Origin: Phycisphaerae bacterium | Lineage (GTDB): Bacteria; Planctomycetota; Phycisphaerae; Phycisphaerales; SM1A02 | Reading direction: 5' to 3' | DNA length: 64,000 nucleotides | Assembly: GCA_016795065.1 (NCBI GenBank) | Contig: JAEUIU010000041.1 | Location: forward strand, 1-64,000 | Part shown: positions 1 through 64,000 of the stretch, in pieces | Position numbering within the stretch: the first letter of the stretch is position 1 | Layout: each line of letters begins with the position of its first letter | Program-made: the position numbers and the translations under genes | The notes under the pieces: generated by a model | Databases searched by the model: none | Told to the model about the DNA's origin: nothing | What the model saw: the letters and a program-made list of their open reading frames with translations, nothing else

Positions 1-1674
1 CGCATCGGGATAGGTCGAGTCGCCTTCGATCGCGAAGGTCGCCTTGGCGATGTCGGCGTAGGCCGAGCGCTCGACCGACTCGACCTCGCGCTCGTAGCGG
101 GTGCGCACCGCACGGGCTTCGGGTTCGAGGGCCCGCATGAACGCGATCATGGCGTCCTTGGACGACCGGACCGCCTCGGCCCCGCCCGCGAGGAGTGCCT
201 TGCGGGCGTCGATCGAGGTGAGCGTCGTTCCCCGCACCAGGGCTTCGGCCCGATGGCGCGGCGAAAGACCGTCCAACAGCTTCACCACGACCGGATCCTC
301 GGCCCCGAGTCGTTCGGCGAAGAAGCTCAGCTTCATGGTGAGCCACTGGACCTCGAGCTCCTCGTGGATCGGTTCGGGGGAGAGGATCGACCGTTCGATG
401 GAATCGAGCCGGGCGTCGGCATACTCGTCGAGTCGAGCCTCGTTGGGCTTGGTCTTCTCTTCGGTCAGGCGCACGATGTGTCGGGCGATGCGGGCGAGGA
501 CCGGTCCGCGCCAGCCCTCTTCAAAGAGTTGCCGCCGCTGGTAGATCTCGGCGTGGACCTTCTGGGCTTGGGCAACCCGATCGAACGCTCCAGCCAGCGG
601 AGCCAGCTCGGGCTTCGCGGCGATCGCCGCACGCAAGCGGCCCTCGCGCTCGCGCTTGATCGCCATCAGGGCCGGGTCCTGAAGCCCCTCGATCAGTCCG
701 GTGCGGGCCTTCCGTCCGTTGGCCACGCCGCCGATGTCCTCTTGGGCAATGCGGGCGTTCTCGGCGTTCCGCTGGGCGAAGGCGGTGAGCTTCATCTCGT
801 CGCGCCAGTTCTTGGAGAGCATCCACGGCAGCTCGACGTCGCGCAGGAACTCGAGGTGATCCAGCGTGTAGAGCCGCTGGGTCTTCCCGGGGTGACCCGC
901 GACGAAGATCAGTTCCTCTGCCGTCGCACCAGCCTCGCTCCAGGTGAGAAAGTGCTCGGCCACGAGCGGCTTTCCGCCGTCGTAGATCCGGAAGAAGCAA
1001 CAGTCGAGGTTGTAGCGCGGGTATTCGAAGTTGTCGGTGTCGCCGCCGAAGAAGGCGATGCCCGATTCGGGAGCGAAGACCAGCCGCACGTCGGTGAAGC
1101 GGCGATAGCGGTAGAGGTGGTACTGCCCGCCCTGATAGAGCGTGACGACCTCGGACTTGAGGCCGGTCGCCTTCTCGCTCTCGCTCTCGAGGGTGGCGAT
1201 CATCGCCTGCCGGGCCTCACCGGCGGCGCCGTCATCCTTCGCCTTCGCCGCCACGCCGATCACCTTTGCCGTCACGTCCTCGATCGACCAGAGGATGTCG
1301 AGGGCCAGATCAGGACAGGGCAACTCGTCGGCTTGGGTTGTGGCGGTGAAACCCAATTCCAAGAGATCGCGGTCGGGTGTGCTGAGTGCAGCCAACATGT
1401 CAGAGCCGACGTGGTGATTGGTCATCACGAGGCCGTTCTTCGAGACGACCGAGCCGGAACCGCCGGTCGAGAAGCGGACCGCCGACTTCTGAAGGTGTTC
1501 CAGCCACGGAGCGGTCGGCTCGAAGCCATAGGCGGACTTGATCGCCGCGGTGGGTGGATGGGTCAGCAGCCACATGCCTTCGTCCGCCTTTGCGCGGGTG
1601 GAGAGCATGGCGACGAGGGCCGAAGCCAACATGGAGGTGAGGCACTGGCGGACGAAAGCGGAAGCGAGTCGCAT
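1..1674 (-). CDS. S46 family dipeptidyl peptidase (DPP7/DPP11-like), C-terminus beyond left edge
   Basis: Secreted serine exopeptidase that removes dipeptides from peptide N-termini. The gene reads leftward and 558 codons lie in the window with no stop, so the C-terminal part is missing. Seen: a signal peptide at residues 1-30; the segment DEGMW followed by GGSGSVVSKNGLVMTNHHV near residues 71-89, the catalytic-His block of S46; FFGGDTDNFEYPRYNLD near residue 212, which carries the family Asp; and YPDA at the very edge, matching the S46 YPDATFTLR block. The nucleophile Ser (GNSGSP block, near residue 650 in the family) would lie off-window and could not be checked. The ATG at 1674 gives a normal signal peptide. 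A terminator-like hairpin separates it from the upstream coiled-coil gene, so it probably has its own promoter. Confidence 0.93.
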   Translation of the reverse strand, partial: MRLASAFVRQCLTSMLASALVAMLSTRAKADEGMWLLTHPPTAAIKSAYGFEPTAPWLEHLQKSAVRFSTGGSGSVVSKNGLVMTNHHVGSDMLAALSTPDRDLLELGFTATTQADELPCPDLALDILWSIEDVTAKVIGVAAKAKDDGAAGEARQAMIATLESESEKATGLKSEVVTLYQGGQYHLYRYRRFTDVRLVFAPESGIAFFGGDTDNFEYPRYNLDCCFFRIYDGGKPLVAEHFLTWSEAGATAEELIFVAGHPGKTQRLYTLDHLEFLRDVELPWMLSKNWRDEMKLTAFAQRNAENARIAQEDIGGVANGRKARTGLIEGLQDPALMAIKREREGRLRAAIAAKPELAPLAGAFDRVAQAQKVHAEIYQRRQLFEEGWRGPVLARIARHIVRLTEEKTKPNEARLDEYADARLDSIERSILSPEPIHEELEVQWLTMKLSFFAERLGAEDPVVVKLLDGLSPRHRAEALVRGTTLTSIDARKALLAGGAEAVRSSKDAMIAFMRALEPEARAVRTRYEREVESVERSAYADIAKATFAIEGDSTYPDA

Positions 1675-1699
1675 GGCGGAGAGGGTAGCGAGTGAGGGG

Positions 1700-1742
1700 A
1701 GGAAGAACAGAAACAACAACCCCGGGCGGGGGCCCGGGGTTG
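1700..1742 (-). terminator. Rho-independent terminator after the coiled-coil gene
   Basis: An 11-bp perfect inverted repeat (arms 1717-1727 and 1732-1742, loop 1728-1731) is GC-rich. On the minus strand it is followed by a T-rich stretch (TTGTTTCTGTTCTTC). It lies 45 bases past the stop of the gene at 1787-3154. Confidence 0.75.
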
Positions 1743-1786
1743 CAGTTTCAGGTGGATTGGAACGAGCTCGCGGAACCGGCTGCGGC

Positions 1787-3154
1787 TTAGCGACCAGCGC
1801 TGGTACCGGTCAGGATCTGGAAGCGGTTCCAGTTCAGGACTGGGATACGGGCCTCAATCGCGTCGCGAAGGAGGTTGTCGTAGCCTTCGCGGGCTGCGCG
1901 TGCTTCGATTGCGGCCTGCATCTGGGCCTCGGCGGGGTTGTCCGGGAGCGGCGAAGGCATCGGGGGCTGCACGCCGAGGACGAGGAAGTCGAGGTCGCCG
2001 ACGAGCATGTCGCCGGGGACGATCTCGCCGCCCCAGTCCTTGATCTTGCTGCGGAGGTACTCGGCCTCGCTGTCAGACGGCTTCCCGTCGCCGTCGACGT
2101 CGAACTTGCCGTGGACGAGGAACTTGAAGCGGTAGTCAGGGTTGAAGACAGCGTTGGCAATCACGTCGTCCTTGACGACCGGTCGACCGGTCGACTGACG
2201 AATGATCTTGCAGGTCGAGGTCGACTCGGCCACGCGGAGCACCTGGAGCGAAGCCTTGCCGCGTCCGCCCTTGTCGCTGGCGGCGATGGCGTTGGCGTCG
2301 TCGAAGACCTCGAAGGTCATGCCCGGGATGACCCGGTCCTTCTGACCGATGTTGACGAAGACCTGGTCGCCCGAGCCCTCGATCGCGATGACGCGACCGT
2401 CGACGAGTTCGGCCGGATTGGCTGGCTTGAGTTCGATCGCCTCGAGCTTCTTGACGAGGACGTCGTTGCGGCTCTGGATGACGGCGGTGTCAGCCCGAAG
2501 GCTGTCCATCTGGGCCTGGAGCTCGTCGATGCGGCCCTGGTGGCCACCCTTGAGCTCATCGATCACCTTCTGCATGTCGGCGACGGTCTGCTCGACCTGC
2601 TTGACGAGGTCGTCACCGGCCTTGTCATAGCCGGCGAACTGCTCGCGGATCGAGTCGGCCAGCTTCTGGGCGTTCTTCTTCTCGCCGTCGATGGAGTCAT
2701 TCAACTCGCTGGACTGCTTGGTCAGCTCGGCAACGCGGGTAGAGAGGCTCTTGGCCTCGTCGTCCTTGGCCTTGAGCTGGCGGCGGAGGTCGCTGATCAG
2801 ACCCTTCGCGGTCTCGCCGTCCTTGAGGCCGAGCTCGGCCTGGAGAGCCTTCGCGTCGCCGGTCGGGTTGCCGCCGAGAAGTTGGGCGACCGCGGTCCGC
2901 TGGTCCATGAGGACGCCATAGACGGTCTTTCGCTCGGTCTCGGCTGCGGCCTTGGTCGCCTTCAGCGTCTCGTCTTGCTGCTGGGCGGCGTTGACGAAGG
3001 CGTTGAGCTTCGTCTCGGCCTCGTTCTTGGCGTTCATCTCATTGCTCTTGCCCGCCCAGAAGACGATGGTCATGACCAAGAGGCATACCCACATGATCAC
3101 GAACACGACCAGAGCGACGAGCACTCCGGTACCACCTCCAGATCGAATGGCCAT
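1787..3154 (-). CDS. Membrane-anchored coiled-coil protein with C-terminal BRCT-like region
   Basis: A 455-residue protein of unknown role. One N-terminal membrane helix (about residues 9-33) is followed by a long charged, Ala/Lys/Glu-rich region with heptad-like periodicity to about residue 255, predicted as coiled coil. Next comes a small beta-rich segment (GRVIAIEGSGDQVFVNIG...PGMTFEVF), similar in style to FlgT-C-like domains. Near the end, FKFLVHGKFDVDGDG...YLRSKIKDWGGEIV...DFLVLGV resembles a BRCT-type fold. The start at 3154 is supported by AGGAG eight bases upstream; the frame stays open further upstream but without such a site. Likely a planctomycete cell-envelope or scaffold protein. 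The BRCT-like reading is by pattern only. Confidence 0.85.
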   Translation of the reverse strand: MAIRSGGGTGVLVALVVFVIMWVCLLVMTIVFWAGKSNEMNAKNEAETKLNAFVNAAQQQDETLKATKAAAETERKTVYGVLMDQRTAVAQLLGGNPTGDAKALQAELGLKDGETAKGLISDLRRQLKAKDDEAKSLSTRVAELTKQSSELNDSIDGEKKNAQKLADSIREQFAGYDKAGDDLVKQVEQTVADMQKVIDELKGGHQGRIDELQAQMDSLRADTAVIQSRNDVLVKKLEAIELKPANPAELVDGRVIAIEGSGDQVFVNIGQKDRVIPGMTFEVFDDANAIAASDKGGRGKASLQVLRVAESTSTCKIIRQSTGRPVVKDDVIANAVFNPDYRFKFLVHGKFDVDGDGKPSDSEAEYLRSKIKDWGGEIVPGDMLVGDLDFLVLGVQPPMPSPLPDNPAEAQMQAAIEARAAREGYDNLLRDAIEARIPVLNWNRFQILTGTSAGR

Positions 3155-3728
3155 GTCAAAAGCTCCTGCGGGGCTGAGCGGTCCGCACGCGCCGGAAGGC
3201 AGGCGTGCAGCGCGAATGGGAATCAGGGGACAGAGACCTGAGGTAGGCGAATCGCTTCGATCGGATCGGTCCGACCGAGGGGCTTCGCCGTCACCCAGGC
3301 GAGAAGCGGAAGTGTCGCGATAAACGGCGCTTCGGTCAAGACGCGAAACGGTGGGAATGGGCCGTGGCTGGGTGAGATGCATCCCGGCTCAGCCTGCCTG
3401 GTCAGGATTCGGCCGTGGCAGAGAGGTAGTTCCACGCTCCCCGCGGGATTCGAGCGATGCATGGGGCCCATCGCGCCGAACCCGCCTCCGACGCTCAGCA
3501 ACTTCGGGGCGGGTGACGCCCTCCATCCCAAGGCGAAGGCCCGGGCCCTGCGCCCTTGCCGGCCCCTTGGTTGGAGGTGTCGAATCCGCTCACATGCGCG
3601 TGCGATGTCGTCGGGAGTCCTTCGCTGATCGGGCCAAAGCGTCGCGGAGACCGTGCCACGGATTCCATCGGGTAAGAGCCGCAGGTCGCCCGCCGCGGCA
3701 AGGGCGGTCATGCGCCGGAGTCGGTCTG
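3155..3728. other. 574-base stretch between the coiled-coil and dockerin genes
   Basis: Mostly without a convincing gene. It holds one open frame on the minus strand at 3223-3711 (162 codons, listed separately with low confidence). No tRNA, strong terminator or repeat was seen. Confidence 0.4.
3223..3711 (-). CDS. Doubtful hypothetical ORF
   Basis: This 162-codon frame starts 17 bases after the stop of the dockerin gene at 3729-4904 and ends 68 bases before the start of the coiled-coil gene. The first 50 residues (MTALAAAGDLRLLPDGIRG..., then RRTPDDIARACERIR) have plausible protein-like composition. The rest is rich in Pro, Arg and Gly like a random GC-rich frame. No domain is recognised. 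It could be a short gene, a decayed gene or chance. Confidence 0.22.
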   Translation of the reverse strand: MTALAAAGDLRLLPDGIRGTVSATLWPDQRRTPDDIARACERIRHLQPRGRQGRRARAFALGWRASPAPKLLSVGGGFGAMGPMHRSNPAGSVELPLCHGRILTRQAEPGCISPSHGPFPPFRVLTEAPFIATLPLLAWVTAKPLGRTDPIEAIRLPQVSVP

Positions 3729-4904
3729 TCAGTTGGTGCAGACGAGGTCGAACTTCACCTCGTAGTCACCCACGGCGCCGTTGTAGCCCGCAAGTCGGAC
3801 CCAGTAGATCGCAAAGGGGCTTTGCGGGACGATGCTGATGAAGGACTTCCAGTTGAGCCCGCCAAGCTGGCAACTTCGCATGACGAAGTCGTCGTTGCAG
3901 GCGACTTCGGTCAGGTTGCCGATCGAGCCGGAGTAGACTGTCAGGGTGGTGTCCATGTTCGTCCCCGGCATGCACGTTGAGACGCTGAACTCAACCGCTT
4001 GTGCGCCACCCTGGACGCAGGCCATGTCGACCAAGAACCAGAGGTCCTTGGTGTCGTTCACGCCCCCGCAGGAATTGGGATCGGGATTCGCCGAGGCGGT
4101 TGCGTAGATCGTGGTGCCCACTCGGATCTCGGTGGCGCCGCGCCCTTGGTCGGTCAGGTAAATCGGGATGGCATCCTCGATGAAGTCTCCCTGCTGGATG
4201 AAGTCAATGGACAGGGATCCCGACCCTACGGCGCCAGAGTAGCCGCCAGTACGGATCGTGTAGGTCGCGTCTGCACCGACGGCGACCAGGACCTCGGAGT
4301 TGAGCGTTTCGACGCAGGAGCTCGTGTCGTCGTTGCACGCGAGCATGACAGCGCCCGTCACGCTGCCCGTGGGGCAGGTTGCCCCGAAGATGCCCGACCT
4401 GTACACCGCCAGGCGAGTGTCAAAGTTGGCGCCGCACGTGCTGACGCGCATCAGGCCGTCGGTTGGGGCCGCCACTTTGAACCAAACATCGTTGGTGATC
4501 TGATCCGAGCCGAAAGAGTCGCAGAGGGGGTTCGCGGGGCCGTCGGTCGCTGCATTGAGGGTGCAGAAGGGCACGTCCTGCGAATAGAGCGACGGAAGAA
4601 CCGTCGCACCGGAGCAGGTGTCATTGGCCGGCGCTCCGCACGTGCCCCACGCTCCGAGCAGGATGCTTAGGTCGGCGGCTTCCACCACTCCGTTGCCGTT
4701 GAGGTCCGACTCGGTGGCGCCGGTGCCCCAACCGCCCAGCAGGATTGCAAGGTCGCTCGCGTCGACCGTTCCGCTCAGGTCGAGATCCGCTGGGCAAGAA
4801 CACGAAACACCAGCGCTTGCCAGGTTCGTCACCACACTCACGGAGAGGGCAGTCAGGAGGAGATGCGAAGCCGACAACGAGGCGCGATGGTGCGCGGAGA
4901 GCAT
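3729..4904 (-). CDS. Secreted protein with N-terminal dockerin-like module, paralog A
   Basis: A 391-residue exported protein. Signal peptide about residues 1-32; two dockerin-like calcium-loop repeats at residues 37-90 (DLDLSGTVDASDLAILLGGWG and DLNGNGVVEAADLSILLGAWG halves, ending in C); then two Cys-rich beta repeats of about 145 residues that resemble pre-peptidase C-terminal (PPC) domains, each with a VWFKV/LWFLV strand and a CNDD loop. It is a full-length paralog of the gene at 5734-6927, down to the MLSAHHR/MFSAHHR start. AGAGGAA precedes the ATG at 4904 by about eight bases. A dockerin module at the N-terminus is unusual. Role unknown; probably surface or extracellular binding. Confidence 0.9.
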   Translation of the reverse strand: MLSAHHRASLSASHLLLTALSVSVVTNLASAGVSCSCPADLDLSGTVDASDLAILLGGWGTGATESDLNGNGVVEAADLSILLGAWGTCGAPANDTCSGATVLPSLYSQDVPFCTLNAATDGPANPLCDSFGSDQITNDVWFKVAAPTDGLMRVSTCGANFDTRLAVYRSGIFGATCPTGSVTGAVMLACNDDTSSCVETLNSEVLVAVGADATYTIRTGGYSGAVGSGSLSIDFIQQGDFIEDAIPIYLTDQGRGATEIRVGTTIYATASANPDPNSCGGVNDTKDLWFLVDMACVQGGAQAVEFSVSTCMPGTNMDTTLTVYSGSIGNLTEVACNDDFVMRSCQLGGLNWKSFISIVPQSPFAIYWVRLAGYNGAVGDYEVKFDLVCTN

Positions 4905-5100
4905 GCGAGCGTTCCTCTGAATGGTGGTCGAGTGCGCTGAGTGCCTCGGCGAGGCCGGCGGCGGGGCGCGACACGCGACTCGCGCCGAGGCGAGCGGTGC
5001 CCGTGCAATGTACGACCGGCACGCGCGTAGCCGTCCCGCGCTTCTCGAAGAAGATTCTGATTCTCGCAGTGCAGGGCGTCGCGAGGGTCGTTTCGGCGCG
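4905..5100. other. Spacer between relic kinase tail and dockerin gene
   Basis: No gene seen. On the minus strand it occupies the same place as the 180-base spacer between the intact kinase (7108-10485) and its downstream dockerin gene, but the two spacers share little obvious sequence. Confidence 0.4.
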
Positions 5101-5182
5101 CATCGAGCCTCGGGACGATGTTCTGGGACGCGTGGCGGAGCCGATGCCGCTCGCCGGCTGCATTCACCCTCATCTGTCGATC
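5101..5182 (-). pseudogene. Relic of the C-terminal end of the WD40 kinase
   Basis: Read on the minus strand from 5182, this 82-base stretch encodes DRQMRVNAAGERHRLRHASQ followed by NIVPRLDA. It lines up without gaps with the last residues of the intact kinase (DRLIDINAGAERHRLEHAAR, then NIAPRLDWH). About 17 of 27 residues are identical, and ERHRL, HA, NI and PRLD are all kept. There is no start codon or kinase body: the DUF2314 gene begins just beyond. It sits upstream of dockerin paralog A exactly as the intact kinase tail sits upstream of paralog B, so it looks like the remains of a duplicated kinase-dockerin unit. Confidence 0.6.
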
Positions 5183-5197
5183 TCGTAGGATCCGGCC

Positions 5198-5710
5198 ATG
5201 TCCCATCTCCACACCGGCCGTCGACGCCGACTCGGCGGACTCCAAGCGCTCTTTCTGGTTCCGTTCGTTGTCGTTGGAACGCTGACCGGCTGCGGTGATC
5301 CGCCCTCGACGCTGGTCCAGATCGAGGCGAATGACGCCATGATGGCCGAGGCCATCGTGCAGGGGAAAGCGACCTTGGGCGACTTTTGGGCCGTCCACGC
5401 CAACCCGACCAAGGGTGAGAGCGACTTCGCGGTCAAGGTCGCCATCGCCGAGGGGGACCGGAAGGAGTATTTCTGGCTCGTCGACCCCAAGCGGCAGGGG
5501 AAGCGAGTCTCGGCAGCGATCGGGAATGAGCCCGAGATCGTCAAGCACGTCACGCTCGGCCAGGTCATCGAGTTCGACGAAAGCGAGATCGTCGACTGGA
5601 TGTTCATGCGCGAGAAGAAAATGCATGGCAACCACACCGCCCGGGCCTTGCTCAAGCGGATGTCGCCGGAGCAGGCCGAGGCGGTGCAGCGCCTTCTGGC
5701 AGAGGACTGA
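5198..5710 (+). CDS. DUF2314 domain lipoprotein
   Basis: A 170-residue protein. The N-terminal part is basic (RRRR), then hydrophobic, ending in LTGC near residue 32, a lipobox for signal peptidase II, so it is probably membrane-tethered outside the cytoplasm. Residues 60-150 match the DUF2314 (YegJ-like) pattern: FAVKVAIAEGDRKEYFWL, IGNEPEIVKHVTLGQVIEF and IVDWMFM. The family function is not known to me. It is the only plus-strand gene among minus-strand neighbours in the first 11 kb, and it lies inside what seems to be a duplicated kinase-dockerin unit, which suggests insertion there. Confidence 0.87.
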   Translation: MSHLHTGRRRRLGGLQALFLVPFVVVGTLTGCGDPPSTLVQIEANDAMMAEAIVQGKATLGDFWAVHANPTKGESDFAVKVAIAEGDRKEYFWLVDPKRQGKRVSAAIGNEPEIVKHVTLGQVIEFDESEIVDWMFMREKKMHGNHTARALLKRMSPEQAEAVQRLLAED

Positions 5711-5733
5711 ATGTCATCCTCCGTGCGGTCGAA

Positions 5734-6927
5734 TCAATCGAGGCAGAAGAGGTGGAACTTCACTTCGTAGTTGCCCACGCTGCCGTTGAAGCCGGCGAGC
5801 CGAACCCAGTAGATGGCATTCGAGCTCTGCGGGTCAAAGCTGACGAAGGACTTGCGGTTGAAGCCGTTGATCTCGCAGCTCGGCATGTCGTAATCGTCGT
5901 TGCATTCGATCTCGGTCAGGTTCCCCACCGTTCCGGAGTAGACGGTCAGGGTCGTATCCATCGCCGTTCCCGGCATGCAGGTCGAGACGCTGAAGTCCAC
6001 CGGCTGGGCCCCACCGTTGGCGCAGTTGACGTGGACTTTGAACCAGAGGTCCTTGGTGTCGTTCACGCCCCCGCAGGAGTTGGGGTTTGGGTCCGCTGAC
6101 GGTGTCGCGTGGAGCGTGGTGCCGCTAAGGATCTGGGTCACGCCTCCGCCGTTGTCGGTCAGGTCGACGGGGATGGCGTCCTCGATGAGATCACCCTTCT
6201 GGTAGAAGTCGACCGAGATGGAACCGGTTCCGATGGCGCCTTGGTAGCCGCCGGCCCGGATCGTGTAGGTCTCGCCAGCCGCGGCAGGGACGAGGACCGC
6301 CGAGTTGAGCACGTCGTTGCAGGTGAGTGAGTCGTCGTTGCAGCCAACGATGGACGCGCTCAGCAGGCCTGAGGAGGGGCAGGTCACGCCGAAGAGCCCT
6401 GGCTTGTACACCGCGAGCCGGGTGTCGAATGTCGACCCGCAGGTGGTCACATGGAGCATGCCATCGGTTGGCGAGGTGACACGGAACCACACGTCGTCGA
6501 AGATCTGGTCCGAGCCGGAGGCATCGCATGCAGCGTTCGCCGGACCGTCGGTGGTCGCGTTGAGCGTGCAGAAGGGCACGTCCTGCCAGTACAGCGATGG
6601 CAGCACCGTCGCGTCGGAGCAGAGGTCGTTCTCCGGGGTCCCGCACGGCCCCCACGCGCCGAGCAGGATGCTCAGGTCAGCGGCGTTGACCGTGCCGCTT
6701 TCGTTGAGATCGGCCTCGGGATCGCCGGTGCCCCAATGGCCCAGGAGAATGGCCAAGTCGGCGGCATCGACCCAGCCGCTGGTGTTCAGATCGGCCGCGC
6801 ACGTGCAGGGGCTCCCTGCGTGAGCGAGACCCGAGGCGAGGGCCGCAAGAAAACCCGCGGGAAGGACGGACAGGAGACGAGCCCGACCGGACGTAGACAG
6901 CCCCGGGCGGTGGTGCGCGCTGAACAT
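5734..6927 (-). CDS. Secreted protein with N-terminal dockerin-like module, paralog B
   Basis: A 397-residue exported protein, paralogous over its full length to the gene at 3729-4904. Signal peptide about residues 1-37, dockerin-like double repeat at residues 43-95, then two PPC-like beta repeats with conserved blocks such as YTIRAGGY, CGGVNDTKDLWFKV, STCMPGTAMDTTLTVYSG and IYWVRLAGFNG. It starts 180 bases downstream of the WD40 kinase on the same strand and may be the last gene of a sigma factor-kinase-dockerin operon. AGAGGAA precedes the ATG. The two copies have diverged throughout, so the duplication is not recent. Confidence 0.9.
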   Translation of the reverse strand: MFSAHHRPGLSTSGRARLLSVLPAGFLAALASGLAHAGSPCTCAADLNTSGWVDAADLAILLGHWGTGDPEADLNESGTVNAADLSILLGAWGPCGTPENDLCSDATVLPSLYWQDVPFCTLNATTDGPANAACDASGSDQIFDDVWFRVTSPTDGMLHVTTCGSTFDTRLAVYKPGLFGVTCPSSGLLSASIVGCNDDSLTCNDVLNSAVLVPAAAGETYTIRAGGYQGAIGTGSISVDFYQKGDLIEDAIPVDLTDNGGGVTQILSGTTLHATPSADPNPNSCGGVNDTKDLWFKVHVNCANGGAQPVDFSVSTCMPGTAMDTTLTVYSGTVGNLTEIECNDDYDMPSCEINGFNRKSFVSFDPQSSNAIYWVRLAGFNGSVGNYEVKFHLFCLD

Positions 6928-7107
6928 GACGTATTCCTCTATTCGTGGACGGGATGCGCTCGGAGGCCGCGGAGTCGCGGACCTGTGCAGCGGCGGGCAT
7001 CGCTCCGTGGCGAGGCGCTCCGAGCAGGCTGCACCACCAACGAAGCGCGGAGCCTTCTCGCTCCGCCCGACGAAATCGCGGAAATCTCAGCGCCGTGCTC
7101 CCTCGCG

Positions 7108-10100
7108 TCAGTGCCAATCGAGTCGCGGAGCGATGTTCCGCGCCGCATGCTCAAGACGATGTCGTTCGGCACCGGCGTTGATGTCGATGAGTCGATCGGC
7201 TTCAGGAATGCTGTACGTTCGCACCGCGCGATCGGGCCCCACCACATGGAAGGCGCTGCCGTCGCGACTCCACGCGACATGGCGAATTGGCTGTCGAGGG
7301 CCGTAGGGAGAGAGGGCCACCAGATCCTGTTTGAGTTCGCGGTGCCAGATCCGCACCGTCCCGTCGTCGGAACAGCTGAGGAGGAGATCTGGGTCCGTGG
7401 GATGCGGCGCAACCCGCGATGGAAAGGCGGAGTGCCCGCGGGCGACGCGGTCCTCGCCGGAATCCGGATCCCAGAACACGATGTCACCGCTCCACGTGCC
7501 CATCGCCATGGTGCGGCCATCGCCCAGGAACGTGCTCACGAAGGAACTGCGATTCTGGAGGTAGGTGATGACGCTGTCGTTGGCCAGGCCAAAGACGCGG
7601 TTGATGCCGCTGCGCTCGCACACCGCGAGCCGATCGCCGGCGGGGTCGAAATCGATCCCGAGAATCTCCGAGCCCACCGGCATCACGGCGATGCACTCGG
7701 TCCCCAGGGACAGGTCGGTGATCCGGACGCCGCTGCTGCGGGTCACCCACGCGACGCGGTCGCCGCTCCGGTCAAAGCGGATGGTGCCATGCTCGCCGAG
7801 GATGGCGTTGCGGGCGGAGGCCAGTTCGGTGCCGTCGGGAACAGAGAGAACGCGAATGGTCCCGTCGGCGTTCAGTGTGGCGACGCGATCACCCGCAGGC
7901 GAGACCGCCGCGTGGCGCGAACGGGTGTTAGGGATTGACCAACGCACCGTCCCGCGCTCCGGCCCTTCCATCACGACGCCGCACAATTCGTCGTTGCCGC
8001 TCGCCAAGGCGCAGCCATCGGCGAGGTTGAACGCGACGGGAACGAGGCCTCGCTCCGGCTGCACCTTCGACACGAGCCCTTCGCGGGAGGCCGAGAGGAT
8101 CGCGCAGGTCCAACGGCTGACACCGCAGAAGGCGAGTGTCCCTCCCTTCGGTGAGACGCTCATGCGACTTCCCAGGAGCGGGGTGAGCGACCGCTTTTCG
8201 GTCGTGAGCATGCTGACCGCGAGCGTGTCCCACCAGCTTGGGATGATGAGATCCTCGTCGTCGCCACTGAAGGCGAGGTCCTGGATCGTGCCCGGGAAGA
8301 CCTGACCGCCAAAGAGGTCTTCCAGCGAATCGGCATCGAAGACGCGGTAGTCGCGGGCCGTCGATGCGCTGGCCAACCGGTCACCGGTGTGGTCAAAAGC
8401 CACGCCGATGACGCCCCGCTGATGGGGCTGCATGATCCGCGGGGTGCGGATACCCGCGGCGTCGGGATCGCTCAGGACAAGGACGACGCCGCCGGCGCAG
8501 CCCACCGCAATATCCCCGCGCGGCGATCGGGCAATGCGGTTGGCGGCGGCTCCGGCACTGCCGATGATCTCGGCCGGCGCGTCACGGTCGAGGCGGATGC
8601 GTCGAACATCGCCGTCGGGCATGGCCGCGATGAGAACGCCCGGACTCTCATAGACGAGCGGTGTTCGGCCCGCGGGGCCGACCCACACCGTTCGCTCGTA
8701 GCGCAGCGTTGAGCGGTTCCAAAGCGTGATCGTCCCGTCGCTATCGCCGCAGGCAAAGGTCGTGTCGTCGGGGCTGGCCGCAATCTCAAGGGCCTCAATC
8801 GACGGCCCCTCGCAGGTGCGGCTCTCGCCGGTGCGGCCGTCGAGGAGAACGGGCGGTCCGATGCTGAAGCCCGCGACCGCGACGAGTTCCTCGTCCAAGG
8901 CGGCAATGGACCGAATGGGTTCATCGAAGGAAAAGCCGACGAAGGGCCCATGCGCCCACATCAGCTCTCGCAGGGCCCAGCGGGCCTGAAGCGATTGGGG
9001 CCGATCCGAGATCGCCGTCCACAAGAGGTCGCGGGCCTCGTTGAGGTTGCCCTCGGCTGCGCGCTGCCGACCGCGGTCGATGTCGCGCTGGAAGAGTTCG
9101 TCGCGCACCTCGTCGGAGAGAAGTTCCTCTCGTCGTTGGGCGCTCCGGGCCAGGTCGCGGTCGCGACGCGCCTGCTCGAATCCGACGAGCGCCAGAACGA
9201 GCCCGGTCAGGATCGCGAGGACCACCAGGCAACTCGCGATGAGCGTTACCGTATGACGCCGGGCGAACTTGCCCAGGTAGTACGCCGCCGAAGGGACGCG
9301 GGCCGAAACCGGTTCGTCGCGGAGGTGGCGGTCGAGGTCATCGGAAAAGGCTGCCACCGTCGCGTACCGGCGGCTCGGCTTGAGGGCGAGGGCCTTCATC
9401 GAAATGGCCTCCACGTCGCCGCGGAGGCCCCGGTGGAGGCTGCGTTCGTCGGTATCGCGAGCTCGGGCGACAGCCCCCGTATCGACCAGCGTCAGGGCAT
9501 GCAGTGGCCGCACCGGATCCTCGTCGCGGACCAGCTTGCGAAGCTCGTCCAGGGGCGGAACCGGAGCCGATCCACCGCGAAGGCGAAGCCGCACGCGGAG
9601 TGGCGTCATGCCCACCAGGAGTTCGTAGAGGATCACGCCGAGGGCATAGACGTCGCTGCGGACATCCACATCGCCGCTACCCGCCTGCTCGGGGCTCATG
9701 TAGTCGGGCGTCCCGACCGCGTCGCCCACCGTGGTGGTGAACGTCCGATCGGTTGCCGGGCGCCACAGGGCCTTGGCGATCCCGAAGTCGATGACCTTGG
9801 CGACCGGCCTGCCGTCGACATCGGCGACGAGAATGTTTGACGGCTTCAGGTCGCGGTGAATCACGCCTTTCTGGTGGGCGTGTTGTACGGCAGCGCAGAC
9901 GTCGAGGAAGAGGCGCAGGCGACCGCGCAAGGGCAGGTGATGGCCATCGCAGAAGTGCGTGATCGGTTGGCCGCGCACCAACTCCATGACGAAGTAGGGA
10001 CGACCATCCGAGGTCGATCCGGCATCGAGAACACGGGCGACGTTGGGGTGCTCCATCTGGGCGATGGCCTGGCGCTCGGCCTCGAAGCGCCGCACCACCT

Positions 10101-10485
10101 GCCTCGTGTCCATGCCCAGCTTGATGACCTTGAGGGCGACCTCGCGGCGCACCGGCTCCTCTTGGATCGCGAGGTAGACCGTTCCCATGCCGCCTTCGCC
10201 AAGGACGTCGGTCACGCGATAGCGCCCGATGGTGGCACCGACGCCGGTCTTGAGAATCGCCGTATCGAGCGTCTCCGAGGGGCGGTCATGGAACGCCAGG
10301 AGCGAGCGGACCTCGACGAGCAGTTCGGCATCGGCGCCGCACTGGGTGAGCAAGGCCTGTTCACGCTCGGTCGCGGTCAGGGTCCGCACCGCCTCGAAGA
10401 CCGCTGCCGCGCGCTGAAACCTGTTCGATGCCGTCGCCGGGCCACCGACCTGCCCCGACACGTCGCTAGGGGGAAGTTCAGTCAC
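7108..10485 (-). CDS. Hanks-type Ser/Thr protein kinase with transmembrane helix and WD40-like repeats
   Basis: A 1,125-residue membrane kinase. The kinase domain spans about residues 88-370: GEGGMGTV nucleotide loop near 96-103, VALK lysine at 119, HRDLKPSN catalytic loop, VIDFGIAKA (DFG), GTPDYMSPEQA activation-loop end. One membrane helix follows near residues 425-450 (TLIASCLVVLAILTGLVLAL). The outer part from about 530 to the end is a run of WD40-like beta-propeller blades (for example SDGTITLW and DDGTVRIW). A GTG start at 10485 was chosen because it directly follows the sigma factor stop at 10493; the open frame extends 31 codons further into that gene. It is probably co-transcribed with the ECF sigma factor, a common planctomycete pairing in which the kinase is thought to control the sigma factor's output. 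Confidence 0.92.
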   Translation of the reverse strand: MTELPPSDVSGQVGGPATASNRFQRAAAVFEAVRTLTATEREQALLTQCGADAELLVEVRSLLAFHDRPSETLDTAILKTGVGATIGRYRVTDVLGEGGMGTVYLAIQEEPVRREVALKVIKLGMDTRQVVRRFEAERQAIAQMEHPNVARVLDAGSTSDGRPYFVMELVRGQPITHFCDGHHLPLRGRLRLFLDVCAAVQHAHQKGVIHRDLKPSNILVADVDGRPVAKVIDFGIAKALWRPATDRTFTTTVGDAVGTPDYMSPEQAGSGDVDVRSDVYALGVILYELLVGMTPLRVRLRLRGGSAPVPPLDELRKLVRDEDPVRPLHALTLVDTGAVARARDTDERSLHRGLRGDVEAISMKALALKPSRRYATVAAFSDDLDRHLRDEPVSARVPSAAYYLGKFARRHTVTLIASCLVVLAILTGLVLALVGFEQARRDRDLARSAQRREELLSDEVRDELFQRDIDRGRQRAAEGNLNEARDLLWTAISDRPQSLQARWALRELMWAHGPFVGFSFDEPIRSIAALDEELVAVAGFSIGPPVLLDGRTGESRTCEGPSIEALEIAASPDDTTFACGDSDGTITLWNRSTLRYERTVWVGPAGRTPLVYESPGVLIAAMPDGDVRRIRLDRDAPAEIIGSAGAAANRIARSPRGDIAVGCAGGVVLVLSDPDAAGIRTPRIMQPHQRGVIGVAFDHTGDRLASASTARDYRVFDADSLEDLFGGQVFPGTIQDLAFSGDDEDLIIPSWWDTLAVSMLTTEKRSLTPLLGSRMSVSPKGGTLAFCGVSRWTCAILSASREGLVSKVQPERGLVPVAFNLADGCALASGNDELCGVVMEGPERGTVRWSIPNTRSRHAAVSPAGDRVATLNADGTIRVLSVPDGTELASARNAILGEHGTIRFDRSGDRVAWVTRSSGVRITDLSLGTECIAVMPVGSEILGIDFDPAGDRLAVCERSGINRVFGLANDSVITYLQNRSSFVSTFLGDGRTMAMGTWSGDIVFWDPDSGEDRVARGHSAFPSRVAPHPTDPDLLLSCSDDGTVRIWHRELKQDLVALSPYGPRQPIRHVAWSRDGSAFHVVGPDRAVRTYSIPEADRLIDINAGAERHRLEHAARNIAPRLDWH

Positions 10486-10492
10486 AGGTCCA

Positions 10493-11083
10493 TCAGGAGG
10501 TCCCACCGTCCGTCGAGGCGGTCGACGTCGACGCCAGGCGTCGGGCGAGCCAGGCCCGGGCCATCGACCAATCGGCATCGGCGGTACTGCGGGCGATGTT
10601 GAGTGCCTTGGCCGTCTCGTCCAAGGTCAGGCCGCCGAAAAAGCGCAGTTCGACCACGCGGGCCTTTCGCTCGTCGAGGGCGGCGAGCTCGTCCAAGGCG
10701 TCGTTGAGGGCCAGCAACTCCAGGGCATCGGGAGCATCGACCGCCGTATCGACCATCTCGACACGGAGCCAACCGCGGCCGCGCTTTCCGGTCGAGTGCT
10801 TGCGGGCGTGGTCAATGAGAATTTGCCGCATGGCGTGTGCGGCGTAGACCCGGAAGGCCGCCTCACCCAGCGCTGCCCGCCAAGCGTTGCCCAGTCGGGC
10901 CCCCAATCTCAGATACGCCTCGTGGACCAACGCGGTGGGTTGCAGCGTGTGTCCCGGACGTTCCTTCCGAAGAAGAAAGCCCGCGACGCGGCGAAGCTCG
11001 TCGATCGCCTCCGGGGGGAGGGGGGGCTGGCCGGAGCCGCTTAGGGGGGATTGGTCGGTGCTGGGGATCACGGAGGACGACAT
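10493..11083 (-). CDS. ECF-family RNA polymerase sigma factor
   Basis: A 196-residue sigma-70 family protein of the extracytoplasmic-function type. Region 2 is seen in TALVHEAYLRL and AAHAMRQILIDHARKH followed by KRGRG. Region 4 is seen in LDELAALDERKARVVELRFFGG, then LTLDETAKALNIARSTADADWSMARAWL, with a helix-turn-helix. This is the acidobacterial/planctomycete ECF subgroup usually found next to Hanks-type kinases, as here, where the kinase gene starts within ten bases of the stop. No anti-sigma factor gene is nearby. Start is the ATG at 11083; no strong ribosome site is visible. Confidence 0.93.
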   Translation of the reverse strand: MSSSVIPSTDQSPLSGSGQPPLPPEAIDELRRVAGFLLRKERPGHTLQPTALVHEAYLRLGARLGNAWRAALGEAAFRVYAAHAMRQILIDHARKHSTGKRGRGWLRVEMVDTAVDAPDALELLALNDALDELAALDERKARVVELRFFGGLTLDETAKALNIARSTADADWSMARAWLARRLASTSTASTDGGTS

Positions 11084-11293
11084 GCGCTGCTATGCCGTGA
11101 AGCGCGGGCCGGGCGGGGGGCACCCGACGAAAGGTCGGTGGAAGATGCGGGGTCTGGGAAAGCAGGATCGAACGATCGCCTCCGACGTCAGCGACAGCCA
11201 TCGTATCAATGGAGCCAACTCGACCGTTCTGTCTTGGACGGGCGATTCCCTTGCTCTATCTTGGCAACGGACACACTGACAAGGAGACGATCG

Positions 11294-13276
11294 ATGGGAC
11301 GGAACCGCCCCGAGTTACGGCTCGGCATAGGTGTAGTTGCGTGCGCTCTGGCCGGCTTGGCCTCGTGCCCCGTGCGCGCCGTGGACGATTGCCCGCAGGG
11401 GAACTTCACCGTCCCCGCCCAACCCGACGAATGGGGAAGGACCGTGGCCATGGACGCCGCGGGGACCCATGCCCTCGTCGGAGGTCCGGGCGCAGCGGGG
11501 GGGAGCGGACGCGTTCGAACGTTCGCCAACATTGGCGGCATCTGGTCCGAGACCGCCATGCTCGGGCCCCAGCAGGGCTTGCAAGGCGGGGCGGAGTTCG
11601 GAAATTCGATCGCGATGTCGGCGGACGGCCTCACCGCCGTGATCGGCGCGCGTGGCGATCGACACGACGGGAAGGTCCCTTTCGGCGGCAGCGTCTACGT
11701 CTTCGTGCGAGAGGCTGGCTCGGATACGTGGACCCAACAGGCCCGGCTCATCCAGCCCTCTCCTGGAGTGCGGTTCCTCTTCGGCACCAGTGTGGCGATC
11801 GCTGACGACGGCAACACCATCGCGGTCGGCCAGGTAGGAGACACGTTCTTCGGCGTGGCCTCCGACAGCGCGTGGACGTTCACTCGCACCGGAACAACGT
11901 GGTCGGCGGCGAGTGAACTCGTACCGCCTGTCCGCAACGATGCCGCGGACTTCGGGCACGCGGTGGCGCTTGCAGGCGACGGCAGCCTGGCGGCAGTTGG
12001 GGCTCCAGGCCAGTTGATGGTCGGGCTTGGCGCGGCGATGGTCTTCCGCGCCTCGGGAGCGAACTGGATCCACGAAGCCACGCTCCAGGCGACCCCGACG
12101 GTCGCCGGCGCGGGATTCGGCCGCGCGATGGCTGCGACCGCGACGCAGGTCTTTGTCGGCGCACCGTTCCGGAACAGCGGCGAGGTCTCGGTGTTCACGA
12201 AGGGCCCTCGCGAGCAGGGGGGTGCGTGGCTCTCGTCCCAGACGCTTCGCCTGCCGACGAATCCTCCGTACGGTTCGTTCGGGACCTCGATCAGCGTGCG
12301 GGGCGAGCACGCGCTCGTCGGGGCGTCGAGCTACCAGTCCAACATGGGGTCGGCATTCCACCTTCACCTCGGAAACGGCGACTGGGGGTTTGAAGGTCAG
12401 TTCGCGCCGCCCTCGTCCGACGCACCGCCCGGCCACGCCGTCTTCTACGGGTCGTCGGTCGCGATATCCGGCGACGGCGCCGAGTTTGTCATCGGGGCGC
12501 CGCTTCTGGCCAACGGCGGAATTGCCAACGTTGGCAAGGCCTACTTTCCGGATCTCGTCGTGGAACCGATCGTCCTGGACCTGCAGAAGAACGCCTGCAC
12601 CATGGGAATCGGTTTCACCCTCCCGAACGGGAACTACATCTTCCTCACCTTCGATGTCATCGGGCACATCTGGGCGACACTCCGCAAGGGCTGCGAGGAG
12701 ACGGAAGACGTGAGTTCGTTGGAGCTCACCGCCTTGGACCTTTCGACGGTGCAAAACGAGGCGGTCATCGAGTGGGGACCGGGCGAGACGTTGGTCTTCA
12801 CCGACCTGCACGCCACCCTGGCGAGTATCGGAGACGCCGTCCTTCCCGACGCGGAGGGCGAGTGCAAGCTCAGCGACTACGGGGTGACCTTCTCGGCGAA
12901 CCTGCAGGTCGGCAAGGGCAAGACGATTCCGATGAGTTGGACCACCGACATTACCGTTCCCGTCGAGGTCGATTCGGTCAACGGCGCGGTGCGCATGAAG
13001 GTGCCGGCAGCGAGCGGCCAGGTGATCCTTGACCTTGGGCTTGGCAGAAACAACCCCGTGGCCAATTACTCTGCGGCGATGCTTGCGATGGAGGCATCAC
13101 CTCCGCCGTGTCCTGCGGACTTGGATGGGAACGGAAGCGTTGAGGCGCCGGACATCGCCATCCTGCTCGGCGAATGGGACGTCAAGGGCTCGGTCGCGGA
13201 CCTCAATGAGGACGGCATCGTCAGCGCCCCCGACCTGGCGATTCTGCTCGGCGCCTGGGGACCGTGTCCGATCTGA
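11294..13276 (+). CDS. Secreted FG-GAP-like repeat protein with C-terminal dockerin-like module
   Basis: A 660-residue exported protein. Signal peptide about residues 1-33. Residues 35-420 hold about seven integrin-like beta-propeller repeats of the form FGxSVAIxxDGxxxxIGA (for example FGNSIAMSADGLTAVIGA, FGTSVAIADDGNTIAVGQ and YGSSVAISGDGAEFVIGAP). A middle beta-rich domain of unknown type follows, and residues 606-660 are a dockerin-like double repeat ending ILLGAWGPCPI. AAGGAG at 11281-11286 sets the ATG at 11294, although the frame is open upstream. Probably an extracellular or surface protein; function unknown. Confidence 0.92.
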   Translation: MGRNRPELRLGIGVVACALAGLASCPVRAVDDCPQGNFTVPAQPDEWGRTVAMDAAGTHALVGGPGAAGGSGRVRTFANIGGIWSETAMLGPQQGLQGGAEFGNSIAMSADGLTAVIGARGDRHDGKVPFGGSVYVFVREAGSDTWTQQARLIQPSPGVRFLFGTSVAIADDGNTIAVGQVGDTFFGVASDSAWTFTRTGTTWSAASELVPPVRNDAADFGHAVALAGDGSLAAVGAPGQLMVGLGAAMVFRASGANWIHEATLQATPTVAGAGFGRAMAATATQVFVGAPFRNSGEVSVFTKGPREQGGAWLSSQTLRLPTNPPYGSFGTSISVRGEHALVGASSYQSNMGSAFHLHLGNGDWGFEGQFAPPSSDAPPGHAVFYGSSVAISGDGAEFVIGAPLLANGGIANVGKAYFPDLVVEPIVLDLQKNACTMGIGFTLPNGNYIFLTFDVIGHIWATLRKGCEETEDVSSLELTALDLSTVQNEAVIEWGPGETLVFTDLHATLASIGDAVLPDAEGECKLSDYGVTFSANLQVGKGKTIPMSWTTDITVPVEVDSVNGAVRMKVPAASGQVILDLGLGRNNPVANYSAAMLAMEASPPPCPADLDGNGSVEAPDIAILLGEWDVKGSVADLNEDGIVSAPDLAILLGAWGPCPI

Positions 13277-13305
13277 CCACGATGGTGCTGCCTCGCTGGC
13301 GAAGG

Positions 13306-14994
13306 TCAGCCCTTCGTCGCCCGCAGCGCCTCGGTGATCGTCGTGGTCCCGCTCAGGACCGACCGATACGCGGCGTCGCGCAGGAGGCAGAGGTCGCCAT
13401 CCTTCATGGCCGTCTCGGCGATGCGGCTGGCGTTGGCCCGCTGCATGATGAGTTCGCGGGTCCGCTCGGTGAGGGTGAGGAGTTCGTAGATGCCCACCCG
13501 GCCGCGGTAGCCGGTCTGGCGGCACTCGCGGCAGCCGACCGCCTCGTAGATCTCGAGGGCGTGGCCATTCGGCGGAAAGTCGGTCGGGAGGTCGGCAGCG
13601 CCCGGCGTGATCGGCTTGCGGCAATGCATGCAGAGCCGTCGCAACAACCGCTGGGCCATAATGCCTTCGACCGAACTGGCCACGAGGAAGGGCTCGACGC
13701 CCATGTCCAGAAGCCGCGTCGTCGCACCCGCCGAGTCGTTGGTGTGGAGCGTCGAGAAGACCAGGTGACCCGTGAGCGACGCCTGCACCGCGGCGCTGGC
13801 GGTCTCCTGGTCGCGGATCTCGCCGATCATGATGATGTCCGGGTCATGGCGGAGAATCGCCCGCAACCCCGCTGAGAACGTCAGGCCGACGCCGCTGTTC
13901 ACCTGGATCTGGTTGACGCCCGGCACGTGGTACTCGACCGGATCCTCGACCGTGATGGCCTTCACCTCGTCGTTCACGATGCGAGCGAGCGACCCGTAGA
14001 GCGTGGTGCTCTTGCCGCTGCCGGTCGGCCCGGTGACCAGAAGGATCCCGTGCGGTCGGGCAATGAGCGCGTCCCATCGGGCGAGGATGTCGCTCGGCAT
14101 GCCGAGTTCCTCCAGACCCATCAGCACCGCGCCCTTGTTCAGGACGCGGAGGACAACGCCTTCGCCATGCAACATGGGGATGATCGAGACGCGCAGATCA
14201 AACTCGACGCCTTTGTGTCGCAGACTGATGCGTCCGTCCTGCGGCCGCCGCTTCTCGGCGATGTTCAGGTTCGCCATGATTTTCAGGCGGCTGACGATCG
14301 CGTTGCGAAAGCGGCTGATGGTGGGGGGAACGCCGGCGCTGGAGAGGACGCCGTCAATCCGGTAGCGGATGATCAGTTCCTGCTCGTAGGGCTCGATGTG
14401 AACATCCGTCGCCCGTTCGCGGATCGCCTCGACCAAGAGGTCGTTGACGAGCTTGATGACGCTGGCCTCTTCGGCGTCGTCCTCGCTGCCGGCGTCGAAC
14501 CCCGCGCTGCCGTCCTCGGCGACCGATCCCCGTTCGTCGGCCGAGAGGGCGTCGAGCGTGTCGCCGGCGACGCCGTAATGGCGACGGATGAACTTGGCGA
14601 TGTCCGCGTCGTCGGCGAGGACGAGGTCGACCGACATCCCCGTCGCCAAGCGCAGCTCGTCGAGGGCGTGCAGATGGAAAGGGTCACTTGTGGCGACGCG
14701 CAACGTGCGGTGACCTGGCCCCAGCCGCTCGACCGGCACGCAGCGAAGCTTGAAGACGAGTTTCGCCGGGAGGCTGCGAAGGGTCTGCGGGTCGGGGTCC
14801 ACCGCGTCGAGGTCGATCACCGGCAGGTCGAACTGTTCGGCGACCGCGGTCAGGATCGATCGCGACTGGAGAAAGCCGAGCCGAACCGCGATCTGGTCGA
14901 CGCGTTCCCCGGTGCGGCGATGTTCGTCCATCGCCCGCTCGAGTTGGGCCGGCTCAAGGAGCCCACGTTCCCGGAGAATCGACTCGATACTCAT
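13306..14994 (-). CDS. GspE/PilB-family secretion or pilus assembly ATPase
   Basis: A 562-residue hexameric ATPase of the type II secretion/type IV pilus family, cytoplasmic side of the inner membrane. Seen: N-terminal MshEN/GspE-N-like domain (about 1-150), Walker A GPTGSGKSTT near residue 320, Asp box VEDPVEYHVPGVNQIQVN, Walker B DPDIIMIGEIRD, His box GHLVFSTLHTNDS, and the zinc tetracysteine site (CMHC near 453 and CREC near 488). All catalytic motifs are intact. Its ATG overlaps the stop of the FIST gene by four bases (ATGA), so the two are translationally coupled. No other pilus or secretion genes lie nearby, so which machine it drives cannot be told from the window. Confidence 0.93.
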   Translation of the reverse strand: MSIESILRERGLLEPAQLERAMDEHRRTGERVDQIAVRLGFLQSRSILTAVAEQFDLPVIDLDAVDPDPQTLRSLPAKLVFKLRCVPVERLGPGHRTLRVATSDPFHLHALDELRLATGMSVDLVLADDADIAKFIRRHYGVAGDTLDALSADERGSVAEDGSAGFDAGSEDDAEEASVIKLVNDLLVEAIRERATDVHIEPYEQELIIRYRIDGVLSSAGVPPTISRFRNAIVSRLKIMANLNIAEKRRPQDGRISLRHKGVEFDLRVSIIPMLHGEGVVLRVLNKGAVLMGLEELGMPSDILARWDALIARPHGILLVTGPTGSGKSTTLYGSLARIVNDEVKAITVEDPVEYHVPGVNQIQVNSGVGLTFSAGLRAILRHDPDIIMIGEIRDQETASAAVQASLTGHLVFSTLHTNDSAGATTRLLDMGVEPFLVASSVEGIMAQRLLRRLCMHCRKPITPGAADLPTDFPPNGHALEIYEAVGCRECRQTGYRGRVGIYELLTLTERTRELIMQRANASRIAETAMKDGDLCLLRDAAYRSVLSGTTTITEALRATKG

Positions 14995-16274
14995 GGGCCG
15001 TTCGTCGGCAAGTCATGACTGCCGGGCTCAGGCGTCGGCAGGGGACGGAAGAGCGCCGCGCTCACGGTGTGACCATGAAGCCACGATCGCATGTCAGATC
15101 GGCTGCCGGTCGGCCCGATCTCGCCGGCGGCGAAGAACCCGGCCAGCGGCGGATCGTCGAGGCGTCGGGCAAAGTGGCGTGCATCTTCGTGCGGGGCATG
15201 GAAGAGCTTGCGGCCGCGGCCCGCACAGGTCGCGAGGAAGACGGCGAAGGGCGGCTCGCGCATCTGCTCGCGATCGAGGAGGAGGTCGAGGTCCTCGATC
15301 GCGGCCATGCGATCCCGAAGGAAGAACTGCACGGTCCGCCCCACTTTCGCGGTGTCACCGACGATGAGGGTGTTCTTCTTCGTGTCTGCCCCGAGGACGC
15401 CTCGCAGCAGGAAGTCGCCGCGCCCGAAGCGGTCCTGGTACTCGTTGACCGCGAAGCCAAGCAGCAGGCCTTCGCGCACGGCCATGCGATCACGATCGGG
15501 CAGCTCTCCGATCGTCTCGCGGGCCACCTCAAGCGCGGGGCGACCGGACAACTGATCGATCACGTTGCCTTTCGCCTTGGTGATCAGGAACGTGCGGCCC
15601 ACGGGCCGACAGCCGGGGCTGACCACCGGGTCGACGACCAGCGGGCCCGAGAGCGTCACGCCGATCGCGCCGCTGGCGGCGAGCGAACGGTCGAGGACAA
15701 GGACATTCGCACCAGGCTGGCTGGAGCCGCTGGCCAATCCTCCAATGATTGGGAAGGGATGGGCGGAGGTCGCTTCGGCGATACGGCGGAGAAGAGTCGG
15801 GGCCTGCAGCGAGAAGGGATCGGCGAAGAGAAGCGTCGCCTTCGCATCGGGGCCGGCCCCGAGCCGTTCGCGAATGTGTTCGTCGGTCCAATGCTCGGTC
15901 GGCCCATCGAAGGGATCGAAGCGAACCGGATCAATCGCCACGCCCGGCAGGCGAAGGGCGAGGGCGCTCAGACCGGGGCCGCCCTCCACTTCATGGCGCG
16001 GGCCGACGACCCATTCCGCGGTCACACCCACGATCGATCGGGGCTCAACCAGCTTGTTGATGAGCCCCGTCGCCTCGCTGAACGCCGCGCGATGATGAAA
16101 CGACCCGAAGACAAACACCAGATCCGCTCCGCCGCCGTCCGGCAAGCCTGCGTTCAGTCGGGTGGCGACCTCAAGAGCCGCGGTTCGAGTATCGGCCTGG
16201 GTGGAGAGCGTGGCGCTCGCCGTCAGGCTGGGGGTCGAACTCGAGGGATGGAATGGGGACTTCGAGGAGGGCAT
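14991..16274 (-). CDS. FIST-domain putative sensor protein
   Basis: A 427-residue protein with FIST N (about 40-240) and FIST C (about 240-395) domains: DLVFVFGSF, SIVGVTAEWVVG, ATLLFADPF, FPIIGGLASG and GVLGADTKKNTLIVGD, then ATCAGRGRKLF and GFFAAGEIGP. FIST domains are proposed small-ligand (amino acid) sensing modules, usually in signalling proteins. This one stands alone with no signal peptide or kinase. It is the first gene of a two-gene operon with the GspE-like ATPase (4-base ATGA overlap). Start at 16274 is uncertain since no ribosome site is visible and the first residues look disordered. Confidence 0.87.
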   Translation of the reverse strand: MPSSKSPFHPSSSTPSLTASATLSTQADTRTAALEVATRLNAGLPDGGGADLVFVFGSFHHRAAFSEATGLINKLVEPRSIVGVTAEWVVGPRHEVEGGPGLSALALRLPGVAIDPVRFDPFDGPTEHWTDEHIRERLGAGPDAKATLLFADPFSLQAPTLLRRIAEATSAHPFPIIGGLASGSSQPGANVLVLDRSLAASGAIGVTLSGPLVVDPVVSPGCRPVGRTFLITKAKGNVIDQLSGRPALEVARETIGELPDRDRMAVREGLLLGFAVNEYQDRFGRGDFLLRGVLGADTKKNTLIVGDTAKVGRTVQFFLRDRMAAIEDLDLLLDREQMREPPFAVFLATCAGRGRKLFHAPHEDARHFARRLDDPPLAGFFAAGEIGPTGSRSDMRSWLHGHTVSAALFRPLPTPEPGSHDLPTNGP

Positions 16275-16575
16275 GGGTCGAACGTCGGTTCTCTAGAGGG
16301 TAACGGGACGGTTCGGCCGAGGGGACCGGAGACCCCTCAAACGGCCCGCAATTGGGCGCACTTGGTCGTGGAAGCCCAACTTCGGCGGCAGGGTCGGCAT
16401 CCCGACTCCTTTTGGCTGCCCGAGAACCAAGAGGAGGGAGACGGTTCAAGCCCTTGCAAGACCAGAGGTGTTCTGCCACACTCCCGCGTTTCTCCGGCGC
16501 GTTTCTCCGGCCAGCGGTCCCGACAGGATGGGGCCCCCGGTGTCGATGACCGGTCCCCACGCAGGAATTGTCCCA
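16275..16575. other. 301-base divergent spacer before rpsT
   Basis: No gene seen. It should hold the promoters for the leftward FIST operon and for rpsT. A 6-bp hairpin with arms GAGGGG and CCCCTC lies near 16319-16338. A GGTTCAAGCC string near 16443 is tRNA T-arm-like, but no cloverleaf forms around it. Confidence 0.4.
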
Positions 16576-16851
16576 GTGCCCAATACCGAATCTGCCAAGA
16601 AGCGGGTCCGCCAGACGAAGAAGCGCAACGCCCTCAACAACTGGCGCAAGCGCATGATCAAGGACCAGACCAAGTCCTTCCTCAAGTCCGTCACCGCTGG
16701 CGATGTCGCCGCTGCCGAGACCGAATTCCGCAAGGTCGCCGCGATCCTGGACAAGATCTCGGCCAAGAAGACCATTCACAAGAACACCGCGTCGCGACGC
16801 AAGAGCCGCTTGGCGAAGCGATTGAACGCGCTGAAGAAGACCAAGGCCTAA
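16576..16851 (+). CDS. rpsT: 30S ribosomal protein S20
   Basis: A 91-residue basic protein, the normal length for S20, which binds 16S rRNA early in small-subunit assembly. Family features: N-terminal TESAKKRVRQTKKRNALNNW, KSFLKSVTAGD, ILDKISAKKTIHKNTASRRKSRLAKRLNAL. The GTG at 16576 was chosen because AGGAA lies eight bases upstream and the resulting N-terminus (PNTESAKKR) matches the family; the frame is open another 36 codons upstream without similarity. Confidence 0.96.
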   Translation: MPNTESAKKRVRQTKKRNALNNWRKRMIKDQTKSFLKSVTAGDVAAAETEFRKVAAILDKISAKKTIHKNTASRRKSRLAKRLNALKKTKA

Positions 16852-16955
16852 AAGGTCGGGCTGCGTGCAAGCGCGTCGTGGCGCCCATGACTCTGGACGC
16901 ATGACACGACGCCCAATGTGTGGGCCGACGCTCCGGCAGGGGTGAGGCATTCCGC

Positions 16956-17765
16956 ATGGCCCGAGCCTCGGTGACCAAAGGGACATCCGCACGCGCAGCG
17001 AGCCAACGCGCTGCCGACGGGTATGCCCTGCGCAGCCAGCAGCCGCTTGAGATCCTCGTCTTCCTGCTACCCCTCATCGTGCTCTACGAGTTGGGCCTCG
17101 TTCTCGTCCTGCGTTCCGGCGGCACGGTCCTCGACAACAAGGCCCACGACGCGATTCGACGAATCTTCGATGCAGTGGGGGTTGACGCGGCCGCGATGAG
17201 TCTGCCCGTCCTTTCGCTGCCCGGCATTCTTCTGGCCGTCATCCTGATCCTCTGGCAGGTTCTCTCGCGGCGATCGTGGCAGGTGGATTTGCGCACCGTG
17301 GCCCTGATGGCCGTGGAAAGCGCCGCCCTGGCGATTCCGCTGGTGGTTCTCGCCCAACTCGTGATGCAGGCCTTTGCGACGCCGGTCCCGGCAGCGGCGC
17401 CAGCCGGCGATGCGATTCAACAGCTGCCGGTCCTTGGACGTCTGGCGGTCTCAATCGGCGCGGGGCTCTACGAGGAACTCATCTTCCGTATGGTCCTGAT
17501 CGCGGTTCTGCACACGCTGTTGGTCGACGTCGTCCGCTGGAAAGAAGGGCCGGCGATCGCCCTCTCGATCATCATTTCTGCCGTGGCCTTCGCCGCCTAT
17601 CACCCGCTTCAAGATGCGTCGGGGGCGATCGACTGGGCCCGGGCCTGCGCATACCTGGTCATTGGCGGCTACTTCGGTGCCGTCTTCGCGTTCCGCGGCT
17701 TCGGTGTGGTCGTCGGGGCGCACGCGAGCTACGACATCGCCGTGCTGCTCCTGCCGCGGGGCTGA
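16956..17765 (+). CDS. CPBP-family intramembrane metalloprotease
   Basis: A 269-residue protein with about six to eight membrane helices. It carries the CPBP (CAAX protease/bacteriocin-processing) motifs: EELIFR after GAGLY, His in FAAYHPL and His in GAHASYDI. The family cleaves within or near membranes, but the substrate here is unknown. GGGGTGAGG upstream supports the ATG at 16956; a start 12 codons earlier is possible. It follows rpsT by about 100 bases on the same strand. Confidence 0.9.
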   Translation: MARASVTKGTSARAASQRAADGYALRSQQPLEILVFLLPLIVLYELGLVLVLRSGGTVLDNKAHDAIRRIFDAVGVDAAAMSLPVLSLPGILLAVILILWQVLSRRSWQVDLRTVALMAVESAALAIPLVVLAQLVMQAFATPVPAAAPAGDAIQQLPVLGRLAVSIGAGLYEELIFRMVLIAVLHTLLVDVVRWKEGPAIALSIIISAVAFAAYHPLQDASGAIDWARACAYLVIGGYFGAVFAFRGFGVVVGAHASYDIAVLLLPRG

Positions 17766-17827
17766 GGCACGAAACTCGCCTTTGGGCTTTTGCTCGTGGG
17801 AGTGGGGTGTCGCACCAAAGTCTTTTT

Positions 17828-17841
17828 GTGAACATGCTCAC
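17828..17841. promoter_or_regulatory. Putative TetR operator, copy 1
   Basis: GTGAACATGCTCAC differs at one base from the perfect palindrome GTGAGCATGCTCAC. It lies just upstream of a TTGACG -35-like box. A second copy lies 52 bp downstream (centre to centre), that is five helical turns, on the same face of the DNA. Confidence 0.65.
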
Positions 17842-17848
17842 TTTCCTC

Positions 17849-17877
17849 TTGACGAGAGGGTGTTTGGCCGACATGCT
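17849..17877 (+). promoter_or_regulatory. Putative promoter of the tetR-abc1 operon
   Basis: A TTGACG hexamer at 17849-17854 is followed after 17 bases by CATGCT, a weak -10 match. The element sits exactly between the two GTGA-N6-TCA(C/T) palindromes, so a repressor bound at both would block it. Confidence 0.4.
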
Positions 17878-17879
17878 TT

Positions 17880-17893
17880 GTGAGCACGCTCAT
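17880..17893. promoter_or_regulatory. Putative TetR operator, copy 2
   Basis: GTGAGCACGCTCAT, two mismatches from the palindrome GTGAGCATGCTCAC. It lies just downstream of the putative -10 box and 16 bases upstream of the chosen tetR start codon, a typical autoregulation site. Confidence 0.65.
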
Positions 17894-17909
17894 AAAAGGG
17901 GTCGTTCAC

Positions 17910-18530
17910 GTGCGAGTCACCGCCCAAACCAAGCTGGATACTGATGCGGCCATTCGCGCCGCCGCCACGCGGCTCTTCGCCAAGAAGGGCGTTGAGGCGA
18001 CGAGCACCCGGGACATCGCTTCGGCAGCCAAGATCGCCGTCGGCACGCTCTTCAATTACTACGGCTCGAAGGAGTCGCTGGCGCTCTCGCTGGTCGCCGA
18101 AGCAATGGAGGTCGCTCGCGGCCCCAACGAAGTGTCGGCTGGCCGCACCGCCGAGGAAGACCTCTTCGCCCTCATGGCGAAGGTCTTGCGAGCGCTCGCT
18201 CCGATGCGGGCGCACCTGGTGGAGATCCTCGAGTCGGGCCTCTCGCCGCTCGCCAGCGCGTCGCTCCTGCCCGAAGCAGCGCGGATCCGTGAGATCCACC
18301 TAGCCGACGTCGTTGCGATCCTCCACTCCCACACGTTTGACGCTGCGGTCAATAGCGCGACCCTCCACCTCTACTGGGCCCTCTTCCTCGCTGTCCTCTC
18401 CTACTGGGCAACCGACGCCTCGCCATCGCAGGAAGACACGCGGGCCCTCATCGATCAAACCGTCCGAATGTTCGTGAGTTCGCTCCGCGCTCCGGACCAA
18501 CGCACCGCCAAGCAGGTCCCGTCCATGTGA
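17910..18530 (+). CDS. TetR/AcrR-family transcriptional regulator
   Basis: A 206-residue one-component regulator. The N-terminal helix-turn-helix is clear: AIRAAATRLFAKKGVEATST, then RDIASAAKIAVGTLFNYYGSKESL. The rest is an all-helical ligand/dimer domain. The GTG at 17910 has AAAAGGGG upstream; a GTG at 17880 is in frame but lies inside operator copy 2. Two palindromes flanking the probable promoter suggest it represses itself and the downstream ABC1 kinase, which begins 20 bases after its stop. Ligand unknown. Confidence 0.92.
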   Translation: MRVTAQTKLDTDAAIRAAATRLFAKKGVEATSTRDIASAAKIAVGTLFNYYGSKESLALSLVAEAMEVARGPNEVSAGRTAEEDLFALMAKVLRALAPMRAHLVEILESGLSPLASASLLPEAARIREIHLADVVAILHSHTFDAAVNSATLHLYWALFLAVLSYWATDASPSQEDTRALIDQTVRMFVSSLRAPDQRTAKQVPSM

Positions 18531-18550
18531 CGAGGAGAAAGGTGTTCGAG

Positions 18551-20020
18551 ATGACGACCACACCCACCGTTTCCGTCGCGGAAGCGCTCGCCCAACTTCC
18601 CGAGGAGCTTCAGCGAGGCACACCGCCAGACATCGCCGGCCCGTCGGCGCTTGCCCTGGCCATCGGGAGCACGGTTTCGGGGGACCGCTCGCAGGGTCGG
18701 CCTCCCATCGGGCGCTTCAGCCGCTTCTGGACGCTCGGCACGCTGCAGGGCAAGATCGCCGCAGGCTATGCCTTCTGGTGGTTCCGTTCGATGTGGCAGG
18801 GGACGGATGAACGGCAGCGTTCGCTCAACGAGCATCACCTCAGGGCCGCGGTGCAACTCCTTGGCACGATGTCCACCCTTCGGGGCGCGGTGATGAAGGT
18901 CGGACAGATGCTCGCCCACTGGCCCGGATGCGCGCCGGAGGAGTTCGCCGATGTCCTCGGTCGCTTGCACTTTGAAGCGCCGCCGATGCACGGAGCGCTG
19001 GTCCGTGAGCAGGTACACGCCGAACTTGGTTCCGACCCCGAGGTGCTCTTTGCCGAGTTCGATCTCGATCGGGCCTGCGCCGCATCGCTCGGTCAGGTGC
19101 ATCGAGCCCGCCTGCGCGACGGCCATCGACACAGCCACCATCCGGCCGTTGCGGTGAAGGTGCAATACCCCGGCATCGCCCGAACGATTCGGGATGACGT
19201 GGCCAACCTGCGTCTCCTCTTGGCGCCGCTCCGCATGGGAAGCGACGGGTCGAGCGTCATGGTCCAACTCGATGACATCGAGCGCATGCTGGCCCTGGAG
19301 ACGGATTACCTCGCCGAGGCGGAGAATCTCCGTCGCGCGTCCGAGGCGCTGGCGGGCATCGACGAGATCGTCGTGCCCGAGGTCCACGAGGAGCTGTCCA
19401 ACGCCCGAATCCTGACCATGCGTTGGCTGGACGGCGTCCATCTCCCGCACCTTCTCGCGGAGCGGCCCGACCAAGGGACGAGGAACCGCTGGGGAGCGCT
19501 CATTGCCCGGGCGGTCTTCCGGCTCGGCTACCGGGCACGGCTTCTTCACGCCGACATTCATCCCGGCAACTTCCTGTTCATGCCCGACGGGCGCCTCGGC
19601 CTGATCGACTTTGGATGCATGCGCCGCTACACGCAAGAGGAATACGACTACATGTGCGACGCCGAGCGGGCCGCGACCCTCTCACCCGAGGCGGTGCGCG
19701 AGCTCATCGTGCGCGGAAGTGACCTCACGCTCGCCCAGCAGGCCGATCCCGAGCGACTCCGACTCCTGACCGCCTGGTACGACTGGATCTGCGAGCCGAC
19801 TCTCACCGACCGGGCGTTCGACTTCGGCGATCGCCGCTACTTCGACCGCGGCATGAACATCTGGCGGGAGATTCTCATGCGTCGATACATCCGAACGCTG
19901 CCGATCAACAACTGGGTCGGCAAGGGCTTCATTGGCCTTCGGGCGATGCTCACCGGGCTCGGGGCACAGGTGCCGCTTGGACAGATCATGCGTGAGGAAA
20001 CCACCGTCAGCGGCCAGTGA
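18551..20020 (+). CDS. ABC1/UbiB (ADCK)-family atypical kinase
   Basis: A 489-residue protein-kinase-like ATPase of the UbiB/COQ8 family. Seen: the KxGQ motif (VMKVGQML, residues 116-119), the Ala-rich loop variant CAASLGQVHRA near 176-186, VAVKVQYPG (Lys203), LHADIHPGNF catalytic loop and LIDFG metal-binding motif. Classical members support ubiquinone synthesis. This one lacks an obvious C-terminal membrane helix pair and sits in an operon with a TetR regulator, not with ubi genes, so its lipid or quinone target is open. GAGGAGAAAGG supports the ATG at 18551 over an earlier GTG at 18527. Confidence 0.91.
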   Translation: MTTTPTVSVAEALAQLPEELQRGTPPDIAGPSALALAIGSTVSGDRSQGRPPIGRFSRFWTLGTLQGKIAAGYAFWWFRSMWQGTDERQRSLNEHHLRAAVQLLGTMSTLRGAVMKVGQMLAHWPGCAPEEFADVLGRLHFEAPPMHGALVREQVHAELGSDPEVLFAEFDLDRACAASLGQVHRARLRDGHRHSHHPAVAVKVQYPGIARTIRDDVANLRLLLAPLRMGSDGSSVMVQLDDIERMLALETDYLAEAENLRRASEALAGIDEIVVPEVHEELSNARILTMRWLDGVHLPHLLAERPDQGTRNRWGALIARAVFRLGYRARLLHADIHPGNFLFMPDGRLGLIDFGCMRRYTQEEYDYMCDAERAATLSPEAVRELIVRGSDLTLAQQADPERLRLLTAWYDWICEPTLTDRAFDFGDRRYFDRGMNIWREILMRRYIRTLPINNWVGKGFIGLRAMLTGLGAQVPLGQIMREETTVSGQ

Positions 20021-20079
20021 GGTCGTCCGCCGGTCACCGCCTGTCAGAGGGACGCACTTCAGCGATACTGCCACGTCCC

Positions 20080-22339
<2,260 letters not shown>

Positions 22340-22348
22340 CCAATTACG

Positions 22349-25300
22349 TTAGGCGGCGGCCCGTCGGGTCTGGACGATCCAGGCCGAGCAACTCTCCAGG
22401 AGAACGTTGCGGTCGATCGGCTTGGTCACGTAGTCGTCGCAACCGGCTTCGAGACATCGCTCGCGATCCTCCGCCATCGCATGGGCGGTGAGGGCGATGA
22501 TCGGGATCGTCGATCCGCGCTTCCGGAGCGTGGTGGCCAGGGTGTAACCGTCCATTTCCGGCATCTGCATGTCCGTCACCAGGAGGAGGTAGGGTGATCC
22601 CGAGCGTTCGGCCTGCTCCAGCATGGAAAGAGCCACGACTCCGTTGTCAGCGATGTCGACCGTTGCCCCGGCCTTGCGAAGGTGATGCGAGATGAGCCGT
22701 TGGTTGTCCGGGCCATCCTCGGCAAGGAGGATGCGGCCTCGGAGATCAGCGGGAGGCGGAAGAGTTCCGACGGTCGGGGTGGTCGATGCGGCGATGGTGA
22801 GGGCGTCGATGTGGTCGACGGTCAGGGCCCCTGCGATGGGGAGGAGCGGCAGATCGAGTCGGAAGCACGAGCCTTCTCCCGGAACGGATCGTGCGAGCGA
22901 GACGCTGCCGCCCAAGAGCTTCGCGAGCCGCCCCGAGATCGCCAGGCCAAGGCCGGTACCGCCGAAACGCCGGGTCACCGTGCCGTCGCCCTGACTGAAG
23001 GCTGCGAAAAGGTTGCGGGTTTGGGCCGCCGTCAGGCCGGGGCCGGTGTCCTCCACGTCAATGACCAACCGTCGGTCATCGTTGGTGCCGTCGACGCTGA
23101 CCAAGATCGTGATGGCACCCTGCTCGGTGAACTTCGCGGCGTTGCCGGCGATGTTCATGAGAATCTGGCGCAAGCGGGTCGGATCGCAGGTGATCCGATC
23201 GGGGATCGGCGTGCAGAGACGTGTCGCGAACTGAACGCCGCGCGAGGCGGCGCGCGGTCGGACCAGGCTCTCGACCTCGGCGAGGATGCGCACCAACGGC
23301 GTTTCGATGCGCTCGACCGTCATCCGGCCGGCCTCGATCTTGGAGATGTCCAGGATGTCGTTGATGACCGTGAGAAGGTGCGAGCCCGCGGCGCGAATCG
23401 TGTCGATCGCCGCGAGGCGCCGCTCCGGTGCCGCCTTGACGTCGCCATCATCGCGCAGGAGATCCGCGTAGCCCAAGATCGCCGTCAGCGGCGTCCGGAT
23501 CTCGTGGCTCATGTTGGCCAGGAAGTCGCTCTTGGCCCGGTTCGCGGCTTCGGCCGCGACGCGAGCCGAGGCGAGCTCCTCTTCGGCGAGCTTCCGTTCG
23601 GTGATGTCGCGCGAGGAGCAGAGGATCCGATCGACGCGCCGAGAGCGATCGCCGGCGCTGCCGGAAAGGACGGGAATCGCTTGCATGTCGAGCCAGAGGG
23701 TGCCGCCACGGGCGGTGTCCATGCGAACTTCGAGTCGGGCGGTCTCACCGTTGCGGCAGCGGAGCACCGCATCGGCGAGGGCTTCCGCATCGGCGGTGCG
23801 GTAGTGAGTATTCAGCGGGGCCGACTCGAGGTCCGATGTGGTCCAGCCGGTCAGGCGTTCGAAGGAAGGCGAGACGTAGAGCGTCCGGCCGGTCGCCGTG
23901 GAGAGGTGAACGATGTCGTTACTGTTTTCCACAAGCAAGCGGAAGAGCTCTTCGCTTCGGCGCGTGCGCTCTTGGGCAAGAAGGCGTCCGACGGCAACCC
24001 CGAGGTACGCCCCGGCCGAGTGGGCCGCCTGCAGCACCTTTGGCGTGATCGCGCCTGGAACGTCGGAGTAGACCATGAGCTTTCCGGCCACTCCGTTCTC
24101 CGTGATGACTGGAATGAACGCGAGGGAACGAATGCCTTCCTCAACGAAGAGATCCCGGAAGGCCGAGAGGCTCTCGTCGCGGGAGACGTCCTCGATGGCG
24201 ATCGGTTCGGCGTGCGGCGTGCCGGCGGTCCATGGACAGTGCCCGTCGACGGTCCTTCGATAGCGTTCGCTGATGCCTCGCCAGCCGACGAAGTGACAGA
24301 GGCCATCATCGCCAAAGAGGAGAACGGCGGAACGGGTCATGCCCGTCATCGCCTCCAGTGCGTCGTTGACGGCCCGCGCCGCCTCGACCGAGTCTCCGGC
24401 CCGCGCCAACCTGGTGGCCAGGTCGAGTGCCGCGGATTGGGACCGTTCGGCGGCCTTCCGTTCGGTCACGTCGCGAAGGAACGCGCTGAACTCAAAGCCA
24501 GAACCGGTCCGAATCGCCGTGATCGCCAACTCGACCAGAAGACGTGTTCCGTCCTTGCGGCAGGATGGGACCTCGATGCGCTGGTTGAGGACACGGCTCT
24601 CGCCGGAGGCCAGAAACCGCTGAAGCCCACAACGGTGGGCGTTTCGGAGTTCCGGTGGAATGACGAGCTCTTCCATCGGCTGACCGATCGCTTCGGCAGC
24701 CGACCAGCCGAAGGTCCGCTCGGCCTGGGCGTTCCACGCCGTCACGAGACCTTGGCTGTTCATGCTGACCACCGCGTCGAGGGCGGTGTCGATCACGAGG
24801 CGTGTTCGTTCCTCGCTCTCCTTCAGTTGGACCTCGATTGCTTCGCGCCGGGTGATGTCGTCCCGAAGCTCAACAGTCATTTCGGCGGCGAGTGCCGTGG
24901 CCCGCTCCCGTGCGGCGCCGATGGAGCCGGTGAAGCTGGCCAAGAGTGCGGCGATCAGGAGGCCAAGGGAGAGGGCGGCGACGCTGGTGGTATCCCACGA
25001 GTCGGAGAGGGTCCCGGGGGTGGCCGTAACGCGCACCGACCAGGCCCGCCCGGAGAGTGTCATGGTCTCCTCGTGCGCCATCGGGGCGCTCTGGCTTGAC
25101 GCGACAGCCGAACCCGTCGCATACAGCGCGCGGCCCGTCGCGGCGTCGCGAACCTCGACGTCGATGAGGCCATCGCTCATCGCCACCAGTCCGGACAAGG
25201 CGCTTCGGACATCGAGCGGCTGAAAGAGCCAGCCGATCAGAGCCTCGAGACGCTGGGACTCCGTCTGCGTCGGAGCTTGGTTTCGGTAGAAGGGGGTGAC

Positions 25301-26107
25301 CATGAGCACCTCGTCACCTCCCGAAAGGGACGTGGTGGGGGCGCTCAGGGACGTGGCGCCGGTGCGTGCGGCGACCTCGGAGGCAGTCAGGAACGCCGGA
25401 TCAGAAGTCAGGTCGAGTCCCGTGGGATTCGCTTGAGAGGTGAATGACTCGAAGAACTTCACCAACAGGAGCGACTCGCGCCCCGCGTCGGCGGTGACGG
25501 CGAAGTCGGGGGCATCGTCCGCTCGCTGGGCGGCGACGAATGCGTCGAGCTGCGGACGGGGGACGCGCTCGACAAAGCCGAGCGGAGCACACTCGGTCGC
25601 GGAGAGTCCGACGCGCTGGGCTTGGGCATAGGCCCGGAACTCGCCACGCTCGACGGACTTGCTGGCGGCGAAGAGGCCGCGGGCGCTTCCGATGGTGTGG
25701 ACGAAACTGTCGGTTCGGCTCGCGACCTCGAGGGTGGCTCGTTCGGCCAGCCGCTCGAATCGCTCGATCGCATCGCGGTGGCTCGCGGCGCGGATCGAGG
25801 TCACGCCCCAGCAGGTCACGGCCGTACAGAGGGCGAAGACGATGAGGGCCTGAACCCGGGCGACGGAGCGATTGACGGCCTTGACTGCGGGATTCGACAG
25901 GTCGTGGCGTCGGGCCATGCTGTCAAGTCGCCATGCGATCAGCGGAGCGGCGACGAGCGACAGGAGAAACGTGTCGAGGAGGCCACTCTGAAGATCGCTC
26001 GCATGAGGCGCAATGGCCGGCAGGATCATCATGACGGCGAGTTCAGCCGCTGCGATGATGCAGAGGATCTCAGCGACCATCCGACTGATGCCGACCTGAC
26101 GCGTCAT
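22349..26107 (-). CDS. Hybrid sensor histidine kinase (CHASE-PAS-GAF-PAS-HisKA-HATPase-REC)
   Basis: A 1,252-residue membrane sensor. Two or three N-terminal helices (to about residue 105), a periplasmic CHASE-like domain (about 110-370, LGFVERVPR...), a further helix near 385, a PAS domain (RLVIDTALDAVVSMNSQG), a GAF domain (about 520-690), a second PAS (FRLLVENSNDIVHLS), HisKA with NMSHEIRTPL (phospho-His near 866), HATPase with DVEDTGPGL and FGGTGLGLAI, and a receiver with LLLVTDMQMPEMDGY (Asp near 1178) and YVTKP. All phosphorelay residues are intact. AAGGAG supports the start at 26107. No cognate Hpt or output regulator is nearby. It converges on tpl with a 9-base gap. Confidence 0.94.
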   Translation of the reverse strand: MTRQVGISRMVAEILCIIAAAELAVMMILPAIAPHASDLQSGLLDTFLLSLVAAPLIAWRLDSMARRHDLSNPAVKAVNRSVARVQALIVFALCTAVTCWGVTSIRAASHRDAIERFERLAERATLEVASRTDSFVHTIGSARGLFAASKSVERGEFRAYAQAQRVGLSATECAPLGFVERVPRPQLDAFVAAQRADDAPDFAVTADAGRESLLLVKFFESFTSQANPTGLDLTSDPAFLTASEVAARTGATSLSAPTTSLSGGDEVLMVTPFYRNQAPTQTESQRLEALIGWLFQPLDVRSALSGLVAMSDGLIDVEVRDAATGRALYATGSAVASSQSAPMAHEETMTLSGRAWSVRVTATPGTLSDSWDTTSVAALSLGLLIAALLASFTGSIGAARERATALAAEMTVELRDDITRREAIEVQLKESEERTRLVIDTALDAVVSMNSQGLVTAWNAQAERTFGWSAAEAIGQPMEELVIPPELRNAHRCGLQRFLASGESRVLNQRIEVPSCRKDGTRLLVELAITAIRTGSGFEFSAFLRDVTERKAAERSQSAALDLATRLARAGDSVEAARAVNDALEAMTGMTRSAVLLFGDDGLCHFVGWRGISERYRRTVDGHCPWTAGTPHAEPIAIEDVSRDESLSAFRDLFVEEGIRSLAFIPVITENGVAGKLMVYSDVPGAITPKVLQAAHSAGAYLGVAVGRLLAQERTRRSEELFRLLVENSNDIVHLSTATGRTLYVSPSFERLTGWTTSDLESAPLNTHYRTADAEALADAVLRCRNGETARLEVRMDTARGGTLWLDMQAIPVLSGSAGDRSRRVDRILCSSRDITERKLAEEELASARVAAEAANRAKSDFLANMSHEIRTPLTAILGYADLLRDDGDVKAAPERRLAAIDTIRAAGSHLLTVINDILDISKIEAGRMTVERIETPLVRILAEVESLVRPRAASRGVQFATRLCTPIPDRITCDPTRLRQILMNIAGNAAKFTEQGAITILVSVDGTNDDRRLVIDVEDTGPGLTAAQTRNLFAAFSQGDGTVTRRFGGTGLGLAISGRLAKLLGGSVSLARSVPGEGSCFRLDLPLLPIAGALTVDHIDALTIAASTTPTVGTLPPPADLRGRILLAEDGPDNQRLISHHLRKAGATVDIADNGVVALSMLEQAERSGSPYLLLVTDMQMPEMDGYTLATTLRKRGSTIPIIALTAHAMAEDRERCLEAGCDDYVTKPIDRNVLLESCSAWIVQTRRAAA

Positions 26108-26305
26108 GAGGCTCTCCTTGTGGAAGGCCGACGCGGCGCGTCGATCCGTTCCACCGGCGCGCGCCGACACTCCTGCGGCCACGCCCGGTCGTTATCGGCG
26201 TGCGGCGAGCCTGCTTGAGTCTCTCCCGGAACTCGCTCCCTGATTGTGGTGATTGGGTCGAACGCGACGCCCTGCGAAAGGGTCGCGGTACACTCCGCGA
26301 CCCCA

Positions 26306-27202
26306 ATGGCCCAATCCGCCTCCAAAACCGGTTACGGCGACCTGCCGAAGGAATTCCGCACCTACGCAACAAGCGCGATCGCGATCGTGCCGGTGCCCTT
26401 TGATGGCACCAGCACGTGGAAGAAGGGAGCCGACAAGGGCCCCGCCGCACTGCTGGAAGCGAGCGCCAACATGGAGCTCTTCGACATCGAGACCGAGTCG
26501 GAGGTCTACCGCCGTGGCATCCACACCTTGCCGGCGATCAAGCACAAGGGCGACCCGGCAGGACTCGCTCCGAAGGTGTGCAAGGCGGTGGGCAAGGTCT
26601 TCGCCGACGGCAAGTTCCCGGTGACCCTAGGGGGTGAGCATTCGATTTCGGTCGGTGCGTTTCAGGCGGCCGCCGCGCGGTGGTCGGACCTTTCGATCCT
26701 CCAGATCGACGCCCACGGCGATACGCGAGAATCCTTTCATGGATCCAAGTTCAACCATGCCTGCGTGATGGCTCGGGCAAGGGAACTCTGCCCGATTACC
26801 CAGGTCGGCATTCGAGCCATCGATGCCAGCGAGTATCCGGCGATGGACAAGCGGCGGGTCTTCTGGGGCCACGATCTCCACGAACGGACCGACGACAAGT
26901 GGATCGACACCGTCGTGAACCAGCAGTCCAAGCATGTCTATGTGACTATCGATCTCGATGCCTTCGATCCAAGCTTGGTCGGCGGCACAGGTACAACGGA
27001 GCCAGGCGGCCTGAACTGGCGCCAGGTGAACGAACTTATCCGCCGCGTCAGCGCACGCCGTACGGTGGTCGGCTTCGACGTGGTGGAGCTTCTGCCGGCG
27101 CCGGGCCAATGGGCCAGCGACATGCTCGCGGCAAAGCTCGTCTACCGGTTCCTCAGCGAGGTGTTTGAGCGGGGCTCCGAACGGCTCCGCTCCAAGAAGT
27201 GA
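26306..27202 (+). CDS. Agmatinase/arginase-family ureohydrolase
   Basis: A 298-residue dimanganese enzyme that hydrolyses a guanidino group to release urea. Metal ligands are intact: GGEHS (His112), DAHGD (Asp135, His137, Asp139) and TIDLDAFDPS (Asp216, Asp218). The overall pattern (VPVPFDGTSTWKKGADKGPAALLE, FHGSKFNHACVMAR, GFDVVELLPAPGQ) is closest to agmatinase (speB type), giving putrescine, but other guanidino substrates cannot be excluded. Divergent from the hybrid kinase. The start at 26306 gives the normal family length; there is an alternative ATG/GTG 20 codons upstream. Confidence 0.88.
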   Translation: MAQSASKTGYGDLPKEFRTYATSAIAIVPVPFDGTSTWKKGADKGPAALLEASANMELFDIETESEVYRRGIHTLPAIKHKGDPAGLAPKVCKAVGKVFADGKFPVTLGGEHSISVGAFQAAAARWSDLSILQIDAHGDTRESFHGSKFNHACVMARARELCPITQVGIRAIDASEYPAMDKRRVFWGHDLHERTDDKWIDTVVNQQSKHVYVTIDLDAFDPSLVGGTGTTEPGGLNWRQVNELIRRVSARRTVVGFDVVELLPAPGQWASDMLAAKLVYRFLSEVFERGSERLRSKK

Positions 27203-27503
27203 CGTGAGGCCAACGAAGGGGGGGTGAGCTGGATGCCTCGGCGTCAATCCGGGGGACTTTTTGGTTCGCTCCGCATTCGCATTCGGTGAGTTCTCTTTCC
27301 GAGCCCATCACCGGATCTTTGATGAAGTTCATTTGCGGTCGATGCCGAGAACACCGTAGCATGGCCCCCGCCGTGGGAGTCGGTGTCGTTGGGCGAGCCG
27401 GGAGTGTCCCGGTTTGTTTCCCTCGACGGCGACCCCGAAGATCGAGCAGCCTGTTTGGGTCGGTTGTGCCCCGCGGCGAGAGGCTGAGAGCGAGTGACGT
27501 TGC
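27203..27503. other. 301-base spacer between agmatinase and glycosyltransferase genes
   Basis: No gene. A small hairpin at 27398-27412 (CCGGGA, GTG loop, TCCCGG) followed by TTTGTTTC could be a weak terminator on the plus strand, about 195 bases past the agmatinase stop. Nothing else was recognised. Confidence 0.4.
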
Positions 27504-28730
27504 ATGTCCGAGCGCGTTCTGGTTGAACGATCGAACTCGCCCGCGCCTGGGTCTGTCATGACCCGGCGCGAGCCCACCGCCTCGGACGTCCGTTGGGACG
27601 TTTCGCTGATCGGCTTTGGACTGCCCTCCGATCCGCGGACCTTCAGCGGGTACGCGTTCAATCTCATGCGAGGGCTCTCCGCTGAGGGGCACCTTCGACG
27701 GGAATTCAGTGCGAAGAACATGCGGGTATCGGACGCCTTCGGTGCCGCCCTTCGACTTGATCGCCTGTTGCCGCGACCCAAGCTCTCGATCTCGCGACGG
27801 TGGATGTGGAGCGTGCGCGGCAGCCGGATCCTCTCCGAGCGGCTCAACGCCCAGATCGAGGCGTCGGGTGACCGCGGAGCATTCCTTGAGGTCGGCACGC
27901 TGGTGAAAGTCGATCCGCGATTCGGCCCGCACTACCAACTCACCGACATGACCATCGCCCAGGCCCGACGGGCCGGGCACTTCGCCATCGGCCGCCTCTC
28001 ACCCAAGGAGATGGATGAGGCCGAACGCGTGCAGCACGACATCATCGCGTCGGCGAAGCACCTCTTCGTACTCAGCGACTGGACGGCCGAGAGCGTTGCC
28101 CGCGATTGCGGAGTCCCGCGCGAACGAATCACCGTCGTCTTCGCGGGATCGAATCTTGTGGTGCCGGCCGATCTGGTCGGACGCGTCAAGCGGCTCGCCA
28201 ACCAGATCCTCTTCGTCGGTTTCGACTGGAAGCGAAAGGGCGGCCCGCTGCTCCTGGAGGCTTTCGCCACGGTGCGGAAGGCGATCCCCGATGCGACCCT
28301 TCGCGTCGTCGGGTGCGATCCCTTCGCCGAGTCGGCGCCGGTCGAGGGCGTGATCGTCGAGGGCAAGCTCGATCGCCGCGATCCGGCCCAGTACGAGCGA
28401 CTTTGCCGCTGCTACCTCGAGTCCTCCTGCTTCTGCCTGCCCAGTGAGTTCGATCCCTTCCCCAACGCGATCATCGAGGCGATGGGGGTCGGTGTGCCGG
28501 CCGTGGCCTTCGACAACGGCAGCCGTCGTGAGGCGATCCAGCACGGCGAGTGCGGGTTGCTTGCGGCGTCAGGGAATGTGCAGGACCTCGCGACGCAACT
28601 CATCGCGATTCTCAGCGACCCGGTCCGCGCCGCGGCGATGGGAAAGGCCGCCGAGGAACGCGTGCAGCGCGAGTTCACGTGGCGACGGGTGGTCGAACGC
28701 ATCGGCACCGTTGTGCACGCGGCGACCTGA
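27504..28730 (+). CDS. Family 4-type glycosyltransferase
   Basis: A 408-residue GT-B fold glycosyltransferase. The C-terminal nucleotide-sugar half is clear: LFVGFDWKRKGGPLLLEAFATVRKAIPDATLRVVG, CYLESSCFCLPSEFDPFPNAIIEAMGVGVPAVAFDNG and a following EAIQHGECG. The N-terminal acceptor half is less conserved. Donor and acceptor sugars are unknown. It stands alone between unrelated genes. An in-frame ATG at 27558 is an alternative start. Confidence 0.88.
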   Translation: MSERVLVERSNSPAPGSVMTRREPTASDVRWDVSLIGFGLPSDPRTFSGYAFNLMRGLSAEGHLRREFSAKNMRVSDAFGAALRLDRLLPRPKLSISRRWMWSVRGSRILSERLNAQIEASGDRGAFLEVGTLVKVDPRFGPHYQLTDMTIAQARRAGHFAIGRLSPKEMDEAERVQHDIIASAKHLFVLSDWTAESVARDCGVPRERITVVFAGSNLVVPADLVGRVKRLANQILFVGFDWKRKGGPLLLEAFATVRKAIPDATLRVVGCDPFAESAPVEGVIVEGKLDRRDPAQYERLCRCYLESSCFCLPSEFDPFPNAIIEAMGVGVPAVAFDNGSRREAIQHGECGLLAASGNVQDLATQLIAILSDPVRAAAMGKAAEERVQREFTWRRVVERIGTVVHAAT

Positions 28731-28748
28731 GCTGGCGAACTCATCCCG

Positions 28749-29012
28749 TCAGATGCTTCGCCGGGCCTCAAATGCACGGCGATTCGTGCCGCCCTCACCA
28801 ACCGGCACCTCCAACGACGCCCCGCATCGGGGGCAGCGGCCGTTGTACTGCGTGCCGTCAGCAGACTTGGTCAGCCGGCCGTAGACGTGACAGCAGCGGT
28901 ACCAGATCTGAAGGAAGGGACGCCGCGGGCCCATCGGCTCCGGCGCGGGCGGACCGTGGGGCGGCTGGGGCTGCCCGATGCCTTGGATGTCGACCCGATC
29001 GCGGGGATCCAT
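28749..29012 (-). CDS. Small zinc-ribbon-like protein
   Basis: An 87-residue protein. A Pro-rich N-terminus (PQPPHGPPAPEPMGP) is followed by WYRCCHVYGRLTKSADGTQY and NGRCPRCGASLEVPVGEGGT. Cys40, Cys41 and His42 together with Cys60 and Cys63 could bind one zinc ion. The composition is unlike a chance frame, and the segment has the look of a conserved planctomycete small protein. Converges on the glycosyltransferase with an 18-base gap. Function unknown. Confidence 0.7.
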   Translation of the reverse strand: MDPRDRVDIQGIGQPQPPHGPPAPEPMGPRRPFLQIWYRCCHVYGRLTKSADGTQYNGRCPRCGASLEVPVGEGGTNRRAFEARRSI

Positions 29013-29059
29013 GCCCTCTGCATCGGCGGATTGGCCTTCCGAACTTCAAGGCTCGGACA

Positions 29060-31027
29060 TCAGATGACCAGTTCCTTGTTGCGCAGGAGGCCCATGATCC
29101 GGTCCGCGCAGGTATCGGCATTCAACTCGTGGCTCGGCAGGGTCAGGTCGGCGTCGGTCGGCACGTCGTAGGGCACGTCGATCCCCGGGATATCCCGAAC
29201 GATCCCTTCGCTCGCTTGGCGATAGATCCGGCTGGGGTCGACCGTGCGACAGTGGTCCAACGGGGCGGCGAGGTGAACGAGTACGAAGCGGTCGTGGCCG
29301 ATCAGGGCCTTGCAGCGGGCCCGAGTCTCGGCCTGCGGTGCGACGAAGGCAGCGATGGCGATGAGCCCACTGCCGTTCAGGACCTTGGCGAACTCCATGG
29401 CCCGCCGGAGGTTCTCCGAACGGTCCGCGGCGCTGAAGCCAAGGTCGCGTGAAAGCCCCGCTCGCATCGCTTCGCCGTCGATGACGATCGCATTGCGGCC
29501 AAGGTCGAAGAGGCTCCGCTCAAGGGCTCGGGCAACGGCAGACTTGCCCGCGCCGCTCAGGCCGGTGAGTAGCACCGTGACCGGCTTCTGGCCGTAACGA
29601 GCCTCACGTTCGGCCGAAGTGACCGATGAGCGCTGCTCGGCAAGTTGACCGCGGGCCGGATCAAGCCAACGTCCGATGTCGCTCTGCTCGATGAGCCCAG
29701 CGGCGCTGGTCGCGTTCGAGATGCGGTCCATCAGGATGAAGGAGCCTGTTGCCCGAACCGAGCGGTAGGGATCGAAAACAAGCGGTCGGGCGGTGCGCAG
29801 TTCGACGCGGCCGATGTCGTTGAGCTTGAAGGCCTCGGCCGGAGCCGACTGGAAGGTGGTGACGTCAATCCGGCTGATGATCCGCGTGACAAAAGCGGTC
29901 GTTTCGCAGGTGCCGTGCTTGAGGCGGAACTCCTTGCCGGGGAGGAGTGGGGTCTCGTCCATCCACACCAACGTCGCCTCGAACCGGTCAGAAAGCGTCG
30001 GGCGCGTTTCGGGTCGTGATTCGGGACCGGTGGAAGAGGACTCGTCGTTTCGCACCAACGTGTCGCCGCGACTGCAATCGACTTCGCGATCGAGCGTGAT
30101 CGTCACCGCCATCGGGGCGAAGGCCTCGTCGCGATCGGGCACGCCGTTAGGATTGAGGTCCACGATCCGCTCGACCTGGGCCGTTCGGCCCGAAGGCAGG
30201 ACCACGACCGTTTCGCCGCGTCGGATGCGGCCGCTGGCGATGGTGCCGGCGAAACCGCGGAAGTCATGCGACGGACGGAGAGCCAGTTGCACCGGGAAGC
30301 GGAAGGGGCCGCGGGCGGCGCCGCTGGCGTCGACCGGAAGGGTCTCGAGAAGTTCGAGGATCGTCGGGCCGGTGTACCACGGTGCTTCCGGGCTTTGCTT
30401 GACGACGTTGTCCCCCAGCAGGGCCGAGATCGGAACGACGTGATAGTCGCGGGCGGGCAGGTGAGCGGCGACGTCGAGGAAGGCCTTGCGGACCTCGTCG
30501 AAGCGCGAGCGATCCCAGCCCGCCAGGTCCATCTTGTTCACCGCGACGATCGCTTGACGAATGCCGAGCAGGCTCGTGATGAAGGAGTGCCGCCGGGTCT
30601 GGGGGGTCACACCATGGCGGGCATCGATCAGGATGATGGCCAATTCCGCGGTGCTCGCCCCGGTGGCCATGTTGCGGGTGTACTGCTCATGGCCGGGGGT
30701 ATCGGCGAGCAGGAAGCGGCGACGGTCGGTGGCGAAGGTGCGATAGGCCACGTCGATCGTGATGCCCTGCTCGCGTTCCGCCTTCAGGCCGTCAGTGAGG
30801 AAGGCGAGGTCGGTCTTTTCGCCCTGCGTCCCTTGGGCCTTGCTGTCGCGCTCGACCGCGGCGAGCACATCCTTCGGGACCGACTCGGTCTCAAGAAGGA
30901 GCCGACCGATGAGGGTCGACTTTCCATCGTCCACGTTGCCGCAGGTCAGGAAGCGAAGGAGATCTTTCCTACCGTGGGCGGCAAGCCAGGTCTCAAGCTG
31001 TTGGGTGGCAAGTGCGGCGCGGGTCAT
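29060..31027 (-). CDS. cysN: Sulfate adenylyltransferase large subunit fused to APS kinase-like domain
   Basis: A 655-residue fusion. Residues 20-450 are the CysN GTPase that powers ATP sulfurylase (sulfate + ATP to APS): P-loop GNVDDGKSTL at 30-39, DTPGHEQYTRNMATGAS, NKMD. Residues from about 475 are an APS kinase-like domain: P-loop GLSGAGKSA near 486-494, DGEAMRAGLSRDLGFSAADR, SENLRRA. This domain departs from classical CysC: DGDN is DGEA, FISP is FVAP and DPKGLYKKARAG is DPSRIYRQASEG. It follows cysD on the same strand after a 193-base spacer containing an inverted repeat. The substitutions fit a divergent NodQ-like subfamily; activity of the kinase half is uncertain. Confidence 0.93.
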   Translation of the reverse strand: MTRAALATQQLETWLAAHGRKDLLRFLTCGNVDDGKSTLIGRLLLETESVPKDVLAAVERDSKAQGTQGEKTDLAFLTDGLKAEREQGITIDVAYRTFATDRRRFLLADTPGHEQYTRNMATGASTAELAIILIDARHGVTPQTRRHSFITSLLGIRQAIVAVNKMDLAGWDRSRFDEVRKAFLDVAAHLPARDYHVVPISALLGDNVVKQSPEAPWYTGPTILELLETLPVDASGAARGPFRFPVQLALRPSHDFRGFAGTIASGRIRRGETVVVLPSGRTAQVERIVDLNPNGVPDRDEAFAPMAVTITLDREVDCSRGDTLVRNDESSSTGPESRPETRPTLSDRFEATLVWMDETPLLPGKEFRLKHGTCETTAFVTRIISRIDVTTFQSAPAEAFKLNDIGRVELRTARPLVFDPYRSVRATGSFILMDRISNATSAAGLIEQSDIGRWLDPARGQLAEQRSSVTSAEREARYGQKPVTVLLTGLSGAGKSAVARALERSLFDLGRNAIVIDGEAMRAGLSRDLGFSAADRSENLRRAMEFAKVLNGSGLIAIAAFVAPQAETRARCKALIGHDRFVLVHLAAPLDHCRTVDPSRIYRQASEGIVRDIPGIDVPYDVPTDADLTLPSHELNADTCADRIMGLLRNKELVI

Positions 31028-31058
31028 GTTGGAGAGGGTCGGAGGCCGTGGGCGCTCA

Positions 31059-31204
31059 TTCGCCGCAGAGTCGCGGAGGTCGCGGAGCGTGACGCAGAGG
31101 GCAAGACAGGGGGGTCAGGATTGAGATCGGGTTGGAGAAACGACTCGGTTCGTTCGCCTTTGCTCTCCTTTTGGCCTCTGGGTTCTCCGCGACTCCGCGG
31201 TGAA
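31059..31204. repeat. Pair of inverted 20-bp GC-rich repeats inside the cysD-cysN spacer
   Basis: The 20-mer at 31059-31078 (core GAGTCGCGGAG) recurs inverted at 31185-31204 with 18 of 20 bases matching. Both copies resemble the dispersed element with the core CACCGCGGAGTCGCGGAG seen in many bacterial intergenic regions. A related piece (TTGCCGCAGAGTC) lies near 38782. In the cysD-cysN transcript the arms would pair across a loop of about 106 bases. Confidence 0.6.
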
Positions 31205-31220
31205 CCGGAGGCGTACGCCA

Positions 31221-32216
31221 TCAGAAGTACCCCTCCCGTTTCTTGTCTTCCATGGAGCCCGCGCCGTCGTGGTCGATGATGCGGCCCTGTCGTTCGGAGA
31301 AGCGGCTGGCGATGAGTTCAAGGATCACCTCATCGAGCGTCTCGGCTTCGCTCTCGACCGCACCGGTGAGTGGGTAGCAGCCAAGGGTGCGGAAGCGGAC
31401 CTTCTTCATTTGCGGTCGTTCGCCGGGGTTGAGCGGAAGGCGATCGTCGTCGACAAGGATGAGCGTCCCGTGTCGCTCGACGACCGGGCGTTCCTTGGCG
31501 AAGTAGAGGGGTACGACCGGAAGGGCCTCGCGACGGACGTAGAGCCAGACGTCCAACTCGGTCCAGTTCGAGAGGGGGAAGACCCGCACGCTCTCGCCCC
31601 GCTCCGGAGCAGTCGGCGGCGTCGTCTTGATCCGGGTGTTGTAAGTGTTCCAGAGTTCCGGCCGCTGCATGCGCGGATCCCAGCGGTGTTGCGGGTCGCG
31701 CACGCTGAAGATCCGTTCTTTCGCCCGCGACTTCTCCTCGTCGCGACGGGCCCCGCCGAAGGCAGCATCAAAGCGGTGGAGGTCGAGCGCCTGGCGTAGC
31801 GCCACCGTCTTCATCACGTCGGTATGCACGCGGCTGCCGTGGCTGATCGGTCCGACGCCCTGGCGGAAGCCCTCCTCATTGCGGTGCACAAGAAGTTGGA
31901 TGCCCAGCTCGTCGCGGACGTACCCGTCGCGATAGGTGTACATCTCCTTGAACTTCCAGCCGGTATCGACATGCAGGACCGGGAAGGGTACGCGGCCGGG
32001 ATGGAACGCCTTCCGGGCAAGATGCAGCATCACCGTCGAGTCCTTGCCGACGGAGTAGAGCATCACCGGCCGCTCGTAGCTGGCAACGGTCTCGCGCAGG
32101 ATATGAATCGCCTCCGCCTCCAGGAGATCGAGGTGCCCAAGCCGCTCGGCAGCGGAGTGTGACGCGGAGTGCGGGGCGGCGGATGCGGTGGGGGTTGTCG
32201 AGGAGGCGGGGGACAC
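31221..32216 (-). CDS. cysD: Sulfate adenylyltransferase small subunit
   Basis: A 331-residue ATP sulfurylase catalytic subunit of the PP-loop family. Motifs: [36 protein letters not shown] (ATP-binding), [45 protein letters not shown] and a C-terminal [14 protein letters not shown]. It works with CysN to form APS. The GTG at 32216 was chosen because the frame upstream overlaps the divergent cysC start; the first 25 residues are Ala/Ser-rich and unconserved, so the true start may be a little downstream. Divergent from the separate cysC (60-base spacer), which suggests shared regulation. Confidence 0.93.
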
Positions 32217-32276
32217 TGCGGAGGACGTTAGTGCGGTACCGCCCGGATGCGGGCGGGGAAGAACGGGAACCGTATC

Positions 32277-32894
32277 ATGGGCGGCGTGACGAATCCGCAC
32301 AACGTCGTATGGAGCCAGGGTTTGGTGCAGCGAGCCGACCGCTCGCGCGTCCTGAAGCACCGCGGACTGACCGTCTGGATGACGGGATTGCCCGCTTCGG
32401 GGAAGAGTACGGTCGGCATGCTCCTGGAACGGCGGCTTCTCGAGCGAGGAATGCTCAGCTACCGCGTGGACGGCGACAACCTGCGTCACGGCCTCAATGC
32501 CGGACTGGGATTCACAGCCCAAGAGAGGGCGGAGAATGTGCGTCGGGCCGGTGAGGCCTGTCTCCTTCTCGCCGATGCTGGCGTCATCGCCATCGCCTGC
32601 CTGGTCAGTCCCTACATCCGCGATCGGGCCGCTGTCCGAGCCCGCCACGACGAGTCCCAGGTGCCGTTTCTCGAGGTCTTCGTCGACGTACCGGTCTCGG
32701 TCGCCGAGAGCCGCGATCCGAAGGGGCATTACAAGAAGGCTCGGGCGGGAACCATGACCGGCTTCACGGGCGTAGACGATCCCTACGAGGCGCCAGCGGC
32801 GCCCGAGATCGTCATCCGAACCCATGAACGTTCGCCCGACGAGTGCGTCGACCTGCTGGCGGCCCGGGTGGTGGCGGCCGCGCTGGAGTGCTAG
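32277..32894 (+). CDS. cysC: Adenylylsulfate (APS) kinase, stand-alone
   Basis: A 205-residue enzyme that phosphorylates APS to PAPS. Classical motifs are all present: NVVW near the start, P-loop GLPASGKST at 37-45, [55 protein letters not shown] and DDPYEAP. It is therefore likely the active PAPS-forming enzyme, in contrast to the divergent kinase half of the CysN fusion next door. Divergently arranged with cysD. Its TAG stop lies in the left arm of a long inverted repeat. Confidence 0.93.
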
Positions 32895-32962
32895 TGGGGT
32901 GAGTCAGAAATTCGCTTCCAGATCGGCGGTCCTGTTCGCGGATTTCTGACTCACCCCACTAG
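32891..32962. repeat. 25-bp inverted repeat between convergent cysC and adh
   Basis: Arms 32891-32915 and 32938-32962 pair at 24 of 25 positions, with the outer 21 bp perfect (core GGGGTGAGTCAGAAAT), around a 22-base loop. It begins one base before the cysC stop codon and ends four bases before the stop of the opposing dehydrogenase. It lacks T-runs, so it may be a bidirectional transcription-end structure or a mobile palindromic (REP/MITE-like) unit. Confidence 0.8.
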
Positions 32963-32965
32963 CCG

Positions 32966-34015
32966 CTAACGGCTCTTCAGCGAGGCAATGTCGATCACGA
33001 AGCGGTACTTCACATCGCTCTTGAGCATCCGCTCGTAGGCCTCGTTGATCTTCTGGATTGGGATGAGCTCGATGTCGCAGACGACGTTGTGCTTCCCACA
33101 GAAGTCGAGCATCTCCTGGGTCTCGGCGATGCCGCCGATGAGTGAGCCCGCAATCCGGCGGCGCGGCATGAGCAGGCCAAAGACGTTGAGGGCCAGTGGC
33201 GTTGGCGGCGCACCGACAAGGACCAGCGCCCCGTCGAGCTTCAGTTGTCCAAGCAGGCTGTTGATGTCGTGATCGGCCGACACGGTGTCGACGATCAGGT
33301 CCAGCGACCCCATGTGCTTGGCCATCGCGTCGGCGTCGCGGGAGATGACGACGTGATCGGCCCCCAAACGCTTGCCGTCGGCGATCTTCGATTCCGAGGT
33401 CGTGTAGAGGACGGTCTCGGCGCCGAACGCCTTCGCGAACTTGACCCCCATGTGGCCGAGGCCGCCGAGTCCGACCACGCCGACCTTCTTGCCTGGACCA
33501 GCGCCCCAAGCGCGGAGCGGCGAATAGGTGGTGATGCCCGCGCAGAGGAGCGGCGCGGATCGAGCAGGATCGAGATGGCCCGGCACCCGAAGTGTGTAGG
33601 CCTCGTCACAGACGATGCCTTCGGCGTACCCGCCGTAGGTCACGCCACCGGAGTGGACGTCGGCGCCGTTGTAGGTGAAGGTCGACCCCTTGAGGCAGTG
33701 TTGTTCGAGTCCCGCCTTGCAGGAGGAGCACTCGCGGCACGAATCGACCAGACAGCCGACCGCGGCAAGATCGCCCACGCGGAAGCGGGTGACGTCCTTG
33801 CCGACGCGGCGCACGCGGCCGAGGATCTCATGCCCCGGCACGACCGGGAAGGTCGTGAAGCCCCACTCGTTGCGGGCGAAGTGGATGTCGGTGTGGCAAA
33901 CACCGCAGTAAAGGATCTCGATGTCCACGTCCTTGGCCAGCGGCTCGCGTCGCTCGATCGAGAAGGGGCCTAGCGGAGAGGTGGCGGATTGGGCGGCGTA
34001 GGCTCGGGTGGGCAT
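32966..34015 (-). CDS. Zinc-dependent NAD(P) alcohol dehydrogenase
   Basis: A 349-residue medium-chain dehydrogenase of the YahK/cinnamyl-alcohol group. Catalytic zinc ligands Cys40 (CGVCHTDIH), His62 and Glu63 (PGHE); structural zinc cysteines 93, 96, 99 and 107; Rossmann motif GLGGLGHMGVKFAKAFGAE near residue 180. It interconverts alcohols and aldehydes; substrate unknown. Same strand as the PAP-phosphatase-like gene upstream (72-base spacer). Confidence 0.92.
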   Translation of the reverse strand: MPTRAYAAQSATSPLGPFSIERREPLAKDVDIEILYCGVCHTDIHFARNEWGFTTFPVVPGHEILGRVRRVGKDVTRFRVGDLAAVGCLVDSCRECSSCKAGLEQHCLKGSTFTYNGADVHSGGVTYGGYAEGIVCDEAYTLRVPGHLDPARSAPLLCAGITTYSPLRAWGAGPGKKVGVVGLGGLGHMGVKFAKAFGAETVLYTTSESKIADGKRLGADHVVISRDADAMAKHMGSLDLIVDTVSADHDINSLLGQLKLDGALVLVGAPPTPLALNVFGLLMPRRRIAGSLIGGIAETQEMLDFCGKHNVVCDIELIPIQKINEAYERMLKSDVKYRFVIDIASLKSR

Positions 34016-34087
34016 GGGGAGATCTCAGGGGAGCGAGCGGATGGAGCAACTGGAAGGTGAACGGCTGCCGATGGTCGAACGGCGCAC

Positions 34088-35104
34088 TCAGGCTGGTCCG
34101 GCGGAAGGTGCGATGGCCCGCACGAGGGCGGGTGGCCCGGCGAGGAGTCCACGGTTGTAGGCGAGCGTTGGCCCTGCGGCGAAGTCGAGTGGGCGGCCGT
34201 CCAGGTCGCTGGTCACGCAGCCGGCCTCTTCGGCGATGAGGACACCCGCGGCGTGATCCCAGACGCATTCCTTCCGCTCGGGCTTGCCCGGTGAGATGCG
34301 AGGCACCCGCATGTAGGCGTTGCCGCGACCGTGGGCGAGAAGGACGTACTTGGACGCACTATCCAATCGAAGGGCACGCCCGAGCGGCCCGGCGCGAAGT
34401 CCCAGTTCTCCCGCCGCGTCGCCATCGCCGTGGGCCGACTCGGCGGAGAGCAGCAGTTCGACCGGTTCGCCCAAACGCCACGCGGGCGCGCTGAGTGGCT
34501 CAGCGCTTTCGAACTCGTCGCTCCCGAGGCTCATCCAGCGGGCGCCTCCGCCACGCAACGCGAAGGCCACCAATCCGGTGGCCGCCGGTTGCGAGGGGTC
34601 GTCCAGATCGAGGGCGAGTCGCGGACAGGCCATCGCACCGATGTGCGGACGGCCTTCCTCGATCCAGGCCAGGGCGATCGCGTATTGCCCGCCGCGGAGA
34701 AACCCCTTCGTCCCGTCCACGGGGTCAAGCGTCCAGCAGCCGTCCTTCGAGGGGTCGGCTCGCTCGTGGGCAAGAAGGTCGAGCACCGTCCGATGATCCA
34801 ATTCGGGAATCGCCGTTCGCGCGGCGGCGACCACCGCATCCAGAATGGCCGCATTCGCCGGATCGCGCAGGAGGCCGTCGCTTTCCTCACCCAGGAGGGG
34901 TACATGGCCGAAAGCACTCTGAAGGATGGAGAGGACCACCGCCTGACTAGCGAAGTCGGCGACGGTCACCGGGCTCGCGTCCCCTTTGATGAGGGCGCTC
35001 AGCGTTCCGCCGGCGCTGGCATGTCGCACCGACTCCGTGGCGATCGCGGCTGCTTGGATCGCCTCGATCGCCACGAGCAACTGATGGATCGGGGTGGTGG
35101 TCAC
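34088..35104 (-). CDS. 3'(2'),5'-bisphosphate nucleotidase-like phosphatase (HAL2/CysQ type)
   Basis: A 338-residue Mg-dependent phosphatase of the inositol monophosphatase superfamily. Motifs: SPVTVADFASQ, LLGEESD, LDPVDGTKGFLRGGQYAIALA and CVWDHAAGVLIAEEAG. The KGFLRGGQYA extension is typical of PAP phosphatases, which remove 3'-phosphoadenosine phosphate left after PAPS is used. Its place next to cysD, cysN and cysC supports that role over inositol phosphatase. It starts two bases after the recQ stop and is probably co-transcribed with recQ. Confidence 0.9.
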   Translation of the reverse strand: MTTTPIHQLLVAIEAIQAAAIATESVRHASAGGTLSALIKGDASPVTVADFASQAVVLSILQSAFGHVPLLGEESDGLLRDPANAAILDAVVAAARTAIPELDHRTVLDLLAHERADPSKDGCWTLDPVDGTKGFLRGGQYAIALAWIEEGRPHIGAMACPRLALDLDDPSQPAATGLVAFALRGGGARWMSLGSDEFESAEPLSAPAWRLGEPVELLLSAESAHGDGDAAGELGLRAGPLGRALRLDSASKYVLLAHGRGNAYMRVPRISPGKPERKECVWDHAAGVLIAEEAGCVTSDLDGRPLDFAAGPTLAYNRGLLAGPPALVRAIAPSAGPA

Positions 35105-35106
35105 GT

Positions 35107-37065
35107 TCAGCTCTCCATATCGCGGCCGAGTCCGCGTTCGCGACAGGATCCCTCGATCGCGGCGAGGAACTCGTCGCCGTAGTCTCGCAGCTTACGGGCG
35201 CCGACGCCGCGAAGGCGAGCGAAGCCTTCGAGGGTCGAGGGACGACGTCGGGCCATTTCGCGCAACGTCTCATCGGCGAAGACCACATAGGGCGGCTTGC
35301 CAATGCGCTCGGCGATGCGCCGACGCAACTGCCGCAGCCATTCGAAGAGATCGCGGTCAACGCCCTTCCATCCGGCCTCGGCGACGGCGGACTTCGTGGC
35401 CTTGGCCTTGATGCGCGGTCGCAGGAGGGTGACTTCCACCTCGCCCTTGAGGACCGGCATCGCATGCGGCGTCAGCGTCAGGACCGGGCGATCGCCGCCG
35501 GTCGAGGCAAGAAGCCCTGCGTCGACCAACTGGTACACGAGATTCTGAATCGCCGGGAGCGGCCGCTCGCGCATCAGGCCGTAGACCGAAAGCTCTTGAT
35601 GGCCCCACTTGATGACGTTCTCGGAAGCGGCGCCATGCAGGACGTCGGCGACGTGCTTGGCACCGAACCGTTGTTGCACACGAGCGACGGCGGAGAGGAT
35701 CTGCCGAGCGGCGAGGGTCGAGTCATGCAACGTCTCGACCTCGCCCAGACAACAGTCGCAGGCTCCGCAGCCTCCCGGGGCGTCGGCGTCGGCCGACTCT
35801 TGTCCGAAGTAGCGACAGAGGGCGCGGTGTCGGCAAGTGACCGCGCTACAGAACCGCTGCATGTCGCGGAGGAGCTTGAGCTGGGCATCGAGCGCCGCAT
35901 CGAGCGTCGCAGGGTCGCCCTCGGCCTCGCTGGTCGAGCGACGCATGAGCCCTTCCCAGCGAATCGAATCGGCGGGGGAGTGGAGTAGGACGCACTCGGC
36001 TTCGAGACCGTCACGGCCAGCCCGGCCCGTCTCCTGCTGGTAATGCTCGATCGACTTGGGCATCGCTGCGTGAATGACGCAACGCACATCACCGCGGTCA
36101 ATGCCCATGCCGAAGGCGACCGTTGCGACCACCACATCGAGCTTCTCTTCGGAGAATTGCTCTTGGGTGCGATTCCGCTGGTCGGCGGAGAGCCCGGCGT
36201 GGTAGTGGGCGGCCTTGATGCCCGCCGCAACCAGGGCGGCGGCCATCTCCTCGGTCTCGCGGCGAGAGAGGCAATAGACGATGCCCGCCTCGCCGTGGTG
36301 GCGCGAGAGGATCTCAATCGTCTGGTCGCGGGCCTTGATGCGAGGCACAATCCGATAGGTCAGGTTCGGGCGGTCGAAGTTGCCAACCAGCTCGACCGGT
36401 TCGCGCAGGGCAAGCTGTTCGCGAATGTCCTCCCGCACGCGCGGCGTGGCCGTTGCGGTGAAGGCATGGAGCGACGCCCCCGGGAAGAGTTCGCGCAGAC
36501 GGGCGAGTTGGCGATATTCGGGGCGGAAGTCGTGGCCCCATTGGCTGATGCAGTGGGCCTCATCGATGGCGAAGCTGGAGACGCCATAGCGGCGCAATCC
36601 GGCGACGAACGCATCGTTGGAGAGCCGTTCGGGCGAGACGAACAGGAGTCGATAGCGGCCTTCCTGCAAACCGTGTCGCACGGCGGCGCGATCGTCTTCG
36701 CTCATGCCACTGTGCAGGGCCGCGGCGGGATAGCCGTTGGCGACGAGGCCATCGACCTGGTCCTTCATCAGGGCGATCAGCGGACTGACGACCACGTCGA
36801 GTCGCTGGGCGATGAGGGGCGGCATCTGGTAGCAGATGCTCTTGCCACCGCCGGTGGGCAGGACCACCAGCGAATCCTGTCGGGCGAGACCCGCGGCGAT
36901 TGCTTCGGCCTGAAGAGGCCGCAGCGAGTCGTAGCCGAAGTGGCGGCGCAGAAGCTCATGCACCGACTGGCGCGCAGCCTCATCAAGGGCCGGCATCCGT
37001 GCCGGGTCCAATCGAGCATGATCCGCTCGCGGCGATTCCGTTCGCACCGCTGTCACGCGGGGCAC
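35107..37065 (-). CDS. recQ: ATP-dependent DNA helicase RecQ
   Basis: A 652-residue 3'-5' helicase for recombination and fork repair. Helicase core: LRPLQAEAIAAG, VLPTGGGKSICYQ (Walker A), FAIDEAHCISQWGHDFR (DEAH box), TATATPRVREDI, GIVYCLSRR, GRAGRDG. A zinc site (CRYFG...CGACDCC) and the winged-helix RQC region follow, then an HRDC domain at the C-terminus (LRRRIAERIGKPPYVVFADETLREMARRRPST). GTG at 37065 is the first start; ATG at 36996 is equally possible. Confidence 0.95.
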   Translation of the reverse strand: MPRVTAVRTESPRADHARLDPARMPALDEAARQSVHELLRRHFGYDSLRPLQAEAIAAGLARQDSLVVLPTGGGKSICYQMPPLIAQRLDVVVSPLIALMKDQVDGLVANGYPAAALHSGMSEDDRAAVRHGLQEGRYRLLFVSPERLSNDAFVAGLRRYGVSSFAIDEAHCISQWGHDFRPEYRQLARLRELFPGASLHAFTATATPRVREDIREQLALREPVELVGNFDRPNLTYRIVPRIKARDQTIEILSRHHGEAGIVYCLSRRETEEMAAALVAAGIKAAHYHAGLSADQRNRTQEQFSEEKLDVVVATVAFGMGIDRGDVRCVIHAAMPKSIEHYQQETGRAGRDGLEAECVLLHSPADSIRWEGLMRRSTSEAEGDPATLDAALDAQLKLLRDMQRFCSAVTCRHRALCRYFGQESADADAPGGCGACDCCLGEVETLHDSTLAARQILSAVARVQQRFGAKHVADVLHGAASENVIKWGHQELSVYGLMRERPLPAIQNLVYQLVDAGLLASTGGDRPVLTLTPHAMPVLKGEVEVTLLRPRIKAKATKSAVAEAGWKGVDRDLFEWLRQLRRRIAERIGKPPYVVFADETLREMARRRPSTLEGFARLRGVGARKLRDYGDEFLAAIEGSCRERGLGRDMES

Positions 37066-37193
37066 GATACACGACGATTCGCGCGAATCCTGAAATCAGC
37101 CGAAAACGGCCAGACATGGACGAGACTCGCCGTAGGGCGAATCTCCGGGGCGGTGCATGTGGACAACTTTCGTCAATCGTCGCAGGCGATTGG

Positions 37194-38759
37194 TCAGCCG
37201 CCGCCAAGCGGATCGCGCTTGCCACCGCTTGAAATCAGGTCCTCGGCGATCGCCGTCACGATCTTCTCCTGAAGGGCTCGAGCCTTGGACACGGCGTCGC
37301 CCTCGACAAGTTCGTTGCAGAGCACCGAAAAGCTCATACATCGCCCGTCCGGGGCGGTGACAAAGCCGGAGAGGCAGGAGACACCGCGGATGTAGCCGGT
37401 CTTGCACTGGACGACGCAGCCGGTGCGCTCGATGTCCTTGAACCGCTTCTTTACCGTGCCGCTCTGGCCACCGACCGCGAGGGAGTCCTTGAAGGCCTGG
37501 CCCAATTCGGAATCGCGGTGGAAGGAATTGAGCCACGCGGTGACGAGTGATGCTGTGACTCGGTTTTCGCGCGAGAGCCCCGATCCGTCGTCAGGGGCGA
37601 AGGGCGCGGAGAGGGCAGGATTGGCGATCCGCTCGGCGATCGCGTGCCGAAGCGCCGCCGTTCCGTTGGCCCAGGAGCCTGGTGCCTTCGACGCGGCACG
37701 GCCGAGCCGCTTCAGCAGACACTCCGCGTAGAGGTTGTCGCTGTCGGTGTTGCAGCGGTAGAGCACTGTCACGATCGGGGTCCGCACTTCGGGCCCGACG
37801 GCGTTGCCTTCGAGGTAACTCGGATCTTCAGGCGTCGCCGCTCGGAAGCTTCGAACGGTGATGCCTGCAGCACGTAGCCGCTCGGCGAAGAGCTTCGCGA
37901 AAAAGCCCGGATTGTCATGCAGCGTCACGGGAATCGGGTCCACCGCCGCGACCTTTACGTTGCCGTTGAACGTGATGGCGTTCTGGCTCGGCGGACGGTT
38001 GATCCAGAAGGTGTGCCTGTCCTGCGAGCCGGTGCGACTGCGAGTGTTGTTCTCGCGAATGATCCACGGTGCTTCGGGGGCGATCCTCGACACATCGGCG
38101 CTTCCTCCCGAGCGGGGGCGCGGCCAGACGTGCAGCAGGTTGTGGTGAAAGTTGAAGCCCCAGACTTCGGCGCAATAGTCCTCCTTGTACTGGTCCTTTG
38201 GCCAGTTGGGATGGAAGGCGACACTGTCGAAGATGCGCCCATCGACCACGAGCTCGTCAATCGCGGTGATCTGGTCGTCCTTCAACGCCTTCACCCACAT
38301 CGACAGGAGCGTCTCGACGTCGAGGCCCTTGCGCTCGACACCCTTCTCATCGGTGTAGGTCATTTCGGCGAGGAGGTCGGGATCACCGAAGGCCGGATCG
38401 CCGTCACCCAGAATCACGAGGTCATCGTGGGCCCGCATCATCCGGGTACGGAAAGCGAAGTCCTTCCCGAAGGCGTGCAGAAACGCGCCGGTGGTGAAGA
38501 GCTTCATGTTGCTCGCCGGCAGCAGCGGTCGCTCGGCATCGATTGCAATGATCGAGGCATTCGTATCGGCGTTGCGCACGCTGATCGAGGCCTTCGCCTT
38601 GCGAAGGTCGATGGTTCTGAGGGCCCGCTGGACGTCGGCTTCCAGGTCCGCCCGCGCGGACGTTGCGGGAACGAGAAGTCCCACAACGAGCAGGGTGAGG
38701 AGAAGCAGGGGATGGAGGGCCGGCGAGCGACGGGCGCTTCGATCACAACAGAAAGGCAT
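37194..38759 (-). CDS. dacB: D-alanyl-D-alanine carboxypeptidase/endopeptidase (PBP4 family)
   Basis: A 521-residue exported class C penicillin-binding protein. Signal peptide about residues 1-38; active-site triads SNMK (within LLPASNMKLFTTGAFL), SDN (NTDSDNLYAECLLKRLG) and KTG (CKTGYIRGVSCLSGF). The PBP4-type insertion between SxxK and SxN is present. It trims peptidoglycan cross-links in the periplasm, consistent with planctomycetes having a peptidoglycan wall. The DNA shows GC composition and codon use like its neighbours. Confidence 0.93.
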   Translation of the reverse strand: MPFCCDRSARRSPALHPLLLLTLLVVGLLVPATSARADLEADVQRALRTIDLRKAKASISVRNADTNASIIAIDAERPLLPASNMKLFTTGAFLHAFGKDFAFRTRMMRAHDDLVILGDGDPAFGDPDLLAEMTYTDEKGVERKGLDVETLLSMWVKALKDDQITAIDELVVDGRIFDSVAFHPNWPKDQYKEDYCAEVWGFNFHHNLLHVWPRPRSGGSADVSRIAPEAPWIIRENNTRSRTGSQDRHTFWINRPPSQNAITFNGNVKVAAVDPIPVTLHDNPGFFAKLFAERLRAAGITVRSFRAATPEDPSYLEGNAVGPEVRTPIVTVLYRCNTDSDNLYAECLLKRLGRAASKAPGSWANGTAALRHAIAERIANPALSAPFAPDDGSGLSRENRVTASLVTAWLNSFHRDSELGQAFKDSLAVGGQSGTVKKRFKDIERTGCVVQCKTGYIRGVSCLSGFVTAPDGRCMSFSVLCNELVEGDAVSKARALQEKIVTAIAEDLISSGGKRDPLGGG

Positions 38760-38966
38760 GGCGGGACTTTATCGGGCGAATTGCCGCAGAGTCTCGATCG
38801 ACGGCTCGCCTTATCTGCCGTGCCCTACCCCATTCCTCAAGGGAGATTCACCTACCACTGGACGGGCGTTGCATGGGTGCTAGTTTTGGGGACTCGCTGA
38901 CGGCCGTAAGTCCAGTCAGATAAAGAGTTTGGAACTCAATACAAGCACCACGGAAGGTTGAATCAC
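38760..38966. other. Divergent promoter region between dacB and the surface-protein array
   Basis: A 207-base spacer; it should hold promoters in both directions. GGAAGG at 38952-38957 is the ribosome site for the first array gene. A fragment of the GCCGCAGAGTC repeat lies near 38783. Confidence 0.4.
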
Positions 38967-39731
38967 ATGCGTTGCACTCTTGCTCTTTTGACACTCGCTC
39001 TCGGGGCCGCGGCCACCTCGGCGAACGCCGGCCAATGGAACCTGACCTATGACGGTCAGGGCTCGAATCTGCTCACCAACGTTCACTATGACGCGAACGC
39101 CTCGTGGAACGCCGGAGCTGCTTCCAGCTTCAACGCCATCCACGTTGGTGAGCACCTCTTCCACATCGGTGGACTGAACTACTCGACCTTCTGCGTCCAG
39201 CTCTATGAAGGCCTGAACGTCGGTTCGACGGTCTGCTTCGACGAGGTCGACGTCGCTTCCGTTCCTGACGCCCCGCCCGAACCGGGACCGATGGGTGCCA
39301 TCAAGGCGACCCTCATTCAGGATCTCTACTGGCGCTTCCACGACTTCGCGACGGACGAGTCGGTTGACAGTGCAACCGCGAACCTCCGCAACGCGGCGTT
39401 CCAGCTCGCCATCTACGAGCTGAGCCACGAGAACTTCGACGCTGGCAGCGCTGGCGATGCCCTCGCCCAGATCGACCTTGATCAGGGAGCGTTCCAGGCG
39501 GCTGGCCGATCTCAGACCGCTGGGTCTGCCGAAGCCGTCCAGCTCGCTGCTGACATGCTTGCCGCCCTGGGAGGAGACGGATTCCACTTCTTCGGGAGCG
39601 GGCTCAAGGGCTTGACCAACCCCGATTACCAGGATCAGCTCATCGTTGTGCCGCTCCCGGCCGTGGCGGGTATGGCTCTCGCTGGATTGGGCATCGTGGG
39701 AATGGCCCGTCGCCGCATGAAGAAGGCGTAA
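38967..39731 (+). CDS. Putative Cys-Gln thioester surface protein 1, VPLPA-CTERM-like tail
   Basis: A 254-residue exported protein, first of four tandem paralogs. Signal peptide 1-22 (ATSANA). A beta-rich core holds TFCVQLYE with Cys76 and NAAFQLAIYELSHEN with Gln146, the two motifs expected of a Cys-Gln internal thioester domain. Between them is VPDAPPEPGPMG, shared by the family. The C-terminus VVPLPAVAGMALAGLGIVG with a following ARRRMKK is a VPLPA/PEP-CTERM-type sorting signal (Pro motif, hydrophobic helix, Arg cluster). GGAAGG precedes the ATG. It has its own terminator. Likely a surface protein released or anchored by an exosortase-type enzyme; the thioester is inferred, not shown. Confidence 0.88.
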   Translation: MRCTLALLTLALGAAATSANAGQWNLTYDGQGSNLLTNVHYDANASWNAGAASSFNAIHVGEHLFHIGGLNYSTFCVQLYEGLNVGSTVCFDEVDVASVPDAPPEPGPMGAIKATLIQDLYWRFHDFATDESVDSATANLRNAAFQLAIYELSHENFDAGSAGDALAQIDLDQGAFQAAGRSQTAGSAEAVQLAADMLAALGGDGFHFFGSGLKGLTNPDYQDQLIVVPLPAVAGMALAGLGIVGMARRRMKKA

Positions 39732-40135
39732 GCCCAGCAGTAAATCATTCCGTGTGATGCACGGGGCAGGCATTTGGTGCGATCGCAATCGATCCGCCCT
39801 CGCCTGCCCCGTTTCCATGCGCGCGGTTCAGGAACGGCCGCTGACGTGTCAAAACGGCCCGAACTGGAAAGCTGATCGAAACCCTCGTGCATCGGCGCCC
39901 GAACAGGACCAGGAGTTCAGAGAGGTTACCGCTCGTTCGAGTTCCAGACGTTGGTCCGAGACCTTCGTCTGAGACCGCCCGCGACAGGTTACGGGGCTCG
40001 GGTGCGCAAATGTCTGCGCTTTCCTAGCTCGTGCAGATGGATTTGGGTGCGGACTTGCGGTATTCTCCGGGACTCGCGCTGGCCGTGTGGCGGTTTGCGC
40101 GATCATTGCTTTGTGCACACCAGAGAGGTCGAGAA
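39732..40135. other. 404-base spacer between array genes 1 and 2
   Basis: Contains the terminator of gene 1 (39762-39816) and presumably the promoter of gene 2. No ORF was accepted. GAGAGG at 40122-40127 is the ribosome site of gene 2. Confidence 0.4.
39762..39816 (+). terminator. Terminator of array gene 1
   Basis: An 11-bp perfect stem (arms ACGGGGCAGGC at 39762-39772 and its complement at 39803-39813) with a 30-base loop, followed by a short T-run (GTTTCC). Confidence 0.55.
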
Positions 40136-40879
40136 ATGATGAAGGCTATCACTCTTTCCGCAGTCGCCCTTGTGGCGACCGCTGTGGCCCAGTCGGCGTC
40201 CGCGTCGAACTGGACCATGACGTTCGACGGCTACGGTCTTTACGAGAACGTTGGCGTCCGCTTTATGAACAACGAGACCTGGAACTCGGCGACCGCCGTT
40301 TCGGGCTTCGCTGGCGTCAAGGCCGGGCAGCACAACTTCTCGGTCTTCGGGAAGACCTACAACAACTACTGCGTCCAGCTCTTCGAGACCGTCGGGCAAG
40401 TTGGCGACGTGCACACTTGGTGTACCGCCGCTCTCGCTGACGTTCCGGACGCTCCGCCGGCCCCCGGTCCAATGGGCGCCATCAAGGCCATCCTCGTCCA
40501 GGATCTCTACGCTCGTTTCCACGAGACCGTGAAGACCTCGGGCGACTCGGTCCAGCACGCGGCTTTCCAGGTCGTTCTCTGGGAGCTCACGCACGAGAAC
40601 TTCGCTGCTGCCGATGCCGATGGGGCTCTCGCTCAGGCGGACCTCCTCGCTGGCGCGCTGCAGATGAACGGCGCCAAGGCGGACGTCCTGACCGCCGCGA
40701 ACGCGATGCTCGCCCTTCTTGGTGAAGGCGGATTCCGGTCGCTCGGCGACAACCTCTTCGGTCTCACCAGCGAAAGCCGACAGGATCACCTCGTGGTGGT
40801 TCCGATCCCTGGTGCCGCGCTCCTCGCGGGCGTCGGCCTGCTCGGTGCCGGCCTCCTTCGCCGCCGCATGGCGAAGTGA
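40136..40879 (+). CDS. Putative Cys-Gln thioester surface protein 2, VPIP-CTERM-like tail
   Basis: A 247-residue paralog of the array. Signal peptide 1-24. Thioester-type motifs: NYCVQLFE with Cys79 and HAAFQVVLWELTHEN with Gln145, separated by VPDAPPAPGPMGAIKAILVQDLY. An extra cysteine (Cys96, HTWCTAAL) is shared with gene 1 (Cys90) but not with genes 3 and 4. Tail: VVPIPGAALLAGVGLLGAG then LLRRRMAK. Two adjacent ATG codons (40136 and 40139); GAGAGG upstream serves either. Confidence 0.88.
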   Translation: MMKAITLSAVALVATAVAQSASASNWTMTFDGYGLYENVGVRFMNNETWNSATAVSGFAGVKAGQHNFSVFGKTYNNYCVQLFETVGQVGDVHTWCTAALADVPDAPPAPGPMGAIKAILVQDLYARFHETVKTSGDSVQHAAFQVVLWELTHENFAAADADGALAQADLLAGALQMNGAKADVLTAANAMLALLGEGGFRSLGDNLFGLTSESRQDHLVVVPIPGAALLAGVGLLGAGLLRRRMAK

Positions 40880-40930
40880 GTTCGTTGACCAACCTGATGT
40901 GATGGCCTCGATCGAATCCGCATGACCCAT

Positions 40931-40964
40931 CGCTCCGCAGCGAAGTTCGCTTCGCTGCGGAGCG
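40931..40964 (+). terminator. Strong hairpin after array gene 2
   Basis: A 15-bp perfect stem (40931-40945 with 40950-40964) closed by a TTCG tetraloop. No T-run follows, so it may stabilise mRNA ends or act as a weak terminator. Confidence 0.5.
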
Positions 40965-41075
40965 GGCATGCGAAACGGCTCGACTCGCCAGGCCAGAGAA
41001 GAAGGAAACCGTTACCACACTTCAACGCTGCTGAGCCAAAGGCCCCCGGTCGTTGAGGCTAGGAGAATGACAGAG

Positions 41076-41810
41076 ATGAGCAGGACAATTGCAATCACCG
41101 CCGCCTTCGCCATTGCTGGCGCCGTCGCGGCCTCGGCCGAGGCAACCAACTGGACGCTCACGTTCACCAACGTGACTCCGAACATGGTCGTCGGCATCAA
41201 CTACAACGGCGCTCGCTCGTTCGCCGCTGGCCCGGCTGGCTCATACAACAGCGTCTACGCCGGTCGCATGCAGTGGAATGGCCCGTACGGGAAGACCTAC
41301 TCCACCTACTGCACCCAGCTCAACGAGTACATTTCGTGGGGTCAGACCGTGACCTACACCGAAACCGAAGTTGAGAACGTGCCGGACGCGCCGGGAACCC
41401 CCGGCCCGATGGGCTCGATCAAGGCGTCGATTCTCCGCGACCTCTATGCCCGTCACTACGCGACGGTGATGGCAAGCTCGAGCAGCGAGCTGAACGCCGC
41501 CTTCCAGATCGCCGTGTGGGAGATCACCCACGAGAACATCAATGCGGCTGATGCGAGCACCGCGCTCGCCCAGCTCAACCTCCTGAACGGCGCCATGCAG
41601 ATCAACGGCAGCAATGCCAGCCTGCTCGCCGCCGCGAACTCGCTCCTTGCTGACCTCGGCATCGGTGGTTTCAGGTCGTTCGACGGCCTCCTCGGTCTGA
41701 CCCACGCGTCGGCCCAGGACCAGCTTCTCGTCGTCCCAGTGCCGGTTCCGGCCCTCCTCGCTGGCGTTGGCCTGCTCGGAGTCGCTGCACTCCGACGCCG
41801 CATGAAGTGA
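41076..41810 (+). CDS. Putative Cys-Gln thioester surface protein 3, VPVP-CTERM-like tail
   Basis: A 244-residue paralog. Signal peptide 1-24. Motifs: TYCTQLNEYI with Cys79 and NAAFQIAVWEITHEN with Gln144 (the best match in the array to the CxQ/QxAxW thioester pattern). Linker VPDAPGTPGPMGSIKASILRDLY. Tail: VVPVPVPALLAGVGLLGVA then ALRRRMK. AGGAG lies ten bases before the ATG at 41076 and only one base before an earlier in-frame ATG at 41067, so the later start is preferred. More similar to gene 4 than to genes 1 and 2. Confidence 0.88.
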   Translation: MSRTIAITAAFAIAGAVAASAEATNWTLTFTNVTPNMVVGINYNGARSFAAGPAGSYNSVYAGRMQWNGPYGKTYSTYCTQLNEYISWGQTVTYTETEVENVPDAPGTPGPMGSIKASILRDLYARHYATVMASSSSELNAAFQIAVWEITHENINAADASTALAQLNLLNGAMQINGSNASLLAAANSLLADLGIGGFRSFDGLLGLTHASAQDQLLVVPVPVPALLAGVGLLGVAALRRRMK

Positions 41811-42156
41811 TATCAGACGGGCTTGGCAAGCAGGCCTAAGCTCGTTTCTGCAAACCTCCTTGAGCACAAGCACCACCGGGGCGAACTCACGTTCGCCCCG
41901 GTGGTTGCTTTTCGGCGCGAGGAGCCGGGGAGTATCGAGTTCTCGGCGGTGTCGCCGTCCGGGAATTGGCGGCCCGGCAGTGGATCGGGCTCGATGTTCC
42001 ATCTGTGCGGGCCTTGGGCTCGCCTGATCAGCGCAAGAACGGCCCATGGCGTGGCGGATGTCGAGGCGTGGCGTAGGTTGGTGGAACGAGTTGACGCAGG
42101 ACGCGTCGACTCTCCGCACGCAGTTTGATCAGAACGAAGGGATTCGGAGCACAACC
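41811..42156. other. 346-base spacer between array genes 3 and 4
   Basis: Holds the gene 3 terminator (41868-41912) and the leader of gene 4, with GGAG near 42146 as ribosome site. No other feature seen. Confidence 0.4.
41868..41912 (+). terminator. Rho-independent terminator of array gene 3
   Basis: A 14-bp perfect GC-rich stem (41873-41886 with 41891-41904), loop TCAC, followed by TTGCTTTT. The strongest terminator in the window. Confidence 0.85.
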
Positions 42157-42939
42157 ATGGATAGGAAGAGCTTCATCGTCGCCGGTGCTGTCGGGAGCAT
42201 GTTCGCCGCTGCGTTCATCGCATCGAGCGCGTCTGCCGAGAACTGGACGCTGACGTTCACTGGGCTCGGTCCGGCCAAGGTCGTGAGCGCCAACTACAAC
42301 AACGCCCGCACGTTCAACGCGGGGCCGGTCAGCAGCTACAACAGCTACTGGGCTGGTGAAATGAAGTGGAAGAATGCCCAGGGCAAGCAGTTCAAGACCT
42401 ACTGCACCCAGGTGAATGAGCACATCAACTTCAACCAGACCGTGACCTATCAGCAGGTCGCGCTTGAACAAGTCCCCGATTCGCCGCCAGCCCCAGGCCC
42501 GATGGGGGCCTACAAGGCGACGGTGCTTCGCGATCTGTACTCCCGCTTCTATCACTCGGTGAAGGCCTCGGGCAGCGACACCATGAACGCCGCCTTCCAG
42601 TGCCTCGTCTGGGAGATCACCCACGAGAACACCACCGCCCAGTCGGCTGCGGGCGTTCTCGGCCAGCTCAACCTGGGGCTCGGTGCGTTCCAGTTGAATG
42701 GCAGCGGAAACAACAACGTTGGTGTCTTCAGCACCGCGAACGCGATGCTGGCCGAACTCGGTGGTTCGAACAACGACGACTTCCGCTTCTTCAACAACGG
42801 CGACAACCTTCGTGGCCTTCGCCACGACACGGCTCAGGATCAGATTCTCGTGGTCCCGATCCCCGCTCCGGCTCTTATGGCCGCTGCCGGTCTCGTCGGC
42901 CTGGGTATCTGGCGTCGCCGTCGGGCCAACGCCGCCTGA
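42157..42939 (+). CDS. Putative Cys-Gln thioester surface protein 4, VPIP-CTERM-like tail
   Basis: A 260-residue paralog, last of the array. Signal peptide 1-28. Motifs: TYCTQVNEHI with Cys83 and NAAFQCLVWEITHEN with Gln148; linker VPDSPPAPGPMGAYKATVLRDLY. It has a second cysteine directly after the Gln (Cys149), a difference from the others that could alter the reactive site. Tail: VVPIPAPALMAAAGLVGLG then IWRRRR. The N-terminal half matches gene 3 closely (ENWTLTF, NYNNARTFNAGPVSSYNS). Confidence 0.88.
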   Translation: MDRKSFIVAGAVGSMFAAAFIASSASAENWTLTFTGLGPAKVVSANYNNARTFNAGPVSSYNSYWAGEMKWKNAQGKQFKTYCTQVNEHINFNQTVTYQQVALEQVPDSPPAPGPMGAYKATVLRDLYSRFYHSVKASGSDTMNAAFQCLVWEITHENTTAQSAAGVLGQLNLGLGAFQLNGSGNNNVGVFSTANAMLAELGGSNNDDFRFFNNGDNLRGLRHDTAQDQILVVPIPAPALMAAAGLVGLGIWRRRRANAA

Positions 42940-43013
42940 TCCGGCTCATCACGAAGCCGCGCGATGTGGTCGGCGAGCAGGTGCGTGCATGAGGTGCGCC
43001 ACATCGTGACGGT

Positions 43014-43058
43014 GCGACTTGCGGGCGATGCCACGGGGCATCGCCCGCGTCGCGTTTT
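43014..43058 (+). terminator. Terminator of array gene 4
   Basis: A 12-bp perfect stem (43021-43032 with 43037-43048), loop ACGG, extended by GCGAC/GTCGC after a two-base bulge, then GTTTT. It lies between the array and the convergent glycosyltransferase gene. Confidence 0.75.
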
Positions 43059-43074
43059 GGCCAAACGACTCCGG

Positions 43075-44373
43075 TCAGGTCTGGGCGATGCCCCGAAGGA
43101 ACGTCGCCAACGCCGCGGCCAGAACACCACGCTCATACAGGGCGACATTCGGTCCCTGGATTGACTCGTTGAACGCTCCCCGCACCCAGCCGGCATGGAT
43201 GGCGGTCAGCGCTGCAGCCAGAGCTTCGTCGTCGCAGGGGTCGGCGATGAAGCCACGGCCGGTTGCCTCGATGATTTCCCGGGCGTCGCCTTCTGGCAGT
43301 GCGCCGAGGATGGGCCGTCCCGTCGCGATGTATTCGTAGGCCTTTCCAGGCACGATTCGCGACCGGACTCCGGCAGGGAGCCCGTGCAGAGGGAGGAAAA
43401 GGGCGTCCGCTTCACGGATCGCCCGCACGCTGTCGCCGTGGGAGAGGTATCCGGTGAACTCGACCGCGTCGGCGACGTTGGACTCCTCAACGCAACGCGA
43501 GGTCCACTCGTCCTTCTGCCCGACGACGACCAGACGAATCGCCCGACCTGCTTCGCTCTGCCGCTCACGCAGCATGCTGACCGCCCGCAAGAGGTGAAGC
43601 GGGGTTCGGCCGCTGGCGACAATTGGTTCTGGTACGTAACGGAGAAGAGAACCGACCCTCTGCCGAAGCGAGCGGCCTGGGTAGAGTGGCTTGGATAGGA
43701 AGCTCCCCGTGAAGACCAACCGCAACAGGCCGTTTGGCCGACTTGCTGGATCGATCCGTGGGGCTGGTTGTGGGAAGTCGTCCGCTTCCCAACCGTTCGT
43801 GACGACACTTACTCGCTCTGGTCGCAGTGACGGCTCGAACTCACAGAAGAGTCGTTTGCATTCCGGTGTGTTGGCCACGACGCCGTCAGCGCGACGAAGC
43901 ATCGCCCGCATCGCTTGGGCCTCACGGCGCCAGTGCAAGTAGGTTCGGTAGCTCTGCCAGCCATCCAACGCCCAAGGATCGCGAAGGTCGAAGACGACCG
44001 GAATGCGATGCCGATCGGCCAGCGCCGCTCCCACGCACCAGAGTTCGAAGGGCGACATCGTCAGCAGAAGGACGTCGGGCCGGTTGCGGCGGATCTCCTC
44101 GTCAGCGATCTGCTCCACGGCGGATAGCCATCTGTTGAGGCCGCCGGCAGGATCTGGTGGGGTCCGAATGACTCGAGCCTGCTTGGTACCCGAGAGACCA
44201 GCCAGGAGCGACGCGTCCTCAGGTTCCCAGTAGTTTCGCCGTGCCGGCGGAGTCCGCGTGACGACCGTGCAATCGACTCCCAAGCCCGGGAAGTGGCGGG
44301 CAAAGGAACTGGGACGCTGTGTGCCTGCGCCACCGTCGGGTGGGAAGTAGTACGCGAAGAGAAGAACCCGCAT
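43075..44373 (-). CDS. Family 4-type glycosyltransferase of the polysaccharide locus
   Basis: A 432-residue GT-B glycosyltransferase. N-terminus MRVLLFAYYFPPDGGAGTQRP is the typical Gly-rich acceptor-domain start; PVVFDLRDPWALD and ANTPECKRLF follow. The C-terminal donor domain has VEFTGYLSHGDSVRAIREAD, ALFLPLHG, RIVPGKAYEYIATGRPILG and EGDAREIIE. Specificity unknown. Transcribed away from the main polysaccharide operon and toward the thioester array, with which it converges. Confidence 0.9.
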   Translation of the reverse strand: MRVLLFAYYFPPDGGAGTQRPSSFARHFPGLGVDCTVVTRTPPARRNYWEPEDASLLAGLSGTKQARVIRTPPDPAGGLNRWLSAVEQIADEEIRRNRPDVLLLTMSPFELWCVGAALADRHRIPVVFDLRDPWALDGWQSYRTYLHWRREAQAMRAMLRRADGVVANTPECKRLFCEFEPSLRPERVSVVTNGWEADDFPQPAPRIDPASRPNGLLRLVFTGSFLSKPLYPGRSLRQRVGSLLRYVPEPIVASGRTPLHLLRAVSMLRERQSEAGRAIRLVVVGQKDEWTSRCVEESNVADAVEFTGYLSHGDSVRAIREADALFLPLHGLPAGVRSRIVPGKAYEYIATGRPILGALPEGDAREIIEATGRGFIADPCDDEALAAALTAIHAGWVRGAFNESIQGPNVALYERGVLAAALATFLRGIAQT

Positions 44374-44641
44374 CGACCGCGAAGTATCGGCATCGGGCTC
44401 TCTGGAGGTTTGGCCGCTGTGGAACTTTGCGGGTCTTACCTGATGGGAGGCGGGCAGGGCTTGGGCCGAAAATCGGCGGCACTGGGGACGCGAAAGGCGA
44501 GGCTGCTACGCTCCGGGTGCATCTGTAGCATCTGGCGCGGCTCCATCGCACGGGGAGATCGGGAGAGCGGCAGGCGGTTGTTGCGCCGTATTGGAGAGTG
44601 GAATGGTCCCTGTTTCGACTGGCGACCTCAAGGAGCCTGTG
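44374..44641. other. Divergent spacer upstream of the beta-helix gene
   Basis: A 268-base region that should hold promoters for the leftward glycosyltransferase and for the rightward polysaccharide locus. AAGGAG lies six bases before the ATG at 44642. Confidence 0.4.
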
Positions 44642-47401
44642 ATGAACCGTTTCCGACTTGTCTTGCCGGTGCCATCCTTCACGTTCGGGCCGCTTGCCGT
44701 TGCCTGTGCGGTCGGTCTCACGACTGCCATGCCGACGTTCTCGCAAGCCGTCGCCCAGAACGGCGGTGGATCGGGTGGACTGCTGTCCGCCGGCGGCAAC
44801 TCGATTGGAAAGATCCAGGTCCGGGACTCGAAAGCGCCATTCGTGGTGCGAATCGATGAGGATGGGAAACTCGCTCCCGACGCAGTGAAGCGGCTGGTGG
44901 CCGCCATGGATGCCAATCCCGGACGCTTGGTCGCGCTGTCCGCAAGCGGTCTTGACCTCGATCGAGGTGGAGACGCAGCAAAGCAGGAAGCGCTCGCTAA
45001 GCAGCTGCAGGCGGTGATGGCCCAGGTCAAGAAGCTCCGCCCGTCACAGCCGCTGGCCTTGCGCGGCTTGCCTCGCGAGGAGCAGGGGGGAAGTCGGGCG
45101 AAGGCTCGAGCCCTGAATGATCGATTTGCGAAGGTAATCAAGTCAGCGGACGCGATCGTCCTGACGGGTGGTGTCATCGGCGCGTCGGGCAACGGAAGCG
45201 CCGCTGTCGCGAAGTCCTTTCCCGAGGCGATGCGTTTGGCTGGGAAGCGGGCGATTCTGTACAAGGTGGATTCCGGTTGGAAGTCCCGAGTGACCAGCAA
45301 CGCAACAGGCAACGGCGGCGCGTCCTCGAGCGGCAGTCCTGCCGTCGGCGGTGCCTCGGATCCTGTGCTTGCTCAATCGACCGAAATCCCGATGAGCGGC
45401 GGCTCTGGCGGCGAGGTGATCGCCGAGGTGCTCGGCGGTTGGGGCGGTAGCGGTGCCGGAGACCTCAACGGCGATGGGCTCATTGATGCGGTGGACTTGG
45501 CGATCGCTCTCTCGATGGCGAGCAGTGGCGGCGGGAGCGATGTGCCCGAGACGCCCGTGGTCATTCAGCCACCCGAATCAGAACCAGTTCCGGGCTCGAT
45601 TGATGGCGAGACGTCGGAACCTGCCGGCGGCGACGATGAACCCGTGGCTGGCGGTGGCGACGACCCGGCGGAGGGTGGTGGAGATGAGCCGGTGGCCGGT
45701 GGCGGCGATGACCCACCAGCCAATGGCGGCGACGACCCGCCAGCGAACGGCGGCGGGATGCCGCTCGATCAGCTCTTCCTTCTCAACGGCTCCGGCTTCT
45801 CTGGCCCGACCGCGCCTCCGGCCAATGTGGGCCAGGCTGGCGACGTCGGCTTCGATGCGAAGGCCATCGCCCGCTGGAGCACCGTGCCTTTCCAGACCTT
45901 CAAGGACACGCTCCGCGTTGGTGTGGTTGCATTCCACCGCAACGGCATTGAGAAGGTCGCCTTCAGCGCCAACGGCGGTGCCTGGGTGAACGCGACAGCC
46001 ATGACCATCAACCCCAGCACGGGCATCAGCGAGTACTGGGTCACGCTCAAGGCGTCGGACTTCCCCGATGGTGCGGTCGAAATCCGGGCCATCGCCTATC
46101 CCAAGAACGCCGGCATTCCGCGTGTTCTGGGCGGTGCCTACCAGACCGCGCTCAACGCGGCCCCGGCGATGGAGGGCGAGCATTCGATGTTCGCTTGGTC
46201 CAACTTCGCTGGCACACTCGACCGCCTGCCGCAGTTTGTCTCGGCGACCGGCGACGACACCAGCGGCGACGGCACGATCAACAGTCCCTTTAAGACGCTC
46301 TCCCGGGCTGCGAAGCAGATTCAGCTTCAGTACACGACCTGCGACAACGGCGTCATCTACTGCCTCCCCGGCGAGTACGACTTCGACATGAAGTGGGGCT
46401 CCACCTTCGCGAAAGCCAACGACCGCTACATCACCATTATGCCGGCCCCCGGTGTGTTGCGCGATCAGGTCCTGATCGAGGAGGCACGTCCGAAGACGGC
46501 CCGTGTCCACCTCAGCAACGTCACCATCAAGACCAATGATGCCGGCAACTTCTACACCGGCTACAACGATCTTCGGACAGTGCTTTGGATCGATGGGTGT
46601 GCCGTCTCGGCCAAGAACGGTCGCTACGGCAGCAGCCAGAAGGTGCTCCAGACCTGCACGCCCTACGTCACCGAGTCCTCTTGGAATGATGCTCCGGACG
46701 GTCCGACCGACGCGGTCATGGTCCGCAACACCAACATCACCAAGCTGTGTAGCGACATGGTCTCGGGCGTTCAGGTGGTCTTGAACGTGACTGGTGGGGA
46801 CATCGACCCGGCCAACACCGGGGCCCACCCCGACATCTATCAGATCTATCGGCCGACGGGCAGCTTCGAGAACCACGTGATCTATGGCGTGCGGGCAACC
46901 AACTTCCTCGCTCAGGGCGTCTTCATCGCCGCCCTCGCCAATGGCGAGAAGATCCGTAACTGCGCCTTCGTCAACCTGGTGCTTGACGCCAACCAGTCGA
47001 ACTTCACCTCGCAGGTCAATCGCGAGAGCGAACACCTGCTCATCGTGAACTGCACGTTCGACCAGACCTTCTACATCCGCATCGGCGACTTCGATGACGT
47101 CAGCTTCGTCGGCAACATCTTCAAGGCCGTGACCCTGGACCTCTCGAAGTGCACCCCGGCCCAAGCGGCGACCATCGACTGGCGCCACAATCACTTCGTC
47201 GACAACACCTCCTACGGAACCTATACATTCGGCGCAGACATCACAACCGGACCCGCGCCGGTCGTGAACTGGGCGATGGGCGACTTCAATCCGCTCCCGA
47301 CCGGCTGTCTGGTCGACCGAGTTCAGGCTGTCTACAGCAACTATGATGCGGCCGGCAGCCCGCGCGAGCCGATGACCGCGGTAGGCGCGCTGGAGGATTG
47401 A
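44642..47401 (+). CDS. Large secreted protein: dockerin-like half repeat, acidic Gly linker, right-handed beta-helix
   Basis: A 919-residue exported protein. Signal peptide about 1-38. Residues 40-230 form a helical domain of unknown type. Near 272-296 lies one dockerin-like half repeat (GDLNGDGLIDAVDLAIALS) without its partner. A linker of repeated GGDDP/GGDEP/GGDDPPAN units spans about 318-378. From about 528, VSATGDDTSGDGTINSPFKTL and many short turns (NVTIKTND, NTNITKL, NCAFVNL, NCTFDQTF) indicate a DUF1565/pectate-lyase-like parallel beta-helix. Such folds occur in polysaccharide lyases and epimerases, which fits its place at the head of the polysaccharide genes, but no catalytic residues were identified. 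Confidence 0.88.
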   Translation: MNRFRLVLPVPSFTFGPLAVACAVGLTTAMPTFSQAVAQNGGGSGGLLSAGGNSIGKIQVRDSKAPFVVRIDEDGKLAPDAVKRLVAAMDANPGRLVALSASGLDLDRGGDAAKQEALAKQLQAVMAQVKKLRPSQPLALRGLPREEQGGSRAKARALNDRFAKVIKSADAIVLTGGVIGASGNGSAAVAKSFPEAMRLAGKRAILYKVDSGWKSRVTSNATGNGGASSSGSPAVGGASDPVLAQSTEIPMSGGSGGEVIAEVLGGWGGSGAGDLNGDGLIDAVDLAIALSMASSGGGSDVPETPVVIQPPESEPVPGSIDGETSEPAGGDDEPVAGGGDDPAEGGGDEPVAGGGDDPPANGGDDPPANGGGMPLDQLFLLNGSGFSGPTAPPANVGQAGDVGFDAKAIARWSTVPFQTFKDTLRVGVVAFHRNGIEKVAFSANGGAWVNATAMTINPSTGISEYWVTLKASDFPDGAVEIRAIAYPKNAGIPRVLGGAYQTALNAAPAMEGEHSMFAWSNFAGTLDRLPQFVSATGDDTSGDGTINSPFKTLSRAAKQIQLQYTTCDNGVIYCLPGEYDFDMKWGSTFAKANDRYITIMPAPGVLRDQVLIEEARPKTARVHLSNVTIKTNDAGNFYTGYNDLRTVLWIDGCAVSAKNGRYGSSQKVLQTCTPYVTESSWNDAPDGPTDAVMVRNTNITKLCSDMVSGVQVVLNVTGGDIDPANTGAHPDIYQIYRPTGSFENHVIYGVRATNFLAQGVFIAALANGEKIRNCAFVNLVLDANQSNFTSQVNRESEHLLIVNCTFDQTFYIRIGDFDDVSFVGNIFKAVTLDLSKCTPAQAATIDWRHNHFVDNTSYGTYTFGADITTGPAPVVNWAMGDFNPLPTGCLVDRVQAVYSNYDAAGSPREPMTAVGALED

Positions 47402-47512
47402 TCGCCGATGCCGGTGACGGGTGCCTGTGGGGCACCCCCGGCGACGGACAGCGCGTGCGGACCCGCCTGAGCGGGTTCGCACCACGAGAGAGGGCTACGG
47501 CGGACACGACGC

Positions 47513-48907
47513 ATGCTTGGAACACTGCTCGTAGCCGCCGTTGCCATTGGGATCGTCCTCTGGGTTCGTCCAGGGGCCGGCCTGGCCGTCCTGATTGCGG
47601 TCACGCTGCTCTGGCCCGAGTATGTCCGCGTGCCGATGGGCATCGCCCAGATGTCGGCACCGCGCTTCGTCGCCATCGCCCTCGTCCTGCGTCACGCATC
47701 CCGTTGGGGCAAGCTCCGACAGCATCCCGTCGATTGGCTGGTGCTCGCCGGCTACCTCCTCTCCGTCCTCTCCGTGATCGCAGAGGGGGCCTCGACCCGC
47801 CTGATCACCTCGACGATCGGTCGCTTCCTCGACACCGTGCTCATTTACGCCGCGGCCCGCCTGTGCCTGGCGACGTATGAGGATGTGAAGGCGATGCGTT
47901 GGCCGCTGGTGATCACCTCCTTCGGCATCGCCTTGATGTCCTGCGCCGAGGCCGTCTCGAAGGAGTGGATCTTCAAGGAGTTCTACTTCTCGGCCGGCAA
48001 CGCCGACGTGACCATCGGCGAGGGCCGGGGCGGCGTTGGCCAGACCCGCTGGGGGATGCTGCGGGCCCAGCTCGCCACTCTTCACCCGATCTACTTCGGC
48101 GTGGCCATGACGGTGGTGATGGGCTTTACCCTCGCGCTCCGCCGATCGCTACCCAGTTGGGCATGGCTGGCCACGGTCCTCGCCGCGGCGGCAGGCGTCT
48201 TCTTCAGCCTTTCGAGCGGCCCTTGGACAGCGGCCCTCATCCTCCTCTTGCTGCTGCCCTTTGCCCGCCTCACCTGGCTCATCAAACCTTCGCTTGGGTT
48301 GTTCGCGCTCCTCTGTGCAGCGTTGGAAGTCCTCAGCAACCGCCACTTCTACTACCTGATTTGTTATATCGGCCTGAGCGGCGAGACGGCCTGGTATCGG
48401 GTGCGCCTCCTCGAGGTAGCCGCCCACTACCTGCCCGAATACTGGCTCTTCGGCTACGGCGACAAGAGCTGGGAGTACTGGGGGTTGGCGATCGACGGCC
48501 GCTATTTCATCGATTGCGTCAACAACTACATCTTCATCGCCGCGATGTACGGAGTGGCCACCATGGGGTGCTACCTCCTGGCCAAGATCATCGTTCTTTG
48601 GAGCATCGCGAAGGGATGGAAGAAGCTCGACCGCGAGCGCCGATGGGTCGTCTTCTCGCTCGCCGCCTCGGTCATGGCCATCGCACTGGCCGAGTGCTCG
48701 GTGTCGATCTTCGGGCCGGCCCTCATTCTCAACGCTGTGCTTCTGGGTGCGACCGTGTCTGCCACGCGGTGGTGGGTGACGGTGCCGGTGCCGGCACCGG
48801 CCCGTCGCGGCCCGCTCGCGTCATTGCAGGCAACTGGTTTCGCCGGTCAGCGCGGTTCAGGACCGCGACGCCGCTTCGAAGGCCGTACTCTGGAGGGCAA
48901 CGCATGA
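47513..48907 (+). CDS. O-antigen polymerase/ligase-like membrane protein (Wzy/WaaL type)
   Basis: A 464-residue protein with about 10-11 membrane helices and a large loop near residues 150-185 and another near 300-330, the layout of Wzy/WaaL-type polysaccharide polymerases or ligases. Seen: [62 protein letters not shown] (typical late-loop motif) and [20 protein letters not shown]. It would join polysaccharide repeat units outside the inner membrane. The last bases overlap the acyltransferase start by four (ATGA). Confidence 0.8.
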
Positions 48908-49635
48908 GCGTTCGGACTCCGACCTCTCCCATGATGACCGCCGACAAGCCAACCGATCCGAATGCCTCCAGCCCGCACGGCTCCCATGCGGCTCCGCGTT
49001 CCGGCGCGCCGGCCCAGGAGACCATCGAGGTGCGAGTGGCTCGCGGTCCTTTCCTGCGCCGGGCCGCGACACGGGTCATGGAGTGGTGCCGGACGGTTCT
49101 GGTGCGTCGACGCATTCGTGATCTTGGCGAGAGCGTGCGACTCGTGCCGCCGATTCTGGTCTACGGTGGTTCGTCCATCCGGATCGGCAAGGGCGTCTGC
49201 ATCTGGCAACACGCCCGGCTGATCGCCCACAACGGCGACGACGGGACGATCAAGATCGACATTGGCGACGGCGCGTCGATTCATCCCTACGCCCACATCT
49301 CCGCGATCCGCAGCGTTCGAATCGGGAAGGGGGCGCTCTTCGCCAGCAACGTCTACATCTCCGATCACGATCATGATTGGCGCGACCCCGACGACCCGCC
49401 CATTTCCAACGCCCGGGTTCTCGCCGCTCCGGTCGACATCGGCGCCAACGTCTGGCTCGGCGAGCGGGTCTGCGTCCTGCGCGGCGTGACCATTGGTGAA
49501 GGTTCGATCGTCGGGGCCGGAAGCGTCGTGACGAAGGACATTCCGGCCCGTTGCATCGCTGTCGGGGCACCCGCCCGGGTGATCCGACGGTGGGACGCCG
49601 CCACGCGTCGCTGGGCACCCGTGGACGGTGGCTGA
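48904..49635 (+). CDS. Hexapeptide-repeat acyltransferase (WbbJ/LbH family)
   Basis: A 243-residue enzyme with a left-handed beta-helix built from hexapeptide repeats: [94 protein letters not shown] and [10 protein letters not shown]. The His in SDHDHDW is the usual catalytic residue. It probably O-acetylates sugars of the polysaccharide. Coupled to the upstream membrane protein by an ATGA overlap. Confidence 0.92.
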
Positions 49636-49784
49636 CGCCTCTGCCGGTCGCAGGACGTGTGTGGTTCGTGCAAGATCCGCGGTCGCGCCGTGCGAAGCGG
49701 CCCGGTGAGGCAGGTTCGGGTTTGACCGCTCGCCGGACCGATGAGAGAGTCATCGGTCCCAGCAGGTTCGTCGCGTCGCGTTCA

Positions 49785-50765
49785 ATGTCCCACTCCCTCC
49801 CCAACCAGCCCGGGCTCCCGACACCGACGATCTCGGTCATCGTGGTCAGCTACAACACGCGTGAGCTGACCCTGGCCTGCCTCCGTTCGCTCGACGCCCA
49901 GACGCCGCGCGAACTGTATGAGCTCATCGTGGTCGACAACCTCTCAAGCGACGGCTCTGCCGACGCGATCGAACGCGAATTCCCTTGGGCTCGGCTCATC
50001 CGAAGCGAGAAGAACCTCGGCTTCGCGGGCGGCAACAACCTCGCGGCGAAGGAAGCCAGCGGCGAATATCTCCTCCTCCTTAACCCCGACACCGTGGTGC
50101 TTGAGCAGGCGATTGTCCGACTGCTCGCTTTCGCCCGGCGCACCGCCGACGCGGCCATCTGGGGAGGCCGGACGCGCTTCGCTGACGGCCGACTCAACCC
50201 GGCCTCCTGCTGGTCGCGACCGACCGCGTGGAGCCTCTTCTGTATCGCGACTGGGCTGGCGAAGGTCTTCCGCACCACGACGCTCTTCAACCCCGAAGCC
50301 TTCGGCGGCTGGGATCGCTCGACCGAGCGGCAAGTCGACATTGTCAGCGGTTGCTTCCTGATGCTGAAGCGGGCGACCTGGGAAGCTCTTGGCGGTTTCG
50401 ACCCGGCCTTCTTCATGTACGGCGAGGAAGCCGACCTCTGTCTGCGGGCCCATGCGATGGGAGCGAAGCCACGGGTCACGCCCGAAGCAACGATCGTGCA
50501 CTATGGTGGGGCGAGCGAGAAGGCCCGGGCCGACAAGCTCGTCCGGCTCTTCCGAGCGAAGCGATTGCTCTTTGAACGCCACTGTTCGCCCCTCTCGCGA
50601 TGGTGGTGCACGCGCATGCTCGACCTCTGGGTCGTGACGCGTCTGGGCGGGGCGATGCTGGGCAAACTCTTCGGGCGCGGAGCCGCTGCGTGGCAGACCT
50701 GGACGAGCGTGCATGCCCAGCGGAAGGAATGGCACGGAACTCCGGCAGCGGGAGGAATGCGATGA
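49785..50765 (+). CDS. Family 2 glycosyltransferase
   Basis: A 326-residue GT-A enzyme. ISVIVVSYNTRELTLACLRSL, VVDNLSSDGSADAIEREFPW, NLGFAGGNNLAAKEASGEYLLLLNPDTV and GGFDPAFFMYGEEADLCLRAHAMG match the rhamnosyltransferase-like GT2 group (WcaA/RfbF type). The NPD triad would bind the metal-nucleotide sugar. The ATG at 49785 starts just before the conserved core; no clear ribosome site. Its end overlaps the next gene by four bases. Confidence 0.93.
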   Translation: MSHSLPNQPGLPTPTISVIVVSYNTRELTLACLRSLDAQTPRELYELIVVDNLSSDGSADAIEREFPWARLIRSEKNLGFAGGNNLAAKEASGEYLLLLNPDTVVLEQAIVRLLAFARRTADAAIWGGRTRFADGRLNPASCWSRPTAWSLFCIATGLAKVFRTTTLFNPEAFGGWDRSTERQVDIVSGCFLMLKRATWEALGGFDPAFFMYGEEADLCLRAHAMGAKPRVTPEATIVHYGGASEKARADKLVRLFRAKRLLFERHCSPLSRWWCTRMLDLWVVTRLGGAMLGKLFGRGAAAWQTWTSVHAQRKEWHGTPAAGGMR

Positions 50766-51235
50766 GCCAACGACGCAAGCGCGTGCTGGCGGTGGCCTCG
50801 GGAGGCGGGCACTGGGTGCAGCTTCTCAGGCTTCGGCCGGCTTTTGAGGGCTGTGACGTCACCTTCGTGACCGTGAGTGAGCAGTATCGCGCCGATGTCG
50901 AAGCGGACATCGCCAACGGGGCGGGCTTTCGTACCGTCAACGACGCGACGCGCTGGAACAAGTTCGGCTTGCTGAAGCAGTGCTGGGCGCTCCTGCGCAT
51001 CCTGCTCTCGGTCCGCCCCGACGTGGTGATCACGACCGGGGCAGCGCCGGGCTACTTCGCCTTACGGCTGGGCAAACTCCTCGGAGCCCGCACCGCGTGG
51101 CTTGATTCGATCGCCAACGTCGAAGAGGTCTCACTCTCGGGTCGACGCATCGGGCCCAAGGCCGATCTCTGGCTCACCCAGTGGCCGCACCTGGCCACGC
51201 CTGTGGGACCCGCGTACAAGGGGGCAGTGCTGTGA
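50762..51235 (+). CDS. Alg14/PssD-like glycosyltransferase subunit
   Basis: A 157-residue protein of the Alg14/PssD family: VLAVASGGGHWVQLLRLRPAF, PDVVITTGAAPGYFALRLGK, GARTAWLDSIANVEEVSLSG and DLWLTQWPHLA. Alg14-type subunits hold the acceptor and recruit the catalytic Alg13-type partner to the membrane. The partner follows directly with a GTGA overlap, so the two make one split GT-B enzyme, in rhizobia a glucuronosyltransferase of exopolysaccharide assembly. Confidence 0.9.
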   Translation: MSQRRKRVLAVASGGGHWVQLLRLRPAFEGCDVTFVTVSEQYRADVEADIANGAGFRTVNDATRWNKFGLLKQCWALLRILLSVRPDVVITTGAAPGYFALRLGKLLGARTAWLDSIANVEEVSLSGRRIGPKADLWLTQWPHLATPVGPAYKGAVL

Positions 51236-51756
51236 TCTTTGTTACCGTCGGAGCCCAAATGCCCTTCGACCGCATGTGCCAGGCGGTCGACCAGTGGGCG
51301 GCGAAACGGCAGCGGAGCGATGTCTTCGCCCAGATCGGTTCAACCGACTGGCGCCCGACCTCGATGCGTTTCACCGCCATGATCGAGCCGCCGGAGTTTC
51401 GCAAGGCCATGCAGGAGTGCTCCGTCGTCGTCGCCCACGCCGGCATGGGGAGCATCCTGACCGCCCTCCAGTACGGCAAGCCGATTCTCGTCATGCCGCG
51501 ACGAGGCGACTTGCGCGAGACCCGCAACGATCACCAGATCGCCACCGCCAAGCGATTCAAGGAACTCGGCCGCGTCGCGGTCGCCTTCGACGAGACGGAG
51601 CTCGAGCGTGAGCTGGATCGCCTCGGGGAGCTTCGGGCGACCGAGCGCATCAGCCCCTGGGCAAGCGACGAACTGCTGTCCGCCGTGCGGGGATTCGTGC
51701 ATTCGGCTTCTGTGACGGCCGATGCCCCGCCGAGGCACCTCTGCGGTGAGGGTTGA
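51232..51756 (+). CDS. Alg13/PssE-like glycosyltransferase subunit
   Basis: A 174-residue GT28 C-terminal-type protein: VIFVTVGAQMPFDRM at the start, AQIGSTDW, ECSVVVAHAGMGSILTALQYGKPILVMPRR and NDHQIATAKRF, the UDP-sugar-binding half. It pairs with the preceding Alg14-like subunit. The GTG at 51232 was chosen because it overlaps the previous stop (GTGA) and places VIFVTVG at the N-terminus as in the family. Confidence 0.9.
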   Translation: MIFVTVGAQMPFDRMCQAVDQWAAKRQRSDVFAQIGSTDWRPTSMRFTAMIEPPEFRKAMQECSVVVAHAGMGSILTALQYGKPILVMPRRGDLRETRNDHQIATAKRFKELGRVAVAFDETELERELDRLGELRATERISPWASDELLSAVRGFVHSASVTADAPPRHLCGEG

Positions 51757-51764
51757 GCGCCCGT

Positions 51765-52994
51765 ATGGAACACACCGTGAACGCCGTGACCGCCCGAACC
51801 AACACCTCGCCCGAAACTCGTACCGCTGACGGCATCATTTGCTTTGGCGGCGAGGACTGGTGGTACCACAACCGCGGGCACTTCGACATGCAGTTGATGC
51901 GGGAGATGTCCAGGCACGTGCCCGTTCTTTACGTCAACTCGATCGGCATGCGCATGCCGCGGCCGACCGAGGGGGCGATGTTCCTGACCCGCGTCCGGCG
52001 GAAGCTCAAGTCGCTCCTCCGCGGTACGGTTGCGGTACGCGAGAACTTCTCGGTGATGAGTCCCTTTGCGATTCCCGGGTCGTTCGGGCGCTCGCTCACC
52101 AAGTCCCTCATGCCCAAGCAGATCCTCCGCTCGGCCCGAGCCATGGGGATCGAGCGACCGTTGCTGTGGATCGCCTGTCCGCCCGGGGCCCAGGCCGTTG
52201 ACGCCATCGGTCCGGTCGGCGTGGTCTACCAGCGAACCGATCGTTTCGAGGACTTCCCGAACGTCGACCGCGAGGTGATCAAGGGCTACGACACCAGCAT
52301 GAAGCGCGTCGCCGACTGCACGCTCTTCTGCTCGCGCTTGCTCTACGAGGCCGAGAAACAGGATTGCCGCGAACCGCTTTTCGTCGACCACGGCGTTGAC
52401 TACGACCGCTTCGCCGCCGCCGGCAGGGATCCAGCCAGTCACCCGGCCGAGGTGCGCGACCTGCCCCGACCGCGCGTCGGCTTCATCGGCGGCATCGACA
52501 GCCACACCTTCGATCCGCCGCTCTTTGAAAAGGTTGTCGATCTGCTGCCCGAGTGCCACTTCGTGATGGTGGGGGCGTGCTCGCTGCCGGAGGAGTGGCT
52601 CCGCGACCGGAAGAACGTGACGTTCCTAGGGCAGAAGGCCTACGACGACGTGCCCGGCTATATGGCCGCCTGCGATGTCCTCATCATGCCTTGGAATCGA
52701 AGCGACTGGATCAAGGCCTGCAATCCGATCAAGCTCAAGGAGTACCTCGCCGTCGGCCGCCCGGTGATCAGCACCAGCTACGACGAGCTCCTGCGCACGT
52801 GGAAGGACTACGTCACGGTGGCCGACGGGGCGGAGCGATTCGCGCAGGCGATCCGCGACGCACTGGCCCATCCCGGGGACGAAGCCTCGCGCCGTCAGCG
52901 CGTGGAGCGCGAAACCTGGACGGCGAAGTGCGATCAGGTACTGGAGCGACTCGTGAGTCGAGGCGTCGCCCTGCGTCGTTCCGCGCAGCGCTGA
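51765..52994 (+). CDS. GT-B glycosyltransferase, last gene of the polysaccharide operon
   Basis: A 409-residue glycosyltransferase. GGEDWWYHNRGHFDMQLMREMSR near the start, WIACPPGAQAVDAIGP, VVYQRTDRFEDFPN, LFVDHGVDYDRFAAA, PRVGFIGGID, NVTFLGQKAYDDVPGYMAACDVLIMPW and NPIKLKEYLAVGRPVIST identify the family seen in exopolysaccharide clusters (TuaH-like). A TTG at 51753 overlapping the preceding stop is an alternative start giving four more residues. No terminator was found after it. Confidence 0.9.
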   Translation: MEHTVNAVTARTNTSPETRTADGIICFGGEDWWYHNRGHFDMQLMREMSRHVPVLYVNSIGMRMPRPTEGAMFLTRVRRKLKSLLRGTVAVRENFSVMSPFAIPGSFGRSLTKSLMPKQILRSARAMGIERPLLWIACPPGAQAVDAIGPVGVVYQRTDRFEDFPNVDREVIKGYDTSMKRVADCTLFCSRLLYEAEKQDCREPLFVDHGVDYDRFAAAGRDPASHPAEVRDLPRPRVGFIGGIDSHTFDPPLFEKVVDLLPECHFVMVGACSLPEEWLRDRKNVTFLGQKAYDDVPGYMAACDVLIMPWNRSDWIKACNPIKLKEYLAVGRPVISTSYDELLRTWKDYVTVADGAERFAQAIRDALAHPGDEASRRQRVERETWTAKCDQVLERLVSRGVALRRSAQR

Positions 52995-53167
52995 CTGCAG
53001 CGCGAATGTTGTGCCGCCGCATGGCAATGCAACGATCGGCATGAGGCACTCCCCGTAAAGCCCGGGCGATTCGGTTGTTGACGGCGTGGTCCGCTCGGAC
53101 GCGGCGTAGGTTTCCCTGTCGACACGATTCCGTGTTCGATGGAACCACGACAACAGGAGTCTGTCCT

Positions 53168-53620
53168 ATGACGACCAGAAACATGCAGATCGACGGGATG
53201 AAGGGTGACCAGTGCGTGCAGGAAGTGAACAAAGCGCTGCGCGGCCTCAGCGGCGTTGAAGTGAAGTCGGTGAATGTCGGTTCGGCCGTTCTCGACTGTC
53301 AGGACGACGAGGCATTCGCCACGGCCCAGCAAGCCGTCAACGACGCCGGCTATGAATCGCGACCTGGCCAGGGTGGCGACCGGTCGTCACAAGAGTCCGG
53401 CTCGCGGCAAGGCCAGCGCAGCGGAGAGTCGCGCTCCGGAAACATGGGCTCAGGTGATACCCGACAGGGCGCAACGAAGCCGAACGATTCTCGTGACGCT
53501 GAGTCCGGCGGCACCGGATCCCGCAGCGCGGAACGTCCGGGCGCTCGCGGCGGCGAGACCCGCGGCGACGGCGGCACGTCAACGGAATCGACGCCCGGTG
53601 CCATGCCGCGGAAGAAGTAG
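53168..53620 (+). CDS. HMA-like domain protein with lost metal Cys and disordered tail
   Basis: A 150-residue protein. Residues 1-65 fold like a heavy-metal-associated domain (MQIDGMKGDQCVQEVNKALRGLSGV, SVNVGSAVLDC), but the GMxCxxC site has become GMKGDQC, so the first metal-binding Cys is missing. Residues 70-150 are a Ser/Gly/Arg-rich, probably disordered tail. ACAGGAG eight bases upstream fixes the start and a strong terminator follows. It may bind metal differently or may use the fold for protein contact. Confidence 0.82.
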   Translation: MTTRNMQIDGMKGDQCVQEVNKALRGLSGVEVKSVNVGSAVLDCQDDEAFATAQQAVNDAGYESRPGQGGDRSSQESGSRQGQRSGESRSGNMGSGDTRQGATKPNDSRDAESGGTGSRSAERPGARGGETRGDGGTSTESTPGAMPRKK

Positions 53621-53663
53621 CGTCGCCAAGCAAACGCCCAGTCGACAAGCCTGAGGCGTTCGG

Positions 53664-53705
53664 CGCCGGGGTCGAAGGTCGGTCTTCGACCCCGGCGTCG
53701 TTCTT
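53664..53705 (+). terminator. Rho-independent terminator of the HMA-like gene
   Basis: A 14-bp perfect stem (53664-53677 with 53684-53697), six-base loop, then TCGTTCTT. Confidence 0.75.
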
Positions 53706-53751
53706 CGATCCTCCGCCCCACAGCAGGCACTTCCCACTCCACGGTGAGACC

Positions 53752-53917
53752 ATGAATCGACTGATTCGTACTGGCATCGCTGGGTTTGCAGCCCGGAAGT
53801 TGGCACGACAGCGCTCCTTAGGCTCGCCGCTCGGCCGCAGCAGAAGCTAAGGGCGCTGTAGTGCTAGGTGGCGGGCTCTTCGGCGCCATCATCGTCTATC
53901 TGCTTGGCTACCTCTGA
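53752..53917 (+). pseudogene. Frameshifted small membrane protein gene
   Basis: From the ATG at 53752 a 32-codon frame reads MNRLIRTGIAGFAARKLARQ and stops at 53850. The next frame (+1), open from 53822 to a stop at 53915-53917, encodes an Ala/Lys stretch and then VLGGGLFGAIIVYLLGYL, a Gly-rich membrane helix. Joined, they make a normal-looking small membrane protein of about 54 residues. A single-base indel near 53815-53850, or programmed frameshifting, would explain it. Confidence 0.35.
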
Positions 53918-53957
53918 TCACGAACGTGCGGTGTGAACGGTGCGTTAGAATGGCGCC

Positions 53958-56468
53958 GTGAGCGACGACGTCACCTCCGAATCCGTTGGCGAGCCGCACG
54001 ACGAGCCAGCAACGCGATTTGGGGGTCTGCCGCCGGCGCCTTCCAGTCCTTCAGCGACGGAGTCGCTTGCGCCGGAAGATCGTTGGGGCGGCACCATCGT
54101 CATCCGCGCCGCCGGCCAATTGATCGGTCCCTATCGACTTGAGCGTCCGCTGGGCCGGGGTGGCTTCGGCGAGGTCTGGTGCGCGCTCCACGAGTCGCTT
54201 CGCCGTCGCGTTGCCCTCAAGCTTCTTCGGCCCGATCGGCTGGGGGAGCGGTCGTTGCGCCGCTTCGAGGTCGAACGCGAGAGCCTGCGGCTTCTCGCCC
54301 ACCCCAACGTCGCCAAGATCTACGACTCGGGCACCACCGACGACGGCGCTCCCTTCATCGCCATGGAGTTCATCGAGGGGGTGCCGCTGACGCAGTATTG
54401 CGATCGGTTGCGGCTCACGCTCGCTGAACGGCTCCGACTTTTCGCGGGCGTCTGCGATGCGATGCAGTACGTGCACCTCCAGGGGATCATCCATCGCGAC
54501 CTCAGCCCCGACAACATCCTGGTCAGCCTGAGCGGACCGGAGGAAGGGCAGCCGAAGATCATCGACTTCGGGATCGCCCGGGCCGCAAGCGGCGGGCTGC
54601 GGCTCAGCGAAGAGACGGTGGGCGAGGAGTTTGGCCATGTCGTCGGCAAGCTGATGTACATGAGCCCTGAGCAGGCCGAAGCCGGCCCGGCCGGAGTGGA
54701 TGCCCGCACGGACATCTACGCCTTGGGCGTGATCCTCTACGAACTGCTTGCCGGTGTCCTTCCGGTCGATCCCTCGGACCTGCGGGCGCGAGCCCTCTCC
54801 CAGGCGGTGAAGATCCTGGTCGAGAGCGACCGGCCGACGCCTGCGACGCGGGTGCGGCGGCTGAGCGATGAGGAGCGTCGCCGGGCGGCCGAAGCTCGTC
54901 GGGAACACGACGTTGATGCCTTCACGCGTCACCTCGACGATCGCGTCAAGTTCGTGCCGTTGACGGCGATGCACGTCGATCGCTCGAAGCGGTTCTCCTC
55001 GGCGGCGGCGATGGCCGAGGACATCCGGGCCTATCTCGAGGGCCGTGACTTCACTCACGCCGCGAGGGACCCTTGGTGGGACAAGGCCAGACGGCACGTG
55101 CGGCGACATCGCCTCCTGTGGGGGGCGATCGCGGCGGTGTTCGTCGCCCTCGCCTTGGGCATCGTCGCAACGGGGCTCGCCTGGCGAGAGGCGACGCGAA
55201 ACGCCGAGCTCGCCGAAGATCGCCTGGCCGTGAACACGTCGGTCCTCGCCTATCTCACCGACGACCTTCTGGGCGCCGACGAGCACATGCCCGCCCCCGC
55301 GTCGACGACCATCGAGACGCTGGTCGCCCGTTCACCCGCCAAGATCGCCGAGCGCTTCGAGGAGCGTCCCGAGATCCAGGCTCGACTCCTTGGGGCGCTG
55401 GGTTCGTGGGCCATTCAGATGGCCGACCAGAAGCGGGCCTATGAGATGCTCACCGCCGCGCATGCCGCAGCTCGGCAGAGCGGAGCTGATCCGCTCGAAC
55501 TGGCCCGGATTGACGTCCTTCGGGCCGAGGCCCTGTGGCGTGATACGCGTGACGATGCCTCGTCCAGCCGAGCGGAGCGGCTTGGGAAGGCCCTCGAACT
55601 CGCCCAAGCGGCGGCCGCAACACTCGCTTCAGGCAATGGTCCGCTCGACCCGGATGCGCTAGCGGCCCGCAATCAGGTGGCCAATGCGCTGAAGCACTCC
55701 GGCCGCAGCGCCGAAGCGGAAGGGGAGTACCGGGCGATCCTCGTCGATCGGCGCCGGGTCCTGCCTGCGGAGCACATCGACGTGCTGATCGCCGAGTACA
55801 ACCTCGGCTTGGCGATCTTCATGCAGGCCAAGGTGGAGAAGGACCCGACGGTCAAGGCGAAGCGCATCGAAGAAGCGCTGGCCATCGTGACGCCGAACTG
55901 GGAGCGGACCAAGAAAGCCCGAGGCGAACGGGATCCGCAGTCGCTCGCGGCCGGTTCGGAGGTGGCGGCGATGCTCAACGAACTCGGGCGTGTGGCCGAC
56001 GCGGACCAGGTCTACACAGGGCTGGTGCCTCTGATGCAGGGGACGCTCGGGGAGAGTCACTGGCGAACACGCACGACCATGGCCAACCATGCTCGGCTCC
56101 TTTTCAAGGCAGGGGAGTTGGATCGGGCGATCCCGGCCCTTGAGCGTTCGATGAGGGCGTTTGAAGAGGCCGATGGTCTTCTCGCCGAGACGACGGCGAC
56201 GGTGGCGATGTGGCTGGTGGAGGCGATCCACCGTCACGGCGAGGCGGACCGGGCACGTCGGGTCGCGAGCAACCACCTTGCGGCAATGGCCGCCCAAGAG
56301 ATCAGCTCGGTGCGCGACCATCGCGCCGCAAGCTTTAGCCGGGCGGTCGCCGATCTTCAGGAGCGACTCGGCGACGCGGATGGGGCCCGGGAGTGGCGGG
56401 AACGTCAGGCGACGTGGGAGGAGCGCACGAAGGTCTGGGCGCCGAAGGGTGCCACGGGCGGACCGTGA
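53958..56468 (+). CDS. Hanks-type Ser/Thr protein kinase with TPR-like outer domain
   Basis: An 836-residue membrane kinase. Kinase domain about residues 58-370: LGRGGFGEV at 65-73, VALK (Lys88), HRDLSPDN at 179-186, IIDFG (Asp203), KLMYMSPEQAEAG, RTDIYALGVILYELL. The catalytic-loop Lys of HRDLKPxN is Ser here, a variant found in active bacterial kinases. One membrane helix near 385-410, then a long alpha-helical region of TPR-like repeats to the end. Unlike the first kinase it has no sigma factor neighbour. GTG start at 53958. Confidence 0.92.
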   Translation: MSDDVTSESVGEPHDEPATRFGGLPPAPSSPSATESLAPEDRWGGTIVIRAAGQLIGPYRLERPLGRGGFGEVWCALHESLRRRVALKLLRPDRLGERSLRRFEVERESLRLLAHPNVAKIYDSGTTDDGAPFIAMEFIEGVPLTQYCDRLRLTLAERLRLFAGVCDAMQYVHLQGIIHRDLSPDNILVSLSGPEEGQPKIIDFGIARAASGGLRLSEETVGEEFGHVVGKLMYMSPEQAEAGPAGVDARTDIYALGVILYELLAGVLPVDPSDLRARALSQAVKILVESDRPTPATRVRRLSDEERRRAAEARREHDVDAFTRHLDDRVKFVPLTAMHVDRSKRFSSAAAMAEDIRAYLEGRDFTHAARDPWWDKARRHVRRHRLLWGAIAAVFVALALGIVATGLAWREATRNAELAEDRLAVNTSVLAYLTDDLLGADEHMPAPASTTIETLVARSPAKIAERFEERPEIQARLLGALGSWAIQMADQKRAYEMLTAAHAAARQSGADPLELARIDVLRAEALWRDTRDDASSSRAERLGKALELAQAAAATLASGNGPLDPDALAARNQVANALKHSGRSAEAEGEYRAILVDRRRVLPAEHIDVLIAEYNLGLAIFMQAKVEKDPTVKAKRIEEALAIVTPNWERTKKARGERDPQSLAAGSEVAAMLNELGRVADADQVYTGLVPLMQGTLGESHWRTRTTMANHARLLFKAGELDRAIPALERSMRAFEEADGLLAETTATVAMWLVEAIHRHGEADRARRVASNHLAAMAAQEISSVRDHRAASFSRAVADLQERLGDADGAREWRERQATWEERTKVWAPKGATGGP

Positions 56469-56486
56469 CCAAGGAGATGGCAATGA

Positions 56487-57245
56487 TCAATCCCATGCCG
56501 CGAGCAGAATTGCCAGATCCTCCGCCGCGGTCGAGCCGTTCCCGTTGAGGTCTGCCAGCGGTGTGCCCCAGGCGGCCAAGAGCATCGCGAGATCCGCCGC
56601 GGTGACCGTGCCGTCGAGGTTGAGATCGGCGGGGAGGTTTGAAAGCGGCTCGGTGGAGAGGCGCAGGGTCCAATCGAGTGTCTTCTCGACGAGCGTCTGC
56701 GGTGCACTGACGGTTGCGCCGAAATTCATCGAGAGCTTGTAGGTACCGGGACTGAGCGTGGTCGCGCCGACGGAACCGCTGACCGCGGAGAGGCTCACTG
56801 TCTGCTGTCCTGTATTCCACACCTTGTAGAACGCCGTTTGGGGAAGCGTGAAGACCAGCGGATCGGAGCTGAAGTCCAGCGTGGCGAAGGAGACGTTGAT
56901 GGTCGCGAAGCCGCTGTAGCCGGCTGGTTGCGAGGCTTGGGCAAAGCCGGTGAGGTGGATGAACGTTTCGTGCGAGCCGGAAACGATGCCCCCGTCGAAG
57001 TCGATCACGCCGCTCACCAATCCGCTTCCCGTACTGCCGCCTCCAGTGACAGTGGTTGGCGTGACCGTCCCCGGTGCCGTCGCGCTGGCCGGACCGGCCG
57101 GCGAGTTGGCACTGCCGTTGATGAGAACCGAACCGTCCACGAAGAGGACGCCGCGGATGCCATCAGCGTGGGTATGGCAGGTCAGGGAGATCGTGCCGAG
57201 CAGAAGGAAGGCAGTCCGACAAAGTCCGGATGGGGTCACGTTCAT
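56487..57245 (-). CDS. Secreted protein with C-terminal dockerin-like module
   Basis: A 252-residue exported protein. Signal peptide about 1-27, a beta-rich Ser/Thr/Gly-rich domain (30-200) of unknown type, and a dockerin-like double repeat at about 205-252 (DLNLDGTVTAADLAMLLAAWG and DLNGNGSTAAEDLAILLAAWD). In the second repeat Asp/Val positions are less regular. GGAAGAA precedes the ATG at 57245. Convergent with the TPR kinase (18-base gap). Confidence 0.88.
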   Translation of the reverse strand: MNVTPSGLCRTAFLLLGTISLTCHTHADGIRGVLFVDGSVLINGSANSPAGPASATAPGTVTPTTVTGGGSTGSGLVSGVIDFDGGIVSGSHETFIHLTGFAQASQPAGYSGFATINVSFATLDFSSDPLVFTLPQTAFYKVWNTGQQTVSLSAVSGSVGATTLSPGTYKLSMNFGATVSAPQTLVEKTLDWTLRLSTEPLSNLPADLNLDGTVTAADLAMLLAAWGTPLADLNGNGSTAAEDLAILLAAWD

Positions 57246-57498
57246 CGTTTCTTCCAATCCATCAGGTCGTGGTGGACGCGGACGCAATCACGGCACGTCA
57301 GCGGAATGCCCTCGCAGCATACGTGAAGCCCTGCTGCGATCGCGCGCGGAACTCTTCTTCCATCCTGCATAGTTGGCATCAGGCGTTCTACCGAAAGCGA
57401 TGCAGGGCAGGGCGGTCGGTCCGAGTCTTCCCAGTTTTACTGTCGTCCGAGCGCTCGAGGGCCGTAGCCTCCGACAGTCAACCACATAGGAGGTGCCC

Positions 57499-57897
57499 AT
57501 GTCCTTCGTCTCCCCCAACCTCCAATCCGAACGAAGCGAGACTTCACCATTGCCGCACGAATCGTCCTTGGCCGAGCGCCAGGACGACGTGATGGCCACG
57601 ATTTCCGATGACGGCCGCCCACCGGCCAAGGGAACCCGACGACGGGAATGGACTTGGTTTGTGGGATTGGCACTGGTGGCCGCAGTCATCCTGGTCATCT
57701 GGGGCATCGCCGCCGGAGTGCAACTCGCCACTGCCTGGGCTGCGATCGCGCTCGGGGTGGGCTTCCTCGCCTTCGCGAGCCCCGTCATCATCGTCGGCCG
57801 TATGCGGGCGAGGGAAGAGTCCATCGCCCGCGAGGCCGCCTCGCGTCGTGAAACGCCGTCGCGCTTGGACGCCCGCGAGGAGAGGGCAGACGGGTAG
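57499..57897 (+). CDS. Small two-helix membrane protein
   Basis: A 132-residue protein: polar N-terminus with an Arg cluster (KGTRRREW), two membrane helices (about 51-75 and 78-100) and a charged C-terminal tail (RMRAREESIAREAASRRET). GGAGG six bases before the ATG. No family recognised. Confidence 0.72.
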   Translation: MSFVSPNLQSERSETSPLPHESSLAERQDDVMATISDDGRPPAKGTRRREWTWFVGLALVAAVILVIWGIAAGVQLATAWAAIALGVGFLAFASPVIIVGRMRAREESIAREAASRRETPSRLDAREERADG

Positions 57898-57950
57898 GGG
57901 GGACGTGGAAAACGGGTGGCTGCTCGCGCCCGTCATGCCCGTCGTGGCCG

Positions 57951-58208
57951 TCATGGCCGCGGGGGCCTGTCGAGTTCGCTTGCGTCGGAAGGACATGCAT
58001 CGCGGCTGTCGCCGTCGCCTTTTGCCTGGCGCGGAATGTCGAGGCGCTTCGCAAACACGAGCAAGAGCCAGCTGCCGGCGCCCAGCCCCATGAGAAACAA
58101 GGGAGTGGCGAACGGCAACAACACCGAGAGAGCGCAGCTACCGAGGAGGAGGACGACGAAGCACCCTCGGAGGAGGAGGAGCAGATTCGATGCGGCGCGA
58201 TCAGGCAT
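57951..58208 (-). CDS. Small two-helix membrane protein
   Basis: An 85-residue protein with two hydrophobic helices (about 8-31 and 33-52: LLLLLRGCFVVLLLGSCALS and PLFLMGLGAGSWLLLVFAKR) and a polar tail. Divergent from the methyltransferase gene. Composition suggests a real membrane protein, but no family or clear ribosome site was seen. Confidence 0.5.
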   Translation of the reverse strand: MPDRAASNLLLLLRGCFVVLLLGSCALSVLLPFATPLFLMGLGAGSWLLLVFAKRLDIPRQAKGDGDSRDACPSDASELDRPPRP

Positions 58209-58241
58209 GTCGGATGCGGCGGAGGGTGTGCGGATTGTAGG

Positions 58242-59093
58242 ATGACCCCGTGGACACCCCGAGCCGACGCCGACCTACGGACCATGAGTGACTGCGCGTC
58301 CATCTGGCGACGCTACGACGCCGACGAGCGACGACTGACGGGTGCGGTCAGCGAGCGCATGCTTGACCTCGGGCTGCTCCGCCCCGGCATGCAGGTCCTC
58401 GACATCGCGACCGGCCGCGGCGAACCGGCGATTCGTGCTGCGAAGCGGGTGGCCCCGAACGGTGCGGTCCTCGGGGTTGACGTGGCCGCGGAGCTCTTGG
58501 CGATGGCCGCCGAGCGGGCCGCCGACGAGGACGTGACGGGGCTTGAACTCCGGGTGGCAGACGCCCATTCCCTTGAGGGCGTGCCCAGAGGACGCTTCGA
58601 CGTGGCCCTTGCCCGATGGGGATTGATGTATTTCGACGACCCCATCGCCGCGCTCGACTCGATTCGACTGGCCCTCCGTCCGGGCGGCCGACTCGTCGCG
58701 GCGTTCTGGGCGGAACCGGAACTCGTCGACTACATCCATGTGCCGCGGTCCGCACTCGCGTCCCTGATGGCCTTGCCGCCCATCGATGAGGATGTGCCGG
58801 GCACCTTTCGATATGCCCATCGCGAGCGCATCGAACGGGACCTCGCGTCGGTGGGCTTTCTCGTGAACCACGTCGAGGAACGCTGGACGCCGGTGATGGA
58901 AGCATCGACCGACGACGAGCTCATCGCTTGGACGCGCTCCTTTGGAATGCAGCGACTCCTGGTCGACCTGCCCGACCCCATGCAGCGGGCTTGGGAGCGG
59001 AGGCTGATCGAAACCGCCGAACCGCTCTGGAAGGACGGACGCCTGCGGCTCGGTGGCGTCACACGGCTGGTGGTTGCCGACCGTCCCGGCTGA
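58242..59093 (+). CDS. Class I SAM-dependent methyltransferase
   Basis: A 283-residue methyltransferase of the UbiE/Methyltransf_11-like group. SAM site: QVLDIATGRGEPAIRAAKRV, VLGVDVAAELLAMA, RVADAHSLEG, FDVALARWGLMYFDDPIAAL and ALRPGGRLVAAFW. Substrate unknown. Start 58242 gives 14 extra residues; an ATG at 58284 just before the conserved region is an equally good start. No strong ribosome site for either. Confidence 0.88.
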   Translation: MTPWTPRADADLRTMSDCASIWRRYDADERRLTGAVSERMLDLGLLRPGMQVLDIATGRGEPAIRAAKRVAPNGAVLGVDVAAELLAMAAERAADEDVTGLELRVADAHSLEGVPRGRFDVALARWGLMYFDDPIAALDSIRLALRPGGRLVAAFWAEPELVDYIHVPRSALASLMALPPIDEDVPGTFRYAHRERIERDLASVGFLVNHVEERWTPVMEASTDDELIAWTRSFGMQRLLVDLPDPMQRAWERRLIETAEPLWKDGRLRLGGVTRLVVADRPG

Positions 59094-59236
59094 GAGGGTG
59101 CGTTCGAACGAGTGCCATCGACCATGTGCTTTCGAAGTTGGACAGGCCGCCTGTAAAGCGAGGGCAAAGGGGAACGTGTTGGACAGCGGGCTGGGTGTTG
59201 GAGAGCAAGGACTCGCAGGACCTCGCCCCCCGCCGC

Positions 59237-61159
59237 TTACGCGCTCCACGCACCAAGCAGAATCGACAGGTCGCTCGCATCGACCGAGCCACTGCAGTTG
59301 ATGTCGGCGACGGTGCCGGTCGAGTTCCAAGCGCCCAAAAGAATGCCCAAGTCGACGGCGTTGACCGTTCCGTCGCAGTTCAGGTCGCCCAGCATGCAGC
59401 GGGGTGCGCTGGAACACGCGGCGAGAACCTGGACGACGATGCTCTCGGCGATGTCGATCGACGGCTTGCTCGACGAGAACGACTGGCCGCCCGTCCCTTG
59501 GGCAAGTTGTTCCGCAAGGGCGACGACGCCCGCACTCGCTCCGCTTCCCATGATCGGAGAGACGAACACGTCGTTGGCGGTCGCGACCGAGATCGCGTGC
59601 GTGATCGACGCCGAGTCGTTCTCCGTCGCCGGATCGCCGCACCATGGACCCTCGTCGGCGATCGGAATCACGACGCGTACCGACTTGCCAGGAGGCGACC
59701 AGGGATAGAGACCCGCCACGACCGAGGTCGCCGAGCCCCAATCCTCGGAGCAGACCTGAAGTCCGCCCGGGCAGGCCCCAAGCGTCGCCACCGCGGCCGA
59801 CGGATTGCCGGGGACCGCCGTGCCCAACATCGCGATGACGGTGTCTTCGAGGCACACATAGGCCCCGCCGGGCAGGTCGCAAATGCCGAGTGCGGTCGTG
59901 TGCACCTCAAGGCCTGCGGCGCCCAGGGCCGCCGCCACCTGCGGAAGGCCGGCACAAAGTCCTGCGGCCTCGTCGTTCATGGACGAGGAGGTGTCCATGA
60001 TGAACACCACCTCCACCGGAGGACAGTTCGGGCACTCGTCCGGCACGCCGTCGCCGTTGCAGTCAGGGCTGACGCTGTTGGCGATATCGCAGGAGTCGAG
60101 AACGCCGTTGCGATTGCAGTCGCTCGCGGAGCCCGTCGTCAGGTCGCAGATGTCGGCGATGCCGTTGCCGTCGCAGTCCAGCTCGGGATGATCGGTCGCG
60201 TCACAGCGGGCGAAGACGTAGATCGTGTCCGAGCCAAAGGCGCTCACCACCATCATGCTGCCGTCGGCCGTCGCCTCAATCGACGGCCAGGGCGCACCGA
60301 AAGAGAGACCGGTGATGACGGTGCTCACCTGCCCCGTGGCCGGGTCGACGCGCACGACGCTGCCTGAACTCGACTCGGTGACCAGCAGCGTCTCGCCGCG
60401 GGGGTCGACGGCGATGCCGGTGGGTTCCGGCAGCGGCTGGCTCGTCGCGATGGCCGTCAGCACCCCGCCCGCGTTGACGCGGTAGATCGTGCCGTTCGCG
60501 GTCCCGCCGTTGTCAGCGGCGTAGATGTGCTCGCGGCCGATCGCGATGTCGTAGGCGTCGACGAGCGTTCCGTTGTCGCCATGAAGGGCGATTTCGCCCT
60601 CGGCCGTTGCGGGCGACCAGCGCCAGATCTCATCGGGGCCGTTGAATCCATAGTCGGCGACGAGCGCACTACCCGGAGCCAGCACGCGACCACGATAGTT
60701 GGCAGGAGCGACGGCGAGTCCACCCGGATCATCATCCCCGCTGTGGAATCCGGCGACCCACGCTGTCCGGCCCGTGGACGCGAAGGCCGTTCGATAGATG
60801 ATCCCGTCGACGGAATCGGACTGGAAGATCGCTCCGGAAGCCGGATCGATGCAGACGCCCGCCAGGTCGGAGCCTGCGACAAGAAGCGACGGGAATCCCT
60901 CGATGCTGATGCGATACAGGCCGTTGGAGGAACCGTCGCGGCGAGCGACGTAGATGCGGCCGTCCCAAGGATGCAGCCGGGCGGCGACGGGGTTCTCAAA
61001 CGGAATCATGCGAATGAGCGACCAGCCGGGCTCAACGACCGTTTGGGCTGACGTCGCGGCCGCGAACAGCGCCTGCGCCGCGACAACTGCGCAGCCGGTG
61101 ATGAGCAACGAAGACCGTCCACGCCAGGCGGACGCCGATGGGTTCCTCTCTGAGACCAT
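59237..61159 (-). CDS. Secreted beta-propeller, calcium-repeat, VWA and dockerin-like protein
   Basis: A 640-residue exported protein. Signal peptide about 1-39; a NHL/SMP-30-like beta-propeller (about 45-320: GLYRISIEGFP, GIAVDPRGETLLVTES); a thrombospondin-3-like stretch of three Asp/Cys repeats (DCDGNGIADICD, DCNRNGVLDSCD, DCNGDGVPDEC); a VWA domain starting EVVFIMDTSSSMNDEA with the DxSxS metal site; and a C-terminal dockerin-like double repeat (DLNCDGTVNAVDLGILLGAW, DINCSGSVDASDLSILLGAW). Probably a surface or extracellular calcium-dependent binding protein. Function unknown. Confidence 0.9.
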   Translation of the reverse strand: MVSERNPSASAWRGRSSLLITGCAVVAAQALFAAATSAQTVVEPGWSLIRMIPFENPVAARLHPWDGRIYVARRDGSSNGLYRISIEGFPSLLVAGSDLAGVCIDPASGAIFQSDSVDGIIYRTAFASTGRTAWVAGFHSGDDDPGGLAVAPANYRGRVLAPGSALVADYGFNGPDEIWRWSPATAEGEIALHGDNGTLVDAYDIAIGREHIYAADNGGTANGTIYRVNAGGVLTAIATSQPLPEPTGIAVDPRGETLLVTESSSGSVVRVDPATGQVSTVITGLSFGAPWPSIEATADGSMMVVSAFGSDTIYVFARCDATDHPELDCDGNGIADICDLTTGSASDCNRNGVLDSCDIANSVSPDCNGDGVPDECPNCPPVEVVFIMDTSSSMNDEAAGLCAGLPQVAAALGAAGLEVHTTALGICDLPGGAYVCLEDTVIAMLGTAVPGNPSAAVATLGACPGGLQVCSEDWGSATSVVAGLYPWSPPGKSVRVVIPIADEGPWCGDPATENDSASITHAISVATANDVFVSPIMGSGASAGVVALAEQLAQGTGGQSFSSSKPSIDIAESIVVQVLAACSSAPRCMLGDLNCDGTVNAVDLGILLGAWNSTGTVADINCSGSVDASDLSILLGAWSA

Positions 61160-61747
61160 GTCGCGATGGTACTGGCAGGGTTCGACCGGCCCACCAAGGA
61201 TCTTGGCAAATGAAGACTCGTCAGCGAAGCAGGGGACCGCACGTTCTCACCCACGTTTTCGCCCGCCTTTTCGCCCGCGTTCTTGCCCACCTTGTCCTGC
61301 GACGCACGCAGTCGCACCAATCCTCTCGACGCCCATGCGTCACGAGGGAGAGCCATCGCCGGAGCCGCGCTCTCCTGAAGGCTCGCATGTCGAAGCTCTT
61401 CGAGTTCCGCGAGCGGGTGATCCTGTCGATTCGTCGCTCGCCCGCGGCAACGGCGCTCGGGGTTTGGAACACCCTGCCCGGGCCCGGTCGCATGGGTGCC
61501 GTGCGTAAGATGGGTGCTGGCATTCGGGTGGGGGCCAAAGGCGACCCAGATTCACGGCGCACGCAGGCCGTTGGGGCTCTTTCCTTTGCGGTCTCAAGAT
61601 CCGTTTGCGAATCTGGTTTTGGTTCGGAGTCGATCACTCGTGATTTCGCCTTGACGAAGGGCAATGCCGTGACAGCCTCATCGCCGAGGCGGTGATCCTC
61701 TACGGCGTCCTGAGATCCTTCTCGCCCTCGAATCCAGAGAGAACCCC
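61160..61747. other. 588-base divergent region with a 12-bp minisatellite
   Basis: Between two divergent dockerin genes. Apart from the tandem repeat at 61241-61288 no feature is clear; open frames here are Arg/Ser/Pro-rich and were not accepted. It should hold promoters for both neighbours. Confidence 0.45.
61241..61288. repeat. Four degenerate copies of a 12-bp tandem repeat
   Basis: Plus-strand units: ACGTTCTCACCC, ACGTTTTCGCCC, GCCTTTTCGCCC, GCGTTCTTGCCC. Neighbouring units differ at two to four positions. Confidence 0.75.
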
Positions 61748-63640
61748 ATGTCCGTTCGCCGCTGCGTCCAATCGTCCAGACCGTTCCGCCTTGCCGTCGC
61801 TGGCCTTGCTGCCGCGACCGTCGCATCGACGCTCTCCGCGGACCTCGTGAAGGCTATTTACGTCAACAGCACGGCCTATCACTACAAGGTCAACCACATG
61901 CCGGACCTTGATCAGAAGCGGCTGTTCGAACTCGCCGGCGACGGATCGATGCACTGCGTGCCGACCTCGACGATCAACCTGTTCGCGTATGCCGCGAACC
62001 ATGGCTTCCCCTTCTTCGCGCCGGGACCAGCCAACTGGCAGTCGCAATCGAAGTACGACGCCGCGACCGATGCCATTCACGATCTCGGCGTCCTCATGGG
62101 TACGACCGTCGCCAATGGAACCAGCGGCGCGAACTGGATGAACGGCGCCCAGGAGTGGCTGAACGACTACGGCGCCGGACTGCTCGCCCAGCAGCACTTC
62201 TGGAATACCAGCACTTACACCGTGACCGCGGCCAAGATGGCGGCGGCCGGTGCGCAGGGGGGCATCGTTGCCTTCGCCTACGGTCGCTACAACATCACGG
62301 GTGAGTTCCTTGGGCTTCCGCTCATCGCCCGCGACGGCGGTCACGCCGTCACGCTCAATGAGGCCTATCGTGTCGGGAGCGACAAGTACCTGCGCTATCG
62401 TGATCCGGCCGACGACGGCTACAACTCAACCCAATCGACGTTCGTGAGCAAGGAAGTCGAGCCGGTGAACTTTCTCTATGCAACCGCTCCGTTCCCGGGT
62501 GCAATCGGAACCAACACCGCGATCGCCTATCCGTCCGACGATGGCAAGGTCCGCCTCCTTGACCAGTTCATGGTGTTGCGTCCGATCTACTTCCTCTCCT
62601 TCGTCAACACCGGCAATCAATGGACGCTCTCGCCGACGAGCCTCGGGAGCCTCGGCGGCGCGATCCAGCCGGTGACCCTGAACGCGCCGGCATTCGGCAT
62701 CTCGGATCTGATGCAGGATGCTGACGGCGTCGAATCGCTTGTTCTGGTGAACACGTCGGCAGCCGCCGGATTGACCCAGCTTCGTCGCGTGGACCACACC
62801 AGCGGCGAGCAGATCGCCGTTGGCAGTTTCAACTCCCTCAAGCGATTCACCGTCGGTCGCGACGGCCGCATTTACGCCCACGACGGGGACAAGCTCTATT
62901 GCCTCGCTCCGGATGGAACCTTGGAGTCGGCCACCAGCAGCATTCCGGCGCCGACGGCACTGGCCTATGACGACGTCAACGACCACATCCTGCTGCTCAG
63001 CATCCCCGAACGCCGCATCCAGCGACTCACGAAGAGCTTCGCACAGGTGAGCCTCTTCAACGTTCCGACTGGCACACCGATGGCGGGTGATGGTTCGGTC
63101 ATCGTCAACCCACTCGATGGGGCCGTGTACTTCACGTCGGACGGTACGAACTCGATCGGCCGGCTGCTCGGGTCAGGCCCCAATCCGACGTACTCGCTCC
63201 TGTCGATACCCGGCATCGTGAATCCAAAGGGCATCTCCGCTGGTGACGACGGGGCACTCTACATCTCGTCCAGCGGCCTGATGAAAGTTGCTCGGCTCAA
63301 CCGGGCCGGCGGGTGGTCGATCGACCCGACCTCTCCGTTCCACAACCTGCCCGCGGCCTCACGGATCGCGATGCTTCGCAGCCGAAGCAACTTTGACCCG
63401 GCCCTGCACAGTGGTCCGGCGTGGGACAACATCGACGCCGACAACCTGCTCCCGATTGGCGTGGAGGTGGCGGATTGCCTTGGTGACCTCGACAACGACA
63501 ACGACACCGACGCAGCGGACATCGCTCGCCTCCTCGGCAACTGGGGCACAAGCGACCCGAACTCCGACCTCAACGCCGACGGCACCGTCGGAGCGCCCGA
63601 TTTGGCGATCCTCCTCGGCGGTTGGGGCGCCTGTTCCTAG
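61748..63640 (+). CDS. Secreted protein with C39-like N-terminal domain and C-terminal dockerin-like module
   Basis: A 630-residue exported protein. Signal peptide about 1-31. Residues 55-235 look like a papain/C39-type peptidase fold: MHCVPTSTINLFAYAANHG (Cys70), RDGGHAVTLNEAYR (His199) and YRDPADDG (Asp219), in the order and spacing of the family triad. Residues 320-560 are beta-propeller-like (KRFTVGRDGRIYAHDGD, NPLDGAVYFTSDG, GISAGDDGALYIS). A dockerin-like double repeat ends the protein (DLDNDNDTDAADIARLLGNWG, DLNADGTVGAPDLAILLGGWG, ACS). Peptidase activity is inferred from the residue pattern only. Confidence 0.9.
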   Translation: MSVRRCVQSSRPFRLAVAGLAAATVASTLSADLVKAIYVNSTAYHYKVNHMPDLDQKRLFELAGDGSMHCVPTSTINLFAYAANHGFPFFAPGPANWQSQSKYDAATDAIHDLGVLMGTTVANGTSGANWMNGAQEWLNDYGAGLLAQQHFWNTSTYTVTAAKMAAAGAQGGIVAFAYGRYNITGEFLGLPLIARDGGHAVTLNEAYRVGSDKYLRYRDPADDGYNSTQSTFVSKEVEPVNFLYATAPFPGAIGTNTAIAYPSDDGKVRLLDQFMVLRPIYFLSFVNTGNQWTLSPTSLGSLGGAIQPVTLNAPAFGISDLMQDADGVESLVLVNTSAAAGLTQLRRVDHTSGEQIAVGSFNSLKRFTVGRDGRIYAHDGDKLYCLAPDGTLESATSSIPAPTALAYDDVNDHILLLSIPERRIQRLTKSFAQVSLFNVPTGTPMAGDGSVIVNPLDGAVYFTSDGTNSIGRLLGSGPNPTYSLLSIPGIVNPKGISAGDDGALYISSSGLMKVARLNRAGGWSIDPTSPFHNLPAASRIAMLRSRSNFDPALHSGPAWDNIDADNLLPIGVEVADCLGDLDNDNDTDAADIARLLGNWGTSDPNSDLNADGTVGAPDLAILLGGWGACS

Positions 63641-63892
63641 GCGACGTGAGCGACTGCTGCCCTAGCTCCCGAACTTGGACATGCCCCCGATCTTGGACAG
63701 GCACGTTTCTCGGGGTTGGCGGAGGCGAAGTGGGCGTGCGAGGAGCTCGACGGCGCGATCTTCCGGCCGCAGCCGGCTCTTCTCGCGCGTCGTGAGCTCT
63801 TTCAGCCCATGCGACAGCCACGCGCACCCGCGTGGCTGTCGGTCCGGGGTTGAATGTCGCGGGCGGTCGCTTCGGCCCGGCGTCCGCGCTCA
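63641..63892. other. Spacer with repeated TTGGACA strings
   Basis: Contains two nearby CTTGGACA strings (near 63673 and 63692) similar to one at 59133-59146 (GAAGTTGGACAGGCC), plus the palindrome at 63812-63841. No gene seen. Confidence 0.35.
63812..63841. terminator. 13-bp palindrome between convergent genes
   Basis: Perfect arms 63812-63824 and 63829-63841 around a CACC loop. It lies between the convergent genes ending at 63640 and 63893. No T-run on either strand, so a bidirectional terminator is only one possibility. Confidence 0.45.
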
Positions 63893-64000
63893 GCGGGCGA
63901 CGGGCCGCTCGCCGACCGCGCGTTGCACGCCGCGGCGCTTGGCCTCGGCCGCGAGCACGCCGTCGGCACCGCTGGCCGACCCGAACCAGGCGATCCGCGG
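63893..64000 (-). CDS. Partial gene at right edge (C-terminal 35 residues)
   Basis: Reading leftward from the edge, 35 codons (PRIAWFGSASGADGVLAAEA, KRRGVQRAVGERPVAR) are followed by TGA. The start lies outside the window. No family recognised from so short a piece. Confidence 0.45.

Follow-up and report, generated by a model that had tools for sequence, protein, structure and literature searches.

The stretch of DNA analyzed here (the window) comprises the first 64,000 nucleotides of contig JAEUIU010000041.1 from a Phycisphaerae bacterium. Between positions 38967 and 42939 on its forward strand lie four adjacent open reading frames encoding paralogous proteins of 247-260 amino acids, wherein the other copies are 42-55% identical to copy 4. 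Each protein exhibits the same layout, with an N-terminal hydrophobic signal that closes in an A-x-A-like site, a single core domain of approximately 195-205 residues, and a tail composed of VPxP, a helix and RRR. The core, a putative thioester domain (TED), carries a [YF]C(V/T)Q motif with its Cys at positions 76, 79, 82 and 83 (copies 1-4, respectively), a helical AAFQ motif with its Gln at positions 146, 145, 147 and 148, and a C-terminal QD(Q/H) motif. In that order, [YF]Cxx, FQxxx[WY]E and QD[QH] occur in these four open reading frames only across the whole window, and in none of 800 residue shuffles of the four, and so a chance motif was rejected.

A preliminary description, made from the sequence alone, had correctly recognized the four adjacent paralogs with their signal peptides, Cys motifs, AAFQ-type motifs and tails, as well as the extra residues Cys90/96 of copies 1-2 and Cys149 of copy 4. 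Its positions for the Cys and the AAFQ Gln also hold for copies 1, 2 and 4; in copy 3, however, the Cys is residue 82 here (the earlier Cys79 depends on the choice of start) and the Gln is residue 147, not 144. The QD(Q/H) motif was absent from that description, yet it is the more strongly conserved. The features of the locus are as follows.

37194..38759, reverse strand: D-Ala-D-Ala carboxypeptidase (S13), flank and synteny marker
38967..39731, forward strand: putative TED copy 1, 254 amino acids, signal peptide, TED and PEP-CTERM-like tail; predicted thioester Cys76-Gln222
39192..39194, forward strand: copy 1, codon of the predicted thioester Cys76 (FCVQ)
39402..39404, forward strand: copy 1, codon of helix Gln146 (AAFQ), the partner proposed in the preliminary description, predicted not to form the bond
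39630..39632, forward strand: copy 1, codon of the predicted bond-forming Gln222 (YQDQL)
39648..39728, forward strand: copy 1, exosortase-type sorting signal VPLP-TM-RRR; Pfam PEP-CTERM score 18.3 bits, below the cut-off of 20.7
40136..40879, forward strand: putative TED copy 2, 247 amino acids; predicted thioester Cys79-Gln216 (codons 40370, 40781), helix Gln145 codon 40568
40799..40876, forward strand: copy 2, sorting signal VPIP-TM-RRR; weak NCBIfam PEP-CTERM family tail matches
41067..41810, forward strand: putative TED copy 3, 247 amino acids, single Cys82; predicted thioester with Gln217 (codons 41310, 41715), helix Gln147 codon 41505; PF08341 E 0.077
41733..41807, forward strand: copy 3, sorting signal VPVP-TM-RRR; weak NCBIfam tail matches
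41872..41914, forward strand: terminator-like hairpin with T-run, 3' of copy 3; count of such sites not above chance
42157..42939, forward strand: putative TED copy 4, 260 amino acids, extra Cys149; predicted thioester Cys83-Gln227 (codons 42403, 42835), helix Gln148 codon 42598
42853..42936, forward strand: copy 4, sorting signal VPIP-TM-RRR; weak NCBIfam tail matches
43075..44373, reverse strand: glycosyltransferase, flank and synteny marker

The sites returned by the promoter and terminator scan were not above chance, and the phage records searched gave no match. Elsewhere in the window, positions 44591-47401 encode a secreted-looking protein of 936 amino acids with a dockerin-like stretch, DLNGDGLIDAVDLAIAL, and a stretch resembling right-handed beta-helix proteins, SATGDDTSGDGTINSPFKTL; this protein matches no Pfam family at E 0.001.

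In the one congener searched (G001), the order RecQ, S13 carboxypeptidase, four TED genes and glycosyltransferase is kept. The TED orthologs of the two species are 52-63% identical, compared with 65-71% for the three flanking proteins just named, and in a tree copy 1 pairs with copy 1 of the congener and copy 2 with copy 2. From this one-to-one synteny and pairing we concluded that the array is old and that its copies have evolved separately, and thus the diversification among copies noted in the preliminary description is both real and old. The second Cys of copies 1 and 2 (Cys90, Cys96), located 14-17 residues past the putative reactive Cys, is shared by the corresponding syntenic orthologs in the congener. 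Two further paralogs reside elsewhere in the source genome (C61:24067 and C36:1858).

Several lines of evidence bear on the identity of the core domain. The [YFL]C(hydrophobic)(hydrophilic) motif of TEDs is found as [YF]C[VT]Q in all four copies, with Thr following the Cys in copies 3 and 4, so that this position is hydrophobic only in copies 1 and 2. Most members of the family carry an (A)FQxxxWE motif within the second of the long helices; it is variable, as is the TQxxPhiW motif of known TEDs. Among the homologs, 45 of 79 match the Pfam TED family (PF08341) at E<=0.1 (best E 7.4e-6), as do 25 of 43 members of a smaller homolog set, and each other Pfam family is matched by only one member of the core alignment. 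The paralog on C61 matches with E 0.007 and copy 3 with E 0.077, the latter at 13.9 bits relative to a gathering score of 22, and none of the window proteins reaches that score. The profile search proposed in the preliminary description therefore favors a TED at the family level, whereas every copy in the window falls below the cut-off. Matches above the TED cut-off are present in eight of 294 planctomycete genomes, and several of these are members of the same family as the array. Searching the PDB sequences with profiles of the family alignments returned only chance matches and no TED.

Predicted folds were also compared, as proposed earlier. AlphaFold2 models of copies 3 and 1, built with the family alignment, have pLDDT values of 94.5 and 96.4, respectively. 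When the copy 3 model was compared to the PDB with Foldseek, the first nine matches were TED chains (probability 0.57-0.99), including SfbI (5a0l, 0.99), Cpa (4c0z), Spy0125 (2xid) and BaTIE (6fwv), and the best non-TED match listed had a probability of 0.25. For copy 1, the SfbI TED was matched with a probability of 0.97 and the next best structure with 0.21. Solved TEDs are thus the sole credible PDB matches of both models, though the similarity is distant (TM-score ~0.45, rmsd ~11 Å over the full alignment, E 3e-3 to 6e-3). The order of elements in the models is that of TEDs, with a Cys at the end of a strand, two long helices of which the second bears FQ...W, a later helix and two final strands; in both models the QDQ motif lies at the last strand with its Gln at the start. 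There is no Class II beta-sandwich insert, which places the domain closest to Class I. Judging from these sequences and models, the core is very probably a divergent TED, and the family profiles, the fold comparison and the conservation pattern all support the earlier assignment of the proteins to a class of surface or released proteins with a Cys-Gln thioester domain.

The preliminary description paired each Cys with the Gln of AAFQ, and named free replacement of one of the two residues among homologs as one observation that would speak against the pair. Just two residues are shared by all proven TEDs, namely the [YFL]C Cys and a C-terminal strand Gln (PhiQzetaPhiPhi); this strand Gln makes the bond, whereas the Gln of the TQxxPhiW helix adjoins the bond but is dispensable (PMC4450167, PMC6194298). 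In TED crystal structures the helix Gln hydrogen-bonds to the Cys backbone, and therefore a short distance between Cys and helix Gln is no test of the bond. Both this proximity and the presence of the helix Gln in 83 of 89 alignment rows might seem to favor the AAFQ pair. However, Ala, Gly or Cys occupies the helix position in six homologs whose Cys and strand Gln are both intact, and on the criterion set in the preliminary description the AAFQ pair fails. Of the 86 rows that span both the Cys and the strand site, by comparison, 85 retain the Cys (L118 has Ala) and 85 the strand Gln, the first Q of QDx; the one row that lacks this Gln is a frame-shifted piece (L039), such that every intact homolog has it. 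In the core alignment this is the sole invariant Gln (79 of 79), the Cys being conserved at >=90%. The TED encoded by pLS20, whose Cys68 was shown genetically to be needed for function, likewise lacks a Gln at the helix site, and its modeled partner, Gln256, lies within YQRLM (position counted from the reported Cys68). A bond to the helix Gln is therefore most improbable, and the AAFQ residue was very probably the wrong partner; the thioester idea itself survives with another Gln.

That residue should be the first Q of the QD(Q/H) motif on the C-terminal strand, as predicted from the alignment and by analogy with characterized TEDs. The distance from Cys to strand Gln is 135-146 residues in the four window copies, and the corresponding spacing is 129 in CpTIE and 152 in SfbI (PMC4450167). 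At the second Q of QDQ, other residues are freely accepted and are often hydrophobic, which is the PhiQzetaPhiPhi pattern; unlike that pattern, position +2 after the strand Gln is often Q rather than hydrophobic. From the conservation, the spacing and the pLS20 TED, we predict the bonds Cys76-Gln222, Cys79-Gln216, Cys82-Gln217 and Cys83-Gln227 in copies 1-4.

Two other explanations would dispense with the thioester altogether. Many PEP-CTERM proteins are non-catalytic matrix proteins, and the array might encode ordinary representatives that keep a TED-like fold in which the Cys and Gln are structural and no functional thioester forms. The homolog with Ala in place of the Cys is in keeping with this explanation, which we nevertheless regard as unlikely because conservation in the core, where mean column identity is 20%, is highest at the Cys and strand Gln, and because the same two residues are universal in proven TEDs. 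Even less probable is that the Cys is engaged in intra- or intermolecular disulfides. The mature proteins of copies 1, 2 and 4 do contain a further Cys, but exactly one core Cys is present in 65 of 86 homologs, copy 3 included, which leaves these without a partner for an intramolecular disulfide. Dimerization would leave the invariant Gln unexplained, and a disulfide protein was rejected on these grounds.

Some relatives are unusual in their own right. The gene L118:764-1555 (reverse strand) carries the natural Cys-to-Ala change at the predicted thioester position (SWALELGP) with the strand Gln intact, and its genome has another gene of the family. In L115:1021-1851 (reverse strand) the helix Gln is replaced by Cys (AAFCALGWEIIH), which may be compared with copy 4, where the extra Cys149 directly follows the helix Gln. 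The gene L039:44-995, from a planctomycete metagenome assembly, is broken across two overlapping frames, by either a frameshift or an assembly error. Finally, L123, L125 and L126 are long-branch TED relatives from another planctomycete family, with open reading frames of 390-421 amino acids in which a long segment separates the TED match from the C-terminus.

By inspection, all four copies end in a (V)PxP motif, a TM helix and a basic tail, and a P of the tail motif is conserved in 87 of 87 sequences. Matches to formal PEP-CTERM models remain below threshold (with Pfam, 18.3 of 20.7 bits for copy 1), and the NCBIfam matches, mainly to PEP-CTERM tails, are all far below cut-off. The predicted bond-forming Gln and VPxP are separated by exactly six residues in all four copies and in 51 of 86 homologs, and so the TED runs straight into the exosortase signal with no stalk.

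The source genome encodes two exosortases (PF09721, E 1e-45 and 4e-45). More broadly, an exosortase is found in 43 of 43 family-positive genomes, some of which match through the tail only, compared to 159 of 294 genomes overall. Most of the family-positive genomes come from a single class, and nearly every sampled member of that class has an exosortase, so that the independent part of this association is small; outside that class, the ratios are six of six family-positive genomes versus roughly 105 of 240 (a count of lists). Among the exosortases listed, at least 13 of 66 longer family matches lie within 20 kb of one, in nine genomes of which some are closely related. Several of the linked TED genes directly follow an operon for exosortase, an EpsI-like protein, a polysaccharide tyrosine kinase, a sugar transferase and a PrsT-like TPR protein. 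Such arrangements, with the TED-family gene directly after or near the operon, are seen in several Phycisphaerae genomes (L138-L142). The window array is not beside an exosortase operon; a related operon resides on contig C24 of the source genome, with no TED gene within the stretch read.

These proteins share with Class I TEDs (SfbI-TED 5a0l, Cpa 4c0z/2xid; PF08341) the predicted fold and element order, the [YFL]C motif, a TQxxPhiW-type helix motif, the C-terminal strand Gln, the Cys-Gln spacing and the lack of the Class II insert. They differ in their diderm planctomycete host, in being a single domain with neither an isopeptide or ester stalk nor LPXTG, in the passage of the Gln strand directly into an exosortase signal, in having FQxxxWE, often followed by HEN, rather than TQ, and in scoring below the Pfam cut-off in the window. 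A TIE protein, composed of a TED, an isopeptide or ester stalk and LPXTG, was rejected because a single domain is immediately followed by the VPxP-TM-RRR tail. The pLS20 TIE protein, a conjugation adhesin with a Class II TED, is alike in its Cys-dependent function and in a modeled partner Gln set in a PhiQzetaPhiPhi context, but it has the Class II insert, a Cna stalk and a Gram-positive host; hhalign aligned the family with its TED only over the Cys region, and weakly. With PEP-CTERM proteins of exosortase (EpsH/XrtA-type) systems, the array shares the signal peptide, the tail and the exosortases in the genome, and some relatives also adjoin the exosortase/EPS operon with its EpsI-like and PrsT-like genes. 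Relative to named PEP-CTERM families, however, the array gives matches that are mostly tail-confined. We found no thioester PEP-CTERM family in NCBIfam or in the literature searched. A survey placed TEDs exclusively in Gram-positive bacteria (PMC4450167), and among the open-licence papers searched none was found to describe such domains in planctomycetes or in combination with exosortase signals.

Computation supports the relationship to TEDs, the conserved residue pair, the sorting signal, the presence of exosortases and the recurrent linkage to exosortase/EPS operons. We consider it probable that each gene encodes a single-domain, stalkless TED whose export would depend on its signal peptide and whose C-terminal VPxP signal would be the site of processing by an exosortase. 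After extracytoplasmic folding, an internal thioester would form between the [YF]C(V/T)Q Cys and the leading Gln of QD(Q/H), with release of NH3. Through this bond the protein would acylate a partner at an amine or hydroxyl group, and would thereby become covalently anchored in the exopolysaccharide/protein matrix or on a colonized surface. We infer the spontaneity of bond formation, the exosortase cleavage, the acylation and the nature of its target, and likewise any role of having four copies. The preliminary description called these proteins adhesins; in the sense of host-binding stalked proteins, the anatomy lends this term no support because a stalk is absent, and is more in line with a thioester protein that is released or fixed in the matrix.

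A broader and distinctly more tentative proposal is that TEDs provide the exosortase systems of diderm Planctomycetota in general with a module for covalent attachment, wherein secreted, stalkless proteins might acylate the exopolysaccharide or matrix proteins of their own cells rather than those of a host, which would couple exosortase release to covalent capture in the matrix. Thioester adhesins have so far been associated with stalked proteins that are anchored by sortase. A large branch of TEDs without stalks in diderm planctomycetes, with exosortase signals and repeated linkage to exosortase/exopolysaccharide operons, would widen the range of covalent adhesion, and would give a concrete chemical answer to the question of what some PEP-CTERM proteins do after their release.
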